Shown here: positions 1-64,000 of the stretch, in pieces | Position numbering within the stretch: the first letter of the stretch is position 1 | Layout: each line of letters begins with the position of its first letter | NCBI GenBank assembly: GCA_900618795.1 | Contig: UYJD01000003.1 | Coordinates: 1,122,144 to 1,186,143, forward strand | DNA: 64,000 bases | DNA from: Cyanodermella asteris | Lineage: Eukaryota; Ascomycota; Lecanoromycetes; Ostropales; Stictidaceae | Direction: 5' to 3' | Position numbers and translations under genes: made by a program | The notes under the pieces: model-generated | What the model saw: the letters and a program-made list of their open reading frames with translations, nothing else | Told to the model about the DNA's origin: nothing | Database searches by the model: none

Positions 1-99
1 CCTACATAGTCAACCAAACCGTGCCCGCGTTACACTTAGCCGGGACACGATTCAAGAGGGTCTTCCAATTACCAAAGGCTACGGCGAGAGGAAGTCAGG

Positions 100-1155
100 C
101 AATCGACTGCAGTCAACTTTGAAGCCGGAAGAAGATAGTCCCAGAATACCGCAGCCTCCATACGATGCCATGATCAGTGCCGTTTGGCCTTCCTCATTTG
201 CCAGATTGACATTAGCGTTATACCGAATTAAACAATCGACAATAGCCGTGTTACCTTTGGCTGCTGAAACAATCAGTACTGCATATCCCCTATCACGCCT
301 TATGTCCCTACGACGCGACTTTCAAGCGTCTGTAGAGAAGAGGCATTGTCTTGATCTACGTCTTAAGAATCACCAATCGCTCCAGCCGCCAGCCAACCTG
401 GGACTTTGCTTGATTCGCAGTGGGGCTTGTCTCACTCACCGTGAACGGAAACAACACATTGGCTCTTCTGCAGCAATATCCTAATCGAGTTGTGTCAATT
501 ACGTATCCCAGAAGCAATAGCATTCGCAATCTTGTTCTCGGCCTCGAGGTGACTTGGTACAATCCTTGAATGTAGCTGCTGTGCGTCCGCCGCTGCTATA
601 TACCCCTGCCACGCCCTGTTCTTTGTGTAAGTCCCAATAGTCGCAGCTCCTTGTCTCGCTTAGAACCAGGCTGAAATCCGGACAGGTCCAGTGGTCCGAA
701 CAACTCACCATATCCATTGGGTGACATGAAGCTGGCATAGAAGTGGCCACGCTAGAGATTCTATGCTTGTGACCTTTGCTGGAGGGCGCTTCTTTGACAG
801 CTTATTGCCGACATCGTTGTCAAACTAAAGTTCCTCCTCTTTAATGCTCGGCTTTGAGACCAGTGCTATCTGGAGCCAGGTTAGCGGCCAGTCGAGGAAC
901 CCTATCGTGTGAAACGCGCCGCATCTGCCATCCTGAGAATAATCAACGACGACATCTGCGAGGCGGACGTCGTGCTAGGTGCTCGAAACTCAGTATTCCA
1001 CCACCAATCCCCGCCAATTCCCACTACCGATCTGATCCTGATGTTTTCGAAAGCATCCAGCATATCGTTAGCCACAGCTCCAGCGCATGTCGTACCGTGT
1101 TCGCCGTTAGATAGCACCGTGATCGCAATAATGTGTTTGCCGACTCGCCAAAGAG
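100..1155 (-). pseudogene. Relic of a nucleoside-phosphorylase / ankyrin-repeat (NLR-like) gene
   Basis: Read on the minus strand, 1152-1010 encodes a stretch typical of the PNP/UDP phosphorylase fold of fungal NLR-like proteins (VGKHIIAIT, NGEHGTT, then VGIGG). The expected next strand (HDVRLADVVVDY) follows at about 981-946 but in another frame. At 300-130 the same strand reads a good ankyrin repeat (LIVSAAKGNTAIVDCLIRYN, then ANVNLANEEGQTALIMASYG). The order phosphorylase then ankyrin fits the known PNP-NACHT/NB-ARC-ANK architecture, with the middle lost. No open frame joins the parts and stops are frequent, so this is a decayed host gene. The true ends are unclear. Confidence 0.55.
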
Positions 1156-1854
1156 CCTAGCTGTTGTTCTCGAATGTTGTGATATGCTCCGAACCTTCGT
1201 GCACGTCGTCGAGTGTCGTCGCGATCGTGCAGATTCAGCTAGCAGGGTGTCTGCTCGCACTGGACGTTATTGGCGCAAAGCAGGAGTGGGTGATCACACG
1301 ACTATTGCTATTGTTGCGAGAATGGAGAAGCTTATCGTCGCGCTTAATCCTCCGCCTCACTGGTTAGCTTCGAGAAATCACTGGTGCTCTCCTGTCCGTC
1401 GCAATCCTGGCCTCGCTTTGTGGGCTGCGCCTTGGTATCAGCCTCGTTTGGGAGTATGCTTCGCTGGCATCTCCACGAAGCCGTTCGACGCTCCGCAGCG
1501 AATGCTCTCCCTCCATCAGAGCTATTCATGACTAACGGCTGGCGACGCGCCTAAGCGGCGTCAAATACGTCCATCGGAGTCGTGGATATTTTAGGACCTG
1601 TACGCATCAGGCTCCACAATGTATTATTACTCTTCCTTACGACGCCTCTGGATACAGAGGGTTCGTTAGAAACCAAAGCAGACAGAAACCCGCAGTAAGG
1701 CAAGGTGCAAATTGAGACCAAGTCACGTGTTCTTCCGGTGTCGCGTTCAAAAACCCGCGCAAAGCGGCGGGTCGCGCCCACGCCATATCGAGGGTGTTCG
1801 AACCAGCATTCTTATTATAGCCGTCATCCAGAATATTTCAGCACCATCGTAGAA
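1156..1854. other. Intergenic, upstream of DBP6
   Basis: No supported gene. The short frames here have no recognisable content. The last 150 bases are open in the DBP6 frame but contain no ATG before 1855, so they are treated as 5' leader. Confidence 0.5.
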
Positions 1855-4083
1855 ATGAGTGGAGCATTTTATCAAAGATGGGTGCCACCGCAGATTGCAA
1901 AGCCCAAAGAAGCCCCTGCTGTGAATCCGAAGCCCGGCTTCTTCGACAGATATATCCCACCGACTAAACCGGTTTCAGTAACGCCAGCGCCTGAGGATCG
2001 TGCAGTCGAAGAACCTCGGTCGCCGAAACGCAGAAAGAAGGAAAAGGTGAAGGCTGTTGTGGAGAAAGCAGACGACGAAGACGAAAATCACAACGCGAAG
2101 CATAAACGCATTACGGAAAAATATAAGCGAGCCACATCTGGAAATGACGGCCAAAAACGACTCGGCGCCGAAGCAGCATCTGAATCGCAAGACACCCGCA
2201 ATGGAGATCAGACAGTCAAGCATGGATTGGAACCAATCCCTCAGCCAATGGAAGTTGATGAAGAGACTCCTCAGATCGCATCTCCACTGCCTATCTGGAT
2301 GCGAGAACCCATCCGAGTGAAAGCTGACAAGCGTGTCGAGTTTTCAAAGCTGGATCTATCCGAACCCACCGTGCGGACACTCAAGAAGCGAGGGTACAAC
2401 GATGCGTTTGCTGTTCAGACTGCGGTAATACCGCTCATGCTGCCAGGGCCGAGCAAACATGCCGGTGACATCTGCGTGGCAGCGTCGACCGGTTCCGGCA
2501 AGACCCTGTCCTACGTCCTACCTATGATCGAGAACCTCAAAAACCGGCCCACGCGACAGCTTCGAGGCTTGATCGTCGTTCCGACCCGAGAGCTGGTAAA
2601 TCAAGTGAGAATGTCCTTGGAGGATTGCTCAGCTGGCTCTGGTCTGCGCGTCGGAATCGCAGTTGGCAACAGGACGATGGCGGAGGAAAAGGCAGCTTTG
2701 ATGGAGAAGACTCAAGTCAGGAATCCCGAAGCCTATCACCGAAAACGGAACATGACTCGGGACGAACTCGCCGAGGAGTTAATGAGTAACTGGGACATGG
2801 AGTTTGACGACGACACTAAGCTTGGCTACGAATGTGCTTGGAAGTACGTGTCTGCCGTGGACATCCTAGTCTGCACACCTGGGCGCCTCGTTGATCATTT
2901 GCGGGCAACTCGAGACTTCACGCTCGAGAATGTGGAGATTCTTGCCGTTGACGAGGCAGATCGGCTGCTCGATCAGAGCTTTCAGCAGTGGGTAGAAGCT
3001 GTCATACCTGCCCTTGAGCGTCTTCCCGAGCCAAGCCCCGCTGTAAAGCTGTGGCGGATGACCAGACACATTCAGCCTCAACGGAGGATGCAAAAGATTA
3101 TTTTAAGCGCAACAATGACGAAGGACATTGCTCAGTTGCTCTCTTTGAGACTCAGAACGCCCAAATTGGTCGTATTGGAAGGTAACAGCATTGGCGGAGA
3201 TGACGATGAAACAGCTGCCGGCTTGGAGAACCTGCCAGCAAGGCTGCAGGAAGTTGCTGTGACTATGGGTATTACAGACGAAAAGCCGCTTGTCCTGACA
3301 CAATTACTGGACGGGACGCTTGGGAACACGAAATTGATGAACGGCTATCCAAAGCCGCAGATGGCGCGTCATCTCAAGAGCAAGACTAAGCCAGCTAGCA
3401 GTGACGATTCAACGGACGAATCTTCATCCGATGAGTCAGATTCATCTAGTGATGGATCAGCCGGCCACACGTCTGAGGTGAGCAGCAGCTCTGAAGACAG
3501 TGAAGATGATGAAACAGCGTCGACAACGAGTTCGGGTAGCCATACAGATCGGGAGATGGGAGGTACTGAGGATCAAACGGCCACATTTGGGGTCTTGATA
3601 TTCACCAATACTAACGAGGCTGCTTTGCGTCTTTCTCGCTTATTGTCCCTTCTACGAACCCAATGGAAGGACACCATTGGAACTCTCACAAAATCGACCA
3701 AATCATCCTCCGCCCGCCGCATGCTGTCAGCCTTCCACAGCAAGAAGCTCTCCATTCTCATCGCTTCCGATCGCGCGTCTCGAGGCTTGGACATCAAGAA
3801 TCTGGCGACCGTCATCAATTATGATATGCCGACAAGCCGGAAGAGCTATGTCCACCGAGTTGGCCGAACAGCACGAGCTGGTCAATCGGGTGAAGCATAC
3901 ACTATGGTGGAACACCATCAGGCAAGATGGTTCTGGAACGAGATTGGTCGGTCGAAGCATGTCCGAAGGCCAAACAAGATATCCAGGAGAGAGGGTTTGT
4001 GGAAAGAGGTATCGGCCGAGCAAAAGGAAGCGTATGCTGTAGCGTTGGCAAAGCTTGGGGTGGAAGCACGAACTTCGAAATAG
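1855..4083 (+). CDS. DBP6: ATP-dependent RNA helicase DBP6 (DDX51 family)
   Basis: DEAD-box helicase of 742 aa that acts in the nucleolus in early 60S ribosomal subunit assembly. The first ATG of the frame (1855) gives MSGAFYQRWVPP, matching the family's usual start. Motifs in order: Q-motif region around residue 180, Walker A ASTGSGKT near 209, PTRELV, TPGRLVDHL, VDEAD near 366, SATMT near 418, and helicase C motifs ASDRASRGLDI and HRVGRTARAG near 667. A long acidic Ser/Asp/Glu stretch (about residues 510-570) sits between the two RecA lobes, and an acidic/basic disordered N-terminus precedes the core. No intron is needed. It is convergent with the AP-3 sigma gene, about 120 bp away. Confidence 0.93.
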   Translation: MSGAFYQRWVPPQIAKPKEAPAVNPKPGFFDRYIPPTKPVSVTPAPEDRAVEEPRSPKRRKKEKVKAVVEKADDEDENHNAKHKRITEKYKRATSGNDGQKRLGAEAASESQDTRNGDQTVKHGLEPIPQPMEVDEETPQIASPLPIWMREPIRVKADKRVEFSKLDLSEPTVRTLKKRGYNDAFAVQTAVIPLMLPGPSKHAGDICVAASTGSGKTLSYVLPMIENLKNRPTRQLRGLIVVPTRELVNQVRMSLEDCSAGSGLRVGIAVGNRTMAEEKAALMEKTQVRNPEAYHRKRNMTRDELAEELMSNWDMEFDDDTKLGYECAWKYVSAVDILVCTPGRLVDHLRATRDFTLENVEILAVDEADRLLDQSFQQWVEAVIPALERLPEPSPAVKLWRMTRHIQPQRRMQKIILSATMTKDIAQLLSLRLRTPKLVVLEGNSIGGDDDETAAGLENLPARLQEVAVTMGITDEKPLVLTQLLDGTLGNTKLMNGYPKPQMARHLKSKTKPASSDDSTDESSSDESDSSSDGSAGHTSEVSSSSEDSEDDETASTTSSGSHTDREMGGTEDQTATFGVLIFTNTNEAALRLSRLLSLLRTQWKDTIGTLTKSTKSSSARRMLSAFHSKKLSILIASDRASRGLDIKNLATVINYDMPTSRKSYVHRVGRTARAGQSGEAYTMVEHHQARWFWNEIGRSKHVRRPNKISRREGLWKEVSAEQKEAYAVALAKLGVEARTSK

Positions 4084-4201
4084 ATCGTCATAGAAGTGGC
4101 CTCCTCAATCTCATCAATGGCGATTTGGTTGCTAACGGCCTTCTCGACCACACGCTCTGTTGCCCATGTAGACATCGTCCTGGCGCATGACTTCAGAGCC
4201 C

Positions 4202-4975
4202 TCATCGTAACCCCATGTTGCTTCCCCACCAACTCAACCCACTGGTTGCACCACCGAGGCCTCCTGCCTTTGCACCTTCACCTCTTTTGATCACCCTGCC
4301 CTGCTCCTTTACTGCCTTCGTTATGCGATCCAAATTTGTCTCAATAACGACGCCACCCACAATCATTTCAGCCAAAGTCGAATGTAAAGTTTCAAAGTTG
4401 AAGATTAAGTCGAGCTCGCAGACATCTTCAAATAATGCATTGAGCGCTTCGACGTATACCTGGATAAGGTCAAGTAGGGCGAGTGGTGACTCGGTCGATG
4501 TCGATATTAGAACAAAATATAGGGTGGCGTAGTTGCGGTAGGTTACAAGGGCGGGCGCATCCGAATGCTGTGGTGCTTTCCCGCCGGTTGGAGCTTCAGC
4601 GGCGGAAGAAGCGAGGAGAGGAGGAAGACTGGATACGAATGAGCTGCACAATTCGTAGAAGGCTGACAAAGCAAATGACGAAGCTTGTAGGACTTGAGAT
4701 TGACAAGTTATAGGGGAGATACGATTTTGACAGGTATATTTTTGCGTACTAAGTCTGGACACGGTGAACATACGGAAGAAAGTTGCAAGAAGACGCTGGT
4801 CGTGCAGCTACCAAGCCGAATATTTCTGAAATGAGCTTTTGCTGAACGGCAGTATCCTTTAAGATGTCAGATTCTTTAGCTCCATTTCCGAATCCATTGA
4901 ACTGACGAGCTGAGAATAGAATTTGGTCAGTCGTGGTTGGCCCGAGTTATTAAAGACGAGGACGGCGTTGATCAT
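4202..4975 (-). CDS. APS3: AP-3 complex subunit sigma
   Basis: Small clathrin-adaptor chain (192 aa) of the AP-3 complex, which sorts cargo from Golgi/endosomes to the vacuole. Three exons: 4975-4907 (MINAVLVFNNSGQPRLTKFY), 4856-4774 (DTAVQQKLISEIFGLV, then SSCNFLP) and 4628-4202 (LPPLLASS, then YRNYATLYFVLI, LIQVYVEALNALFEDVCELD, NFETLHSTLAEMIVGG). Introns are 50 and 145 nt with GT and AG ends; the phases join the conserved PLPPLL exactly. The VSSLP reading before exon 3 is intronic. The C-terminal tail after GGVVIETN is Gly/Ala-rich, as in other fungal AP-3 sigma chains. Confidence 0.92.
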
Positions 4976-5466
4976 GGCTGAACCCTCCCCGTTCTTGTCG
5001 GGAATGTGAACCAAGCAATCAACGCAACCTCGGCTCAGACGCGTTTCATGAAATGGCCAGACAAGTTTCGAGCTGCAGAAATCACTTTTGACTTTGCTCG
5101 ACTATAGCTCGATGATGCTGAAGAGTAGTTCATCAGCCGAGCGTTGCGGGACGGCTTGGCTGGACATGAACGTGAGCTGACTCAGCAAACGCGTATTGAC
5201 ATGAACTTCATTTCAAGCTTGTGCGGCGCAAGTGATCGGCTGTTCCTTGCAATAAGTGCCTGCTACATCCACACGACTCCTCTTGTACTTATAGAGGATT
5301 CTTTGATTACCTTCTCGCATTACGAACATTGCAGCGCCTTGTGTCACAGTCTTCAGCGTTTTTGAATCGTTCAGTTCCGAAGACGTATCTAATTGTACCT
5401 AGAATTTCCCTGTACCATTGTCGGGATAAGTCTTTGATTTCAAGAAGCTCGAGTATTGGCACGAAC
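4976..5466. other. Divergent intergenic region between APS3 and the Gta3 gene
   Basis: About 490 bases between two divergent starts; presumably holds both promoters. The Gta3 frame is open from about 5330 but only through non-ATG codons. Nothing else is seen. Confidence 0.5.
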
Positions 5467-6207
5467 ATGCGAGGAAACTCCAGCTCTTTTCTTACAACCC
5501 GGTGTATTGCCATGCGGGCTGTACCAGGTCGCGCCAACACAAGCGCAAACGTTCTCACAGGCCGCACTAATATCGTCTCTCGCTACAGATCCGAGAGATC
5601 GTCCCATAGACCTAGCAGAGCGACGTACAGCACAAGAAGATTTCCCAACATCCCTCTGATGGACAAAACCGACATCAATAACTTTTTGCGACATTCTCCA
5701 AAGAATGATATTTCCTCTCTGCTCGTACCGAAAACCGAAGGCGAAGGGGGAGTCTCGGAGCAGGTCACCGCAGAGGAAGTGCATCACATACAGCGTTTGT
5801 CGGCGCTACGAACGTCAGAGAGCCCTGAAGCTACAGAGGAACTACGGCGGGTTCTGGAGAAACAGTTGAACTTTGTGAGAACAATCCAAGACGTCAATGT
5901 GGAAGGCATTGAGCCGCTGGTCGCTATCAGAGACGAAACGCGGAAAGCTAAACAGCAGTCCGAAATCACCCAGGAGAGCTTACAGCCCTTTTTCGACAAG
6001 GAGGAACAAGTTGGACGTTATAGGCGAATAGTCCCGAAGAAGCCTGCTTCTGAGGAGGACTTGCCCCGGGACCAGGCGCAGCTCAACTGGGAGCCACTGG
6101 GGATCGCTCCGCAGACGTCAGGAGCATTCATCAAGGTGACAACGAAGACTAAGGACAGCAAAGCGGCCAAGGGTAGCAAGGCAATCGATGACAATGCAAT
6201 GGCATAA
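5467..6207 (+). CDS. Mitochondrial glutamyl-tRNA(Gln) amidotransferase subunit, Gta3/GatC-like
   Basis: Predicted subunit of the mitochondrial amidotransferase that converts Glu-tRNA(Gln) to Gln-tRNA(Gln). The first ATG in frame (5467) gives 246 aa with an Arg/Ser-rich, acid-free N-terminus (MRGNSSSFLTTRCIAMRAVP) that looks like a matrix targeting sequence. The core (TAEEVHHIQRLSALR, LNFVRTIQDVNVEGIEPLV) is GatC-like, a helix followed by the Leu-x-x-Val-x-Gly-[IV]-x-P-Leu pattern. The extended region with LRHSPKNDISSLL is typical of the Pezizomycotina Gta3 form. The tail is Lys-rich and probably disordered. It ends 46 bp from the 3' end of the convergent HMG-CoA lyase gene. Confidence 0.8.
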   Translation: MRGNSSSFLTTRCIAMRAVPGRANTSANVLTGRTNIVSRYRSERSSHRPSRATYSTRRFPNIPLMDKTDINNFLRHSPKNDISSLLVPKTEGEGGVSEQVTAEEVHHIQRLSALRTSESPEATEELRRVLEKQLNFVRTIQDVNVEGIEPLVAIRDETRKAKQQSEITQESLQPFFDKEEQVGRYRRIVPKKPASEEDLPRDQAQLNWEPLGIAPQTSGAFIKVTTKTKDSKAAKGSKAIDDNAMA

Positions 6208-6253
6208 GTCAGCTCGTTGAGAAGTTCAATTCGAAAATATCGAATGTTAAAGC

Positions 6254-7423
6254 TCAGGCCTTCAGCTTCGCTAACATGGCTTTTCCGGCTCGCGAGTCAT
6301 TCTTACGGCCAATTTCACCGCTGATCCATTCGCCTGTCTCAGCCATGGTCTTGAGGTCGATGCCGGTCGTCATCCCGAGAGAGTGAAGTGTATACACCAA
6401 GTCTTCGGTGGCCACATTTCCGGTTGCGCCCTTGGAGTATGGACACCCTCCCAGGCCGGCAACACTGCTGTCAAAGATACGGACACCATGCTCTAGGCCA
6501 ACTAGGGTGTTCACGAGCGCCATTCCGTACGTGTCATGGAAGTGGAGGGCGATGTCTTGCGGTTGGATCCCTGCTGCGGCCAGCGCTTTGAGCAGTTTCT
6601 CCGTCCTAGGGGCAGTGCCCATGCCAGTCGTATCTGCCACGGAAACCTCATCAACACCCAGCGATAGCAGGTTTGCCGTCACTTCTGCAACCTGCTGAGG
6701 TGACACATCTGGGCCTTCGTAAGGGCATCCCAAGGCTACTGAGACATAACCCCGAACTCGAACATTATGCTCCTTTGCTGCTGCAATAATGACCTTGAAA
6801 CGTTCAATGGACTCGGCAATGCTGCAATTCGTGTTCGTTTTTGAGAATGTCTCCGTGGCTGCAGCGAAAATGGATATTTCGGTCGAGAATGGGGGAGAAG
6901 ACGTGGAGCTCGAGGCTGGAGAGGTTGTCCTTGCCGGCGACTCCTGCTCTTGCTCGGAAGGTGATGGGGACGGTAAGCCGGATGCTTCTCGGATTGTCTT
7001 GATGTAATTATCGAAGCCCTTGATGTTAGGGACGAGGAAATTGTATTTTATTGGATGACTCGCCGCGGGCGGGCGGGCAAGTATTGCTGACATGACTTCT
7101 GCTGAGCTTGCCATCTTGTATGATTAGTATTTCGACCGTGTTTGCGCAGCTCCGTCGATGCATACCTGCGGGACCCATTTCGGCGCCACAAAAGACCCAG
7201 CCTCAATATCTCTTACTCCTGTTTGCGCCAATCGTCGTATGAGCTCGAGCTTTGTCTCTTTCGAGATCGTTGTCTTCTCATTCTGCAGGCCATCGCGAGC
7301 TCCGACCTCCACAATGCGGACTTCATCTGCCCTCCGCACTGCGGAGGTTGCAAAGAAGCGAGCACATGGTCTCAAGTAGGAGGTGCCTGAGGAGCGTGTG
7401 GCACGTCGCGCGAGAGCCTGCAT
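6254..7423 (-). CDS. Hydroxymethylglutaryl-CoA lyase, mitochondrial
   Basis: Cleaves HMG-CoA to acetyl-CoA and acetoacetate in leucine breakdown. Two exons, 7423-7166 and 7114-6254, joined across a 51-nt GTATGC-AAG intron so that WVPQ runs into MASSAEV; 372 aa. The N-terminus (MQALARRATRSSG, FFATSAVRR) is a mitochondrial presequence. Visible motifs are VEVGARDGLQNE, FVAPKWVPQ, the metal/substrate site VSLGCPYEGP-like VALGCPYEGP, HFHDTYGMA, and the family signature GLGGCPYSKGATGN with the catalytic Cys. A Ser/Pro-rich insert (EQEQESPARTTSPASSSTSS) follows the first part of the barrel, an expansion I would expect in a loop. All key residues are present. Confidence 0.94.
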
Positions 7424-7657
7424 GGTCGCGAATCGCAGCCGTATCGTCCAGCTGCCCGCACGAGCGTTTGTCTTGAGGCATCAAAGACGACGTTGGTCTC
7501 TGAGCAGAGTGAGAGTGAGATGGTCTGGACGGCACTGCGGGCAACGTCGGTGTAGAAGCTTGGTCCACCTCTCCGCACTCCCGCTTCGGCTTCACGCGGC
7601 TTGAGCCACAACTTTTTCTAGCCGCATTCAGTGTCTACGGAATTGCACACTACCACC

Positions 7658-9037
7658 ATGGAGGAAGATAGAGCTCAAGCCAACCTGAGCTCAGCGCCGG
7701 AATCGGCGCAGGCAGATGTCGTTGTGGCTCAGAATGTCCAGAGGGTGCCAAAGAAGCGCTTTGTCGGCAGACGAACTGCCGCTGAGCGGGCAGCGAAAGA
7801 CGGCAGGGTGAACATCGACGATTCGGGTGCTGTTCAAGGTAGGGATATGCCATAAAGCTTTGGAGTCTGTCTTGACTAACGGAGTCCAGTCGCACCAAGG
7901 AGAACGGGCCGAGTACTGAATACGATACCCGCAGATATTCTTAATGATGAAGAGCTCAATGCCGCGATCGCTCTGTTACCATCCAACTATTCGTTTGAGA
8001 TACACAAGACAATACATCGTATACGACAGTCCGAAGCGAAGAGAATAGCTTTGCAATTTCCAGAAGGCTTACTTCTCTTTGCCACCACCATCTCAGACAT
8101 AATTACTCAGTTCTGCCCTGGGAGCGAGACGCTGATAATGGGGGATGTCACGTATGGCGCCTGTTGTATTGACGATTACACTGCAAGAGCTTTGGGATGC
8201 GACATGCTGGTACACTACGCGCACAGTTGCTTGATTCCGGTGGATGTGACCAAGATCAAGACGCTCTATGTTTTTGTCGATATCAGCATCGATACGACGC
8301 ATTTGCTGGCAACGCTGGAGCGGAACTTCGCCTCTGGCAAGACGATAGCTCTGGTTGGTACCATTCAATTCAATGCCACGATACATGCCGTCAAACTTGC
8401 TCTCGAGAAAGCCGGCTTTACAATCATGGTACCTCAAATCATGCCACTCAGTAAGGGTGAGATTTTGGGATGTACATCGCCCCGTTTCACGGGTGACAAA
8501 GCAGTGGACATGATTCTGTATCTCGGTGACGGGCGCTTCCATCTGGAATCTGCCATGATCCACAATCCCGAGACGCCTGCATATCGCTACGATCCCTATT
8601 CTAGGAAGCTTACAAGAGAGAGCTATGCTCACGAAGAAATGCAGGACCTGAGGCGATCGGCAATTGCACAAGCCAAGACTGCGAAGAAGTGGGGACTGAT
8701 ACTCGGCTCACTTGGTCGTCAAGGCAATCCCCATACTATGACTATGATTGAACAAAGATTGAATGAACTCAACATCCCGTTCATGAATATAACGCTCAGC
8801 GAGATCTTTCCTGGAAAGCTTGCCACGATGGGAGATGTCGAGTGCTGGGTGCAGATTGCATGCCCAAGGCTCAGTATCGATTGGGGCTATGCCTTTCCTC
8901 GACCTTTATTGACACCCTACGAAGCCCTTATTGCGTTGCAGGCAAGAGACGAGTGGAAGGAAGTTTACCCCATGGACTTCTACGCGAAGGATGGTCTGGG
9001 CAGAACGAAAGCACCTGCGGCACTCAGTGTGAAGTGA
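7658..9037 (+). CDS. DPH1: 2-(3-amino-3-carboxypropyl)histidine synthase subunit 1 (diphthamide synthesis)
   Basis: With Dph2 and the electron donor Dph3, makes the first intermediate of diphthamide on eEF2 by non-classical radical-SAM chemistry. Two exons: 7658-7838 and 7890-9037, with a 51-nt intron; 442 aa. The ATG at 7658 is the first in frame. Iron-sulfur cysteines are visible in [21 protein letters not shown] and [12 protein letters not shown]; other landmarks are [11 protein letters not shown] and [11 protein letters not shown]. The N-terminus has the usual basic segment [11 protein letters not shown]3 lies 5.6 kb downstream on the same strand. Confidence 0.94.
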
Positions 9038-9503
9038 CCAATTGACACTCAAACGATCATTATTGTCGTTCGAAGATGTCCCATGTTAAAAACTGGTCCC
9101 AAGTCATTCTTTTACGAATCGATCGTGGCATGATAACACCTTTTCGACGACGTTTAAAATCTCCAAATTGAGCTCTCGAGGGCAGCGAAACTTGATTCAT
9201 AAACTTTGTCGTGCTCAATGTGTAGAGACAAGGTACGGGCAACGTCATTTCAGCTAATTTATCAAACCCTAATGAAGGACGCTCAGGACAGTGTTGCTGG
9301 CAGGCGAGCTGCCACGCGTTCTAGCAACGTGTGAATAGACCGAGCTTCATTGCGGAGCTTCACCTCAGCCAGAATGACATCAACCCCAGGATACAGAAAA
9401 GGACAAGGTCGCAACTTCCTCATTGCAGACTTACTTCCATTCCACATCTCAAATCTCGGATCCAGCGATCCCCCCCCTCTCAGTTCTGAACGTCTACAAC
9501 AAA
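9038..9503. other. Intergenic, upstream of the secreted repeat protein
   Basis: About 465 bases with no supported gene. A run of C at about 9470 and the ATG context AAAATGAAA at 9501 belong to the downstream leader. The frame of the next gene is open from 9423 but without an ATG. Confidence 0.5.
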
Positions 9504-9938
9504 ATGAAACCAAATATGAAGTACACTCTCATTATCTCGGCCTTGACCGCCGCCACTACGGCTGTTTACGTGCCTGTCAGTGCTCGTGATGAGCTTCAGA
9601 ACACCGAGGTCCCCAGCGCCACCTTCACCTCTCCATCCAGAATCCAACCTCCAATCTTCCCTCAACGCGAGGCTGACCACACTTACACTTCTCTCTCCCG
9701 CATGCGCCCTTCAGGCTTTGGTCAGGGCAAGCGTGAGGCTAAGGCCACTTTCACGTCGCCTTCCAGAATCCAGCCTCCGCATTTTGGCAACGGCAAGCGT
9801 CAGGTCGAGGGTGAGGCTCCAGCTGCCACTTTCACTTCTCCATCAATTATCCACCGTCCGCACTTTGGCAACGACGGCTCCGAAAGCTCTGCAGCTTCCA
9901 CTTATCCCGACGCGGCTCACCCAACTCATCCCGGCTGA
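9504..9938 (+). CDS. Secreted Kex2-type repeat protein, candidate peptide precursor
   Basis: 144 aa, single exon, start at the first ATG (a second in-frame ATG, codon 5, is equally possible). Residues 1-22 form a signal peptide (MKYTLIISALTAATTAVY). The rest holds four imperfect repeats at about 39-52, 60-72, 81-94 and 108-121, based on ATFTSPSRIQPPHF. The second and third end in GFGQGKR (71-77) and FGNGKR (94-99), i.e. dibasic Kex2 sites; the first ends in PQREA. After cleavage two spacers begin with EA, as in alpha-factor leaders trimmed by Ste13-like dipeptidyl peptidase. No Cys is present. I do not recognise a family. No DUF3328/UstYa-type genes flank it, so nothing here supports a dikaritin-type cluster. 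Confidence 0.8.
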   Translation: MKPNMKYTLIISALTAATTAVYVPVSARDELQNTEVPSATFTSPSRIQPPIFPQREADHTYTSLSRMRPSGFGQGKREAKATFTSPSRIQPPHFGNGKRQVEGEAPAATFTSPSIIHRPHFGNDGSESSAASTYPDAAHPTHPG

Positions 9939-10347
9939 GGCCCATAGAAGCGCGGCAACGGCTTTGATCTTTGAGCCATTTTCTCCTGCTAGGATCGGCA
10001 AGAATGGGACAAGTTCGCGGAGTTAATGACACTGACTAAGAATGACTGAATCTTCTTTTGGGGTTCAATTGACTTCACGCCATACATCTGGACTTCGCAG
10101 CTGAGGTTTGATGTTACTTTGAGCTAGTCTCTTCATGATACGGCATAGGCAGTGTCATTGGTTGATGTAAAAAAGGATACTCTGAATTAAATAAATACTC
10201 GAATGAGAAGACCTCAAGTCCTTTCATTGCTAGTGATGGGACCCTTGACAGTGACTATCACTGTTCCGCACCTTCGTCCAATTAGCACATCCTCCTTCTT
10301 CTAGGCAATTTTCTCTATCCACCGCGCCGTCATATCCAGGGATCATG
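9939..10347. other. Convergent 3' intergenic region
   Basis: About 410 bases between convergent genes of two secreted proteins. AT-rich around 10170-10200 (AATTAAATAAATAC), a plausible polyadenylation zone. Nothing else seen. Confidence 0.45.
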
Positions 10348-11157
10348 CTAGTATCGCTGGGAAGCGGGCGCGCCGGATGTCTGCGCGGCGGGCAAACTGC
10401 TGCTTAACGTAGCTAGCACACTCAGCGGTACCGGAACCTCTCCGAAAGACGGCGCCGCAGTCACCTTCGTCAACGTGGTAGCTGCGCTAGCGAATGGCGT
10501 TGGGGTCGTGAACAACGCATGGATGCTATTGCTCGTGATTGTTGACCTGTCCTGACCCGCGTCTTGGGCCGAAATCGTAACTGGCGAGCTCGTCACGGCC
10601 GTCAGGTAACCGGGAAGCACAGCCGTGGATCCGGTGCCTGCTCCGGCCGCCGCCGTAGTTGTAGGTGCAGGAAGGAGATCGGTTTCCGAGATGAGCGTGA
10701 GCGGGTTTGAAGTCACCGTGGATGTAAAGGTGCAACCTGACAGAGTGATGCCGCCGAGGAGGCCGATCAGGATGGGCTTGCCGTCCATACCCACTGTCAA
10801 CGGTTGAGGGCAGGCGCTCACTGCTCCTGACGGGGCTGCGGTGGCGAAGAGGGGCATTTGTGTGGTGCTGTTGCCGCCGCTGGGGACCGGGAAGGGTGCG
10901 GAGGACGCTGGGCCGGTGGTCATCTGAGGAATCTGGGCGGATCCAGCAGCGCTGGTCACAGCGGCCGTCTCTTCGGAGCAGGTGGAGGTTGATACCGGAG
11001 TCGGCTGGTCGTCATCGCCGGCAGTCACGTAGACGATATCTGTTACGATGTCGTACATGGTCATGATGCCATCTGTGCCGACTTGACGGCGCAAGGGAGA
11101 GGCGGACACGCTGCTAGCAGCGGCCAGGAGGGCTGGGAGTAGGACTGTGTACTGCAT
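10348..11157 (-). CDS. Secreted Ser/Thr-rich protein, unknown function
   Basis: 269 aa without introns. An N-terminal signal peptide (MQYTVLLPALLAAASSVSAS) is followed by PLRRQ, a likely Kex2-type propeptide site. A short acidic/aromatic segment (MYDIVTDIVYVTAGDDD) recurs in fungal wall and effector-like proteins. The remainder is rich in Ser, Thr, Ala and Pro, with Cys residues at CSEE, ACPQP and SGCTF, and would be O-glycosylated. No GPI signal is evident at the C-terminus. No catalytic domain is recognised. Convergent with the secreted repeat protein. Confidence 0.75.
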   Translation of the reverse strand: MQYTVLLPALLAAASSVSASPLRRQVGTDGIMTMYDIVTDIVYVTAGDDDQPTPVSTSTCSEETAAVTSAAGSAQIPQMTTGPASSAPFPVPSGGNSTTQMPLFATAAPSGAVSACPQPLTVGMDGKPILIGLLGGITLSGCTFTSTVTSNPLTLISETDLLPAPTTTAAAGAGTGSTAVLPGYLTAVTSSPVTISAQDAGQDRSTITSNSIHALFTTPTPFASAATTLTKVTAAPSFGEVPVPLSVLATLSSSLPAAQTSGAPASQRY

Positions 11158-12974
11158 GGTTCTGCTGTGTATCTTTTGTAATCGATGGAAAGTGTATCGT
11201 CAGACTGAAATCCTACTTGGGACTGGTGTGCTAAGAATGTTGGTGATCGGCTGATCGTTAGAAGATAATTAACAGCCGACTCTGCTCGCAGAAGGGGCTC
11301 AAATGAACTTCTGAAAGAAATGACCTGTCAGCTCACAGAGCAGCAGCAAGAAACCAGGGCACTGCCAACAAAGAGCGACGTCAAAAGAGGGTGGAACTCT
11401 GGGTAGCTCTGCAGATCAGCAAAGGCAGAGGGGTGGAATGAAAGAGCTAAACGGACAAAGCAACGTTGTTATAGGAACAGAAAGGATTTGCGCGGCCTGT
11501 CTAGCCATCGAAGAGACAGGGTGTGTGTGAGGTGTAGCGACGCTGTCATGGACATGTCTTTGCTAGCACCGTGCCACGCCAGCGGCTCAGGCACAGTGAG
11601 GTTACTGCCGCTCTCTCGCTGGGTAACAGCGAGACCATTAGCTGTGGCATGGATCTGAACATTACTCAGGTCCTGAGTAAGCTGCATGTGAGACTCAGAT
11701 TCGGGTGCATGGGGCTCGTAGGGATGGCCTCGTAGGGGGGCTCGCCCAATACCAAGATGATGCTAGACTGCAAAGAAGGAGACAGGAGAACGCGTCCTGG
11801 GCCGTCGAAACGATCCAGGACGACGCCACATTCCGTGTGAGCTGCGCAGATGAGACGATCACGAAAGGGGCCGACGAGGAGCCTTAAATCGTCCATGTCG
11901 CGTTCACAAAGAGGCACAGACGGGCGTCTCGAGCTCTTTGACCAGGATGTCTAATGGCGAAACACCGGGGTCCGTTTTGAGAGAATCTTCAGTCGAAAGC
12001 ATGCTTAGTCATTTACGGACAGGCACTCTGCTGCTGTTTCAGATTCTTCAAGAAGCACGGGCGCCTTCAAGCGCTCCAATCATCTTCTGAAGCTGCCATC
12101 GTTGCTTGAGCTGCGCAGAAATTCGACGCAGTGGTTGTTCTCCGCTTCAGAGCCGTTGCACACAAGGTCCATTGCCCGCCTGTTTGCTGCACACACGATA
12201 AGCAGACCAAGTATATGCGATACGTTACGAGGCATCGGTATGTTGATACCCTTCAACGCTCTCGGCTCGTTAACTGCTTTTCGGAATCTGGAGTGACAGA
12301 CACGTAAGCTGGCTGGATTCGATGGGAAACCGCCCTCGGCAGCGGTAGCATCCTGCAACCGAAGACGAATGTAACCGTGCTTGACCTTCGTCAACGTCCT
12401 CAAACCTGCAGGGGTGATGGTGTTACATGTTGATCTCCCGCCGATTGTCTTTGAGCACAGATATCTTCCCCTCGACGAGCAGAAGATGAAGAGACTTCTG
12501 GAGGTCTTCTGACCGAACACAAGACGGTGTTATGCCATCAGACCTAGTGTTCCTCGGTCCGCATTGTGAGAGGTGTGCACACGAGAGTGATTCCCAGTGG
12601 TCGGCTGGCTCGAGAAATCGCAACGCAATCATTTGCATCGGCCGCTCAGACTTGCGCGCAGGGTATGTTTGCTATCACAGAAAATCTACGTGGGAGTCTC
12701 TTTGTCGCACTTTTTGGGCTCGTGAACCACCGAAACCTGCCACTCAAGTACCTAGGCATATGATGAACACGCCTTCTCGTGCAGCAGTTCGCAAGGTAGA
12801 CCATTGTCTGTTGCTCATATCACTGCCTTGGGCGAGCATCGACAACGAAGTAACGGGACCTTATCGCCTGTTGTTCGTTGGAATGCATTTAGTTTCTCTC
12901 TACAACGGGGAAAGTCTTGACAGAGTGACACCGATTCAACATAGCAGACCTTGGGCCATTGAACGGGAGACTGG
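11158..12974. other. Long intergenic region
   Basis: About 1.8 kb with no gene I can support. The minus strand is open at 12520-12080 (about 146 codons) with even composition but no recognisable domain. A spliced or decayed gene cannot be excluded. Confidence 0.45.
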
Positions 12975-14003
12975 CTAGAATAACAGTCTGTGCCGCATCG
13001 GAGAAACCACTGCTAACACTATCCCGAGAGCACTTGATCCAGCCGCTTGGTCCAGGGCAACGGCCTCCTGCAAGCCCATCTCATTGAAGAACTCTCGAAT
13101 GCCACCAGCTTTGCCATCTCCAGCTGGGTCCAAACCGTCCTGTAGGAGACTGTCCAATGCATTTTCAATAGCCATTCTGACCGGCAAGAGGACCGCGCCA
13201 GGGAATATGGCGATCTTGAAGCCGAGCTCCTTGATTGGCGACACTGACCAGTTGGGTGTGCTACCGCCCGGGACTATGTTCACAAGACATGGTGTGGGCG
13301 AAAGCTCCTCGACGACTCTCCTGGCGTCCTCCTCTGTCTTGAGTGCCTCGACAAAGGCAACATCGGCTCCAGCTGCTATGGCTGCCTTGCAACGCGAGAT
13401 ACCCTCATCGAGTCCATGTTCTGCGACAGCATCTGTGCGTGCAATCAAGACAATTTTGCTGCCAAGTTGCTTGCGGGCAATGTCCATTGCCTTGATTCGA
13501 GCGACAAAGTCTGATGTTGATACGACCTGTTTAGACTGAAGGTGTCCACATCGCTTGCTTTGCACCTGGTCCTCAACGTGAAGTCCTGTAACACCTGCTC
13601 GTACATACATAGCTAAGGTGCGGGCACAAGCCAGCGATCCACCGTACCCCGTATCAGCATCCGCAATGACTGGCACCGGTCCCGTCGACTGAATTTAAGA
13701 GCCCTCACCAGCTTCATTTGAGGTTGTGCTTTTGCTTGGCAACGCATCCCCCAGTTGGGCAAGCATACCGGCATTCCCGACCATTGTCTCGACTCCAGCA
13801 ACACCCAGATCTGGAACACCAAGTTTGCTTGCTACCGTTCCTGCACCAGTCATATACAAGGTCTTAAAGCCTTTGCGTAAAGCCACTCGGCCTGAAATAC
13901 CATCAAACACTCCAGGACAGACTATCAGCTCTCCGGAAGATAGTTGGTCGCGAAGTGATGCCGCCGCAGCATTGCCGAATCCATCAGAATGGGATGCCAT
14001 CAT
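12975..14003 (-). CDS. Isocitrate lyase / PEP mutase superfamily protein
   Basis: Member of the carbon-carbon bond lyase family that includes oxaloacetate hydrolase, methylisocitrate lyase and PEP mutase; the exact reaction cannot be told. The N-terminal part (SSGELIVCPGVFDGISGRVA, then MTGAGTVASKLGVPDLG) and C-terminal part (VIADADTGYGG, HVEDQVQ, SKRCGH, VLIARTDA, LVNIVPGG) carry the metal-binding Asp residues and the catalytic Cys-Gly-His loop. The two parts are in one frame but separated by a TAA at about 13695. A 39-nt GTGAGG-CAG intron (about 13710-13672), phase 1, would remove the stop and join NEA to VIADADTG. This is very short for an intron; a nonsense change is the alternative. Confidence 0.75.
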
Positions 14004-14658
14004 TACAAATCAAGGATGCGTTCTCAACAGGATACTCAGATTTCTTTAGCCGGCTTTGATCCCGACTGTAGGTCAAGCTATGCAGACAAGAGATAGTTGC
14101 TTCAGCCGCAGCCAGAGTGATTAAGCTTGTCACTTGTCACGCGCTGCGACTCGAAGGTCGAACCTTCGTTATTTCAGCTTCTTGAGCTTACCAAAACAAG
14201 CGTAATTGTTCCTTCGCGCCAGGAAAGTAGAGGCTCCATCAAAAGTTCTAGGGCTGGGGTGCAAGCCGCTGTTCACCAAGCAGGCTCAAGGTTCAGGAGG
14301 ATCGGCCAACGCCGTCATCGGAGCGAAGAGCTTCAGGCTCCATGAGTAAGACCACACCCTTGGGCGTCTGTACTTACGCAGTCTCGCTTCTAACTAGGAT
14401 ATTCACCAATGCAGTAGAAGCATAAGATGTAAAGATCCTGAGTAAAGCTACGTATTGCCGTCCAATATCTCAAGGCAGACATGTAAAGACCTATTGGTCA
14501 CGTGGGCCTCGAGGGGCCCAGAGTTGATCCGTGCCGAGTGTGGATGACTTATGTTCGTGAACAAACTCTGCCTTTCGCCACGAATATCAGCTTTGCAATC
14601 GAAGTTGACACCTCGACTTGCTCATCTCTCCTGTATCGCGACTGTGACATCTACGATA
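14004..14658. other. Divergent intergenic region
   Basis: About 650 bases between the isocitrate-lyase-family gene and DPH3. No gene seen; presumably promoters of both. Confidence 0.45.
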
Positions 14659-15016
14659 ATGGCGGAGGACGCAGCCATTTACGATGAGATCGAAATCGAG
14701 GATATGACCTTTGATCCTGTGCTGCAAATATACCAATATCCTTGTCCTTGCGGAGACCGCTTTCAGATTGGTCTGGAGGATCTTCGTGACGGCGACGAAA
14801 TCGCGACGTGTCCGTCTTGCAGCCTGCAGATTCGTGTCATTTTCGAAGCCGTGAGTTGCCTCGTTTCCAGGCTTATAGTCTATCATCCGTGCACTTGTGT
14901 TAGGTGATTTAGGAAATTTTCGAACCTGTACTGATACCTTTTCTTAGTCAGATCTACCCAAAGTTCAGGACCACGAGAAACCGGAGTCGTCTGCTGCGCA
15001 AGCTGTTGCGGCCTAA
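14659..15016 (+). CDS. DPH3: Diphthamide biosynthesis protein 3 (CSL zinc finger)
   Basis: Small iron/zinc protein that feeds electrons to Dph1-Dph2 and, in yeast, also supports Elongator-dependent tRNA modification. Exon 1 14659-14850 and exon 2 14948-15016 around a 97-nt GTGAGT-TAG intron; 86 aa. The CSL motif is complete: [13 protein letters not shown], then YPCPCGDRF and [12 protein letters not shown], giving the four metal Cys. Exon 2 supplies SDLPK and a short tail. Together with DPH1 in the same 8 kb it places two diphthamide genes side by side. Confidence 0.95.
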
Positions 15017-15702
15017 GCACGGTTCCTTGCACCATTCAGGACATATCACCCTCACACTCGAGCATATTTACCGATGATGCGCGTCCTCGACGGCAATCGA
15101 CATCGTATGTGGCCCTTTCTGCATACGCCCCAGATGGCAACGGCATCCGCAAGCGACGCCGGGCAGTGTCTTCCCCGCTTTACCTTGGCCAGTCTGAGCG
15201 TGATCAAATCCTAAGATTCTCGTTCGATGATGGCTCTAGATGGCTGGGCTCCCTTGTGCTTTGTCGTGGAAGCATTGTCCTGATAGCGCAGCCAGCGATT
15301 AACCAAGGTCGACATGGCGACGATAACGACTAGCAGAAAAGAAGGCCGCACACAGCAAACGCTAAATCTAAAATTGATTAGAGTTCGATCGGCCTTGTCC
15401 TCAATTCGATTTAGCCACCGGTTTTGAAGCAATCCCAAAGATGCACAGCCCAGCCCTCAGCCGCACCGACTCACGCCTCATCGGAGGACTGAAGTAAATA
15501 GGCCGCAGACTCTCCCAAGCATCTCGCATTTCCAGTCACATACACGTCTTTTCGTCGCAACGCGCTCACTGTCAGCAATCCCAATACTGCCGGCAACGAA
15601 TCCTTAAATCAATCTCGCCGAGAGACGCCAACAGGACATGCTTCTCAACTGATTCGTGCAACAACGCCCAGGCACCGTCTCCAAGCATCTTCCAGTTGCA
15701 GG
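15017..15702. other. Intergenic between DPH3 and the HET gene
   Basis: About 690 bases with no supported gene on either strand. Confidence 0.45.
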
Positions 15703-17097
15703 ATGTATCGACCACTCCAAGCAGATGGGAAGCCCCTGAGGTTGCTGTCGATTCGTCCTGGACATGCATCAGCGACCTTGGAATGCACACTCCAGCATGC
15801 TGACCTTGATGAGTACCCCATCTATGAATCGATCTCATATTTCTGGGGCGATCCTACATGTACGGAGCAGGCCTTGGTGAACGGACTTCTGGTCTCACTG
15901 CCGGCTTCTTCCGTCGCCGCACTCCGCAGGCTACGGTTGTCTGACACGGAGAGAGTTGTTTGGATCGATGCTGTGTGCATATATCAAAACGAACTGGACG
16001 AGCGCAATCGTCAGGTCTTGCTGATGCGCGATGTATATACCAGATGTAAGAGAAATATCATCTATCTCGGCGAGCAGGATTTTACGGAAGCTTTTCGTAA
16101 CCTCAATGCCATTCGCGCCGAAATCAAGGACGAAGAGATGGTGGACATGGTAATACAACAAATAACAAGATCCAAATACGCGGATCGCCAAACGTTCCGA
16201 GCATGTTTGAATGAGAGCGCCTTGGTGGAATTGTTTTCAAGTGCATGGTTTTGGTAGGTGTAGTCAGTTTCCTCATGAAAGTAGGGTCTCACGCATTATA
16301 GGCGAGCGTGGACGTGGCAAGAGGCTATTCTTCCCTCTGACAGTCTGTGTCTCAGCGGCACCGGAGAAATCGCCTTGCTTGAGCTTGTTCGAGCTGGAGT
16401 CATCCTCAAGCACAACCTAAGATTCTTCGACAGTGCCCTGAATATCTCGGTCGGTCCTATGTTGGATTATGCCATGCAAATAGATCCTCTGTATCGTACT
16501 AGTCGCCTCAGAGTTCATGAAAGGTTCAATGCATTCGGTCATATGCGGAATATGCACAGCAAGTATTACTCCATACCGGTCGACAGGGTATATGCTATCT
16601 TAGGAATCTGTCCTGGGCTCACCATCATCCCCAATTATCGCAGGCCGGAGAAAGAGGTATTTGAGGAGGCTTTCCGGGCTATAGTCGCGGAGAAGCAGAA
16701 CTTGGACATGATGACCTACTCAGCCCGCTTCTTGTTGCCTGGTTACTGCAGCGATGAGATCGTCTCCCGTTATCGGTACTTTTCAACAGTCGAGCGTGCT
16801 CGGCAGGGGCCTGACATCGAGCTGCCTTCGTGGGTTCCACCATGGAACAGACCATACGGGCACCTAGATGTCCTCGTCCAGGCTTTTGCAGGGATGACCG
16901 ATGCTTGCAAAGGTCGCATATATTCGCCTCTCGATGATAGAGGCCGCGAGGAGCCAGGTATTTTGAGAGTACAAGGCGTCAGGATTGGCAAGATTTCACA
17001 CAAGGCGGATTGGCACCCCAAAACAGAATCTGCCCCGGATTTCATGTCATTCTTTGAAGAAGCCGAGCCTTTTGCTGGCATAGCAAACTCAGTCTGA
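15703..17097 (+). CDS. HET-domain (heterokaryon incompatibility) protein, ended early by an in-frame stop
   Basis: HET proteins trigger allorecognition cell death in filamentous fungi. Exons 15703-16253 and 16302-17097 around a 48-nt GTAGGT-TAG intron. Visible HET signatures: YESISYFWGDP (usual YxALSYxWGD), LPASSVAALRRLR, VVWIDAVCIYQNELDERNRQ, MRDVYTRCKRNIIYLGE, and across the splice FWRAWTWQEA (usual RxWTxQE). The C-terminal part has DRVYAILGI, LPSWVPPW and LRVQGVRIGKI, normal for the family. A TGA at 17095 ends the frame at 464 codons. The same frame continues open for another 178 codons with HET C-terminal character, so the stop looks like a nonsense change (CGA to TGA would do it). A shorter natural product is possible. 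Confidence 0.85.
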
Positions 17098-17631
17098 GAG
17101 CCTTCTCTGATAGGGATCCCGGAGGACCAGGACTCCTTTGAGTGGCAGGTTGGCATTTTACTTGGCTCTCTGATGACGTCCATCTTCGTCGATGACCCGA
17201 GAGAGACGGTCAGCAGGCATGCTGCTTTCAAAAGAGTCAGCCAACTTTTGGAAGAAAAAAACATGCGGCCACTGTCACAAGACATAGCGACCAATGAGCA
17301 TAGCTTTGCGGAGCTGAATCTGACAGGTGACGACGTCAACAGGCTCGAATGGCAACGAGCCGTTCTGTTCGAGACGGGCTCGCAAGCACTCATTCTGACT
17401 CACAAGTTGTTCACAACCGACAATGGATTTCTAGGAACTGGGCCAGTCTTCATCTCAGAAGGCGATGCAGTAGTAGTGCTGAATGGTTTACAATATCTTG
17501 CTGTGCTCCGACCAGTGGGCGACAAGTACGCTTTCATTAGCTTCGCATATGTGCATGAAATCATGTACGGCGAGTTCATTGAGCAGCATGAGGGAACAGG
17601 CGGGACAGATGAAGTATTTTACTTGTGCTGA
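17098..17631 (+). pseudogene. Detached C-terminal part of the HET gene
   Basis: Continues the HET reading frame directly after the TGA at 17095-17097 to a stop at 17629-17631. It reads DQDSFEWQVGILLGS, an effector-tail-like middle, then FISEGDAVVVLNGLQYLAVL and YVHEIMYGEF. The last parts match the usual C-terminal pattern of long HET proteins (GD-x-[VI]-x-[IVL]-LxG, then YVHGxMxGE). No GT-AG intron of usable length and phase removes the stop. Confidence 0.6.
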
Positions 17632-18209
17632 TTTGTGAACGTGGATTTCGAAGTATCGCTATAGGGACACAATGACAGGCGTGTGTCCGCTGTAAGCTGA
17701 GGGAAAACGAGGTTCAGGTAGAGCTTGAGTTTAAATGTCATTTACAACGTATCAGGAGAATCAAACGTGCATTCGACTCCCATGTGTTCTTCACGATATA
17801 TTTCCATCCGGACCGCGCTCGCCTGCGGATTTCCACAAGAGATACAGCCAAATCTGTAGTCAAGAACGGCTCAGCTGTCCTTTCCGACTCACATCATCCT
17901 TTCCCTGCCCGGATAGGGTTCAGGTTCAGAATGCTATGGATAGGATTCGTCAGCCGAGCACAACCTGCTTAAAGATGGGTTAGTTGCAAGAAGTGCTGGT
18001 GGCAGCTGGACAGAAGAGAGACTCTTCCAAAATCGCATGCCAGTGATGTCATTGTGCGCCAGAGCTCTCCACACCTGAAGCTCATCGACCTTCTACCATG
18101 CCTCTTGTTTCTCTCCAAGCTCCAGTCTTACTATTTTGCCAATCGACTTCTCAGCTGCTGTTGGTGATCGGACAATCAAATTCAACTTCAGTCCAGAATT
18201 CGTCTCACC
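17632..18209. other. Intergenic
   Basis: About 580 bases, no supported gene. Confidence 0.45.
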
Positions 18210-18810
18210 ATGTCCTCCGACTCTCTCGCCGCTCTGCGCAAGAACGTCGGCCCCGAACTCGCCGGGCTCGCCGAAGAGCATCTCAAGCACGAGTGCGAAT
18301 AAACTCAAAGCAATCGCCCTTCGCGTCCACTGACTAACATAACTTTACAGTCTCCAGCAATCCGATCGTGACACGCTCCGCTCCGCGGCCTCCTCTCTCT
18401 CCACACACACGGCCGTCGGCTCCGTCGTCGGCCTCTCCCTCGGCCTCTTCCTGGCGCTCCGCCTCCGCCGAACGCGCGCCCAATACTTTGCCGCTTTCCG
18501 CGCGGCCGAGAAGCCCACTCACGTCCGGTTCGCATCGGGCAAGGAGGAAGCGTTGCCGGATTTGACGCCGATGCTCAAGCCCAGCCGGCTGGGCGACGTT
18601 GCTGCGGGTCTGTTCTTTGGTGCTGGAGGACTGTTCATTGGTGGTGAGACGGGGCTGTTGACCGGGAGTTGGAGGGCGAGCAGGACGATTGGGCAGGATC
18701 CGGAAAGTAAGAAGAGGATCGAGTGGGCTTACCGACGGTTTAGGGCGGATGTTCTGAGACGGGAGGCGGAGGAGCTGGAGAAGGGATCAAAGAGCGCGAT
18801 TGAGTTTTGA
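18210..18810 (+). CDS. Small predicted membrane protein, unknown function
   Basis: Exon 1 18210-18292 and exon 2 18351-18810 around a 58-nt GTGCGA-CAG intron with a clear CTAAC branch site; 180 aa. The splice joins LKH to DLQQSDRDTLRSAASSL. Two hydrophobic segments are visible: TAVGSVVGLSLGLFLALRL followed by RRTRAQY, and GDVAAGLFFGAGGLFIGGET. The soluble C-terminus (RIEWAYRRFRADVLRREAEE) is charged and helical. The layout of two glycine-rich helices suggests an inner-mitochondrial or ER membrane protein, but this is a guess. I do not recognise a named family. Confidence 0.8.
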
Positions 18811-19084
18811 GAGACGAGCGATGAGATCTGGAGAGAAGATACGACTGTTTCGGGCGATTGGATCCATTAAAGCTGGCCTCAAAGGCAGGAAATTGGAGAA
18901 TTTATGAAACATGCCAGAAGGAGTTCAATGATGACAATGATCAAGTCGGGTGCGGCATATCGCGCTCCAGCTTTCGCACCAGAAAGACGGACATCGAACA
19001 TCAATGCTTATCGTACAATCCGTCTTGGAAAGTCGTTTCGAGGAGCTTGGATCGTGATACCGGGCATATATGCAAGCACCACGC

Positions 19085-19960
19085 TCAGGGTACTGTACCG
19101 CTCGGCTTCTTGCCCTCCACGTCCCACTTCTTCTGACACACCTCATGTGCACCACTGCTCTTCCACGCACTCACAATCAGGTCGACCATCTCATCAACCC
19201 CCTTGTCCTGCTTCACAACCGCAAAGATAGTCGGCCCCCCATCTCTCATCCTCCCCGCATCCCTCTCCATGACCTTCAAATCCGCGCCCACGGCCTCCGC
19301 CAAATCGATCTTGTTCACGACCAGCAAGTCGCTCCCGGTGATCCCCGGCCCACCTTTCCTCGGTACCTTGTCTCCGCCCGCAACATCGATGACATAGATG
19401 ATAAAGTCGGCCAGCTCGCGGCTGTAGTTGGCCGCGAGGTTGTCGCCCCCGCTCTCGATCAGCAGGAGGTCGGTGTCGAACCTCGCATGCAATTTCTGCA
19501 GCTCGAGAAGATTGGCAGAGATGTCCTCGCGAACCGCCGCGTGCGGGCACCCACCCGTCTCGATGGCGGAGATGCGCTCGGGCGGCAGAGCTTTGTTGCG
19601 GGTCAGGAACTCGGCGTCTTCGCGGGTGAAGATGTCGTTTGTCACGGCTGCGATGCTGTAGATGTCTCGGAACTTCTTGGATAGGGCGAGCATGAGTGCC
19701 GTCTTGCCGGAACCAACGGGCCTGGATCGCGAGTCAGTTGGATGATCTTGTTTTTTGTACGCCTGGGTCTTTTGTACTTACCCGCCAATTCCGATTGTGA
19801 AGGCTCGATCAGTCCAGTCTCGCCCTTCGCTCAAGGGCATCTCTCGATTTGCATATGAGCCGGGGCCGTCGAGGATCTCGTGTGAGTGCCCATGTTCGGC
19901 GGCATTGAAAGCGTGAGAATGAGGCGTAAGGCCGTCGTGAGTGTGGACGTCGGTCGACAT
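19085..19960 (-). CDS. Urease accessory GTPase UreG
   Basis: GTPase that delivers nickel during urease maturation in the cytosol. Exon 1 19960-19782 and exon 2 19721-19085 around a 59-nt GTAAGT-CAG intron; 271 aa. The intron falls inside the P-loop, and splicing restores [13 protein letters not shown]. Other motifs: [30 protein letters not shown] (metal-site Cys-Pro-His), [25 protein letters not shown], and the guanine motif VNKIDL. The N-terminus is His-rich ([21 protein letters not shown]), a usual metal-binding extension of fungal UreG. No urease gene lies in this window. Confidence 0.95.
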
Positions 19961-20370
19961 TTTGATGCACGATTATGTTACAGTTTCACGATCAGTGGAA
20001 TTTTATATGGGTACATATACAAGTGGGATAGAACGGGGATTCCGAGTAAGCTCGCGTGTCTAGCTGTTTACTTTTGGCAGCTCGTTGGCAGTGATCTTTG
20101 GTGGGGCTGCGGGGCGTCGTCCGCCGAGCAACAAGACCCGATGATGTCTCGAAGCCAAGTGAGCTTCGTGAGGGTTTTGCGACTAGATCTTAGTTATTCA
20201 GGCACCACGCGTAGTTCAGAACGCAGCAAATCATCCTCCAGGCGTCATACATTATGGTTTTGGTGTTCGTTTTCCTTTCAGAGAGCCGGTCAACGAGCAG
20301 TTTAACCTTGCAGTACGGAGTACCAGCCACTCGGGTTCAGGTCAGGCCGCAGACATTGCTAGAGACGACT
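19961..20370. other. Intergenic between the GNAT 3' end and the UreG start
   Basis: About 410 bases; presumably the UreG promoter. No gene seen. Confidence 0.45.
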
Positions 20371-21214
20371 TCACGATCGTTCTTCCTTCCAAGGCAATTT
20401 CGTCTTACCTTCCTCGAACACTCCATCTTTCGGCCGCCAGAACACCTCACAACAAAATCCGTTCTCCAACTTGAGCTCTCGTAGGATTGAAGTCCATTCT
20501 TCGCTCGGATCTTGTTTCGTAGGTGCTATATCGGTCAGCGCTACTCCGATGAAGTGACAGGCGCGATAGAATGAAGCCGACCCCGGAGCGGCCTCTACAA
20601 AAGCGTCCAATTCCATCTCTTGTGCTATTTGTGGACCCCATACAACCATAATCCTCGCAACCCCACGACGCCGGTATCTTGGCGAAACAAAGCAAGGGCT
20701 CAGCACTGTTTGTCGTCAGTCGAGCTCAGTATTGTGAAGTATGTAGAGACTTGAGCGTACAAGCGTGTGGACGTCTCATGCGAACAGGCCGAGGCTGGAA
20801 TAGCTTCGTCAACATTTGGCTGCCCATGTCCCTGTGCGGCCCTGAACTTGGTCAGTCTTCCCGTGAATCGTTTTGTGAGCTTCAAAACCTCGAGGCCAAT
20901 ACCGAACGTTCTGGCCAAAAGTCCATGATTGTCGGTTCGATCTCTCCGGGTGGGTATGGATCAGTCTTGTTGAATGCCCATTTCACCGCGCCCGCTATTT
21001 CGCCTGTCTCTATATCGTTAACCTTAACCCATCGGCTATTTGGGTTCGACTGATGACTATGCCATGATCGTTCGATGCAGCCTTCCAGTGATGGGCCTTT
21101 CAGGAACACTCACAGAGGAAAGAAAGGTTCGGTAAATGCCTGGTCTTGCACTCGAATGACGGAGGCCAAGTCGTCGTAGAAGTGGACCTCGGATAACTGT
21201 AAAGGCATTCTCAT
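20371..21214 (-). CDS. GNAT-family N-acetyltransferase
   Basis: Predicted acetyl-CoA-dependent acetyltransferase of the fungus-enriched small GNAT type; substrate unknown. Four exons work in phase: 21214-21114, 21056-20889, 20846-20761 and 20705-20371 (229 aa). Introns are 57, 42 and 55 nt with GT-AG ends; the 42-nt one is at the lower size limit. The result reads EPFFPLHQSNPNSRWVKVND, then GEIAGAVKW, FWPERS, MLTKLFQPRPVRMRRPHALL, then CFVSPRYRRRGVARIMVVWG, which is the acetyl-CoA pyrophosphate loop (RRRGVA), and FVEAAPGSASFYRACHF. A decayed paralogue lies 5 kb away in the opposite orientation. Confidence 0.87.
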
Positions 21215-22120
21215 TTCAAAGACAGAAGAGAGGCGCAACAGCAATGAACGATGAACATGCTCGGGTCTCTCAAGGAGACATGTTTGAGACTTCCAGAGCA
21301 TATATATGGCAATTTTATGGCCTAGATTGTGACTCAATATCCTCATGACCATTCACCTGTCTGCGGTCTCATTGCTATGGTCAGAACTGGAACGGCGCTG
21401 CGTCCACTGAACCATATTTGCTAGTGTGTGCGATCAGGGGTCTTTCCAGAAAGATCCTTTCATAGGCGCGGACTTGCCAACATACTTGAAAAGGTGGTCG
21501 AGAGATCAGTGGCTAGATGAGTCAGATCGGATTCATGGGAATGTTTCGTTCGTCGGCCCCAGGTTACTGGCAACAGCAAGGAACGGCAAATGCAGAAGAA
21601 CTCTGACCGCCGAGTTCGGACTGTGCTATTTGGAGCATTCATGAGACAAGTATGCCACCACATGATACCTTGTCCGAGGTGGTGCGGCAAGGAGCGACGG
21701 TGACGAAGACTGCTCCCGGCCGCGCGTGCGGTGAGCAAGGAGCAACCAGAGCGGTTTTGCTTTTTGGCAGTGCAGTTGCTCCTGCGATGGGCGGCTCTGC
21801 CCGCTAACACCAGCCACTATTACCAAAGCCTTAGCGAACAGCCTGGCCGTTGAAACTCATGTTTTCATGCCACGGAGCCGGCTAGCAGTATCACTTTTTG
21901 GCTAGCGGCCGGTCGAAGAAATGTTTGTGGCAGCACACGCAACGTCGTCCGCCAGAATATGTGCAGCCAAAATATTCATTCTTTGAGCTTCGGGATCTCA
22001 ATGCGTACACATTCCGAAGCCCACCAGAAGCCTGCTTTTCTTGAAGGCACTATACAAGACTACAGTAGGTCCAAATTGACCTCTAAGTCGCCATAGATCT
22101 TCCAATGATCTATATCTGCC
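21215..22120. other. Intergenic upstream of the GNAT gene
   Basis: About 900 bases, no supported gene. GC-rich stretch around 21690-21800. The short frames on both strands carry no recognisable domain. Confidence 0.45.
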
Positions 22121-22123
22121 GCC

Positions 22124-22138
22124 AAAAAATCCAAAAAA
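22124..22138 (-). terminator. Pol III terminator of the tRNA-Asp gene
   Basis: On the minus strand two T6 runs follow the tRNA 3' end, the first about 28 nt downstream and the second 9 nt further. T runs of this kind end Pol III transcription. Confidence 0.7.
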
Positions 22139-22175
22139 TTGATGCAGAACATCGCGACGGTTGTCTCTCGCGCCG

Positions 22176-22186
22176 GGAATCGAACC
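22176..22186 (-). promoter_or_regulatory. B box (internal Pol III promoter)
   Basis: GGTTCGATTCC on the minus strand, a perfect match to the B-box consensus. Confidence 0.8.
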
Positions 22187-22225
22187 CGGGCCGTCCGCGT
22201 TTAGTTGTCGATTGACAAGCGGAAA

Positions 22226-22276
22226 CTGAAAGAGGTTAGCGCCTGTAGCGGGGTCTTTAGAGCGGATTTGACTCAC
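22226..22276 (-). other. 51-nt spliceosomal-intron-like insert inside the tRNA
   Basis: The minus-strand insert begins GTGAGT, contains GCTAAC with the branch A about 10 nt before its end, and ends TTTCAG after a pyrimidine-rich tract. Its length equals that of the mRNA introns in the HMG-CoA lyase and DPH1 genes here (51 nt each). It sits between the D stem and the anticodon stem, not at a site used by the tRNA splicing endonuclease for canonical introns. Clean removal at GT and AG restores the tRNA. Confidence 0.8.
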
Positions 22277-22279
22277 TCA

Positions 22280-22293
22280 TAACCACTAGACTA
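22280..22293 (-). promoter_or_regulatory. A box (internal Pol III promoter)
   Basis: TAGTCTAGTGGTTA on the minus strand fits the A-box consensus. The two inserts push the A and B boxes about 64 nt further apart than in an intronless gene, within what TFIIIC is known to bridge. Confidence 0.7.
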
Positions 22294-22300
22294 CGCAAGA

Positions 22301-23608
22301 TGTAACTGATTGAATCAGCTGTAGTAGATGTTAATCGGAGAAGGAATTTGAGTATATATAGCCAAACTTATTTTCCCAGTTTTTACACGCTAGCGAAGCA
22401 AGAGGCCAGAATTGGGCGCCGGTGTCCTCAGTAGCTCTGCAACCAAGCGACCGACCACTGATTCTCTAGCTACCACTTTAGCTAGCTGTCATGCAAGACA
22501 ATATACTAGCTATATAGTATAAGGATGAGTGTCGAAAGCATGCTGGAAGGCTGGTAGAGACGTTTCTCACCCGCCTCGCCAGGATCCTAAGAAGAACGCC
22601 TCCTGCCCCAAGATATCGCACCTCCTGTAGCATCGCGTCTGTGTCAGCATAGATGACAATCGGGCCTCGAGATTGTTCTAGCAAGGCACCCTCCACTAAC
22701 ACCCTAGCAGGATGAATAGTCGAACGACGGAATGCGGTCGTTGATGTGATTGCCCGCACAAATTCTCCTCAGACAGATCCGTTGTCGAGTTACTGTGCTC
22801 TCGAGCATTGATTCAGGCCGTACTGTCTTTTATGATCTATGTTGGCACGCTACGAGGCTATTGACCTGTGATAGCTGACGTAGTGGTGCTACGGGCCGCG
22901 ACACGATTTTCGACCTCCCGCCGAGTTTGACTACCGTCTCGCTGGCAGTTTGGGGACGTCGCCAAGTTGTTATGTAACAGCCTTTGAGTAGGTATATGAT
23001 CCGTTCCTGGTGCTATACTCAAGTAGAAGCCCAGGCTATCCTATGGGGAGACACGAAAAGCTCGCTCATACACGCGAGCGACGTAGAGCAGCAGGGTCCG
23101 GAGCGTTGACGCTCATAATCGAATCTTTGAGGCTCACCACCATTCACCACGCAGAAGCGCAGTCAGGCAGGAGCGCAGCAACAGAAAAAGCGGCTACCAT
23201 GGATCAAGTACGGAAGGCTTGACTCCAGGCTCGCGATTTTCAGGTAATCACTACTCAATGTGGTGCGAGCAGCCTTCCTGCACAGTTCCCGCCCGGTGAC
23301 AGCAAGCGCCTGCAAGGTCACTGCATCGCCGAGATCATGACACCAAGACGCACAAGGGGGTCCGTATTGGGGATATGGGCCGAGTCCAGCGACCGTTCCT
23401 CGCAGACTTTTCGGATCCTCAGAGTGCAAACCATTCGCAGATTTTTGAGACCGATCTGTTCCTCCACACCATGCCTACAGATACCCAAGCACTCTCGCAA
23501 AGAGAGAACCTTACCACTTCAGATATCTCAAACCAATCGGATGAGTATCGAAATGGAGATGCCGCAACATCTTACCGCTCTCAAATGACACACGAGCCCT
23601 ATCAACCC
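22301..23608. other. Intergenic upstream of the tRNA
   Basis: About 1.3 kb without a supported gene. Some AT-rich palindromic text at 22490-22520 (CTAGCTATATAG). Nothing else recognised. Confidence 0.45.
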
Positions 23609-25515
23609 CTACTTCCCTCCGACAACCGCATCATCTGGAATGACCTCAATCACAGGCCCGGAGTAGTCTCGTCTCCCGTAAAGACCATAATAGACAACAG
23701 CGAAGATGATGACAGCACCGAAGACCGGCGAGCTATAATTCATCTCAGCCGCATCTGGATCGTCCATTGTGGGCCAGAAAGAGAAGAATAGCAAGACCGC
23801 CAGATACGCGCAGCCAAAGGCGTTAACAGCTGTTCCAAACGGCTCAGGTATCCTCCAAGGGCCCCAGGTCAGTTTCTCAGCGCCGATCGTGTTTGTCAGC
23901 ATGCCTCTGGAAGGCTCATACGGGTGGATTTGGCCCTTGACCCGCCTCCAGAGCAACAGGGAATTTCCTACAAGGTAAGAGGAGTAAATTCCGGCCACCG
24001 TCAATGAGACCACATCGTTGAAAGCCACCGAAGATCCTAGGATTATGAGACTCAGGAGCATGGCCACAGTGACAGTAATTGCTAGGCCCCAGATTGGTAG
24101 ACGGGTTTTTGGTTCAATCTGGAAACGTCAGCTTCATCAGACAAAAGTCACTGCAAGTCTTACTCATTTGACTGTCTTCCAGCCTGGAAGGCCCTGGTCT
24201 CGTGCAAATGCCCATAAAACTCGCGACCCAGTTGCCACGAAACTTATCACTGCAGCGAGGTCCATCAAACCGAGGAGAGCGCAAGCGACCTGGGTCCCGC
24301 GCGTGTTCTGAAAAGCCTGCCGCAAAACTTCCATGAATGGTTGCCCGGTCGGGGAGTTCAAACCCGTGTCAAAATCGCCAATACAGAAAAGCAAGGCAAT
24401 GATCATTCCGAAGCCGAGGAACCCATTCAAAACGATTCCATAGAACATCGCACGTGGCGCATTCTCCGCCGGGTTGGCGCTCTCTTCCGACATCTGATCT
24501 GATCAGTGTTTCTTCTTGGCTGAGGTGTTCCAAGTACTTACGTGCACAACCCCATCCGATCCGAGGAACGAGAATGCAGCACCAGTCAATCCCACCAACA
24601 TCGAGACACCTTGGGTTGGCCACATGCCACCATTGTCGAAGAGAGTGAACACATCTGCCGCGTCGCCTTTGGGACCTAGAGTGACAAGCGGAACCAATAT
24701 TGCTATAAACAGTCCGAGGTGCAGAAACAGCAGACACGTTTCCACGAGGGGCAAATAGCGATAGAGCACCGTATTGACAAATAGTGCTGCCAGGATGCAT
24801 GACCAGTAAAGTAGCATAGTTTACCATGGCTCCGGAGTGTGAGTTTCGTCATTCAAGATGATGAGACCTTGCAGGATATTCGCCCAGATGTAGCTCCCAG
24901 ATGCGACAGTGGCTTGCCAGCCTATCAAGGTAGTCCATCCTTTTCGGGTCAGCGGCATCATCACTCGCAGGAACGATATACACATACCAACAATGTAGCT
25001 GACAAAGACTCGAATCCTCTCTGGCGCAAGCACGGCCACCCAATGATGTTGACCAGCTGAGGTAGGCGCCCTGCAACACTCATCAGCACAAACATTGGCT
25101 CTCCCCACACCTTGGTCTTACATTGAAGCTAGCTCTGCAATAGTGGCATAGGTCGCTGTAGAGCCGGCCCAGACAACAACGTACCCCCATACTGATCCTG
25201 CAAGTCCTCCATTGAGCAGGTTGACGGCGAAAGTGCTGGGTGTGATCAGTCAAGATGAAGCTGAGCAGGCCAGAACTACTCACAAGAGCACGCCCTCCCA
25301 TGTCACCATGAGTGTACTACTCAGCGCCAAAGCCGACAGGAAGCTAAAGGCTCGCTGAAAGCAATCAGCTAGCCCCACGACAGCCATGATCCAATTGAAC
25401 TTACCTTCAGAACGGCTTTCTTTCCAAGCCTTCTCAGCTCTTCATCATCACGTCTATAGCCCTCATCGCGGCTATTGGCCGATGGGATCACACGGACATC
25501 GGCTTCTGCTTTACT
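23609..25515 (-). pseudogene. Amino-acid/GABA/choline-type permease (APC family), interrupted
   Basis: Multi-spanning plasma-membrane transporter of the fungal GABA/choline permease group. Exons by phase: to 25405, 25354-25284, 25235-25122, 25070-24988, 24939-24542, 24493 to about 24169, and 24118-23609. Introns are about 48-54 nt. Conserved text: LKRAFSFLSALALSSTLMVT, FAVNLLNGGLAGSVWGY, AELASMAPTSAGQHHWVAVL, GWTTLIGWQATVASGSYIWA, MSEESANPAENAPRAM (family signature), ATGSRVLWAFARDQGLPGW. A TAA at 24821-24823 lies in frame between PEPW and TMLLYW, where Gln or Lys would be normal. A TGA also abuts the sixth donor, avoidable with another donor. No convincing ATG was found for the first exon. 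Likely a recent pseudogene. Confidence 0.8.
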
Positions 25516-26526
25516 TCTGAACAATATGAGGAAGGAAAATGCAAGCGTTATACAGACTGGACACAAGCTGAGGTAGCAAGAAGCAGGGGAAATGTGTCGG
25601 CCATGGGAAGAGCTATCTTGAATGCAATGGAGCGGCCTGCTAATAGACCTGCTGGCCAGACCAATGGGTCCATCAGCGGCTTCGAGAGGCTGTTTTGAGG
25701 CCAACAAAATGGTCAGCTAGGTTGTGATCGTCGTAGCTGAGGCTAACCAAAGCCTATTTTGAGTTCCTAGCTATCGATGGGGGGTAAAGGATGGCCAATT
25801 GCGCAAAGCGTTGCGACGGCACATGATGGTTTGCACAAAAAAGGTCTCGCAAGCAGGACGATGATCTGAGGGAGGATGCAAGTCGATATCGCTCTTTGGA
25901 ATCAGTACAAAGATGACTCCACAGATGCGTCGATCTTCGAACACGGTTTGCGGCGGTTTTTAGCTGATCGCGTTACTGGAAACCCAGGCGGTCGGCGGGA
26001 AGACCGACTGCTCCCGCGCGCGATCAGATGAAAGAACCATGATGCTCGACGGTTATTGGCAGGGGAGCTGTCGGGCGTATTAGCCGTTGAATATAGGGCC
26101 GTCGGCCACTGCGTAGACAACAGAGTCTGTAGCCCCCGAGGTATTTTGGTGAAGAGGCAGAGAGGGCATGCCGCCGGGAGCCAAGTGTGGATCGGCACTG
26201 CAGAGTCTGAAACATGACTGCCTGGTGTCAAGGACATCAAAAGAACGAGTCTCGTTTCAAACACAAACCATTGGCGGATATTAGGAGGTCATGGCAAGTT
26301 GTGTCTCAGACCGCGAACTTTACCGCATCGAGAGCACTCAATCGTGTGCGTTTGGGATATTTAACTGACCAGGCATCCATCTAACCGACTACTTTTCAAT
26401 CGCATATTTAAGATCGATTTCTCTACCCTCTTTCACTCCCCAATCTGTACTACGCCGTTCATTGATTTGTGAAGTTATTCAGGTCCTTCCCAGGGAGCAT
26501 CATTCGCCATGTCATAAAAGCTTGAA
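25516..26526. other. Intergenic between permease and GNAT relic
   Basis: About 1 kb. The minus strand just upstream of the permease (25667-25540) is open and contains ATGs but does not join the permease exon in phase. A GC-rich patch at 25970-26030. No other gene. Confidence 0.4.
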
Positions 26527-27065
26527 GAAGTAACATCCGAACGAGACTTCATTCTGGTCGGAGCTTGCATGAACGAGGGGTTTGCAGTGCTTCACAACAG
26601 CTATTGAGAGATTTGCAAAGGTCCCTCCGTCGAAGAGTGCACCGAACGGTACTGGGGCTGGCACGAGTCAACTCCAGGCAGTCGCTGGATCAAGGTGACC
26701 GACGCCGAGACTGGGGAGGTGCTCGGGGCTTCAGAATGGATAGTCCACAAAAAGGATCCATTCCCAGAACCCATTCCCAAAGCAACATGGTGGCCTGAAG
26801 GTATGCAAAGGCAGTACATCTAGCATCGATTCGTCGCTCATCCGTAACAGATCCGACGCAAGACATTGCTAACCAGTTCATGCACCGTTTCTTGAGCGAA
26901 CACCGTGTCGGATGAAGCGGCCGCATGTTCGTGAGTCAAGCCTTTCGTCTCTCCATGTTTGGCTCTGGTTGCTCACACTTGCAGTCCTGAGCATCCTCTT
27001 CACTTCACCCAAAGCACGCCGCCGTGGTGTCGGTCGCATGATGATAACATGGGGCACAAAACTGT
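26527..27065 (+). pseudogene. Decayed GNAT acetyltransferase
   Basis: Clear GNAT text: VEECTERYWGWHESTPGSRW, then IKVTDAETGEVLGASEW and PFPEPIPKATWWPEG; across a good intron (GTATGC-CAG, 26801-26850), DIANQFMHRFLSEHR; then MKRPHV; across a second good intron (GTGAGT-CAG), ILFTSPKARRRGVGRMMITW. The frame has a TGA just before the VEECTERY block and a one-base shift between LSEHR and MKRPHV. The end of the acetyl-CoA domain is missing, cut off at the 3' end of CTF8. This is a host-gene relic, paralogous to the gene at 20371-21214. Confidence 0.8.
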
Positions 27066-27134
27066 TTCGGACCTCGAGTAAGACCATCATTAGAGATAGG
27101 CCCAATGCTTTGATTTCGGCACTTCGATTTTTTT

Positions 27135-27620
27135 TCACAATTCAGTTGCAACGCCGACCGGCTCAGGTCGCGAACCGAACACAATTTTCCATCTGATGAT
27201 CTCTGTGATTTCGAGATCTTCGCTGTCTCCTTTATTGGCACCTGTCATGTAGACATCGGCACCATCTTCGTGTCTGGTCTTCTTCTGCAGGACTCCGAGC
27301 GGCTTCGGTAGTTTCTTGACTTCTCCAGTCATCCGCTGGTGGTCACCAATGAACAGCCAGACACGCTTTTGCCATTTGCCCTGTCCATCGCCTTGGACAT
27401 GCTCGCTTGGTTCGTAATCTGGAAACTCTATTCGCCCAATCGGAATGACATTAGCACCCGCTGCGGCTGTCTGAGGATGATTGATGGAGCCTTGGATTTC
27501 GATGAGTGCTAGTCCAGCCGGCGTGCTCAAGAGCTTTGGCAGAGGCGATGGAGCATTTTCACTGCCGGACGGCAATGCATTTCTGGTTGAATCCGGCGGA
27601 TGGATCTCGATTGCGCTCAT
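27135..27620 (-). CDS. CTF8: Chromosome transmission fidelity protein 8
   Basis: Subunit of the Ctf18-Dcc1-Ctf8 clamp-loader complex that acts at replication forks and in sister-chromatid cohesion. 161 aa, single exon, start MSAIEIHPP. The family pattern is present in order: LALIEIQGSIN, IPIGRIEFPDY, KRVWLFIGDHQRMTGEVKKL, KPLGVLQKK, and the C-terminal EITEIIRWKIVFGSRPEPV. Its 3' end abuts the truncated GNAT relic on the other strand, so the relic probably lost its end at this junction. Confidence 0.85.
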   Translation of the reverse strand: MSAIEIHPPDSTRNALPSGSENAPSPLPKLLSTPAGLALIEIQGSINHPQTAAAGANVIPIGRIEFPDYEPSEHVQGDGQGKWQKRVWLFIGDHQRMTGEVKKLPKPLGVLQKKTRHEDGADVYMTGANKGDSEDLEITEIIRWKIVFGSRPEPVGVATEL

Positions 27621-29888
27621 TTTGACGCGTTTGAAAAGCCGTGCTCACGAGGCTGAATGAAAGACTTTCGCAGTGCGAACGTTTCCATGAATGCAGACCT
27701 GACTCGCAGGTTCGTGCTCAAGTATTGTAAGGCTGGGATCCCTTATAGTGTGACGACGGCGGCCGATCTTGGAGTATCGTGTACTGAAGCCGAACATCTG
27801 TCATGCCTGATGGTGATTCGTTGCAAATCTGCCTCTGTTCCAGTGCGAGGATCAGGCGAGATTGGGCTGCACGTGACGTGGCCTGACTTCTAATCGCTGC
27901 TCACGGTGGAGCACCCTCCTTGTCTCCACACACCGTTCATGCAGTGGGAATTTCAGCGGTGCCATTGACCTGTTAGACCTCTTCATCATTCATTTGTGAT
28001 CTCACTGACGCCGGATTTCCACCGGGCTGACAACCTGACAGCGTTGAGTCTCACACCAGAGCCATAGCATAGATTGTGGCCTGTGCTTCACTGGATGAGT
28101 TCCCAATCAACACTTGCATCCGCCATGGCCAGTGTATTGCGAATCATTGTTTCGATTACGACGCTCTATACCGAACAAGCTACAGAAGACATGGCTATAT
28201 TGAAAGGCCAGACAGACCAAAGTTGCGAAAACAGACGCTCTTTCAGTCGGTGCCGTTCAGATCTTTTTTGTTGAGGCCAAAAAGTACAGCGTCCGTGGAG
28301 CAACGATATAGACGCATGGTAACATTCTTATCTGTACTAATACCGCAGACTTCTGAAGGTGTCACCGCCCCCCGACTTTAGTTTCCAGCCGTGGAGTCAG
28401 GCCGCATTGCGAACTGGCAGGCCAGAACGCCTGGCGGTCGAGACCCTTGTGTTCCCTTCCCTTTCCAAAGCAAAGATCCGATACGTGACCTTACTTTGAG
28501 TGATTGGCGGGGTCCTTGAATCTGCATCATTGAGCATGGGCACGAATGGACAGCATGTCTCCTGGTCTTTTTTCCTCTGATTGCACAAGCGGCTTCGACC
28601 ACGCGCGTACCCTCCACCGTCCGTCTCAGCCATCGTCAACCCGGCCAGGAACTTGAACCTCTGTTGTAATAGGTTATTACGCTATTACCGATGTCCACTC
28701 CATCCTGGGACAATATGCCAAAACCGCCGCTTACTCTGAAGGCCATGTCAAGCTGCTGACGGCCTAGAGAACTCCGCACATGGCTGGTGTCGATGGTAGA
28801 ATTTCTAACATTGTTTATATTGGATTAACCGCGCAGTCGCCACAGCGTCCATCGCGGCCTTGCACATGGAGCGCTTGTGGGTTGCTTTTGCCCGATTGCA
28901 TCCGCATGCGCAGCCAGAAACACCTCAATCGAGTTCGAGCAAGAAGACCCCACCGGATGTACACCTGCAAATGCGTCTCATGAACTTACTGAATGACGGA
29001 AGCGTCTGATCCGCGGTTCGAAGCTTCATACATCGCTTGAGCTCAAGGCGTAAGGCTCTGCAAACATAGCCATTAACGTCAAACACTGGATATCAAACTT
29101 TCCATGTTCTTCAGCACAAAAATGAAGATGGCGGCAAGCACAGTCGATGGGACCGCACAGCGAGGGAAACAGCCGAGAATCATGCAACTGAAGCTTGCCA
29201 GCACCTTGTCGGTAATGGCGTCTTAAGCATCAATTTCATTGTTAACCGCGTCCTTGTGTGCTAATTGCCTCACAAAGGCTACTGACTCACGCCCTGATAG
29301 TTTGCTTGGCGCCACCAAATCTGCTTCTCGTTCACCTTCCTGCCGACACTCGGCATGTTTCAGGGTCTGCTGCGCTGGCTACAAGTCTCTCCGCCTCATT
29401 GGCTCTTCCTTCATCCCAAAGCTCGCCGAGCTCTTCATTGAACATTGAGCTCGCCGGCCTTCAATCCTCGCTACCAGCATCCAGCCCGTATTTTAGGATC
29501 GCACATCGAGCCGGATTCACCTTCCACGCTCCGCTAACTTGCACTGCTTGCAAGTCGCTGCACTATCAATTCGTTCCACTCGAGTCTCACTGGGGGCGTC
29601 ATTGCGAGCTCATCTAGTCCGAGCATAGCCACGTCGTCGGGGAACTAGACGTCACAACATCATTCGCAAGCTGAGCTGGTTATAGGCATTACTTCTGAGG
29701 TTAGTCAAGTCTCCCTCTTGCACTTAGCTATGAGTCGTTGCTGACCTGAGTCCATTACAAGCCCTCCAAAGGCACCACAAACAATCGCTTCTCGCCATTT
29801 CTCGTCTTTCTCCTTTATCCTCGGATGCCCCGTTTCTCATTCCTATCACTTCGCAGCCGACTTCTACACCATCATTGCAACGGCAAGG
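27621..29888. other. Long intergenic region
   Basis: About 2.3 kb with no supported gene. The last 600 bases are pyrimidine-rich and read like a promoter and 5' leader of the gene at 29889. The short frames elsewhere lack domains. Confidence 0.45.
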
Positions 29889-31796
29889 ATGGCCCCTAAT
29901 GACGATCAGAACCGCCAGATACCACCGGCTTTACAGATGCGCTTGGTGAGTGTACCCTGTGCTCGAAGCTTGGATTCAGGTGAATGGCCTCGGGCTAACA
30001 ATCATTTGCAGCAGCAATCCGATCAGAGTGACCAGCAACCGCAGCTTAATGCGGCCAGTGTCCGGCAGGTATGTCAAAAGAGCTCAGACACCCTGCCGAT
30101 GAAGCCTTCGACACTAGAGCGAGGTTACTCTCCACGAATTTGGAACTGAGATAGTGTCCCAAAGCTTGATCCCATGAGCATGCTGACAATAAGATAGGCC
30201 ATGAACAACCTCCTCCTTAACAGCGCTAATCCCACTATCGGTCCCCGCCATCCGCCACGTATTGAAGTCGACCCAGAATACAATGAGTGGAAAGGCGTCG
30301 AAGCTGGCCTGCGCAAGCTCAACCTGTTTCGCGGTCAAGACAGCATCGTCACCGACACTTTCGAGGAATACTTGAGCCATAAGAATGATTTTTCAGCAAT
30401 GATGGATACAGAGGACGATATGCGCGAAGCCAATGAGGCGATTTGGGAGGACGCGAACGAGCGACTGGGTCGGGTTCCCTTCGTGCCCTCGGACATGCCA
30501 GTGCCAGGCAACGGGCTAAGCACCATGCTTAGACTTCCGACCATCTGGACTGCTGTCCACGCTCCTTTGAATCCGAACCGTGAAATTGCACCCTGGCCAT
30601 GTATCGACGAATTCAAGGAGGAGGGCGACGAGCGTCATACCAGTCAATTCGGTCGCTTCATGCCGTTCCCCCGCGTTGGTGGACACGATATTTGGAAGAT
30701 GAGGCCTTTTCTGATTCAGGAGGAGCTGGACGAAGTCTATCCGGTGCCGACAGGTAGGACATACTATGCAGGCTTGTTCTGCGATCAACACGGCCTCCCA
30801 TACGATGATCCTAGATCGGTCGGCCGCGAGGCTTTTGTTGAGGGAAACCCATTCGATGACTCTCTAGTCTTGAATGCCGGTTATGAGCGCGAAAATATGG
30901 CTATGGTCCTTCATGATAACAGTGCCCATGATATGTCGCGCGAGCAATTGTTGGCAAACCTGACTGCTGGTGGTAACGACATCATTCAGAGACCAGGCCG
31001 ACGTCGTCGTGTGACAGCCAGCGGACACACAACTGGATACAACTCCGAAAGCATGAGCTCTGGCACCTCGACCCCGGCTGGTGGGAAGCACTCGCGCCAT
31101 CGCAGTCTGCAGAATGTGTCATATGCTCCACCGCCTCCTGGTCGCAACAACAGCGCAGCTCAAGTTCAACGAGCCCAGCAGTACGACAATGACTACAATC
31201 GCGGTAACCTCTTCACCCTCAAATCCATGGCAGAGCGTCGTATCGCTGCATCTAGGACCAAACAGGACAGCCCGGTCGCTGGACCTATCAGTCAGGACAA
31301 TCAAGATAACAAGCCAACCACAACTGCAGTCAATCACCAGCGTAATCGAAGCTTCCCATTGATTGCTGAAGGAGGCAGAGCGATGAGCTTTGACCCAGCT
31401 GCAAACGAGTTTGTGCCTATGAGCCCGGCACTGCGGATACAGACCATGACGCGCACTGAAGATAAAGATGACAGCTCTAACGAATCAGGGATCGACTCAA
31501 CACCCAAGAGCGCCAATCCGTTCGGAGCTTTCGGTAGTGGCGATAGCTCTCTCTACACAGACGCCGAGACCATGGGAGCAACTCATCAAGTTCGAGAGGA
31601 CCACGGAATCAAAAGCCAGCGCCAGATCAACGACCAACGTGTAGCCATCGATCAGCGCAAGCAAGATTATCTGGCTCAAGGTCGTCAGCAGAGTAGCGAT
31701 GGTGCTCACAGCTCAGTCGATGGTTTCGACGATGCCGAACTCGCTCACAACATGCTGACCGTTGCAAAGTATGCGATGGACGATTTTGATGCTTGA
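29889..31796 (+). CDS. Conserved fungal protein of unknown function, Gln-rich N-terminus
   Basis: Exons 29889-29945, 30012-30068 and 30198-31796, all phase 0; 570 aa. The start MAPNDDQNRQIPPALQMRL and the second exon (QQQSDQSDQQPQL) give a Gln-rich head. Residues about 40-280 look folded (NPTIGPRHPPRIEVDPEYNE, GRFMPFPRVGGHDIWKMRPF, TYYAGLFCDQHGLPYDDP). The rest is Ser/Asn/Gln-rich and disordered with a basic PGRRRRV patch, and ends LTVAKYAMDDFDA. I do not recognise the family or assign a role. Confidence 0.8.
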
Positions 31797-34020
31797 GGCT
31801 GTCCTTCGATCTCTAAAGCGGTCGCTCGCTTGCAGAAAGCAACACCACACCCTTCGAAGCATGTTCTGTTTTGCCTGTCGCCTGGGTTTTAATTTCCCCA
31901 CGACTGTTGATCATTCGTTCTTTACAAAGTCAATCGCTATTTCAGCACCACTACATTTCATTTTCAGAACCAAACACGATCACGAAACGACACTGAAAAT
32001 ACGACTAACGACTTGCGGCCGGTCCAAGCGCGACCTACACTCTAAGACCGCACACTGATGATGACACCAACAAGCCTCAACGATTGATGCAAGTAACGAA
32101 CCACCACTGTCATGCGAAACGAGACGACCTTTTCTTTGGGTTTTATGCGCTTGTCTGATGAAGAAGGAGATGGTATTATGGAATGCCACGAGATGACGAC
32201 TTCTCGCCGACTTTTGTTGTGGCTGCCAGACTTGGCTCTGACGAGCCACGACGAACGGTTGACGATGACACGGAAACATGAATGTGATGCGATAAACAGC
32301 ATGGATGAGAAGGCGCTGATGTGAAGTCTTGTGCGGGACGCTGATGAACTTTCCCCTTCTAGATATGGGTCTCAGACAGTACCCCACTAACTCATGTACG
32401 ACGAACAAGTGTTGTCTCTGTCGTTGTTGCGCCACTGGCGACCCATGCAATCGTACCGAGAGTTGTAAGCTGAGACCGACGATTGAATGCTGAGGCTTTC
32501 GCTTCAATAAGTGGTCGCGACAACCGTTAGTTTCCTTGTCAAACAGCGTACACGTGAAAAGGGGCCGGCGAGCAAGGCGGATGGAAAAAACCGTGTCGGC
32601 TTCCTTTGTGATTTGTCTAAATGGTTGTGCGGACGACTACACTGCACAATAAACGTGCATCTAGGTGTTGAGTTACGCATTTAAATGGGTATCTGGCTGG
32701 GTATCTGGCCAAACCTAACTGGACATTTGGCTAGGAGCTTGGCTATGAGTAGGTGTCCGGCTAGATTTTCCGCAAGGTACAGTATTTAGTAGGGTGTTTA
32801 GTTGGTGTGAACGGCACATCAGCAGCGACTTGTCTGCTCCCGCCGGCAGACTTGTTTCGGCGGCTCTCATGATCCCTGGGTCGGCATTCGGTAATGGCGC
32901 CCGTGGCGGTCGCCCTAACCACCATCAAAATGCAGCGTAGATTTTAGGCCATGAGCGGAAAAGCCGAACTACCACGAGCGTTAAAACATGTCCAGGCGTG
33001 CAAGCCGGCTCGAGGGCGTCCTTCCGGGACTGACAGCCCATGTACGCGCATACATAGGCAAAACAAGGTTGCAGCATGTATTCGGCAGCAGGCGCCACGT
33101 TGCGCGATACTTACAGATGTGTTAAAGTCGCCATATCTAGTCTATGCTCCAAATCTACTTGCAAACGACTGTCGTGGTCTCCTCGGTGCTTGAGGATGGA
33201 TTGGTCATAGGGGCAAGTGGGCGTTCTTCAGCTCGTTTACGTGCGCTCCTCTTGGAAATCATCCTACAGCGCCGCGAAAGATGAAACAAACAAGACAAGC
33301 CGTTGTCAGCACACTATCAGCTTGACAATATGATGGAGTAGGGTCGACCCTAGCCAAGCTGCTTCAAGTTGTTAGAAATAGGGGCTGTAGGGCGGAGCAC
33401 GACCTGTCGGTGCTTTCCTATTATCAGCGCTGACCAGGATTCGATGGCACGCAAATGGACTCACAGCGTGCGGCGGTCCATCGGTGAGACAAATAAGCAA
33501 AGCGTACGGTGTGTAAGAAGTGATGAATATAGGACATATCACGTAGTGCAAAGGTCGCACTCGCAAGTGTTTCAGTCAGCAGCAAACTGTCGAGAAGGTG
33601 GCCCGTGCATTCAGGGACGACCAGCCGTCGAAGCTTCAACTCAATTGTGTGCGTGCCAGCCATAAGACACCGACAAATCTACCTGTCCAGGAGTGGACAA
33701 GACCTACCCGCCACCCTCTTCCTACCTCTGTCCTGCCTACTACTCCGTCTCATCCATGCGAGTCTACCCTTCAGTCCCTTAGTCGGTGCAGTTCCGTGTC
33801 CCCGCCGCCAGAACAGAACCCCGTACACTTTCTTTGCCTACGACTCCTTATCTGGCACCATCCTGAACGCCGGCCCTCCTTTTATCCCTACAGTCGCGTG
33901 CGCAGGCCAGCACCGGGCGACTCATACGACCCTCCACTTTTTCCACTGGGATCAGGATACTCGACACTATAATTGTACAAACAGCACATACCAAACAAAA
34001 CTCCGTCTCCCGCTCCCGCC
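31797..34020. other. Long intergenic region
   Basis: About 2.2 kb. No supported gene. A degenerate tandem repeat lies at 32683-32770 (listed separately). The 400 bases before 34021 are pyrimidine-rich and read as the leader of the Rab-GAP gene. Confidence 0.45.
32683..32770. repeat. Degenerate tandem repeat, unit about 12-20 nt
   Basis: Five loose copies of a unit like GGTATCTGGCT (GGTATCTGGCTG, GGTATCTGGCC, GGACATTTGGCT, GAGCTTGGCT, GGTGTCCGGCT) with variable spacers. No function is evident. Confidence 0.45.
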
Positions 34021-36708
34021 ATGGCAGACGACCCCAGCACCCCCAGCTCCGACCACGAGCAGTTCGAAGACGCCGCCGATGACAGCTCTGCGAACAAGAC
34101 CCTAGCAGAACGCCGCTCTGGCAGCAGCAACAGTACCCGCAGCTTGACTGACTCACCCTCTCGCAAACAAAGCGAAGCAGAGGCTTCTGAGACCATCCCT
34201 GAGGAGGAAGCTACACCCCGGCCACCGCAAGGTGAGATGTCTAAAGAGAAGGAGCATACACCAGCCGCGCAGAACCTAAAGACTTCGCGCCATGCTAAGA
34301 ACCCGTCTACGACGTCTTTCAAAGAAGTGCACCTAGACGAGAACCCCAGCCCCACGAGTCAAGGAGAACACCCGCTGCCTGACCCTATCCCGGAAACTCC
34401 CACACCCCACATCGGCACAGAGCGCGGTCGAGCCGAGAGCGCGACACCCAGTGTCACACAAACAAGCGACAGAAGTGAGAGCAGACAATCAAGACAGTCC
34501 AGTGTGAGCAGCCGTCCTGGTAGCAACAGGAGTTCGGTGCCCACCAGCACCACCATGCATCCGCCTGCAAAGCCAATGCCGCAGCCTGCGCGGACATTTT
34601 CTTCGCCATTCAACTGGTTTCAGCGCAAAAAGACCGCATCTACAACCTCCATCCCGCAGACGTCTCGCAACAGTGTCACAAATCAGCCAGAGTTGAAGCT
34701 GGAGGGCCTGGGCGAGGAGACTGCCAAGGAGAGCCTCAAGGAGCGATTCAAGCAACTGCGTATGAAAGAGGAGGCTGGAATTGAGATACAAAAAGTAACC
34801 TCTCCGGACGCTACAGCACCTGGTGGGGTTGGTCTCGGTATCGACACGAGCGTCGGCGGTGCAGATGATAATGCAAGCACCAAGAGTCCTGCGCCCAGCG
34901 TTGATCGTGACAGTTTAGTCAGCTACAGCGCGACACCACGAAGACCGTCATCCGCAAGCACGGTAAACACCGATCTGCTTCCGGGAACCGTCGTGGGCGC
35001 GCAAGCTGGACCAGCTCCCATTGATTGGGATCTATGGCAGAATGTCGTCAATGAAGGACCAACAGCAGTGGCTAAAAGCACTCCAGCCGAACTGAACAAA
35101 GCGATAGCGAGCGGTATTCCTAGCACGATCCGTGGCGTCGTTTGGCAAGTATTTGCGCAGTCCGAAGACAAGGGTCTTGAGATGAAGTACTGGGATCTGG
35201 TGCACCGGGGCACGGACAAGGATCCGGGTAGGTCACCAGGAAGATCTCCTTCTGTCACTCCTGGCGTGTCTCCCATTGATGTCACGAATGGCAGCAACCC
35301 AACTACCGAATCAGGAGACTCCGGATCAGTTCACAGTGAGGCGAGCACACCCGCAACGACCAACGGAGTCCCCTCTCCGACGCTGGTTGTACCTCCAACA
35401 GCCGACCCCAAAGCTCAAGCCGAGGAGGCGAAGAAGGCCAAAGAGGACCTAGCTGCATTGAAGAAGCTGGAAAAGACAATCCGGAAGGATCTTGGAAGCA
35501 GGAGCAACTACTCCCGGTATGCAAGCAGCGCTGACCTGCAAGATGGCCTGTTCAATGTATGCAAAGCCTATGCTTTGTACGACACGGACGTCGGATATGC
35601 GCAAGGCATGAACTTTATTGTTATGCCTCTGCTCTTCAATGTGAGTCATTCACGTTGCTTGCTATCCTGCATAGGTACTAATGTGTGAAAATAGATGCCC
35701 GAAGAAGAAGCTTTCTGCCTGCTTGTCCGACTAATGCATCATTATCGTGTTCGGGACATGTTCATCCAGGACATGCCAGGCTTGCACCTCCACATCGAGC
35801 AGTTTTCCAACCTTCTCGAAGATAACGAGCCCGCACTGGCACATCATTTGCGCAAGCGTGGCATCGCACCCCAGCTCTATGCTACTCAATGGTTCCTCAC
35901 ACTCTTCGCTTACCGCTTTCCGTTGCAATTGGTGCTCCGAATCTACGACTTGGTTCTCTCCGAGGGCTTTGAATCAGCCATTCTGAAGTTTTCTCTTGCC
36001 CTCATGCGCAAGAACTCTGCCTCGTTAATGGCCATCAAAGACATGAGTGGGCTCAAGACATTCCTCAACGAGAAGCTCTTTGACGTCTACATCGACAAGG
36101 CACCAAGCGCTGGTAGTCTTCTTGAGAACGGATTCTTCGGCTTTGCCGGCAACGGTAGCGTTGATCGGGAGGTTTACAGAGCAGATCTGCTTGTGGAAGA
36201 TGCATGCGCCGTCATCATCAACTACAAAGAGCTCGAAACGTTGTCCAAGGAGTTCAAGGCAAAGATGAAGGAAGAGAAGGGGAAGGAGGAAGAACTGGCT
36301 CGATTACGCCGGGAGCATGCACAATTCTCTACCAAGATCAGGGAGCTTGAGAAGCACGCGCAGAAGACAGATGCTGACCACGTCGAGCTTACGAATCAGA
36401 TGTTGCAAAGCAAAATGGAAAACGAGGATCTGAAGCAGCAAGTTGCGGACTTGGAGGTCGAGTGCAACGAGCTTAAGCTCAGTGTTGCTAGCCTGCCTGC
36501 TGAGATTGAGCGAGGCCTGCAGGACGAAATGGAGGCCAACCGAAAGCGCTGCGAAGACATGCAGGCTCAAGTCAGCCGGACTGAGGACGAGAAGAAGGAA
36601 TACGAAGCGCAAGTCATTGACATCAAGATGCAATGGGCTCAGCTCAACGGTGAGCATGAGCAGCTAAGGCAGAAATGGACCGACCTGAGGAGGGCACTCG
36701 GTGACTGA
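34021..36708 (+). CDS. TBC-domain Rab GTPase-activating protein, Gyp5-like
   Basis: Rab-GAP predicted to act on Ypt1/Sec4-type Rabs in secretion. Exons 34021-35640 and 35695-36708 around a 54-nt GTGAGT-TAG intron; 877 aa. Residues 1-350 are Ser/Pro-rich and disordered. The TBC domain runs from about 360 to 700: GIPSTIRGVVWQVFA, an internal Pro/Ser-rich insert, TIRKDLGSRS (Arg finger region), DVGYAQGMNFI (Gln finger), then PEEEAFCLLVRLMHHY, MPGLHLHIEQF and LVLRIYDLVLSEGFESAI. A long C-terminal coiled coil (about 720-870) follows, as in Gyp5. Start chosen as the first ATG. Confidence 0.92.
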
Positions 36709-37179
36709 TCACCACTAATCATGTTGGCATTGTTGTCCGTTGTTTTCTTGTATGACGTTTACGTGGCGCAGAGTATTGCTCGGATTCGTGCTCTATGCTA
36801 TGAAATGGCCGGAGGTCTGGAAAAAGATGGGGAGTTAGGTCCGGTCACCTAGGAATCCCAACATGATGCTGGCGAGCAATGCATGCGGAGTTTACGGTGC
36901 GTACATATGTTTGCAGGATCGAAAATGAAGAATGAAGAGACATGATTGATCGCACTAGTCAGCTGGCTGATTCTGTAGCTCACGACTCGGTGCTCAGCGT
37001 AGACGCTGTTGAATTTCTCCAAGCATTGCCCTCAAACACTTATGTCTAGCGTATCGATTTACTTACGCATTCCGACGAAGCCCTGGCCATGTTTTCGAGT
37101 CCGAACATCACAAATTCGGAAACCTACAAAAGCCAAATTTGGCCCAGTTGCCAAACCTTACAAAGACGCAACTTCTCCC
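36709..37179. other. Convergent 3' intergenic region
   Basis: About 470 bases between convergent genes. Nothing supported. Confidence 0.45.
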
Positions 37180-37941
37180 TCAAAGCCGACACTTGGCGAA
37201 AGCCTCCTGCACACTGCTACCCCCCTCTATCATCTCCTTAGCCGCATCCTCCTGCTTCGTGTGCTTCGGCAAAAAAGCCAAAACGTCGTCGACCAGCCTC
37301 TTCGGGATCCTCACCACCGCCACTTCGTTGGGATCGCAAAACAGCAAGTCCCCAGGCTCGACGCGCACCCCTTCGTGCCCGACCGGAACCTGCACCGCGT
37401 GCGGCCTCGCCTCCGCTCCCGCACCCACCACCGACGTGCCCTGCGCCCAGACCGGCAAGTCCAACTCCGCCACGTCGGCCAAATCCCGCACCCGGCCCGC
37501 GACCACCAGGCCCCGGGCCCCCAGCTTCGCCATCCTCGTCGCGTGGTGGCCGCCCACGGCCGCGCACTTTTGGCCCCGGGGCTGCGAGACCAGCACGATG
37601 CTGTCCGGCGCGACCAGGTCGGACCACTGCCGGCCCGCCGGGATGTTGGATTTGGAGGTGGTTTTGTTGCGGTCCGGGTTGAGCTTGTCTTGGAAGAGGA
37701 CGGTGAAGGCCGGGCCGATGACGGGGAGCCGTCTTTTGGAGCCGGGGGCGCTCGACGGGCTCGGACAGAGGTGTGTGTAGTGGTGGGATAGGGGTGAGAG
37801 GGCGGGGAGGTAGCCGGCTAGGCAGGGGTACTTGTTTATGTCGGAGGCTTCCTTGTCGAGTTTCAGGAGCGCGTCGGCGATGTCGCAGGCGGAGTACTTT
37901 TGGAGTTCGGTGATTTGTGTGGAGGTGGCGGTGGAGCTCAT
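37180..37941 (-). CDS. RraA-like / HMG-aldolase family protein
   Basis: Fold shared by 4-hydroxy-4-methyl-2-oxoglutarate/oxaloacetate aldolases and RraA regulators. Single exon. Start 37941 (MSSTATSTQITELQKYSACD) gives 253 aa. The family core is intact: SACDIADALLKL, GPAFTVLF, then VLVSQPRGQKCAAVGG and the signature GGHHATRMAKLGARGLVVAG followed by RVRD, and PGDLLFCDPNEVAVV. An in-frame ATG at 38070 would add 43 residues without any Asp or Glu (MNLHHLYKPRTTS, SHIVQAFSN, RSSVRPSPSS), a good mitochondrial presequence. The longer form is therefore a real possibility. GC content is very high in the 3' half. Confidence 0.85.
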   Translation of the reverse strand: MSSTATSTQITELQKYSACDIADALLKLDKEASDINKYPCLAGYLPALSPLSHHYTHLCPSPSSAPGSKRRLPVIGPAFTVLFQDKLNPDRNKTTSKSNIPAGRQWSDLVAPDSIVLVSQPRGQKCAAVGGHHATRMAKLGARGLVVAGRVRDLADVAELDLPVWAQGTSVVGAGAEARPHAVQVPVGHEGVRVEPGDLLFCDPNEVAVVRIPKRLVDDVLAFLPKHTKQEDAAKEMIEGGSSVQEAFAKCRL

Positions 37942-38442
37942 TCTGATGGGTCGGATTTGGGAATGTGTGAGTGAGGATGGGGATGGACGGACGGACGAGC
38001 GGAGTGGATTGGAGAAGGCTTGTACAATATGGGAAGTGGTCCGGGGTTTGTAGAGGTGATGTAGATTCATTTCTTGGACTGAGACCGGACGTATACCGAC
38101 CTTCGCGAGCCTCAATTGCGATAGCTACTTTCGAGACTTCGAGATGCTGCTACGGAGTTGAGATCCTCGCAATCATATGGAAGATCTGCACACGTGAGAT
38201 CTCGCACTTCATTCGTGGTCAAAGCTGGCATGTGATGGAGACAGCCATGTTCCGCACTAGGCCTGATCTGGAGCATCCCGTGAGCCTCGGCTTTCTACGC
38301 ACTGTCCATGATGGTTCGCTGAGTGATAGATATATCAACGTTCCGAGGCCCTCTTCATATCTTGTGTTGCCGTTTCCCCGTCTGAAATCCTTCTTAAACA
38401 CAGATCCGACGCCTCTTCGTTGAGAACGTCAACACAGCAAAC
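37942..38442. other. Divergent intergenic region
   Basis: About 500 bases between the RraA-family and thiolase genes; the first 130 may be coding if the longer RraA start is used. Confidence 0.45.
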
Positions 38443-40027
38443 ATGTCTCGTGGTAAGTCTGACAGTAAAATCTCCTCTTCCATGTTCGAGCGCCATATGT
38501 AAACTTTCCACAAGGTTGGAAAGATATTGCATGAGACTCTCTCACACGAGTACGTGGCTGTCTCAGCAGAGCTCGATGGTTACTCAGATTTATGAGCATC
38601 AATGTGGTTGTTCAAAGGGCACCAGTCAGCGGCTCAAACATTTGAGATCGTGTCGTGAGACGAAATGCGTATCCTATTGTACCCGGCAGTTTCTTACCAG
38701 AGAGGAATTTGGCGTCTTCCATTATTAAGACGCTACTTAGAAAGTTCCTTCGCTGACCGCATCTACAGCACAGCAAAGACTCGGCCAGATGCAATCGCAT
38801 CTCGGCGCCTCCGAGGCCGACATTCCCCGCGGCCGTGAAGCCATCCTGGCCAAATCTCCCAACGACATTGTCGTGACCTGCGCCCTGCGCTCTCCCTTCA
38901 CAAAAGGCGGCAAGGGCCTCCTCAAAGACACCATGCCCGCCGACATCCTCCTCCGCACTTTCGAATCCCTCGTCAAGCGCTCCGGAATCGATCCCGCCCT
39001 CATTGAGGACATTGCCGTCGGCACCGTCCTGGCTCCCGGCGGTGGTGCCACTGAATTCCGCGCTGCAGCCCTCGCCGCCGGATTCCCTGAGACGACGGCC
39101 GTCAAGTCCCTCAACCGACAATGTTCGTCCGGCCTGATGGCTTGCGTTGACATTGCGAACGCGATCAACGCCGGTATGATCGATGTCGGCATCGGTGCCG
39201 GTGTCGAGAGCATGTCTCTGCAATACGGTCCCCAAGCCGTGACCGAGTTCTCCGAACTCCTCGAGGACCACGAGGAAGCCGCCAACTGCAAGGTCGGCAT
39301 GGGCAACCTGTCCGAGCAGATGGCTCAGGACCGCAACATCAGCCGCAAGCTGCAGGACGAGTTCGCGGCCAAGTCGTACCAGAAAGCGCTGGCCGCACAA
39401 AAGGCGGGCAAGTTCGACGAGGAGATCGCACCGCTCAAGGTCAAGTACACAGACCCGAAGACGGACGAGGAGAAGGAGGTCGTCGTCTCCAAGGACGACG
39501 GCATCTGCGCCGGCGTCACTGTCGAGTCGCTCGCCAAGATCAGGCCCGCATTCGACGAGAACGGATCCATTCACGGCGGTAACGCGTCGCAGATCTCGGA
39601 CGGCGCCGCTGCCGTTCTCCTCATGCGCCGCAGCAAGGCTGAGGAACTCGGACAGAAGATCATTGGCAAGTTCGTCGGCAGCTCGATCGTTGGTGTCAAG
39701 CCCCTGCTCATGGGCATTGGTCCCTGGAAGGCTATCCCGGTCGTTTTGGAAAAGGCTGGTATTAGCAAGGAGGATGTGGATGTCTTCGAGATCAACGAAG
39801 CTTTTGCCAGCCAGTGTGTCTGGTGTATCAACGAGCTGGGCTTGCCGGAGGAGAAGGTGAACCCGAACGGTGGTGCTATTGCTTTCGGACACCCGTTGGG
39901 ATGTACCGGTGCTAGGCAGGTATCGACTCTATTCAACGAGCTTGGAAGGACCGGCAAGAAGGTTGGTCTGACGAGCATGTGTGTTGGAACGGGTATGGGT
40001 ATGGCCGCGGTCTGGGTCAAGGAGTAG
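38443..40027 (+). CDS. Peroxisomal 3-ketoacyl-CoA thiolase
   Basis: Last step of fatty-acid beta-oxidation: cleaves 3-ketoacyl-CoA with CoA. A 10-nt first exon (38443-38452, ATG TCT CGT G) precedes a 316-nt GTAAGT-CAG intron; exon 2 runs 38769-40027. The spliced start reads MSRAQQRLGQMQSHLGASEA and contains RLGQMQSHL, a perfect PTS2 peroxisomal signal (R-L-x5-H-L). Starting at the internal Met of exon 2 would destroy it. Catalytic residues are in SLNRQCSSGL (Cys), GGAIAFGHPLGCTGARQ (His) and SMCVGTGMG (Cys). About 426 aa, normal length. Confidence 0.93.
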
Positions 40028-40180
40028 GCATGTAAAATAGATGGGGGTTCTGCGATGCATTGATATGACCTTTCACGGCTTTGGATTTTGACAGCACTCG
40101 TCTTTTCTGCACGCACCTCTCGGATTTCTAAGTACGCAAAGCCATGGCGGACCCATATCTTCCACTGCGCATGTACAGCC

Positions 40181-41242
40181 TCAGGTAGCGTGACTCTTGG
40201 ACCTCTCAATCTCATCATCCACATGTTCGTCGAAATACGTTTCAAAATCCCCCATCTTCGGCTCCCACCCCAGTACCTCCCTCGCTCTCGTCGCCCGAGA
40301 CTTCGAGTTCATGCTGCAAGCACGCACAGTCATCTTGACATGCTTGTCGTTGCCCAGCCCTTCCGCCTCTTCCCTGCTCAACGAGTCCACCTCCGCGCTC
40401 GCCAGCTCGCCCTTCTCCAAAAGGCGTGACGCAACCCTCTCACTAATACTCCCCCATTCACGCTGTCCGTTCTCTGCAAAGTACCAACCCTCACGACCCC
40501 AAACGGCGCTTCCGCCACCCGCTGCGGCAGCTTCGGTGATGCGGAGGAAAATGTCCGACAGGTCCTGGATGTGAACGAAACTCCACGCGGCTTTGCCAGC
40601 ACCTAGCTTGAAGGCGCGACCGCGCTGACGAATCGATTCGATCAGCATGGGCGGCTGCATTGTTCGTCTATTTCCTGGGCCCCGGCTCTTACCCACGATG
40701 CAGGATGCACAGATGATGGCAGTCCGAAGATGGGGGTACTCGTTCCATGCCTCGAGAACGACACGTTCCACGGGATGGTGGAATACGGTATCTGGCCACG
40801 CGTTTATGGCCTCGATATCGGCGACGTCGTCCCAGACTTTACCACCGGGGTTACCGAAGTTACCAGTGGCGAGGTCTTCGAACATCAGGTTGCCCGTGCC
40901 CGAGGTGTGGATCAAGAACTTTGGTCGTGATGCAGAAGATGACGAGCCGATGCCGGAGACAATCGCCTTAATGGCGTCGAGATCGTCGGCAGATGCAAAG
41001 TGCAGCACGACGTCGGCCCTCGAAGATTCGTGGCTGAGGAGCGGTAGGCTGGCAAGATCGCCAACCACTGTCCGGATCGACGTCGATGGGTTGTCGGCTA
41101 TGATAGAAGCAACGCCAGATTCCGACCGGACCAGGAGGGAATATTCCCAGGTGGGATGCACATTGATGAGGACGGAGAGGGCATCGCCGCCGACGTAGCC
41201 AGTAACACCGGTGAGAAATACTTTTGTGGAAGTGCCAGACAT
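40181..41242 (-). CDS. NAD(P)-dependent extended SDR (epimerase-like)
   Basis: 353 aa, single exon. An N-terminal Rossmann motif (KVFLTGVTGYVGG) fits nucleoside-diphosphate-sugar epimerases and related reductases. Further marks are RTVVGDLASLPLL, ADVVLHFASADDLDAI, FLIHTSGTGNL and FHHPVERVVLEAW. The usual Tyr-x3-Lys catalytic pair is not clear where expected (HHPVERVVL), so it belongs to the atypical or NmrA-like side of the family. C-terminal TRAREVLGWEPKM is typical for extended SDRs. Substrate unknown. Confidence 0.85.
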   Translation of the reverse strand: MSGTSTKVFLTGVTGYVGGDALSVLINVHPTWEYSLLVRSESGVASIIADNPSTSIRTVVGDLASLPLLSHESSRADVVLHFASADDLDAIKAIVSGIGSSSSASRPKFLIHTSGTGNLMFEDLATGNFGNPGGKVWDDVADIEAINAWPDTVFHHPVERVVLEAWNEYPHLRTAIICASCIVGKSRGPGNRRTMQPPMLIESIRQRGRAFKLGAGKAAWSFVHIQDLSDIFLRITEAAAAGGGSAVWGREGWYFAENGQREWGSISERVASRLLEKGELASAEVDSLSREEAEGLGNDKHVKMTVRACSMNSKSRATRAREVLGWEPKMGDFETYFDEHVDDEIERSKSHAT

Positions 41243-42145
41243 TTTGGGCTAGTAGTCGAGGTTTAGTTAAATTATAGTAATCAGGGATAGTGAAGAGAAT
41301 ACTGGCCAAGCCATTAGTTTTCCCCAGAAACAAGCTCGACCTTTATACATATCTGAACAGAACGCAGGTAGGCATAAGATCAGGCTTCATTGGGCTCATT
41401 CGGGCTGGCCAAGGATGCATTAGTTATCAGACTCCTTCGGGCCCGAAACATTGTATAACTACGCCACACTAAGATCCTCACGAATCACAGATGTGAGGGT
41501 CAATTTCTAAGAGACTTTGCATCGCTAGCAACAGACCACTTACGTTTCAAAGCCCCTCCGTGGTTGTTGCCGTAGACAGCAAAGATATACCTTACTTCCA
41601 GTGTCAGAGCTCGATGTGTTACGCGTATGTAGAATGACACAACCAAAGGAAATCTCCCGTTAAAGAATGGTAACTGGCTCTCCGGTTGGTCGTAAGTCTT
41701 CCGCAAGGTGATCTTGCATGTTTAGCACACCTTAGTGCAGCGTTGTGCATGATTATCAATTCGACCCTTGTCAGAACAGTCTGCGGAGTGCGTCAGGCCG
41801 GCTAGACCTGATGATCCCAAAGACCCTCCAGCAGGGCCGTGGCACATCATGTCAGCTGCTGAAATCGAGCGTTGGATAGCCAGTCGGAGAGCACGTTGAT
41901 CCCGCAACACTAATGCAGAGAAAGAGACGTTGCTATCGATAAGGGCGCCAGGAGCGAGAACTTGTCTTCGCTGTAAACATCTCACGTCGGCGAGCCACGG
42001 ACTTTGGCCCCGCGCCGAGGCAGCATGACCCTTGCTCTCCTCCAGCAAGCTTGACGCGGCGGCTCACGGTTCAATCCATTCGGTGGATGGCTCCCATTCT
42101 TTAACCAGCGTCTTTCTGATCCCAAACGGTCTTTGGTTGGATACC
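41243..42145. other. Divergent intergenic region
   Basis: About 900 bases between the SDR and the lactone oxidase gene. No gene seen. The frame upstream of 42146 is open but lacks an ATG. Confidence 0.45.
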
Positions 42146-43858
42146 ATGGATCCTCTTGTGCGCCGCGAGGTGCAGCGCGTCGATCCCGACGTTCCTTTCC
42201 GCGCCGTCTCATCCCACCGACATTCAACCTGGGCATGGACGTACCACTCCCGGCCAGAACTATATATACAGCCACACACCGAGGATGAGATCCGGAAAGT
42301 CATCACCCTGGCGCGGAGATGTAAGAGGAGGATAGTGACGGTGGGATGCGGGCATTCGCCTTCGGATATCACTTGCACATCGTCGTGGAAGGTCAACTTG
42401 GACAAGTACAACAAGATCTTGTCAGTGAACCGGAAGAATGGAATCGTGGTGATGCAAGCGGGTATAAGGTTGTACCAGATTCAAAATGAGTTGAAGGAGC
42501 ATGGGCTGGCTCTCTCGAACACGGGCAGTATTGTTGATCAGAGTATCGCTGGGGCGATTGCGACTGGAACGCACGGAAGCTCCTTGAGACACGGGCTATT
42601 GAGTGAGAATGTTGTTGGCTTGAAGCTCATGCTCTCGAATGGCAACACCGTGTCGTGCTCGAAAGAACAGAACGTGGAACTCTTCCGAGCTGCGCTTGTC
42701 AGTCTGGGCGCCTTGGGTATTGTCACGGAAGTGACATTCAGAGCTGTCCAGGACTTTAGGGTTGCATGGGAACAGCGGATAATCGGTCTTCAGGATGTCA
42801 TATCAGGATGGAACGGAAGTCTCTGGACAGATCACGAATTTGTCCGGGTTTGGTGGATGCCTTACAGCAAAAAGTGCATATACTGGACAGCCGACAAAAC
42901 GGATCGAGCAATACAAGAGCCCAGCAAGGGTCTCATGGGTGGGAAAGTCGGATTTCACATCTATCAATTTGCCCTCTACCTCGGCAACTGGATACCGCAG
43001 CTCATTCCCTGGATTGAGAGCATTGTGTGCTCAGTTCAGTACGGTAAATCAACGGAGTCGGCAGTCCAATGGGGCCGCGAGGGCCTGAAAATGGAATGCC
43101 TCTTCTCCCAATTCGTTAACGAATGGGCGATTCCCCTCGAAAAGGGTCCCGAAGCACTAACCCGCCTCTCCGCCTGGCTGCACGGCGACCACGCCGCCGC
43201 CCGCATCCCCTTCTCCTCCCAAGGACTCTACGTCCACGCCCCCATCGAAGTCCGCGTCTCAGACACATCGCGCCAAACCGACCACGAAACCCCTCGGCCG
43301 TTCCTCGATAACACCAACAGCACAGGGCCGACTCTCTACCTGAACGCTACCCTCTATCGCCCCTACCACGCCGACCCACCTGCGCATCGACGCTATTACG
43401 AAGCATTCGAGTACCTTATGCAAGAGCTCGGGGGCAGGCCGCACTGGGCCAAGAACTTCTTTAAAGTCAAGGGGGACAAGTTCAACGAAATGTACGCGGA
43501 CATGCTGCCGCAGTACATGAAAGTGCGCGACGAGGTCGACCCGGAAGGCATGTTCTTCGGAGAGTGGCACCGGCGGAACTTGCTCGCGGACGCGACCGAG
43601 AAGCCGATGATGTTGCTGGAAGAGCGCCAAGTGGCGGCGAGTGTGAACAGAGGGAGAGGAGGCAAGGATTATGTGGGCGAGGTTTGGAGTAAAAGTCTGA
43701 GTCCACGGGTCAGTGAAGAGAGCTTTGATCTTATGCACGGGGCGGAAGCGGAGAAGAGCATGATGCTGGAGGGGGAGTATAGTGAGGATGATGAGTATGG
43801 AGACGACAAAGTCGGACAGGCGGACAAGTCGGAGACGACGCCTGCGCTCTTCGGATGA
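42146..43858 (+). CDS. ALO1: D-arabinono-1,4-lactone oxidase
   Basis: Flavoenzyme of the mitochondrial outer membrane that makes D-erythroascorbate, the fungal ascorbate analogue. 570 aa, single exon, first ATG at 42146. The FAD-binding PCMH domain shows TWAWTYHSRPELYIQPHTED, TVGCGHSPSD (the His is the likely covalent FAD site), GIRLYQIQNELKEHGLALSN, SIAGAIATGTHGSS and LGALGIVTEVTF. The ALO domain has RYYEAFEYLMQ, GGRPHWAKNFF (HWAK motif) and DPEGMFF. A Gln/Asp-rich tail after GEWHRRNLL is longer than in yeast and probably disordered. Confidence 0.94.
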   Translation: MDPLVRREVQRVDPDVPFRAVSSHRHSTWAWTYHSRPELYIQPHTEDEIRKVITLARRCKRRIVTVGCGHSPSDITCTSSWKVNLDKYNKILSVNRKNGIVVMQAGIRLYQIQNELKEHGLALSNTGSIVDQSIAGAIATGTHGSSLRHGLLSENVVGLKLMLSNGNTVSCSKEQNVELFRAALVSLGALGIVTEVTFRAVQDFRVAWEQRIIGLQDVISGWNGSLWTDHEFVRVWWMPYSKKCIYWTADKTDRAIQEPSKGLMGGKVGFHIYQFALYLGNWIPQLIPWIESIVCSVQYGKSTESAVQWGREGLKMECLFSQFVNEWAIPLEKGPEALTRLSAWLHGDHAAARIPFSSQGLYVHAPIEVRVSDTSRQTDHETPRPFLDNTNSTGPTLYLNATLYRPYHADPPAHRRYYEAFEYLMQELGGRPHWAKNFFKVKGDKFNEMYADMLPQYMKVRDEVDPEGMFFGEWHRRNLLADATEKPMMLLEERQVAASVNRGRGGKDYVGEVWSKSLSPRVSEESFDLMHGAEAEKSMMLEGEYSEDDEYGDDKVGQADKSETTPALFG

Positions 43859-44203
43859 GCCGCTTGAGATTGAATGAGTATGATGAATCGAACGAAATGA
43901 CGAGACTTTTACAGCGCGGTTTGATGTCGCCGCCTGATCATCGATTGCAGATGAACCGGGTAGACCGCAATCAAAAGTTATGTTAGTATGGCGCGCAGAT
44001 AAAAGCCCCCACTTGCACCCTACTTTAAGTGTGATGGTCAGGCAAGGTGACTATTAAAATGGAGATCTTGATGTTGAGTTCAAGCTCATTGAAAGTAACG
44101 TTGTACAAGCGCTTCATCTATGCTCATGCCCATTTTTTACACATGTCAACATGACCCAGATCCCATCCGCCTGTCCAGACGCCTTTTATACATTCATATC
44201 ACT
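43859..44203. other. Convergent 3' intergenic region
   Basis: About 345 bases; nothing supported. Confidence 0.45.
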
Positions 44204-45663
44204 TTAACCAGCAACCTTGAAGATGCTCTCGGCCAGCCTCTGCACGTTTCCGGTAGTGATACCGGCAACACTGATTCTGCCGTCCTTGGTAGCGTAGACG
44301 CTGTGCTCCTTGGCCAACTTGTCCATCTGCTCAGGTGTAAGGCCGGTGTAGGCGAACATGCCGATCTGGCTGGTGATGTGGCTCCAGTCACGCTTGCTGC
44401 CGAGCTTCTCGAGGTTCTCCTTGAGCAGAGCACGCATGGTGATGATGCGGTCGGCCATGCCCTTGACCTCGCCGAGCCACTGCTTGTTCAGAGCAGCATC
44501 GTTGAGGACGGTGCTGGCGATACGAGCACCGTGAACCGGAGGGTTGGAGTATAGAGGGCGGACAAGGATCTTCAGCTGGCTGTCGACGCGCTTCTTCTCG
44601 GCGGCGTCCTCACAGACGATGGAGAAGGCACCAACACGCTCGCCATAGAGACCCTAACATTGTCAGCAACTGGCCCGGGTCATCCAATCCCCTTCCGACT
44701 TACCATGTTCTTGGCGAAAGACTGCGAGAGGCAGATGTTGTGACCCTCCTTGACAAAGTGTCGGATCGGGAAAGCATCCCGGTCAGTGTCACCGGAAGCA
44801 AAGCCCTGGTAGGCCATATCGAAGAAAGCATAGTGTCCCTTGGACTTCAGCGCATCGCTGACAGACCTCCACTGCTCCTCGGTCGGGTCGATACCGGTGG
44901 GGTTGTGGGCGCAGGCATGGAGCAAGATGATGCTGCCGTCGGGAGCGCTCCGAATGTCCTCAATCATACCCTCAAAGTCCAATCCGATGGTCTCCTTGTT
45001 GTAGTATCTGTACTTCTCCACCTTCAGACCGCTGTCCTTGAAGACGGCGTTGTGGTTCGCCCAGCTAGGTGTCGGGATGTAGATGGACTTTGCGCCAGGA
45101 TAGAAACGGGCAAGGAACTCGCCACCAATGCGCAGAGCACCAGTACCGGAGATGGACTGAGTAATGGCTACCCTGTCGCTCTTGAGGGCGTCGCTCTCGG
45201 GACCGTAGGCGAGGACGGCAGCAGCCTTGGTGAAAGCCGGGACACCGGTAATGCCAGCATACTCCTTGTCGAGGTTGCTGTCGACGACCTTCTTCTCAGC
45301 AGTCTTCACGGAAGGAAGAACGTATGGCTTGCCCTTGTCATCACGGTATGCGCCAACACCCAAGTTGATCTTCTCAGCGAAGCTGTCGGCCTTGAATGCC
45401 TCGGTAATACCAAGAATGGCCTGTCCGATGTTAGCTGGAGGTCCGTGACGGCGCTCGAGTGAGCTATCGGATGCGAATCTCGAGCTCTGTCAAGCTCGGA
45501 CAAGCTATCGCTAGCTCCAGAGTAGCTCCATCGCATCCGTGACGGGAAGCTGACTCACATCCGGAGGGCCCTGCTCGACCTTGGCCCATGTGGAAGCTGG
45601 CCTTGCGGCGATGGTTAAAGCACGGGGAACGCGCCTGGCGGCAATACGGGTGACGGACTGCAT
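44204..45663 (-). CDS. Aspartate aminotransferase, mitochondrial
   Basis: PLP enzyme of the malate-aspartate shuttle interconverting aspartate and glutamate with their keto acids. Exons 45663-45559, 45420-44704 and 44653-44204; 423 aa. Exon 1 is a mitochondrial presequence ([20 protein letters not shown]) ending [10 protein letters not shown]. The core has [84 protein letters not shown] and the PLP lysine in [14 protein letters not shown], created by splicing out a 50-nt intron. Exon 3 has [15 protein letters not shown] and ends SIFKVAG. Intron 1 is long (138 nt) and folds (see the repeat entry). Confidence 0.95.
45443..45545. repeat. Hairpin flanked by 9-nt direct repeats inside intron 1 of the aminotransferase gene
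   Basis: CGGATGCGA at 45468-45476 is the exact complement of TCGCATCCG at 45531-45539; inside it GAGCT (45482-45486) pairs with AGCTC (45524-45528). The structure lies between two copies of CCGTGACGG (45443-45451 and 45537-45545). Long, strongly folding introns of this sort resemble introner-like elements described in Dothideomycetes. Confidence 0.6.
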
Positions 45664-46402
45664 TTTGGTGGAGGATGAGGAAGAGTAGAGAACGATGGGC
45701 GGTCGGGCAATATGGAGCAGCGGAATAATAGCGGGTGGACGAATGGAAGGAGTGGTCTTTGCTCAGTATTAGTGCCCTGGCATGCAGCAGATGGCTTCTT
45801 GGGAGTGTAACTGCTCAGTAATACTTAGTTGTGCTCCCAGAAGAAACGACCCGGGACGACCCGCAGCGCCGGTTTCATTTGGCGGCAGAAGCTTGCGTGC
45901 GGCGGAGCGAATGGGACCGCCGAGACGCGCCGGACCCTGCAGCGTATCATCTTCCTCCCAGCTACAATATACCATAGATTGAACGCTGTCATCAATTCGC
46001 TGATGCTGTACCACCTGTTGTTTCCTGCACTTGTGGCATTGCGCCCTCACTCTCAATCTGCTTTGGGCCTCTTCTTTGCCATTAGCATTTCGTGACGACG
46101 CTCCCGGTCCTTTCTTCCTGCAACAGTCATATACGAACGACTTCTCACCGAAATTCAGGAACCCGCGATCCCCTAAAATTACCACTTGGCGCCAGCGCAA
46201 CACCGCTGTTCGGAAGAGTTGGAGCCTTTGCCCAGGGAATCAAATCTGTCGCCTTGCAAAAACAGCGTCGACGGCCTCTGATCGTCACCGTCCTCACACC
46301 GGAGCGTCCCAGCGCAAAAGCAAGGGGCTTGGGAGCAGCGGCCAGCTGGGCTAGAATCCAACTTCGGTTCCATTCGACAATCGCACGTAGCGATTGTCCA
46401 TA
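45664..46402. other. Divergent intergenic region
   Basis: About 740 bases between the aminotransferase and mannosyltransferase genes. No gene supported. Confidence 0.45.
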
Positions 46403-47467
46403 ATGCAATTCGCCATGCCTCCTCGCAAAGATGCCTTTTCGCCGACGTATCCCCGCAGCAGCAGAGCCTCAGCATACCAGCGGAGAAGGTTACGGAATCT
46501 GGCCTTGTTGGGTGTGGGCGTCTTGGTCGGCATTTACATCTTGATTCGACTTTTCGGGGGCTCATCGGAAACAACGCCTGCGTCAAAGGCCCCATACGGA
46601 ACGGCCGAAGTGGTGGTCGTGACAGTTTTTGATAAGGGCATGTCTGAGGGCTACATGAGGAAGATCAAGGAGAATCGCGACTTCTATGCTAAGAAGCAAG
46701 GTAGGTCATGCCTCATCTGGAACGACGCTGTACAGGCTAACAACAGTAGGCTACAAGAACTTCTATGTCAAAGCTGAGGACTACAATGTGGGCGCCGCAC
46801 CGTCATCATGGGCACTGGTGCCCGCAATGCGACATGCCCTGACCGTTTTCCCCCACACGACCTATTTTTACTACCTCTCTCCGCATTCAATGGTCATGAA
46901 CCCGGCCGTGTCGATTGAGAACGATATCATGGCACCGAGCAAGCTGGAGGCGATTCTGCTCAAGGACAAGCCTGTTGTCCCGCCAGACAGCGTCATTCAC
47001 ACCTTTTCGCATCTCAAGGGTCACCAAATCGACTTTGTCCTGACCCAGGATGACGAGGGACTGTGCCCAGAGTCGATGATTATTCGCCGTGGAGATTGGG
47101 CGGCCTTCTTCTTCGACACCTGGTTCGATCCGTTGTACAGAAGCTACAACTTCCAAAAGGCGGCGAATCATGCACTGGTAAGCTTTATGATTCTCAGCTG
47201 AACCTCGAAATTGCAGAATAGGACTAACAAGTTCAGGAACATATTGTACAGTGGCACCCGACCATTCTTACCAAGCTCGCACTTATCCCTCAGCGCTTCA
47301 TCAATTCCTATGGGCAGGACGTCCCCTCACGCGGTACAAAAGCCCGCTTCGAGGGGGACGACTTTGTAGTGCGCATCCCTGGTTGTGAAAGGGATGACAA
47401 GCTCAACTGTGAGGAGCTCATTACGCCTTTCTACAACAAGTGGAAGCAGGCACATATCGCATACTAA
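46403..47467 (+). CDS. Alpha-1,6-mannosyltransferase, Mnn10/Mnn11 (GT34) family
   Basis: Type II Golgi membrane protein predicted to extend the N-glycan mannan backbone. Exons 46403-46700, 46750-47177 and 47237-47467 with 49- and 60-nt introns; 318 aa. A basic cytosolic head (RRRLRN) precedes one membrane anchor (LALLGVGVLVGIYILIRLF). The catalytic region has VVVVTVFDK, GYKNFYVKAEDYN, SSWALVPAMRHAL, FPHTTYFYYLSPHSMVMNPA (the usual aspartate motif of GT34 is replaced here by YLSPHS-like text, as in Mnn11-type members), MIIRRGDWAAFFFDTWFDPL, HIVQWHPTI and FVVRIPGCE. A second ATG, codon 5, is an alternative start. Confidence 0.88.
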
Positions 47468-47977
47468 GCACGTTCGACACCGCTATTCGCGAAACTTTTC
47501 GCAACTTCTTCCACACATCCACTTCGTTTTGGGGCTGCGTTTGGAGCATCTACTTTTACTTTTTGCAGCTGGCTGGCGTTATTGTCACGCATCGATGGTA
47601 TGAGCGGAGTTTATACAAGGAGCGGGAGACCGTATTTGCAGTGCTGCTATAATGACGGCCACGCTTTCAGAGATACCTACAATTTTACAATGTATTATGA
47701 GGCAAATCAGACCTCCTACAGAGGTCGGTCAATCAATAGAATTCAGAAACCCACAATCCCTGCCTGCCTGCAGGTCTATAAGCAGAGCATTGGGCTTGCG
47801 TTCTGTGTTCCCTCTTGCATGACTAGGCGCGCAGATGTAGCCCTCCCCAATTCATACTGGTATATGAGGGTACCCAGGCCTGATACACGGATCGTGGGGG
47901 AACTCTAAGCCAACAGCACTGTTTGATGAAAGAGAAATTGTATAGTACAAAATATGAACAGTCGTGGACGACGCAGC
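47468..47977. other. Convergent 3' intergenic region
   Basis: About 510 bases between convergent genes; no gene supported. Confidence 0.45.
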
Positions 47978-48742
47978 TCACCACTTTCGTCGCTTCGGCT
48001 GCTGTGGTTCTTGTGTTACAGGCCCCGTCTCCGACTCCAACGATTCAAGCTCGACGCCTCCATCCAAACCCTGCTCATCCTTTGCCAGATCCTCATCCAG
48101 CGCTCTATCAATCGCAACCTCCCTCGCCTTGAGCTCCGCCTCCGTCATATCGCCGTCTTCCGACATCTCCATACCAGCCTCCGCATCCGCAGCAGGTACA
48201 TAGTTCCCCTTTGGCGGCAACCCCAACGCCTCCCTCTCCTTCGCCATCCTTTCCCTAACGGCATCCGTCCTCATGATCCTCCACCTCAGCGCCCATCCCC
48301 CCGGTCCCAGCTCCTTGATCCGTCCCGCCTTCTCCCCCAACAGGTACTCATCCAGCCCGCCCACTTTGTCAATCGTCCTCATAACCCTCGTCACGACTTT
48401 TACTCTGACCATCCGGCCCAGCGCGACCGAGTACAGGCGCTTCCGCTGCACGTTCGGGTACCAGCGCCGCCGGGTTTTGATCTCGTTGCGTTCGGAGACG
48501 TTGTTGCCGAAGCGGACGCGGGCGTTGCCGAAGAGGCCGAAGTTAGATTTCTTGTACCAGGGCCGGTAGCCGTAGGGGTAGGGGGGGGTGTTGCCGTAGC
48601 GACCTTCGACTTGTTCGCGTGCTTTAACGGGGAGGGCGGGTGTTGTGGAGAAGGTTCGGAGGCAAAGGGTTTGCGAGTAGGGCGTGTATACACTCGGATT
48701 GCATGTGCGCGGTAGAGCGCGGCTCAAGGAGAAAGAAGCCAT
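47978..48742 (-). CDS. Mitochondrial large-subunit ribosomal protein bL28m (Mrpl24-like)
   Basis: 254 aa, single exon. N-terminal mitochondrial presequence (MASFSLSRALPRTC, LCLRTFSTTP). The bL28 core is visible: FGLFGNARVRFGNNVSERNE, KTRRRWYPNVQRKRLYSVAL, then VRVKVVTRVMRTIDKVGGLD and EYLL, the last typical of fungal bL28m. An acidic extension with a basic end (QPKRRKW) follows. Start chosen at the ATG beginning the presequence. Divergent from PTH2. Confidence 0.9.
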   Translation of the reverse strand: MASFSLSRALPRTCNPSVYTPYSQTLCLRTFSTTPALPVKAREQVEGRYGNTPPYPYGYRPWYKKSNFGLFGNARVRFGNNVSERNEIKTRRRWYPNVQRKRLYSVALGRMVRVKVVTRVMRTIDKVGGLDEYLLGEKAGRIKELGPGGWALRWRIMRTDAVRERMAKEREALGLPPKGNYVPAADAEAGMEMSEDGDMTEAELKAREVAIDRALDEDLAKDEQGLDGGVELESLESETGPVTQEPQQPKRRKW

Positions 48743-49322
48743 CTTGAAAGCTTGAAGACGAGGTAGGGGGTTGGAGAGTTGTAGTGTGCTTGTGTTCGTC
48801 GGGTCGTCGATTGGATCCCGCTGGAGATGCCTTATGCGCGGATCATATCTGGCAAGCCTGCTGGCGACGTGCAACAAAGTAATACGATCGCTATGGAATC
48901 GGAATGGGGTTGAAGTTGCCGATGAATGTCCTCAACGTAGGGCAAGTCTTCGGCATCACAAAAGAATTGGAGCTCGAAGACAAGGTGCAAAGTTGGTGGC
49001 CAATAGGCGAACGAGCTCTCGCCGATCATGCACGCAGACTCACAAACTCAACAGATTGAGCTTCGATTTGAGCTTGGACACAATCAAGCCAGGAGTATAT
49101 CAGATAGCCATTGGACACTGTGCAATATCTAGAGCTGCGATCTTCTTCGTCAGCCTTTAAAGCAGCCAAAACCAGGCTGGCACAGCCATATTTGGGCATT
49201 TTCAACCCCGTTGTGAATATTTCGGGCTGAAAAAAGCCGCTCACATCCAAGAGCTGATCGCAAAATCACGCCTATTACTACACATTGCTGAACACCAACA
49301 GTCTTCGCGCAATACAGAAAGC
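48743..49322. other. Divergent intergenic region
   Basis: About 580 bases between bL28m and PTH2; presumably both promoters. Nothing else seen. Confidence 0.45.
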
Positions 49323-50000
49323 ATGGCGTCCGATGCTGCTTCCCAAGCTCCGGTGAGCGCCTCCGCGCTTTCCTGGGCCATTGCCGGCGCAATTCTTGGA
49401 GCCACAGCAATGTGGTTCATCGGCACACTTCAGGACCTCAACTCTACAGGCTCATCCGGCAAATCTTACAAAAAGCAAGCTAAAAGTTGGCCAAATAATT
49501 ACGACGTAAAGCTACATCCAGATTCATCAGACGAAGAACTTATGGCCCGACTTAGCAAGGAGCCGGCCCCCGAAGAGAGCTCGGACGAGGACGAGGAGAC
49601 GACCGGCGAGCTTAGCATGTTCCCTTCGCAGGCCAACGAAGAGTGCAAACTGGTGCTTGTTGTCAGGAAGGACCTTGGCATGAGTTCTGGCAAGATCGCC
49701 GCTCAGTGCTCACATGCTACGCTTGCTTGCTACAAATATCTCGAGAACAACGGCGGACCCAACAATCCGATACTGAAACGCTGGGAGAGACTCGGCCAGG
49801 CGAAAGTTGCTGTACAATGCCATAGCGAGGAGCAGCTTATGACCCTTCAAGCCACGGCCATGAGCCTCGGACTCTGTGCACGAGTCATCCACGATGCGGG
49901 CAGGACTCAGATAGCTGCTGGAAGTGCGACGGTGCTGGGAGTTGGACCTGGTGCGAAGAGCATCGTCGACCAAGTCACTGGCGGTTTGAAGTTGCTTTAG
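49323..50000 (+). CDS. PTH2: Peptidyl-tRNA hydrolase 2
   Basis: Releases peptides from peptidyl-tRNA. 225 aa, single exon. An N-terminal membrane anchor (LSWAIAGAILGATAMWFIGT) suggests mitochondrial outer membrane or ER location, as in other eukaryotic Pth2. An acidic linker leads to the catalytic domain: CKLVLVVRKDLGMSSGKIAA, QCSHATLACYK (catalytic His and Lys helix), ARVIHDAGRTQIAAGSATVL, GVGPGAKSIVDQVTGGLKLL. All family motifs are present. The next gene starts only about 20 bp downstream on the same strand. Confidence 0.95.
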   Translation: MASDAASQAPVSASALSWAIAGAILGATAMWFIGTLQDLNSTGSSGKSYKKQAKSWPNNYDVKLHPDSSDEELMARLSKEPAPEESSDEDEETTGELSMFPSQANEECKLVLVVRKDLGMSSGKIAAQCSHATLACYKYLENNGGPNNPILKRWERLGQAKVAVQCHSEEQLMTLQATAMSLGLCARVIHDAGRTQIAAGSATVLGVGPGAKSIVDQVTGGLKLL

Positions 50001-50019
50001 GTCGGCAGGGAAGTCGACT

Positions 50020-51053
50020 ATGGTGCGCATTTGGTTCACCCCCCTAAGAATGGCGCCTGCAATTCAAGCCAAGCCGTGTTGTGCATAGCCCAAGAGTTAC
50101 CCAGGCCGTACCCTAGCTTCAAAGATGCCTGCCACACCTATCTTGGGAGGATCGATCCATTCGTTGCGTCAGAAGAACGATGGGAAGATATATTCCGCAA
50201 ACAAGAGTGGGTGGCCAAATGCATTAAAATCCTGAACCACCAAATAGCACTGTGGGGTCGTCTTTCCGATGAGGAGGCTATTGCTCAGACTAGCTACGAG
50301 ATCCAATTATTGGTAGAAGATAACTACCATGGCCCGGTGCCGACAGGGCCGAACGAGAAGCATCCAGTCGCGTACGATCTCTGTGAACGTTGGGGATTGT
50401 TTGGCGGAAATGAGCGTGTGCTCCGTCGCATGGGCGAGCTTTATCGCAATGTTCAGAAAGTCATCAAGGCCACCAAGAGGCCTGGCGTATACACTGAGCA
50501 AGGACCTCAGGGATTCTGGCTCCCGTTTTTGGAGGACGACATACTGAGACCCACGACCAATCGGCTCAACATGGTGAATCCCTTTCAACATGAAATGCCT
50601 TCACGGTCGCCGAGCAAATGGAAGGCCAATAGACGCATGCAACTTCCGAAACGTCAAGTACGGTTTGTCGGCGACACCTACAACGTTCACAAGCTCATCC
50701 CCGATGTCCGCGAAGCACCTCTCAAGCCTGGCCAGCTATACATGAAGGCGCTCACACAAAATACCTGCCAACGACTCGTCGCCGTGACGGACCCTCCCGA
50801 TAGCCGCCGCCAAATTAACAGTTTGCTAAAGTCTGGCAAGGAAAAAAGTATCCCACTTTTGCAGCACGGATCTCAGAACACTTTCGGCTACCAAATGGGC
50901 TCGTACTACTACGACACGTGGGTTGTACCGCCTGGCCCCAACGAGATCGACTTGGACCAGAACTTTCGATTGAGCGAGCGATTTCTCGTGAATTCCCGAT
51001 TGCGATGTATGGCTGCCCGCGAGTACGCCAAAGCTGCGGGCGCCGGAGATTGA
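50020..51053 (+). CDS. Unknown conserved-looking protein, 5' end unresolved
   Basis: A frame open from 50031 to 51053 encodes a soluble basic protein (PYPSFKDACHTYLGRIDPFV, EERWEDIFRKQEWVAKCIKI, AYDLCERWGLFGGNERVLRR, YYYDTWVVPPGPNEIDLD). The open frame has no ATG until codon 134, too late. The ATG at 50020 is in another frame. A 71-nt intron from a GTTCAC donor in MVRIW to the CAG at about 50104 would join MVRIW to PYPSFKDACHTYL in phase. A GTGCGC donor right after the ATG is an alternative. I do not recognise the family; size and charge would fit a mitochondrial ribosome or assembly protein, which is only a guess. Confidence 0.65.
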
Positions 51054-51286
51054 GCCGTACAAGGGCTTTCAGTATAGGACCGTCAAAGTAAAGAGCAGAT
51101 TCCCACCTGTTGTATTTCAATCAAAGATCATTTGGACACGATAGCTGGTTTGTGAACTTGACAAATTGCCTGGCCGCGTGTCTCCGCACGTTTGGTCGTA
51201 GAAACGGTCAATGAATTGCTTAATCTAGATCGAAGTCTGCATAGCTGGATAGTGCTGGTCGAGACCTCATCATGCTGTAAGACTAC

Positions 51287-52151
51287 TACTGCCCAAAACA
51301 GTTGCGTTGAACTGTGATCTTCTGCACCTGGATTCGTGCTTCTCCGGTTACCTGAACTTGGAATAAATGACGCCGAAAATTAAGAGAACCAGAACCTGAA
51401 AATGAGTTAGCCGACAGTCGAAGCCAATGAAACATCCCTTTCTTACCACAATGATTGCGATAGTGATGATTCGATTCGTAGCCATCCTGCCTCCGTTAGC
51501 ACCACAGCCTTCAAATGAAAGGGCTCAAACAAGACCCGATTGTACGTACCGCCTGGCCATGCCTCTGAGCGTCTTGACACTCCTATCCACATATCCCTCG
51601 CTCTCATCAATCCCACTCCTGATATTCATAATCTGCTCCCTCTGCATATGCAAATCCGCCAACGTCCCCCGCCCAATATCCTCCGTCTCGTTCGCGATCC
51701 TCTGACTCTCCCTCAACCTCTGACTACTCCTCTCCAACCGCTCCGTGCCGCCCAACAACTGCTGCCTCTGCGCCTGCGTCTCGTCCAACGCCCCAATCGC
51801 CTCCTCCTCATCCCGGTACCGATCCCCGAACAACGCCCGCCGATCGCTACTCAACCCCTTGAGCTTGCGCTTCGCACCGTCAATGTCCGACTCGAAGTTG
51901 CGGAAGCGCTGGTTCACCTTGCCGCGGCCGGCCGAGGGGATGTTCTGTTTCTCGAGGCGCATCTGGTCGAGCAGTTCGGTCGCTTCCTCGAGGGCGAGCT
52001 CGGCTTGGCGGCAGGCGGCCTTGCGGGGTTCGCCGGACAGGTCGCCGATCTGGTCGAGTTTGTCGTTCAGGCCGGCCTGCACGAGTTTGAGCTCGGCTTC
52101 GTAGCTGCTGAAGAGCTCGCTGCCAATGTCCGTGTCGAGCGGGTTCGACAT
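51287..52151 (-). CDS. VTI1: Qb-SNARE VTI1
   Basis: SNARE for Golgi-endosome-vacuole fusion. Exons 52151-51550, 51486-51447 and from 51396, with 63- and 51-nt introns. The start MSNPLDTDIGSELFSSYEAE is conserved-looking. The SNARE helix runs ERSSQRLRESQRIANETEDI, GRGTLADLHMQREQIMNIRS, SVKTLRGMARR, and the membrane anchor is spliced as MATNRIITIAIIV, VLVLLIFGVIYS. Relatives end soon after SKF. Here the frame reads SQVQVTGEA and stops only at 51287, because of one extra C in a CCC run at about 51360; with two C the frame would end KFR. Either a real lumenal extension or a sequence/assembly error. Confidence 0.88.
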
Positions 52152-53518
52152 CGTGGCGGTGGGTCGATGGATGGGATGGGGAAAGGAGTTGGAGGAGCGG
52201 GAGGAGAGGTTGTTCGGGGGATGGGTGGAAGGGGTCGCTCTGCGAGCTGGTGGACTGATCACGAGGCCGAGCTTGGATAGTCGTTGATGGTCGTCGGTCG
52301 CAACGCGTAGTTGTGGTGATGTGATGTGATGACAATGTTATGGAGAGCGGTAGTCGGTGGCTGTATATGAAGAAGAGTCGCAGACAGAATGATGGGCGAA
52401 TTGATGAAGATCGATGAAGCTGGATGGATACACGAAACAGGTGCCTGCCATGTCAATGCGATGCGATCATCTGCTGGGATGCGCGCCTTGGCATCTCGCG
52501 CCGCGGAATAGCCGCCTCGACTGTCGAGCTAGCGGGAACGCCGCCGACAGCATCACCCCGTTCGCCATGTCGACTACATAGAATACTCGTGTGCCATATC
52601 ACACTTTCTTGATTAGAGTCTTCATGTGGCGGCACAGTCAGCCCTTGTCATAAATCATAGTGCATCTTGGAACCGCTCCTCAAGCGCTGGTGTCAATGCT
52701 GGACCAGTCAGGAACAATCGACGTCTTGGAACGCATGGTTACCATGTTAAATCCGAGAATGGCTTGCATTGTGTTCTATACAAACCAGTTTATGCCTGTC
52801 GCTTTGGCCGATAGCACCGCAAAACCAGGTGCCCCTTTTGCCATGCCTTCTCGAATACCGTAAATGGCGTTGGGCTGGACCAAGATTGTCGTGTACACGC
52901 AAGACCCCAAGAGGCGTGGCGAGGTGGACTACCGCGGACTCTATTACCTGGTCATGCTTATACGGTTTCCGACACCGCAACGTGCTCTTCCAGTCTACCG
53001 CTGGACCGGCTGAATGCCTGGAAACCGAGGTTGCCAAGTTGAAACATAGAGACGCCGTCTACCAGGTACCGGATTGTAAGGTAAAGCTTGATAGTGTCAT
53101 AGTCTGGCTGGAAGTATCAACCTTTTCTTGTTCCGATGGCCACGACAGATATGCATAGACTCACTGAGCGTCCTTGGGGGTTGACACAAAAACTGTACGG
53201 CAGTGGGATGGTGGGAATATACCATTTCACAAAGCACATCGGTTTTGCATAGCATACATACTGTGTTTCCGACTGATCCGATTTGCGCAGCTTCCAGGGC
53301 TCGTTGCACAAGCTCCGAATCGCCCTGATAACATGCCGACGCAAGCCTATGACGATGCATCATGCTATTGGAGACTCAATTCGACTTGAAGAAACGCGAA
53401 GGTCTTCAAGCTATTCGACAAAATTGTCTGCATTCGTCTTATATGATTCAGTCTCCCTGGCGAAGTACCTTCATTCATACATTTTCCTCAGTCTCATTCT
53501 CTGGAACGATTCGCCATC
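52152..53518. other. Intergenic / decayed region
   Basis: About 1.4 kb. The first 200 bases are the VTI1 leader. From 52640 on, short frames on both strands (e.g. TAKPGAPFAMPSRIP, LGWTKIVVYTQDPKRRGEVD) look like old coding text but I cannot name a family. Confidence 0.4.
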
Positions 53519-54446
53519 ATGTACAAGTTCACAAAATCATACAGTCCTGCGGCGCCTGGCACCATTGGTGGTGCTCTTTTCGGCTTCGATGTCATCTCCA
53601 TAAGTGCCTGGATTGAGACATCTCAGTACCTCAATTACTTCAATTCTCCCAGATCAACTCTGTACGATGCACTTCATTGTCTATATCTCCCAGACGGTTG
53701 ACATGTCGGGTGACACCACCTCGATCAGCTCAATCATCCAGTATGTCATATTCATCGTCACCACCGGCATCATGCTCCTAATTATCGACTGGGTTGGTCG
53801 CCGACAGCTCTTCTTGACTGGGTCCATACTTTTTGCATAACACTTCGCCACTGCCGGACCCACGGTCAGTCGAGGCAACTACGTCTCCAGCATCAAAGGC
53901 AACAATATCCTGCGCTGGAAAATGAGGAAGCTCCTGCCAAAGGCGTCATCGCTTGCGCATACATTTTCGTCGGCATTGACGGTCTCACGTGGACTCCAGC
54001 TGCCTGGATATACTCCATCGAAGTCTTCCCTCTTGAATAACGTGCAGTCGGCGTGGGAATTAGTTCCGCAATTAAGTGGATTTTTAATTTGTTGAACAAG
54101 GGACACCAGGTACCTACGTGGCATGGTGGTTGTGGAAACGTGGAAGGTTGGCAAGTGCTTGCTTCACAAGCTCTCCACACAAACGGTATGCAATCATGTC
54201 AGGGGAGGTACTTTAGACAGATTGCCCCTTCAGGACTTCTATACTCCATAATCAATCGATGAAGTACCTAGGACGTCCTGTTCAATATGATGTCGCTCTG
54301 AGCGTCTTCTTCATGTACCAGAGACCCAGGGTCTGACGCTTGAGGAGATCGACGCCGTTTCTGAGACCAAGATCCCGCCGTGGCGAAGCCGAGACCTCAA
54401 GGTGGATTTCGCGGAGAGTGTGGAACAGGTGCAAAAGAAGTAGAGT
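53519..54446 (+). pseudogene. Relic of an MFS hexose transporter
   Basis: Pieces of a fungal sugar transporter in order but in different frames: MYKFTKSYSPAAPGTIGGAL, then FGFDVISISAWI and QYLNYFNSP (N-terminus and first membrane helix); TVDMSGDTTSISSIIQYVIF and DWVGRRQLFLTGSILFA (late helices, with the GRR loop); KGVIACAYIFVGIDGLTWTP, AAWIYSIEVFPLE and AVGVGISSAIKWIFNLL; and the tail LTLEEIDAVSETKIPPWRSR. Several central helices are missing, and stops and frame shifts separate the parts. It is a host-gene remnant, not an active transporter. Confidence 0.8.
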
Positions 54447-55861
54447 CTCATCGGCGCACCAACGGTCAATGTCGAATATACAGCAGATATTGCATGGTGC
54501 TTGGCGGCGATGTCAATTCGAAGGTCCAGGGCCGGTTCTGTGCAAGGCGTAGAGGCCACCACTCCGGAAGCTGAAAAAGTTTGTCGTCATGTGTTTTGAG
54601 GCCTTGATCGCGAGAGGCAGGATTGAACATAGGACTGCCAATAGCTCGTCGAGCAAAGCGACGGATACAGTGTATGTTGGTATTCGCTGGGTAGGAAAGG
54701 GATGCACGCAGGACAATTGTTGCGGTACTACTGACCTGGCGCCCCACTCTCCAGGCTTGCAGAGAGGAAGGGCGCGATGCATTCCATGATGAAAGCTGCG
54801 AAGAAGACCAAGCGAGAGAAAGGGGCATCGCAGGCCTCTCGCCAACACGCACAACTTCAGCTGAACAGGAACAAGGCATCCATATTCCCGGCCCGGATCG
54901 CTCAAGCCGAAGGACAACATTCAGCCCTGCGCTTGTTGATCACTGACAGGCCGTCGGTACGTTCACTGCTGTCCGATTCGACCGGAGCCCCAGATTCGAG
55001 GCTGAAGCTTTGACTCTCGCCACCTCATGGTGTACATGTTGAATATATCCCTCAGCTATCCCCGAATCTTGGTGGTGATCTACATTGCGGGAGCCGCCGA
55101 AACCTGTAGGTCAGGGATACCAGAACACGAGATCCACAGCACCGGTAAACTTGCAAACTCGATCAATCATATGCGGCAGATGCCATGGGAGCTAGATTTG
55201 AGCCCTCGTGTGAGTGATTTGATAATTTCAGCTTCTCAGCTGGAGCTCGTGGTATGTCGTCAATGTCTGCATATCGTGAATATGCTGTAACGACGATTCA
55301 TGATACAGCGCCACCGGACGAAATGAATTATTCAAACATTCATGACGATTCCGTCTCGAAGGTTTGACACTGCAAGCATACCGAACCTTTCACTCGAACC
55401 GACAGTCACAATCAAACGACTTTCGGCTACGGGTTTTTCGCATGACGAAAATTTTGCGTTCTTCGCTTTGCCTCTGTTCCTGAAGCCGATGGGACTACCA
55501 TGTGGCGTCAACCACCAAGCCCGAGCCGATGCCATGGTAGCAGACCACCCCAGCATGATCTTGCGATCCGTCGGCTCAATGTGATAGAGCTCGGGCAGGT
55601 GACGCTACTGCTCCAGGTAAATTTCGAGCCCCATTCCTTGAATGGTGAATTCGCTGGTAGTTCGCCCATCGGCCCGCTTCAACCATTCCTCCGATCGGCT
55701 CTTTGGTCGCATTCAGAGGCTCAGCCACACGTGTCGATCCACCTAAGGACGCGACCAGATCAGGACTTGCACTGCACTATGGCGGTTCTGGGTTTGACTT
55801 TCTCATCATTATTGATTTGCATCGTCATAGTTCTGACTGCTTCTTGCGCTACACATGTCCA
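54447..55861. other. Intergenic / decayed region
   Basis: About 1.4 kb with no supported gene. Short frames on the plus strand around 55030-55880 have no domain I can name. Confidence 0.4.
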
Positions 55862-58054
55862 TCACTTGGTCGCTTTGGCGACTTGTTGACTCGGGGCTTT
55901 GAGCGGCGCAGCTGAGCTCGAGTTACGAGGCGGTACCCTTTTAGCTTTTGCGGCTCCTAACTTTGACGGTGGGTTCGTATTGTTCGCTGTTGTACTTTTG
56001 CTACTTGTTACGCCATGAGCGTTCGGCGATGCCACCTGCGCGACTGTACTCGGCGTGGTTGATACTTTAGTTGCGGATGAAAGCTTTGGAGCCGCCGATG
56101 GAGCAGCTTTCGTTCTTGCAGGAGATGGCTTTGCTTGTGAAGTGTTCTTTGCCTCTGGTAAAATCTTACTTGGCGATCTCGTTTCTGCGAGTTTCCTATT
56201 GGCTGTCTGAGAAGGTCCTTTAGTTTCCAGTCTCGTATCTTTATGCGTTGTTGTCACGGCCTTTGCTGGCTTCTTGTGCGGCTGCGGTGTCGACTGTATC
56301 GCATTCTTGGGCGGGGAATACAAATCAGCTCCGTTTGGTGTAAGCTTGGACACCTCGTTATACCCTCTGTTGCTGAAACCAAGCAGCTTGTTTTCGGTTG
56401 TCTGCTTCGCTGGTGCCGCAGAGCTGACCGACGGTTTGCTTTTCGTCATGTTATTGCGTGGGCTGGCCATACTCCTTGCAGGACTGACCTCTCTGAAGCC
56501 ACCTCCAGCGAACCCGAGCATCTTCTTCGGCTCGCTTTGTGTCATCGACTGAACACCTCGTGATCGAGGTTGCGCTACCGATGAGCCGGTGGTGCCAAGC
56601 CCTGTGGATGCACTGAAGACGGAACCTGCTCTGCCCCTTGGTCCGCTGGACATGCTGCTCACGGACGAAGCGGCTCTCCTTACTGGTGGTCTGGACAAGC
56701 TCTCCTTGACCGTATTCTCAAACTCTTTCGAGCCTGCCGAAATCCGCTTGAAGCCCGTGCCGTCAAAAGCTAGTAGTTTTCTTGGTCCAACCTTGTCTTC
56801 TACCTCTTGACCAATCTTGCCAGCTTGACCTCCAATCGCATCTATCATCTCTCGAGGCAGCGCTCCATAGAACATGAACAGGACCAAAGCTAACATTCCC
56901 ATTGGTGCAAACACCTGCAGGAAGTCTCTCCACTTACTGGCACGGACCTCGGACTCAATGTGACCAGCGCCCCTCAAGAATTGCCCTCTGGCCCCCATGG
57001 AAACTCCCTTGTCGGCAGGAAAGCGTCCGTGCGTGTAGAAGTACTCAATCAGATTGTCCTTCTCACGCCAGCGCGCCAGCAGCCAGGACTCAAAAGCCAG
57101 TGGATTGTCCAGTGGGATATCAGAAACCTTGAAACGCCTCCAGTACATGTTGACAGACTTCGGAGGCTTCCCTTCTAGGTAGCTCGCCCGGAGCGTGTAT
57201 ATGTCTTGGGCATACTTTCCACGCGGCACACCAGAATAAGCCACCGTGCAGTCGTATACCCAACCGACGGAGCTCCGCAATTCCTGCAGACAGAATCTCA
57301 GCCCAGTTGCCCTCGGCAAAAGAGTATGCTGCATGTCCTTCAAGTGGTTCTTGGCCGCCCATCGGCGACTTTTGATCCTCGTATCAGGAGCCAGATTGGT
57401 GCCCTCGGGAAAGAGCATCAACCACATCGGCTCCGCCAGCTTGTTCAGCCTCTGCATGTGCTCGGACAGATGCGGCCTGTCGGCCTCCCAGTTGCGTTTC
57501 AGGAATATGAACTTGTTCAGCTGCATGCCCCAGCCAATGACGGGAATCTTCTTGAGCGACTCCTTCAGGATGATGTACACGTTCCCGTGCTTGCCGGCGG
57601 TGTACGCGACCCACCAGAGATACAGCCAGTCAGTGTAGATCTGATGGTTGGCAACCAGGACCAGCCGGTCCGGGAAACCGCAAACGAGGTCCCCGTCGTC
57701 GGATTTCGCGAGCTGGCCGCGCACGCTCGCGTCGCCGCTCACGCGCACGACGGTCGGCGCCCAGAACTGGGTCATGGTCGTGGTGAGGAGGCCGAAGGAT
57801 TGCTTGGTGAGCGAGAGCCAGCCCTCGTACCAGTCGTTGTCGATGGCGGACATTGGTGCGGCGAGCAGTTGGGACGTGTTGATCGCCACCACGCCGGAGA
57901 AGAAGTAGGCTGCTACGGCGAGGGCTCGCTGCATCTGCTCGGGAATGCCCTTGGGCATGCCGTTTTCGAGGGAGAGGTCTTTGGGGAGCCATGCCGGTGC
58001 TTTGAGGTTTGCTCCCGCGCCCAAGTCGGTGGGGATCGAGATACCGTTTGGCAT
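55862..58054 (-). CDS. PlsC-type lysophospholipid acyltransferase with long disordered tail
   Basis: Membrane acyltransferase of the LPA/lysocardiolipin group (LCLAT/Cst26-like) acting in phospholipid remodelling. 730 aa, single exon, start MPNGISIPTD. A hydrophobic helix near residue 50 (AVAAYFFSGVVAINTSQLL) precedes the catalytic block: LVANHQIYTDWLYLWW (H-x4-D variant of motif I), VIGWGMQLNKFIFLKRNWEA, LFPEGTNLAPDT (motif III), RATGLRFCLQEL and YDCTVAYSG. A further hydrophobic segment, FAPMGMLALVLFMFYGALP, lies near 390. Residues after about 420 are Ser/Lys/Pro-rich and disordered, and contain three copies of a short motif (see findings). Confidence 0.9.
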   Translation of the reverse strand: MPNGISIPTDLGAGANLKAPAWLPKDLSLENGMPKGIPEQMQRALAVAAYFFSGVVAINTSQLLAAPMSAIDNDWYEGWLSLTKQSFGLLTTTMTQFWAPTVVRVSGDASVRGQLAKSDDGDLVCGFPDRLVLVANHQIYTDWLYLWWVAYTAGKHGNVYIILKESLKKIPVIGWGMQLNKFIFLKRNWEADRPHLSEHMQRLNKLAEPMWLMLFPEGTNLAPDTRIKSRRWAAKNHLKDMQHTLLPRATGLRFCLQELRSSVGWVYDCTVAYSGVPRGKYAQDIYTLRASYLEGKPPKSVNMYWRRFKVSDIPLDNPLAFESWLLARWREKDNLIEYFYTHGRFPADKGVSMGARGQFLRGAGHIESEVRASKWRDFLQVFAPMGMLALVLFMFYGALPREMIDAIGGQAGKIGQEVEDKVGPRKLLAFDGTGFKRISAGSKEFENTVKESLSRPPVRRAASSVSSMSSGPRGRAGSVFSASTGLGTTGSSVAQPRSRGVQSMTQSEPKKMLGFAGGGFREVSPARSMASPRNNMTKSKPSVSSAAPAKQTTENKLLGFSNRGYNEVSKLTPNGADLYSPPKNAIQSTPQPHKKPAKAVTTTHKDTRLETKGPSQTANRKLAETRSPSKILPEAKNTSQAKPSPARTKAAPSAAPKLSSATKVSTTPSTVAQVASPNAHGVTSSKSTTANNTNPPSKLGAAKAKRVPPRNSSSAAPLKAPSQQVAKATK

Positions 58055-58952
58055 TGTGAGTGTTGACTGTTCAGCGAAGTATTGGTGAAGTTGTCACACA
58101 CAACGCACAACTGCAGTCAAGCTTATTGATGTATAAAAGGAGCTGTGAGTATACAAATGAGCACACAACATTGGGAAAGAAGATTGCGGTTGAGTCGGCG
58201 ATTACCGCAATTGAGACATGTTCAACGTAGAATGAGATCCAGAAATACAATGCTCGTTTGGACTTTTGCAAGATAAATGGTATGAAGTATTCAGGTTGTC
58301 AAAGAAGCTCGCTCAAAGTTATTGATGCAGAAGGATCAGCACTACGCCACAGCCAAACAGCACAACTCCACAAAAAGGGTGACACCACGAGCCTCAAATC
58401 AGGATACTCAAAAGTACCCAATTCCATGTCCCCCAAAAAAACAAGTCAAAAGCACACTCGTCACCAAGGGGGGGGAAAGGGAGGCGAAGGTGCACGCAAC
58501 GGTTCCAGTTGACATCATCGCTGCTCAGCGGCACGAAACAGGCCCGACCCCGGTGCGCGAACAGGGGTGACGCCCTGATTTCAGCAGCCAAATACAAGTA
58601 GCTCGCGTGAGACAAAGGGAGGCAACCGACTGCTCGCCGTGATACAACGCCACACGAGAGCTCGCTGACCATGTCACTCGGCGTGGAGCTCATACAGGAA
58701 TGTTGCGCGTGTTACCGGGATTCGAAGATTCCTCCCCCTCCCTCCCTCCCTCCCCATGCCAGAAAACGACGTAGCTAGTAAAAAAAAAAGACCCTGAGTC
58801 CAAAACCAGAGACATATATATCTTCGTGAAAAAGGCATCTCTGTTCTTGAAATCGACTTTGCACACTCTCACGTACCGAATCACCATCATCCTTGTTTTG
58901 ATTTTTTGAACTTGACGCTCGACAGTCAAGTTCTACCGACCCACATCCAGTG
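58055..58952. other. Divergent intergenic region
   Basis: About 900 bases between the acyltransferase and the small basic protein genes. A pyrimidine-rich microsatellite lies at about 58731-58757. Otherwise no feature. Confidence 0.45.
58731..58757. repeat. Pyrimidine microsatellite, CCCT/CTCC units
   Basis: Run of CCCTCCCTCCCTCC-type text on the plus strand, followed by an A10 tract about 20 nt later. It could act as a purine/pyrimidine promoter element, but only its sequence is shown. Confidence 0.6.
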
Positions 58953-59342
58953 ATGCCGAACATCTCCTTCGACATCTTCTACAATACCGACCTCGTCAAC
59001 TTTACCATCTCACGCACCGGAGGTGCTCCACGTGCGAAGCCCGACTGGAAGGTCCGTCAGGCACCCAAGCTTGCACCCAAGCCGAAGCCGACGCCCGAGA
59101 ACACCTTTGGAAAGAAGCAGGTTCCGAGTCAGCCAAAGAAGGAGTTGCCAGAGGGCACTCGGGAGATTGAGGAGGTCCAATCGGAAGCTGGAGACAGTGT
59201 GAAGAAGGCACCTCAGAAGTTGAAGACGCAGCCAAAGAAGAAGGACGCAGGAGAACAAGAGCAAGGAGAGGAGAAGGCGCAAGAAAAGAAAAAGTCGCCA
59301 CCGAAGATCAAGCTCCAAACCAACGGCACCGCACCAAAGTAA
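58953..59342 (+). CDS. Small Lys/Pro-rich protein, unknown function
   Basis: 129 aa, single exon, first ATG at 58953. The first 25 residues look folded (MPNISFDIFYNTDLVNFTIS); the rest is strongly basic and low in complexity (APKLAPKPKPTPENTFGKKQ, KKKDAGEQEQGEEKAQEKKK). No domain recognised. The next gene starts only 37 bp downstream on the same strand. Confidence 0.7.
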   Translation: MPNISFDIFYNTDLVNFTISRTGGAPRAKPDWKVRQAPKLAPKPKPTPENTFGKKQVPSQPKKELPEGTREIEEVQSEAGDSVKKAPQKLKTQPKKKDAGEQEQGEEKAQEKKKSPPKIKLQTNGTAPK

Positions 59343-59379
59343 AACGAGGAAGAGTAACAAAATCTAATCTTCCTTCACG

Positions 59380-60018
59380 ATGGCATCAGGATGGATTGCC
59401 GGCATGATCTCCAACGGCGTGCAGACCGCTATCCAGCCAGGCGTCGCCTCTGCAGGCTCCTTTGCCGGCGGCGCCGTCTCGAGCGTGGGAAGCGGCGTCA
59501 ACAGCGTCGGTGAGTCGTTCAACTCATACATCCGCCGATACGGAACCGGCATCCAGGATTATGGCAACGCGATCCGCGATTGGGCAGCCGCTGAGGGTCC
59601 TCGATCTCAAACTGCCAGCAACCCACTGGGACTCAGCTCGACTGCTGCAGGTGGCAAGATGGGGGTGACGAACCCACGACTGCCAACTGCTACACCACGC
59701 AGCAGTAGCACGCCTGCCGCTCCTCAACGGAAGAAGATTGAAGCGGCAAAGAAGTCGGGGCCGCAGAAGGCGAACTCGTCTGCTGCAAGAGCTGCTTCTG
59801 GAACATTTTCGAGCATCAGCGGGAAGGGCTCCAGCAATACTGCTGCCAAGGGTACCAACACGAATAAGGTGAGGATCTCGGCCGCGTCCAAGCCGCAGAA
59901 CCTCAGCAAAGCCAAATCGATGGCGGCTAAGCCTCCAGGGGCTTCTGCAAGCGCCAACAAGCCTGCAACAGGCTCGAAGCAGAAAGGTGGTGTCAACCAC
60001 TTGTACATGGGAGCGTGA
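59380..60018 (+). CDS. Gly/Ser/Ala-rich basic protein, unknown function
   Basis: 212 aa, single exon, start MASGWIAGMISNGVQTAIQP. Residues 20-60 carry a glycine-rich amphipathic stretch (AGGAVSSVGSGVNSVGESFN), then YGTGIQDYGNAIRDWAAAEG, a pattern I associate with small membrane-binding fungal proteins but cannot name. The rest is Ser/Ala/Lys-rich and disordered, ending GGVNHLYMGA. It is separated from the preceding small basic gene by only 37 bp. Confidence 0.7.
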   Translation: MASGWIAGMISNGVQTAIQPGVASAGSFAGGAVSSVGSGVNSVGESFNSYIRRYGTGIQDYGNAIRDWAAAEGPRSQTASNPLGLSSTAAGGKMGVTNPRLPTATPRSSSTPAAPQRKKIEAAKKSGPQKANSSAARAASGTFSSISGKGSSNTAAKGTNTNKVRISAASKPQNLSKAKSMAAKPPGASASANKPATGSKQKGGVNHLYMGA

Positions 60019-63000
60019 GAAACAGACCTCCAATACTGTAATGTGCAAAGACCGGGCTCGGCACAGGTGATGGCACAGAAGTCCTTAAAGAAGACCCAGC
60101 TTTTGTGCGCTGCTGGCAAGGGCCCTGTTGTCGTTGAAGCCTTGAAGCTGGTGCAGGGAGGTACCTTGCCCGTCAGCTTGGTTCATAGGTACGCATCGGG
60201 TGTAGAAAGCGCATTCCTCGAGGAGTATCAGATTAGCAGTATCAAAATTCCTTGAAGCTAGGATTTCTGGGTAGGACTAGCAGGCATCGTGTAAGAGTGA
60301 TAGCAGACCAGAATCGAACATTCTGGAGGAACTGCTTACACAGGAGTATTGCTGACCCTCGTTAGATGACGGGCCATCAAGGATCGAATGATTGATGCTC
60401 TTACACGCACTACAAATCGTAGTCAGCAAAGCAACTGCACTGTCAGCAGGTATCAGACACACGGACGGGTGAAATGGTGATCCAAGCTCCGAGTTTCAGG
60501 TCGTTCGTCTTGGGTGCTCTCGCCCCAGAATCATACACTGTGACTGGAGTCTCGATGCCTCATAAGATTAACACGAGGTGTGACAGAAAGTACTCTCTGT
60601 AAGTTTTGGTTGATCGAAGACACCTTTGAAAAATGATCTCTGGCCGACATTCTTCAAATCTTCAAATTGCTGTGCCCAGCCAAGCACGTTACTTGATACC
60701 CCGCCAAGTGTATATTCAAATACCTGTCCGAAGTATCTCGAGATTAGCGCTGCAAGACCATGGCTCTTGCTTCACAACCGCTCAAATTATCTCAGCGTCC
60801 CACATTGCTCAAGCCCAAGAATGGGGCGTTCATCAGTTGAACCGAGGTCTTTAATGCTGTGTAACCGACGCAGATAGCGTTCACACCGCTACAGATAGGG
60901 CAATCAGCACGCATACCCTATTCCTCTCCAGGCAAGGGGTTCCCGATACAATGTCTGGGCCGCGGCAGTACCTGCACTGAAACTGCCGGGTCGGGGCGAG
61001 ATCAGTCGTAGCTTGTCTAGAACGGGTCTGAGGGGCAGTGCCAGAAGACGGTATCCAAAGAGATAAGGCGTAAGATGCCCTTTCCGAGTGGCCTCTGCAT
61101 CATCCAAAGACCCCTTGTCTGATATATGATTCTTCGACTTGTTGCCAGTTCCGGCGGGATCCGATGGCGGTATTGATGACTGTCACGATGCCTTGGAGCG
61201 GTGTCTCGCTGCTTCACGCGTCAGAGGGGTGCCATCCGAAACGACGGAAGCCGTCCCGGCCACGCTGGGTGTGGGTTAGACATGTCCATGAAACCAATAC
61301 CGGCCACGGTGGTTGAGCCAACGGTGGCAACCGGTAGGCCATCGCAGAAACACGCATTGCCACCGCCCCCGACTTCTTCAAGTAGCGTGGTTCAGCCAGT
61401 GTTCCAGCACGTGGCAAGCTGACATATTTCCTGGATGGTCAAGATCCTAGCTGCTGATTTGCTGTAGGGCTGACCACGGGCTGTGTTCCTGCAATAGGAC
61501 CTTGCTGCCGACAATTTTCCGTCGCAGCTCGGAGCATGGCCATCATGTTTCACTATAGTGAGTGACAAGTCGACTTTTGCTGCTCTGTCAGCAGGAAGTT
61601 TCATCAAGTCAGTCCGTGGCGGTCAGAACCTAAGCCGGCCCACGAAGTCTTCAGCCTGCCTAGCCCATTACGTACAAGGCCGTCTACTTGCCTGTTCTGC
61701 CCCGCTTGCTTTCGGTTTCCGCAACCTGTTTGAGTCAAGGTTGTCGATGTAGCCCAGAACCTTAATCAGGCGGACGCTCAGTTTGTCACCGCTTGGCAAA
61801 CGTCGGCATCGCTTCGACGCGTTCTGGCTGCCGCACACTGGCGTTGACAGCTAGCGTGGGCTATTTTTCACCGCCTGGTGAGCTGGCGATATGGTGGTGA
61901 AGGACACTACTGCATTCGGAATCGCAGAGTGGTCAGACGAAGGAATCCTGCAGCGTCAGAGTCCCAGAGACTGAGCAAATGTCGCGTGGTGGGCGCTTCC
62001 TTCACCAGCCGCTGGGACGGATTTGATGCTTGATTACAGTAGAGGCCGCCCAGCTGACACCAGCAGATGCAGCCCGACGCGATACCGGTACAGACTGCAC
62101 TTGCAGCGACTCTTCCTTCGCTGTTCTCGCATTGGCGTAAATGGCAGGTAGCTTGAGATGACTCAGTAGAAGCCGGGGGTTTCGACGCCTGGTCGATTGT
62201 CCCGCCCTCGGCTGGTTACGGCTTTGTCAGGCACGCATCTCCTTAATCATCGCCTCGACATTCTGGAAGCGGGTGGGGTTGTCGTGCTAGCACTTGCCCA
62301 ATGAGACTAACTCTGCTGATTAGATAGGAAGAAGCACGAGCTTGCCTTCAGTCATCGCGATAATTGATCATTGCCGGCTGTGACGGTTTCGAACCATGTC
62401 TCAAGCCATTATTACTGACGTCTTTGTATGCTGGGGTCTCGCCTTGTTGTGCTTGGACAAGAAGGCGTCGCCGACGAGTTTGTCCCGATCGTGATGATGC
62501 AGCACGGCTTTGGGCATGGCATAACATTAACGGTGATGGAGACTGAGCGACAAACGACGGAGAGCCGGTCTTTGACTGCGATGTACAGTACCTACCGGCG
62601 GTTCAGGGCATGTTGCTGCCGGCGTCGCCGAGCGCGACTACTGCTTTCGCTGCGCCCAGGTCTTATCAGCAACAGAATGCCACACTTTTTCACCCCAATG
62701 ATGCCCATGTGGCCGTCATGGGTCAACACCTCACTGAGCGAATCTCGGTTCGGCAGTGTCGCGTTGAACACTAAGCCGAGCGAGCGGTTCGACCAGAGAA
62801 GATTGAACCACTGTCCGGTCTTCGTGCCCCGGCAAAACTTGAAGCTGGAAAAAGGCTCGGACTGGCAGCTCGTACCTGGTCGTTCGGAAGTCGAGCGAGC
62901 GAACGGGGTTAAATGTCGCCAACAAGGCCACCAGTGCACTCGAGCGCTGGCAGGATGGGGCAGCTTCTCAGCCGCATCCCCACTCGAGTACATAAAGCCG

Positions 63001-64000
63001 GCTTGGCCGAGAGCAAGGGTATCATAATATCGCACAGGATGAGGGTGAGATCATCGCCAACAACATGGAACGTGACAACGTGCCGACCGTTGACGCAGCC
63101 GCCAGATCCTACTATTTGCAGCGCACCAGGCGTTAATGGAAGGGTCGAAGGCTCTGGATACGGTTCAAAGTCGAGCAAAGATAGCATCTGCATTATGCAC
63201 ACCCGCGGCCTGGCATCCTATGATTGCAGCTCTCAGGATGACTGCATTCGTGTACCGAGATAGACACAATGCCAACCTGCACGTGGCTCGCCCATCTGCG
63301 GCCGGAAATGGTTATAGCGGCAAAACATTCACCGACCTGGAGACCGGAGCTGCGACAAGTTGTGGCGTTCGCCGTGGGTGCTCAACGTCGCAATACACAA
63401 GTAGGTAGAGAAGGACAAAAAAAACTTCGGTGCCACGATGGACTTTGGTGCGAAAGTATATTCTGTGCCGCAGTATCTTTTGACCAGCTGATCATAGTGA
63501 CTCTTCGCAGTCGGTGAGGAACTGCAAGCCATTATTGTTCTAAAAGGATCAATGTAGCGACGAGTGTACCGGAGATGGATGCCACTATTCACAGATTCGG
63601 CGCTCGTCGTCAGGTTGGGTGGAGACGAGTTGCATCGCAGACCCGCACGGCGATGGACGCCAACGAAGCTACCAGAGTCTGACGGCAGATCGTGGAGTCG
63701 GTCAAGATTGGGAGGATGCAATGATGCGCATCGGCCGACAAGAGCGATATTTCGGGGCGGGCTCGCAACTCGTCCTAGTAATCCAGTCGTTCAAGCCGGC
63801 CGCAGAGGGGCTACAGAGTACATGCCACTCTACTTCTGTCCAGTGTTTATTCTATATTTGGGCACAGCCCTGTGAGCTAACAAGTCAGCTAAGCATCCGC
63901 TTAGACGGCTTGTGCCCGCCGCTAGACCAGACGGCCCCCAGACGCCCAATGGCCGGTCTTCCTGCGAATCCTCTCCGTGTTCCTCTGTCCTCGTCGTCGG
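60019..64000. other. Gene-poor region
   Basis: About 4 kb without a gene I can support. Overlapping frames of up to 199 codons occur at 62428-63035 on both strands, but none shows a domain, a plausible intron structure or a family motif. Base composition is ordinary, so there is no sign of an AT-rich RIP island. Decayed sequence is the simplest reading. Confidence 0.45.

What the first reader, a model, noticed from the sequence alone, without database searches (positions are those of the whole stretch)
22166..22300. tRNA-Asp gene carrying a spliceosomal-type intron in addition to its normal tRNA intron
Seen: the gene has complete acceptor, T and anticodon stems and a 13-nt intron at the canonical 37/38 site whose GACAA can pair with the anticodon loop. 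A further 51 nt sit after nucleotide 24, between the D stem and the anticodon stem. This insert starts GTGAGT, has GCTAAC near its end and stops at TTTCAG. Exact GT-AG removal restores TATGATTTCCGC and a 71-nt tRNA. Its length matches mRNA introns in this window (51 nt in HMG-CoA lyase and DPH1). Known: tRNA introns are cut by the TSEN endonuclease at 37/38, and Pol III transcripts are not normally spliced by the spliceosome, though mRNA-type introns in some fungal U6 genes are known. Inference: either an mRNA-type intron inserted into a tRNA gene and is removed by the spliceosome, or it inactivated this copy, or another enzyme removes it.
Basis: partly seen in the sequence, partly recalled or inferred. 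Interest (0 to 1): 0.9.

Follow-up and report, generated by a model that had tools for sequence, protein, structure and literature searches.

The report
tRNA gene with mRNA-type intron
A fungal aspartate tRNA gene, already carrying its normal small tRNA intron, is also split by a perfect-looking mRNA-type intron; if it is really spliced, the spliceosome would be needed to make a tRNA, which I found no record of.

Summary
On the minus strand, 22300 to 22165, lies a tRNA-Asp(GUC) gene with A and B boxes, an upstream TATA, downstream T6 runs and a normal 13-nt TSEN-type intron at 37/38. A further 51 nt (22226-22276) split the D stem between nt 24 and 25. This insert meets every published fungal intron consensus: GTGAGT donor, GCTAAC branch, 10 nt to a CAG acceptor. 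It matches mRNA introns of the same window (46-63 nt, two of exactly 51). It is the only 51-mer on either strand of the window that does so; a Markov null gives 2e-6 per register. Among 72 fixed-length deletion registers, GT-AG removal gives the best tRNA. The restored nt 8-26 occur letter for letter in intact archaeal tRNA genes. The insert lacks the bulge-helix-bulge pairing that the 13-nt intron largely has, and is too short to self-splice.

Best reading: a spliceosomal intron in a Pol III tRNA gene, removed by the spliceosome before TSEN takes out the 37/38 intron. Precedents are U6 and U3 RNAs, not tRNA. Actual splicing is unproven: no RNA data, no genome-wide tRNA-Asp count and no fungal relatives could be reached. 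The main rival is a recently invaded, inactive copy.

The parts
22277..22300 (-). tRNA-Asp 5' exon, nt 1-24 (acceptor 5' strand, A box, D loop, first part of D stem 3' strand)
22226..22276 (-). 51-nt spliceosomal-type intron between nt 24 and 25: GTGAGT...GCTAAC...TTTCAG
   Evidence: consensus from PMC5832005
22271..22276 (-). 5' splice site GTGAGT
   Evidence: fits fungal GTRWGT; 5 of 6 letters of GTAAGT
22235..22240 (-). branch site GCTAAC, branch A at 22236, 10 nt before the intron end
   Evidence: fits fungal RCTRAY within 6-36 nt
22226..22231 (-). 3' splice site TTTCAG
22213..22225 (-). tRNA-Asp middle exon, nt 25-37, with anticodon GTC
22200..22212 (-). canonical 13-nt tRNA intron at 37/38 (ATCGACAACTAAA)
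   Evidence: 3 of 4 central pairs including U32-A(-3), full anticodon stem outside it
22165..22199 (-). tRNA-Asp 3' exon, nt 38-72 plus discriminator G73
22283..22293 (-). A box TAGTCTAGTGG, upstream of the insert and intact
   Evidence: sequence
22176..22186 (-). B box GGTTCGATTCC
   Evidence: sequence
22353..22360 (-). TATATATA, -60 to -53 from nt 1
22124..22138 (-). two T6 runs, 27 and 36 nt after G73 (candidate Pol III terminators)

Best explanation
A nuclear fungal (filamentous-ascomycete-like) tRNA-Asp(GUC) gene carries two introns of different kinds. Pol III transcribes it from intact internal boxes. The spliceosome, acting on a Pol III transcript as it does on intron-bearing U6, removes the 51-nt GT-AG intron and restores the D stem. 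TSEN and tRNA ligase then remove the 13-nt intron at 37/38, since TSEN measures from the mature tRNA body, which only exists once the D arm is whole. Shown here: the anatomy, the splice signals, the exact restoration of the tRNA and the missing bulge-helix-bulge at the insert. Inferred: transcription, splicing and the order of steps.
For: Donor, branch, spacing and acceptor all fit the consensus of fungal introns (GTRWGT, RCTRAY 6-36 nt, YAG; PMC5832005). It is the only such 51-mer in about 128,000 positions of the window, and the Markov null is 2e-6. Window mRNA introns have the same signals and sizes: 46-63 nt, branch A to end 6-13 nt. The GT-AG register scores best of 72 fixed-length deletions. 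ARAGORN without intron options finds the tRNA only once the insert is out. Restored nt 8-26 TAGTCTAGTGGTTATGATT occur exactly in tRNA-Gly genes of Micrarchaeota, Diapherotrites and one viral-collection contig, so this D arm, U13-U22 mismatch included, is a natural one. No bulge-helix-bulge at the insert (1/4 central pairs; the 13-nt intron has 3/4). Exons, boxes, TATA and T runs show no decay.
Against: No RNA evidence. One locus, with no relative and no copy count, because the source genome is not held and the searchable collections hold no fungal genomes. Pol III transcripts lack the cap and CTD that aid splicing. Folding the unspliced gene gives structures in which the donor is partly paired and D-stem pairs 11-24 and 12-23 are essentially absent. 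Filamentous fungi usually have several tRNA-Asp genes (own knowledge), so this copy could be expendable.
Confidence: 0.62

Rival explanations
1. A spliceosomal intron (for example an introner copy, or a lariat inserted by reverse splicing and reverse transcription) recently landed in one of several tRNA-Asp genes. It is not removed efficiently from the Pol III transcript, so this copy is inactive and has not yet decayed.
For: Yoshihisa 2014 (PMC4090602): short insertions in D or T arms of eukaryotic tRNA genes mostly occur in one of many synonymous genes and are taken for pseudogenes. Pol III transcripts are not usual spliceosome substrates. Copy number is unknown.
Against: No decay in exons, A or B box, TATA, T runs or 13-nt intron. 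Donor, branch and acceptor are all intact, as expected if splicing keeps the insert harmless; a very recent insertion would look the same. No similar sequence elsewhere in the window.
Confidence: 0.28
2. The insert is a non-canonical tRNA intron cut by the tRNA splicing endonuclease at a bulge-helix-bulge, as in archaea, nucleomorphs and Cyanidioschyzon.
For: Eukaryotic tRNA genes with D-arm introns exist in nucleomorphs and red algae, and archaea have introns at 22/23 and 25/26 (PMC4090602).
Against: At the tRNA-restoring register only 1 of 4 central helix pairs forms. Registers shifted by up to 4 nt reach at most 3 of 4 and would leave a worse tRNA. It would leave the full GT-branch-AG signature unexplained. 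No fungal precedent found.
Confidence: 0.04
3. Chance: an insertion that happens to resemble an intron.
For: Windows were screened for oddities, and structure alone allows many registers (185 of 1679 deletions give an Asp call).
Against: 2e-6 per register under a Markov null; even times 185 this is about 4e-4. The GT-AG register is also the best-scoring one at fixed length.
Confidence: 0.03
4. The tRNA sequence lies inside a Pol II transcript and the intron belongs to that transcript, so splicing takes place on Pol II RNA rather than the tRNA precursor.
For: Permease and GNAT-like genes lie on the same strand on either side.
Against: No coding exon or family match was found in the neighbourhood tested. 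The intron restores the tRNA exactly, which needs an RNA selected as tRNA.
Confidence: 0.03

Closest known systems
Spliceosomal introns in U6 snRNA genes of fission yeast and other fungi (Tani and Ohshima 1989; Potashkin and Frendewey 1989; Canzler et al. 2016, as cited in PMC5832005)
   Same: Small structured RNA, Pol III transcript, GT-AG mRNA-type intron; S. pombe pre-mRNA splicing mutants impair U6 precursor splicing
   Different: Host is a tRNA with internal promoter boxes, not U6; a second, TSEN-type intron lies in the same RNA
Introns in fungal U3 snoRNA genes (PMC5832005)
   Same: Donor, branch and acceptor consensus met; common in Pezizomycotina
   Different: U3 introns average 92 nt; host is not a tRNA
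Non-canonical tRNA introns of archaea, nucleomorphs and Cyanidioschyzon merolae (PMC4090602)
   Same: Intron in the D arm of a tRNA, together with a 37/38 intron
   Different: Those with a known mechanism use bulge-helix-bulge and the tRNA endonuclease, without GT-branch-AG; here the bulge-helix-bulge is absent
Introner-like elements of ascomycetes (PMC4457414, PMC9860276)
   Same: A plausible source of a new fungal intron
   Different: No other copy of this intron in the window; these papers do not mention tRNA targets

Membership tests
U2-type spliceosomal intron | donor GTRWGT | tested here: met
   GTGAGT
U2-type spliceosomal intron | branch RCTRAY 6-36 nt before the acceptor | tested here: met
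   GCTAAC, 10 nt
U2-type spliceosomal intron | acceptor YAG and length typical of the genome | tested here: met
   CAG; 51 nt against 46-63 in the window
U2-type spliceosomal intron | removed by the spliceosome as a lariat | not testable with these tools
   needs RNA
tRNA-Asp(GUC) gene | four stems, conserved residues, anticodon GUC after removal of both introns | tested here: met
   ARAGORN tRNA-Asp(gtc); score of registers
tRNA-Asp(GUC) gene | Pol III A and B boxes, terminator | tested here: met
   sequence, T6 runs
tRNA-Asp(GUC) gene | expressed and charged | not testable with these tools
   needs RNA
tRNA endonuclease (bulge-helix-bulge) intron, for the 51-nt insert | 4-bp central helix flanked by 3-nt bulges at both splice sites | tested here: not met
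   1 of 4 pairs
canonical eukaryotic tRNA intron, for the 13-nt intron | position 37/38, anticodon-intron pair | tested here: met
   U32-A(-3) pair, 3 of 4 central pairs, 4 of 4 outer pairs
group I or group II self-splicing intron | catalytic core of 200 nt or more | tested here: not met
   51 nt; no Rfam match
introner-like element | multiple near-identical copies in other introns of the genome | tested here: inconclusive
   none in the 64-kb window; genome not held

The most novel reading that the evidence does not exclude
All tRNA-Asp(GUC) genes of this fungus, or of its clade, carry the GT-AG intron, so decoding of aspartate codons depends on the spliceosome, and one precursor RNA is matured by two unrelated splicing machines in a fixed order.
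Probability: 0.2. Interest if true: 0.95.

Novelty: new variant of a known kind. Interest (0 to 1): 0.78.

Why it matters
tRNA and mRNA splicing are taught as separate systems. A tRNA precursor cut by both would show that the spliceosome accepts short, uncapped Pol III transcripts beyond U6, would offer a natural test of what recruits spliceosomes without Pol II, and would show that intron gain is not limited to Pol II genes. If the copy is inactive, it still records an intron landing in a tRNA gene, a datum on how introns spread. Canzler et al. 2017 state that U3 and U6 were then the only small structured RNAs known to be often interrupted by an intron (PMC5832005).

Tried and rejected
ARAGORN in bacterial mode and Rfam cmscan on the raw DNA found nothing, as expected for an interrupted gene. 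ARAGORN with introns allowed forces a false 49-nt intron at 33/34 with a broken D stem and was rejected. The source genome is not held. Pattern scans for the insert-bearing D arm in the viral collection found none. Scans for longer fungal-type tRNA-Asp stretches without the insert found none in the viral or prokaryote collections. The 19-base restored D arm found only DPANN-type tRNA-Gly genes, useful as proof that this D arm is natural. Text search for the tRNA letters in papers found none. Ten paper searches found no tRNA gene with a spliceosomal intron (one search is the letter search); the library is open-access only, and Canzler 2016 on U6 introns is not held. Precursor fold energy is not unusual against shuffled inserts (70% of shuffles at least as stable), so the insert has no evident structural role. 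ARAGORN scoring of all deletions did not by itself fix the boundaries.

Full report
Observation. On the minus strand the stretch 22300 to 22165 reads as a tRNA-Asp(GUC) gene interrupted twice. The exons give TCTTGCGTAGTCTAGTGGTTATGA + TTTCCGCTTGTCA + CGCGGACGGCCCGGGTTCGATTCCCGGCGCGAGA + G. The acceptor stem pairs throughout (one G-U), the T stem and anticodon stem are perfect, and the variable loop has 4 nt, as in yeast tRNA-Asp (own knowledge). The first interruption is the 51-nt insert 22226-22276 between nt 24 and 25; the second is the 13-nt ATCGACAACTAAA (22200-22212) between nt 37 and 38. ARAGORN without intron options reports tRNA-Asp(gtc) only when the insert and the 13-nt intron are both out; with the insert in, it reports nothing.

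Is the insert more than chance? A survey of fungal U3 introns gives the consensus GTRWGT for donors, YAG (mostly CAG) for acceptors and RCTRAC for the branch site, and cites RCTRAY with a branch-to-acceptor distance of 6-36 nt for fungal introns generally (PMC5832005). The insert has GTGAGT, GCTAAC, 10 nt and CAG. Of all 127,898 51-mers on both strands of the window, it alone meets these four rules, and a first-order Markov null gives 2e-6 per position. With the deleted length fixed at 51, the GT-AG register scores best of 72 for stem pairing and conserved residues. This is not uniquely decisive: with free length, ARAGORN accepts 185 of 1679 deletions as tRNA-Asp, a dozen with scores equal to or above the GT-AG one. 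The conservative chance bound is therefore about 4e-4, and the tighter one about 2e-5.

Comparison with mRNA introns of the same window. Six introns in TBC, aminotransferase, two GT34, UreG and SNARE genes join or adjoin Pfam domains. With DPH1 (intron 7839-7889, no Pfam match to the spliced piece, judged by reading frame), these seven have lengths 46-63 nt, donors GTAAGT, GTGAGT, GTAGGT and similar, branch CTRAY and 6-13 nt to the end. The HMG-CoA lyase intron 7115-7165 is also 51 nt, with an AAG acceptor; joining across it gives SFVAPKWVPQMASSAEV in frame. The insert is indistinguishable from these.

Is the restored tRNA natural? The restored nt 8-26, TAGTCTAGTGGTTATGATT, contain a U13-U22 mismatch that might have been a sign of decay. 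The same 19 letters occur in uninterrupted tRNA-Gly(GCC) genes of Micrarchaeota, Diapherotrites and a viral-collection contig, so this D arm works in other tRNAs. The A box lies wholly upstream of the insert, the B box is a perfect GGTTCGATTCC, a TATATATA lies at -60 and T6 runs lie 27 and 36 nt after G73. Nothing in the exons looks decayed.

Who could remove it? Self-splicing is excluded by length, and Rfam finds no ribozyme. The tRNA endonuclease acts at bulge-helix-bulge sites in archaea and in the alga Cyanidioschyzon, and at 37/38 in ordinary eukaryotes (PMC4090602). The insert forms 1 of 4 central pairs at its restoring register, against 3 of 4 for the 13-nt intron. That leaves the spliceosome, or no removal. 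Precedent for the spliceosome acting on small structured RNAs exists in U6 and U3 of fungi; for the U6 precursor, fission yeast splicing mutants impair removal (Potashkin and Frendewey 1989, cited there). In the predicted fold of the precursor the D stem is practically absent while the acceptor stem mostly forms when the gene is folded alone. TSEN measures from the mature body, so the spliceosome most likely acts first; this is inference.

What stays open. The source genome and fungal relatives could not be searched, so I could neither count tRNA-Asp genes nor see orthologues. Yoshihisa's review warns that D- or T-arm insertions in one of many synonymous eukaryotic tRNA genes are usually taken for pseudogenes. 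A recently invaded, inactive copy is therefore the serious rival. I put spliced-and-functional at 0.62 and inactive copy at 0.28. That the insert is a spliceosomal-type intron by sequence, whatever its fate, I hold at about 0.93.

Novelty. Ten searches of an open-access library found no tRNA gene with a spliceosomal intron. As mechanism it is a new variant of a known kind (spliceosomal intron in a Pol III small RNA), in a new class of host, and combined with a second splicing system in one transcript.

Noticed in passing
window 7115-7165 (-): HMG-CoA lyase intron of 51 nt with the unusual acceptor AAG (GTATGC...ATACAAG); joining there gives the expected protein.
   Followed up: partly
window 20374-20715 (-) and 26801-26876 (+): GNAT-like acetyltransferase pieces with similar RRRGV-R-M motifs on either side of the tRNA gene, on opposite strands; possibly paralogues.
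   Followed up: no
window 22450-22520 and 21860-21915: Intergenic stretches near the tRNA rich in CTAGC/GCTAG words.
   Followed up: no
L001 74-147: A viral-collection contig carries a tRNA-Gly(GCC) nearly identical to Micrarchaeota ones, so it may derive from or infect a DPANN archaeon.
   Followed up: no
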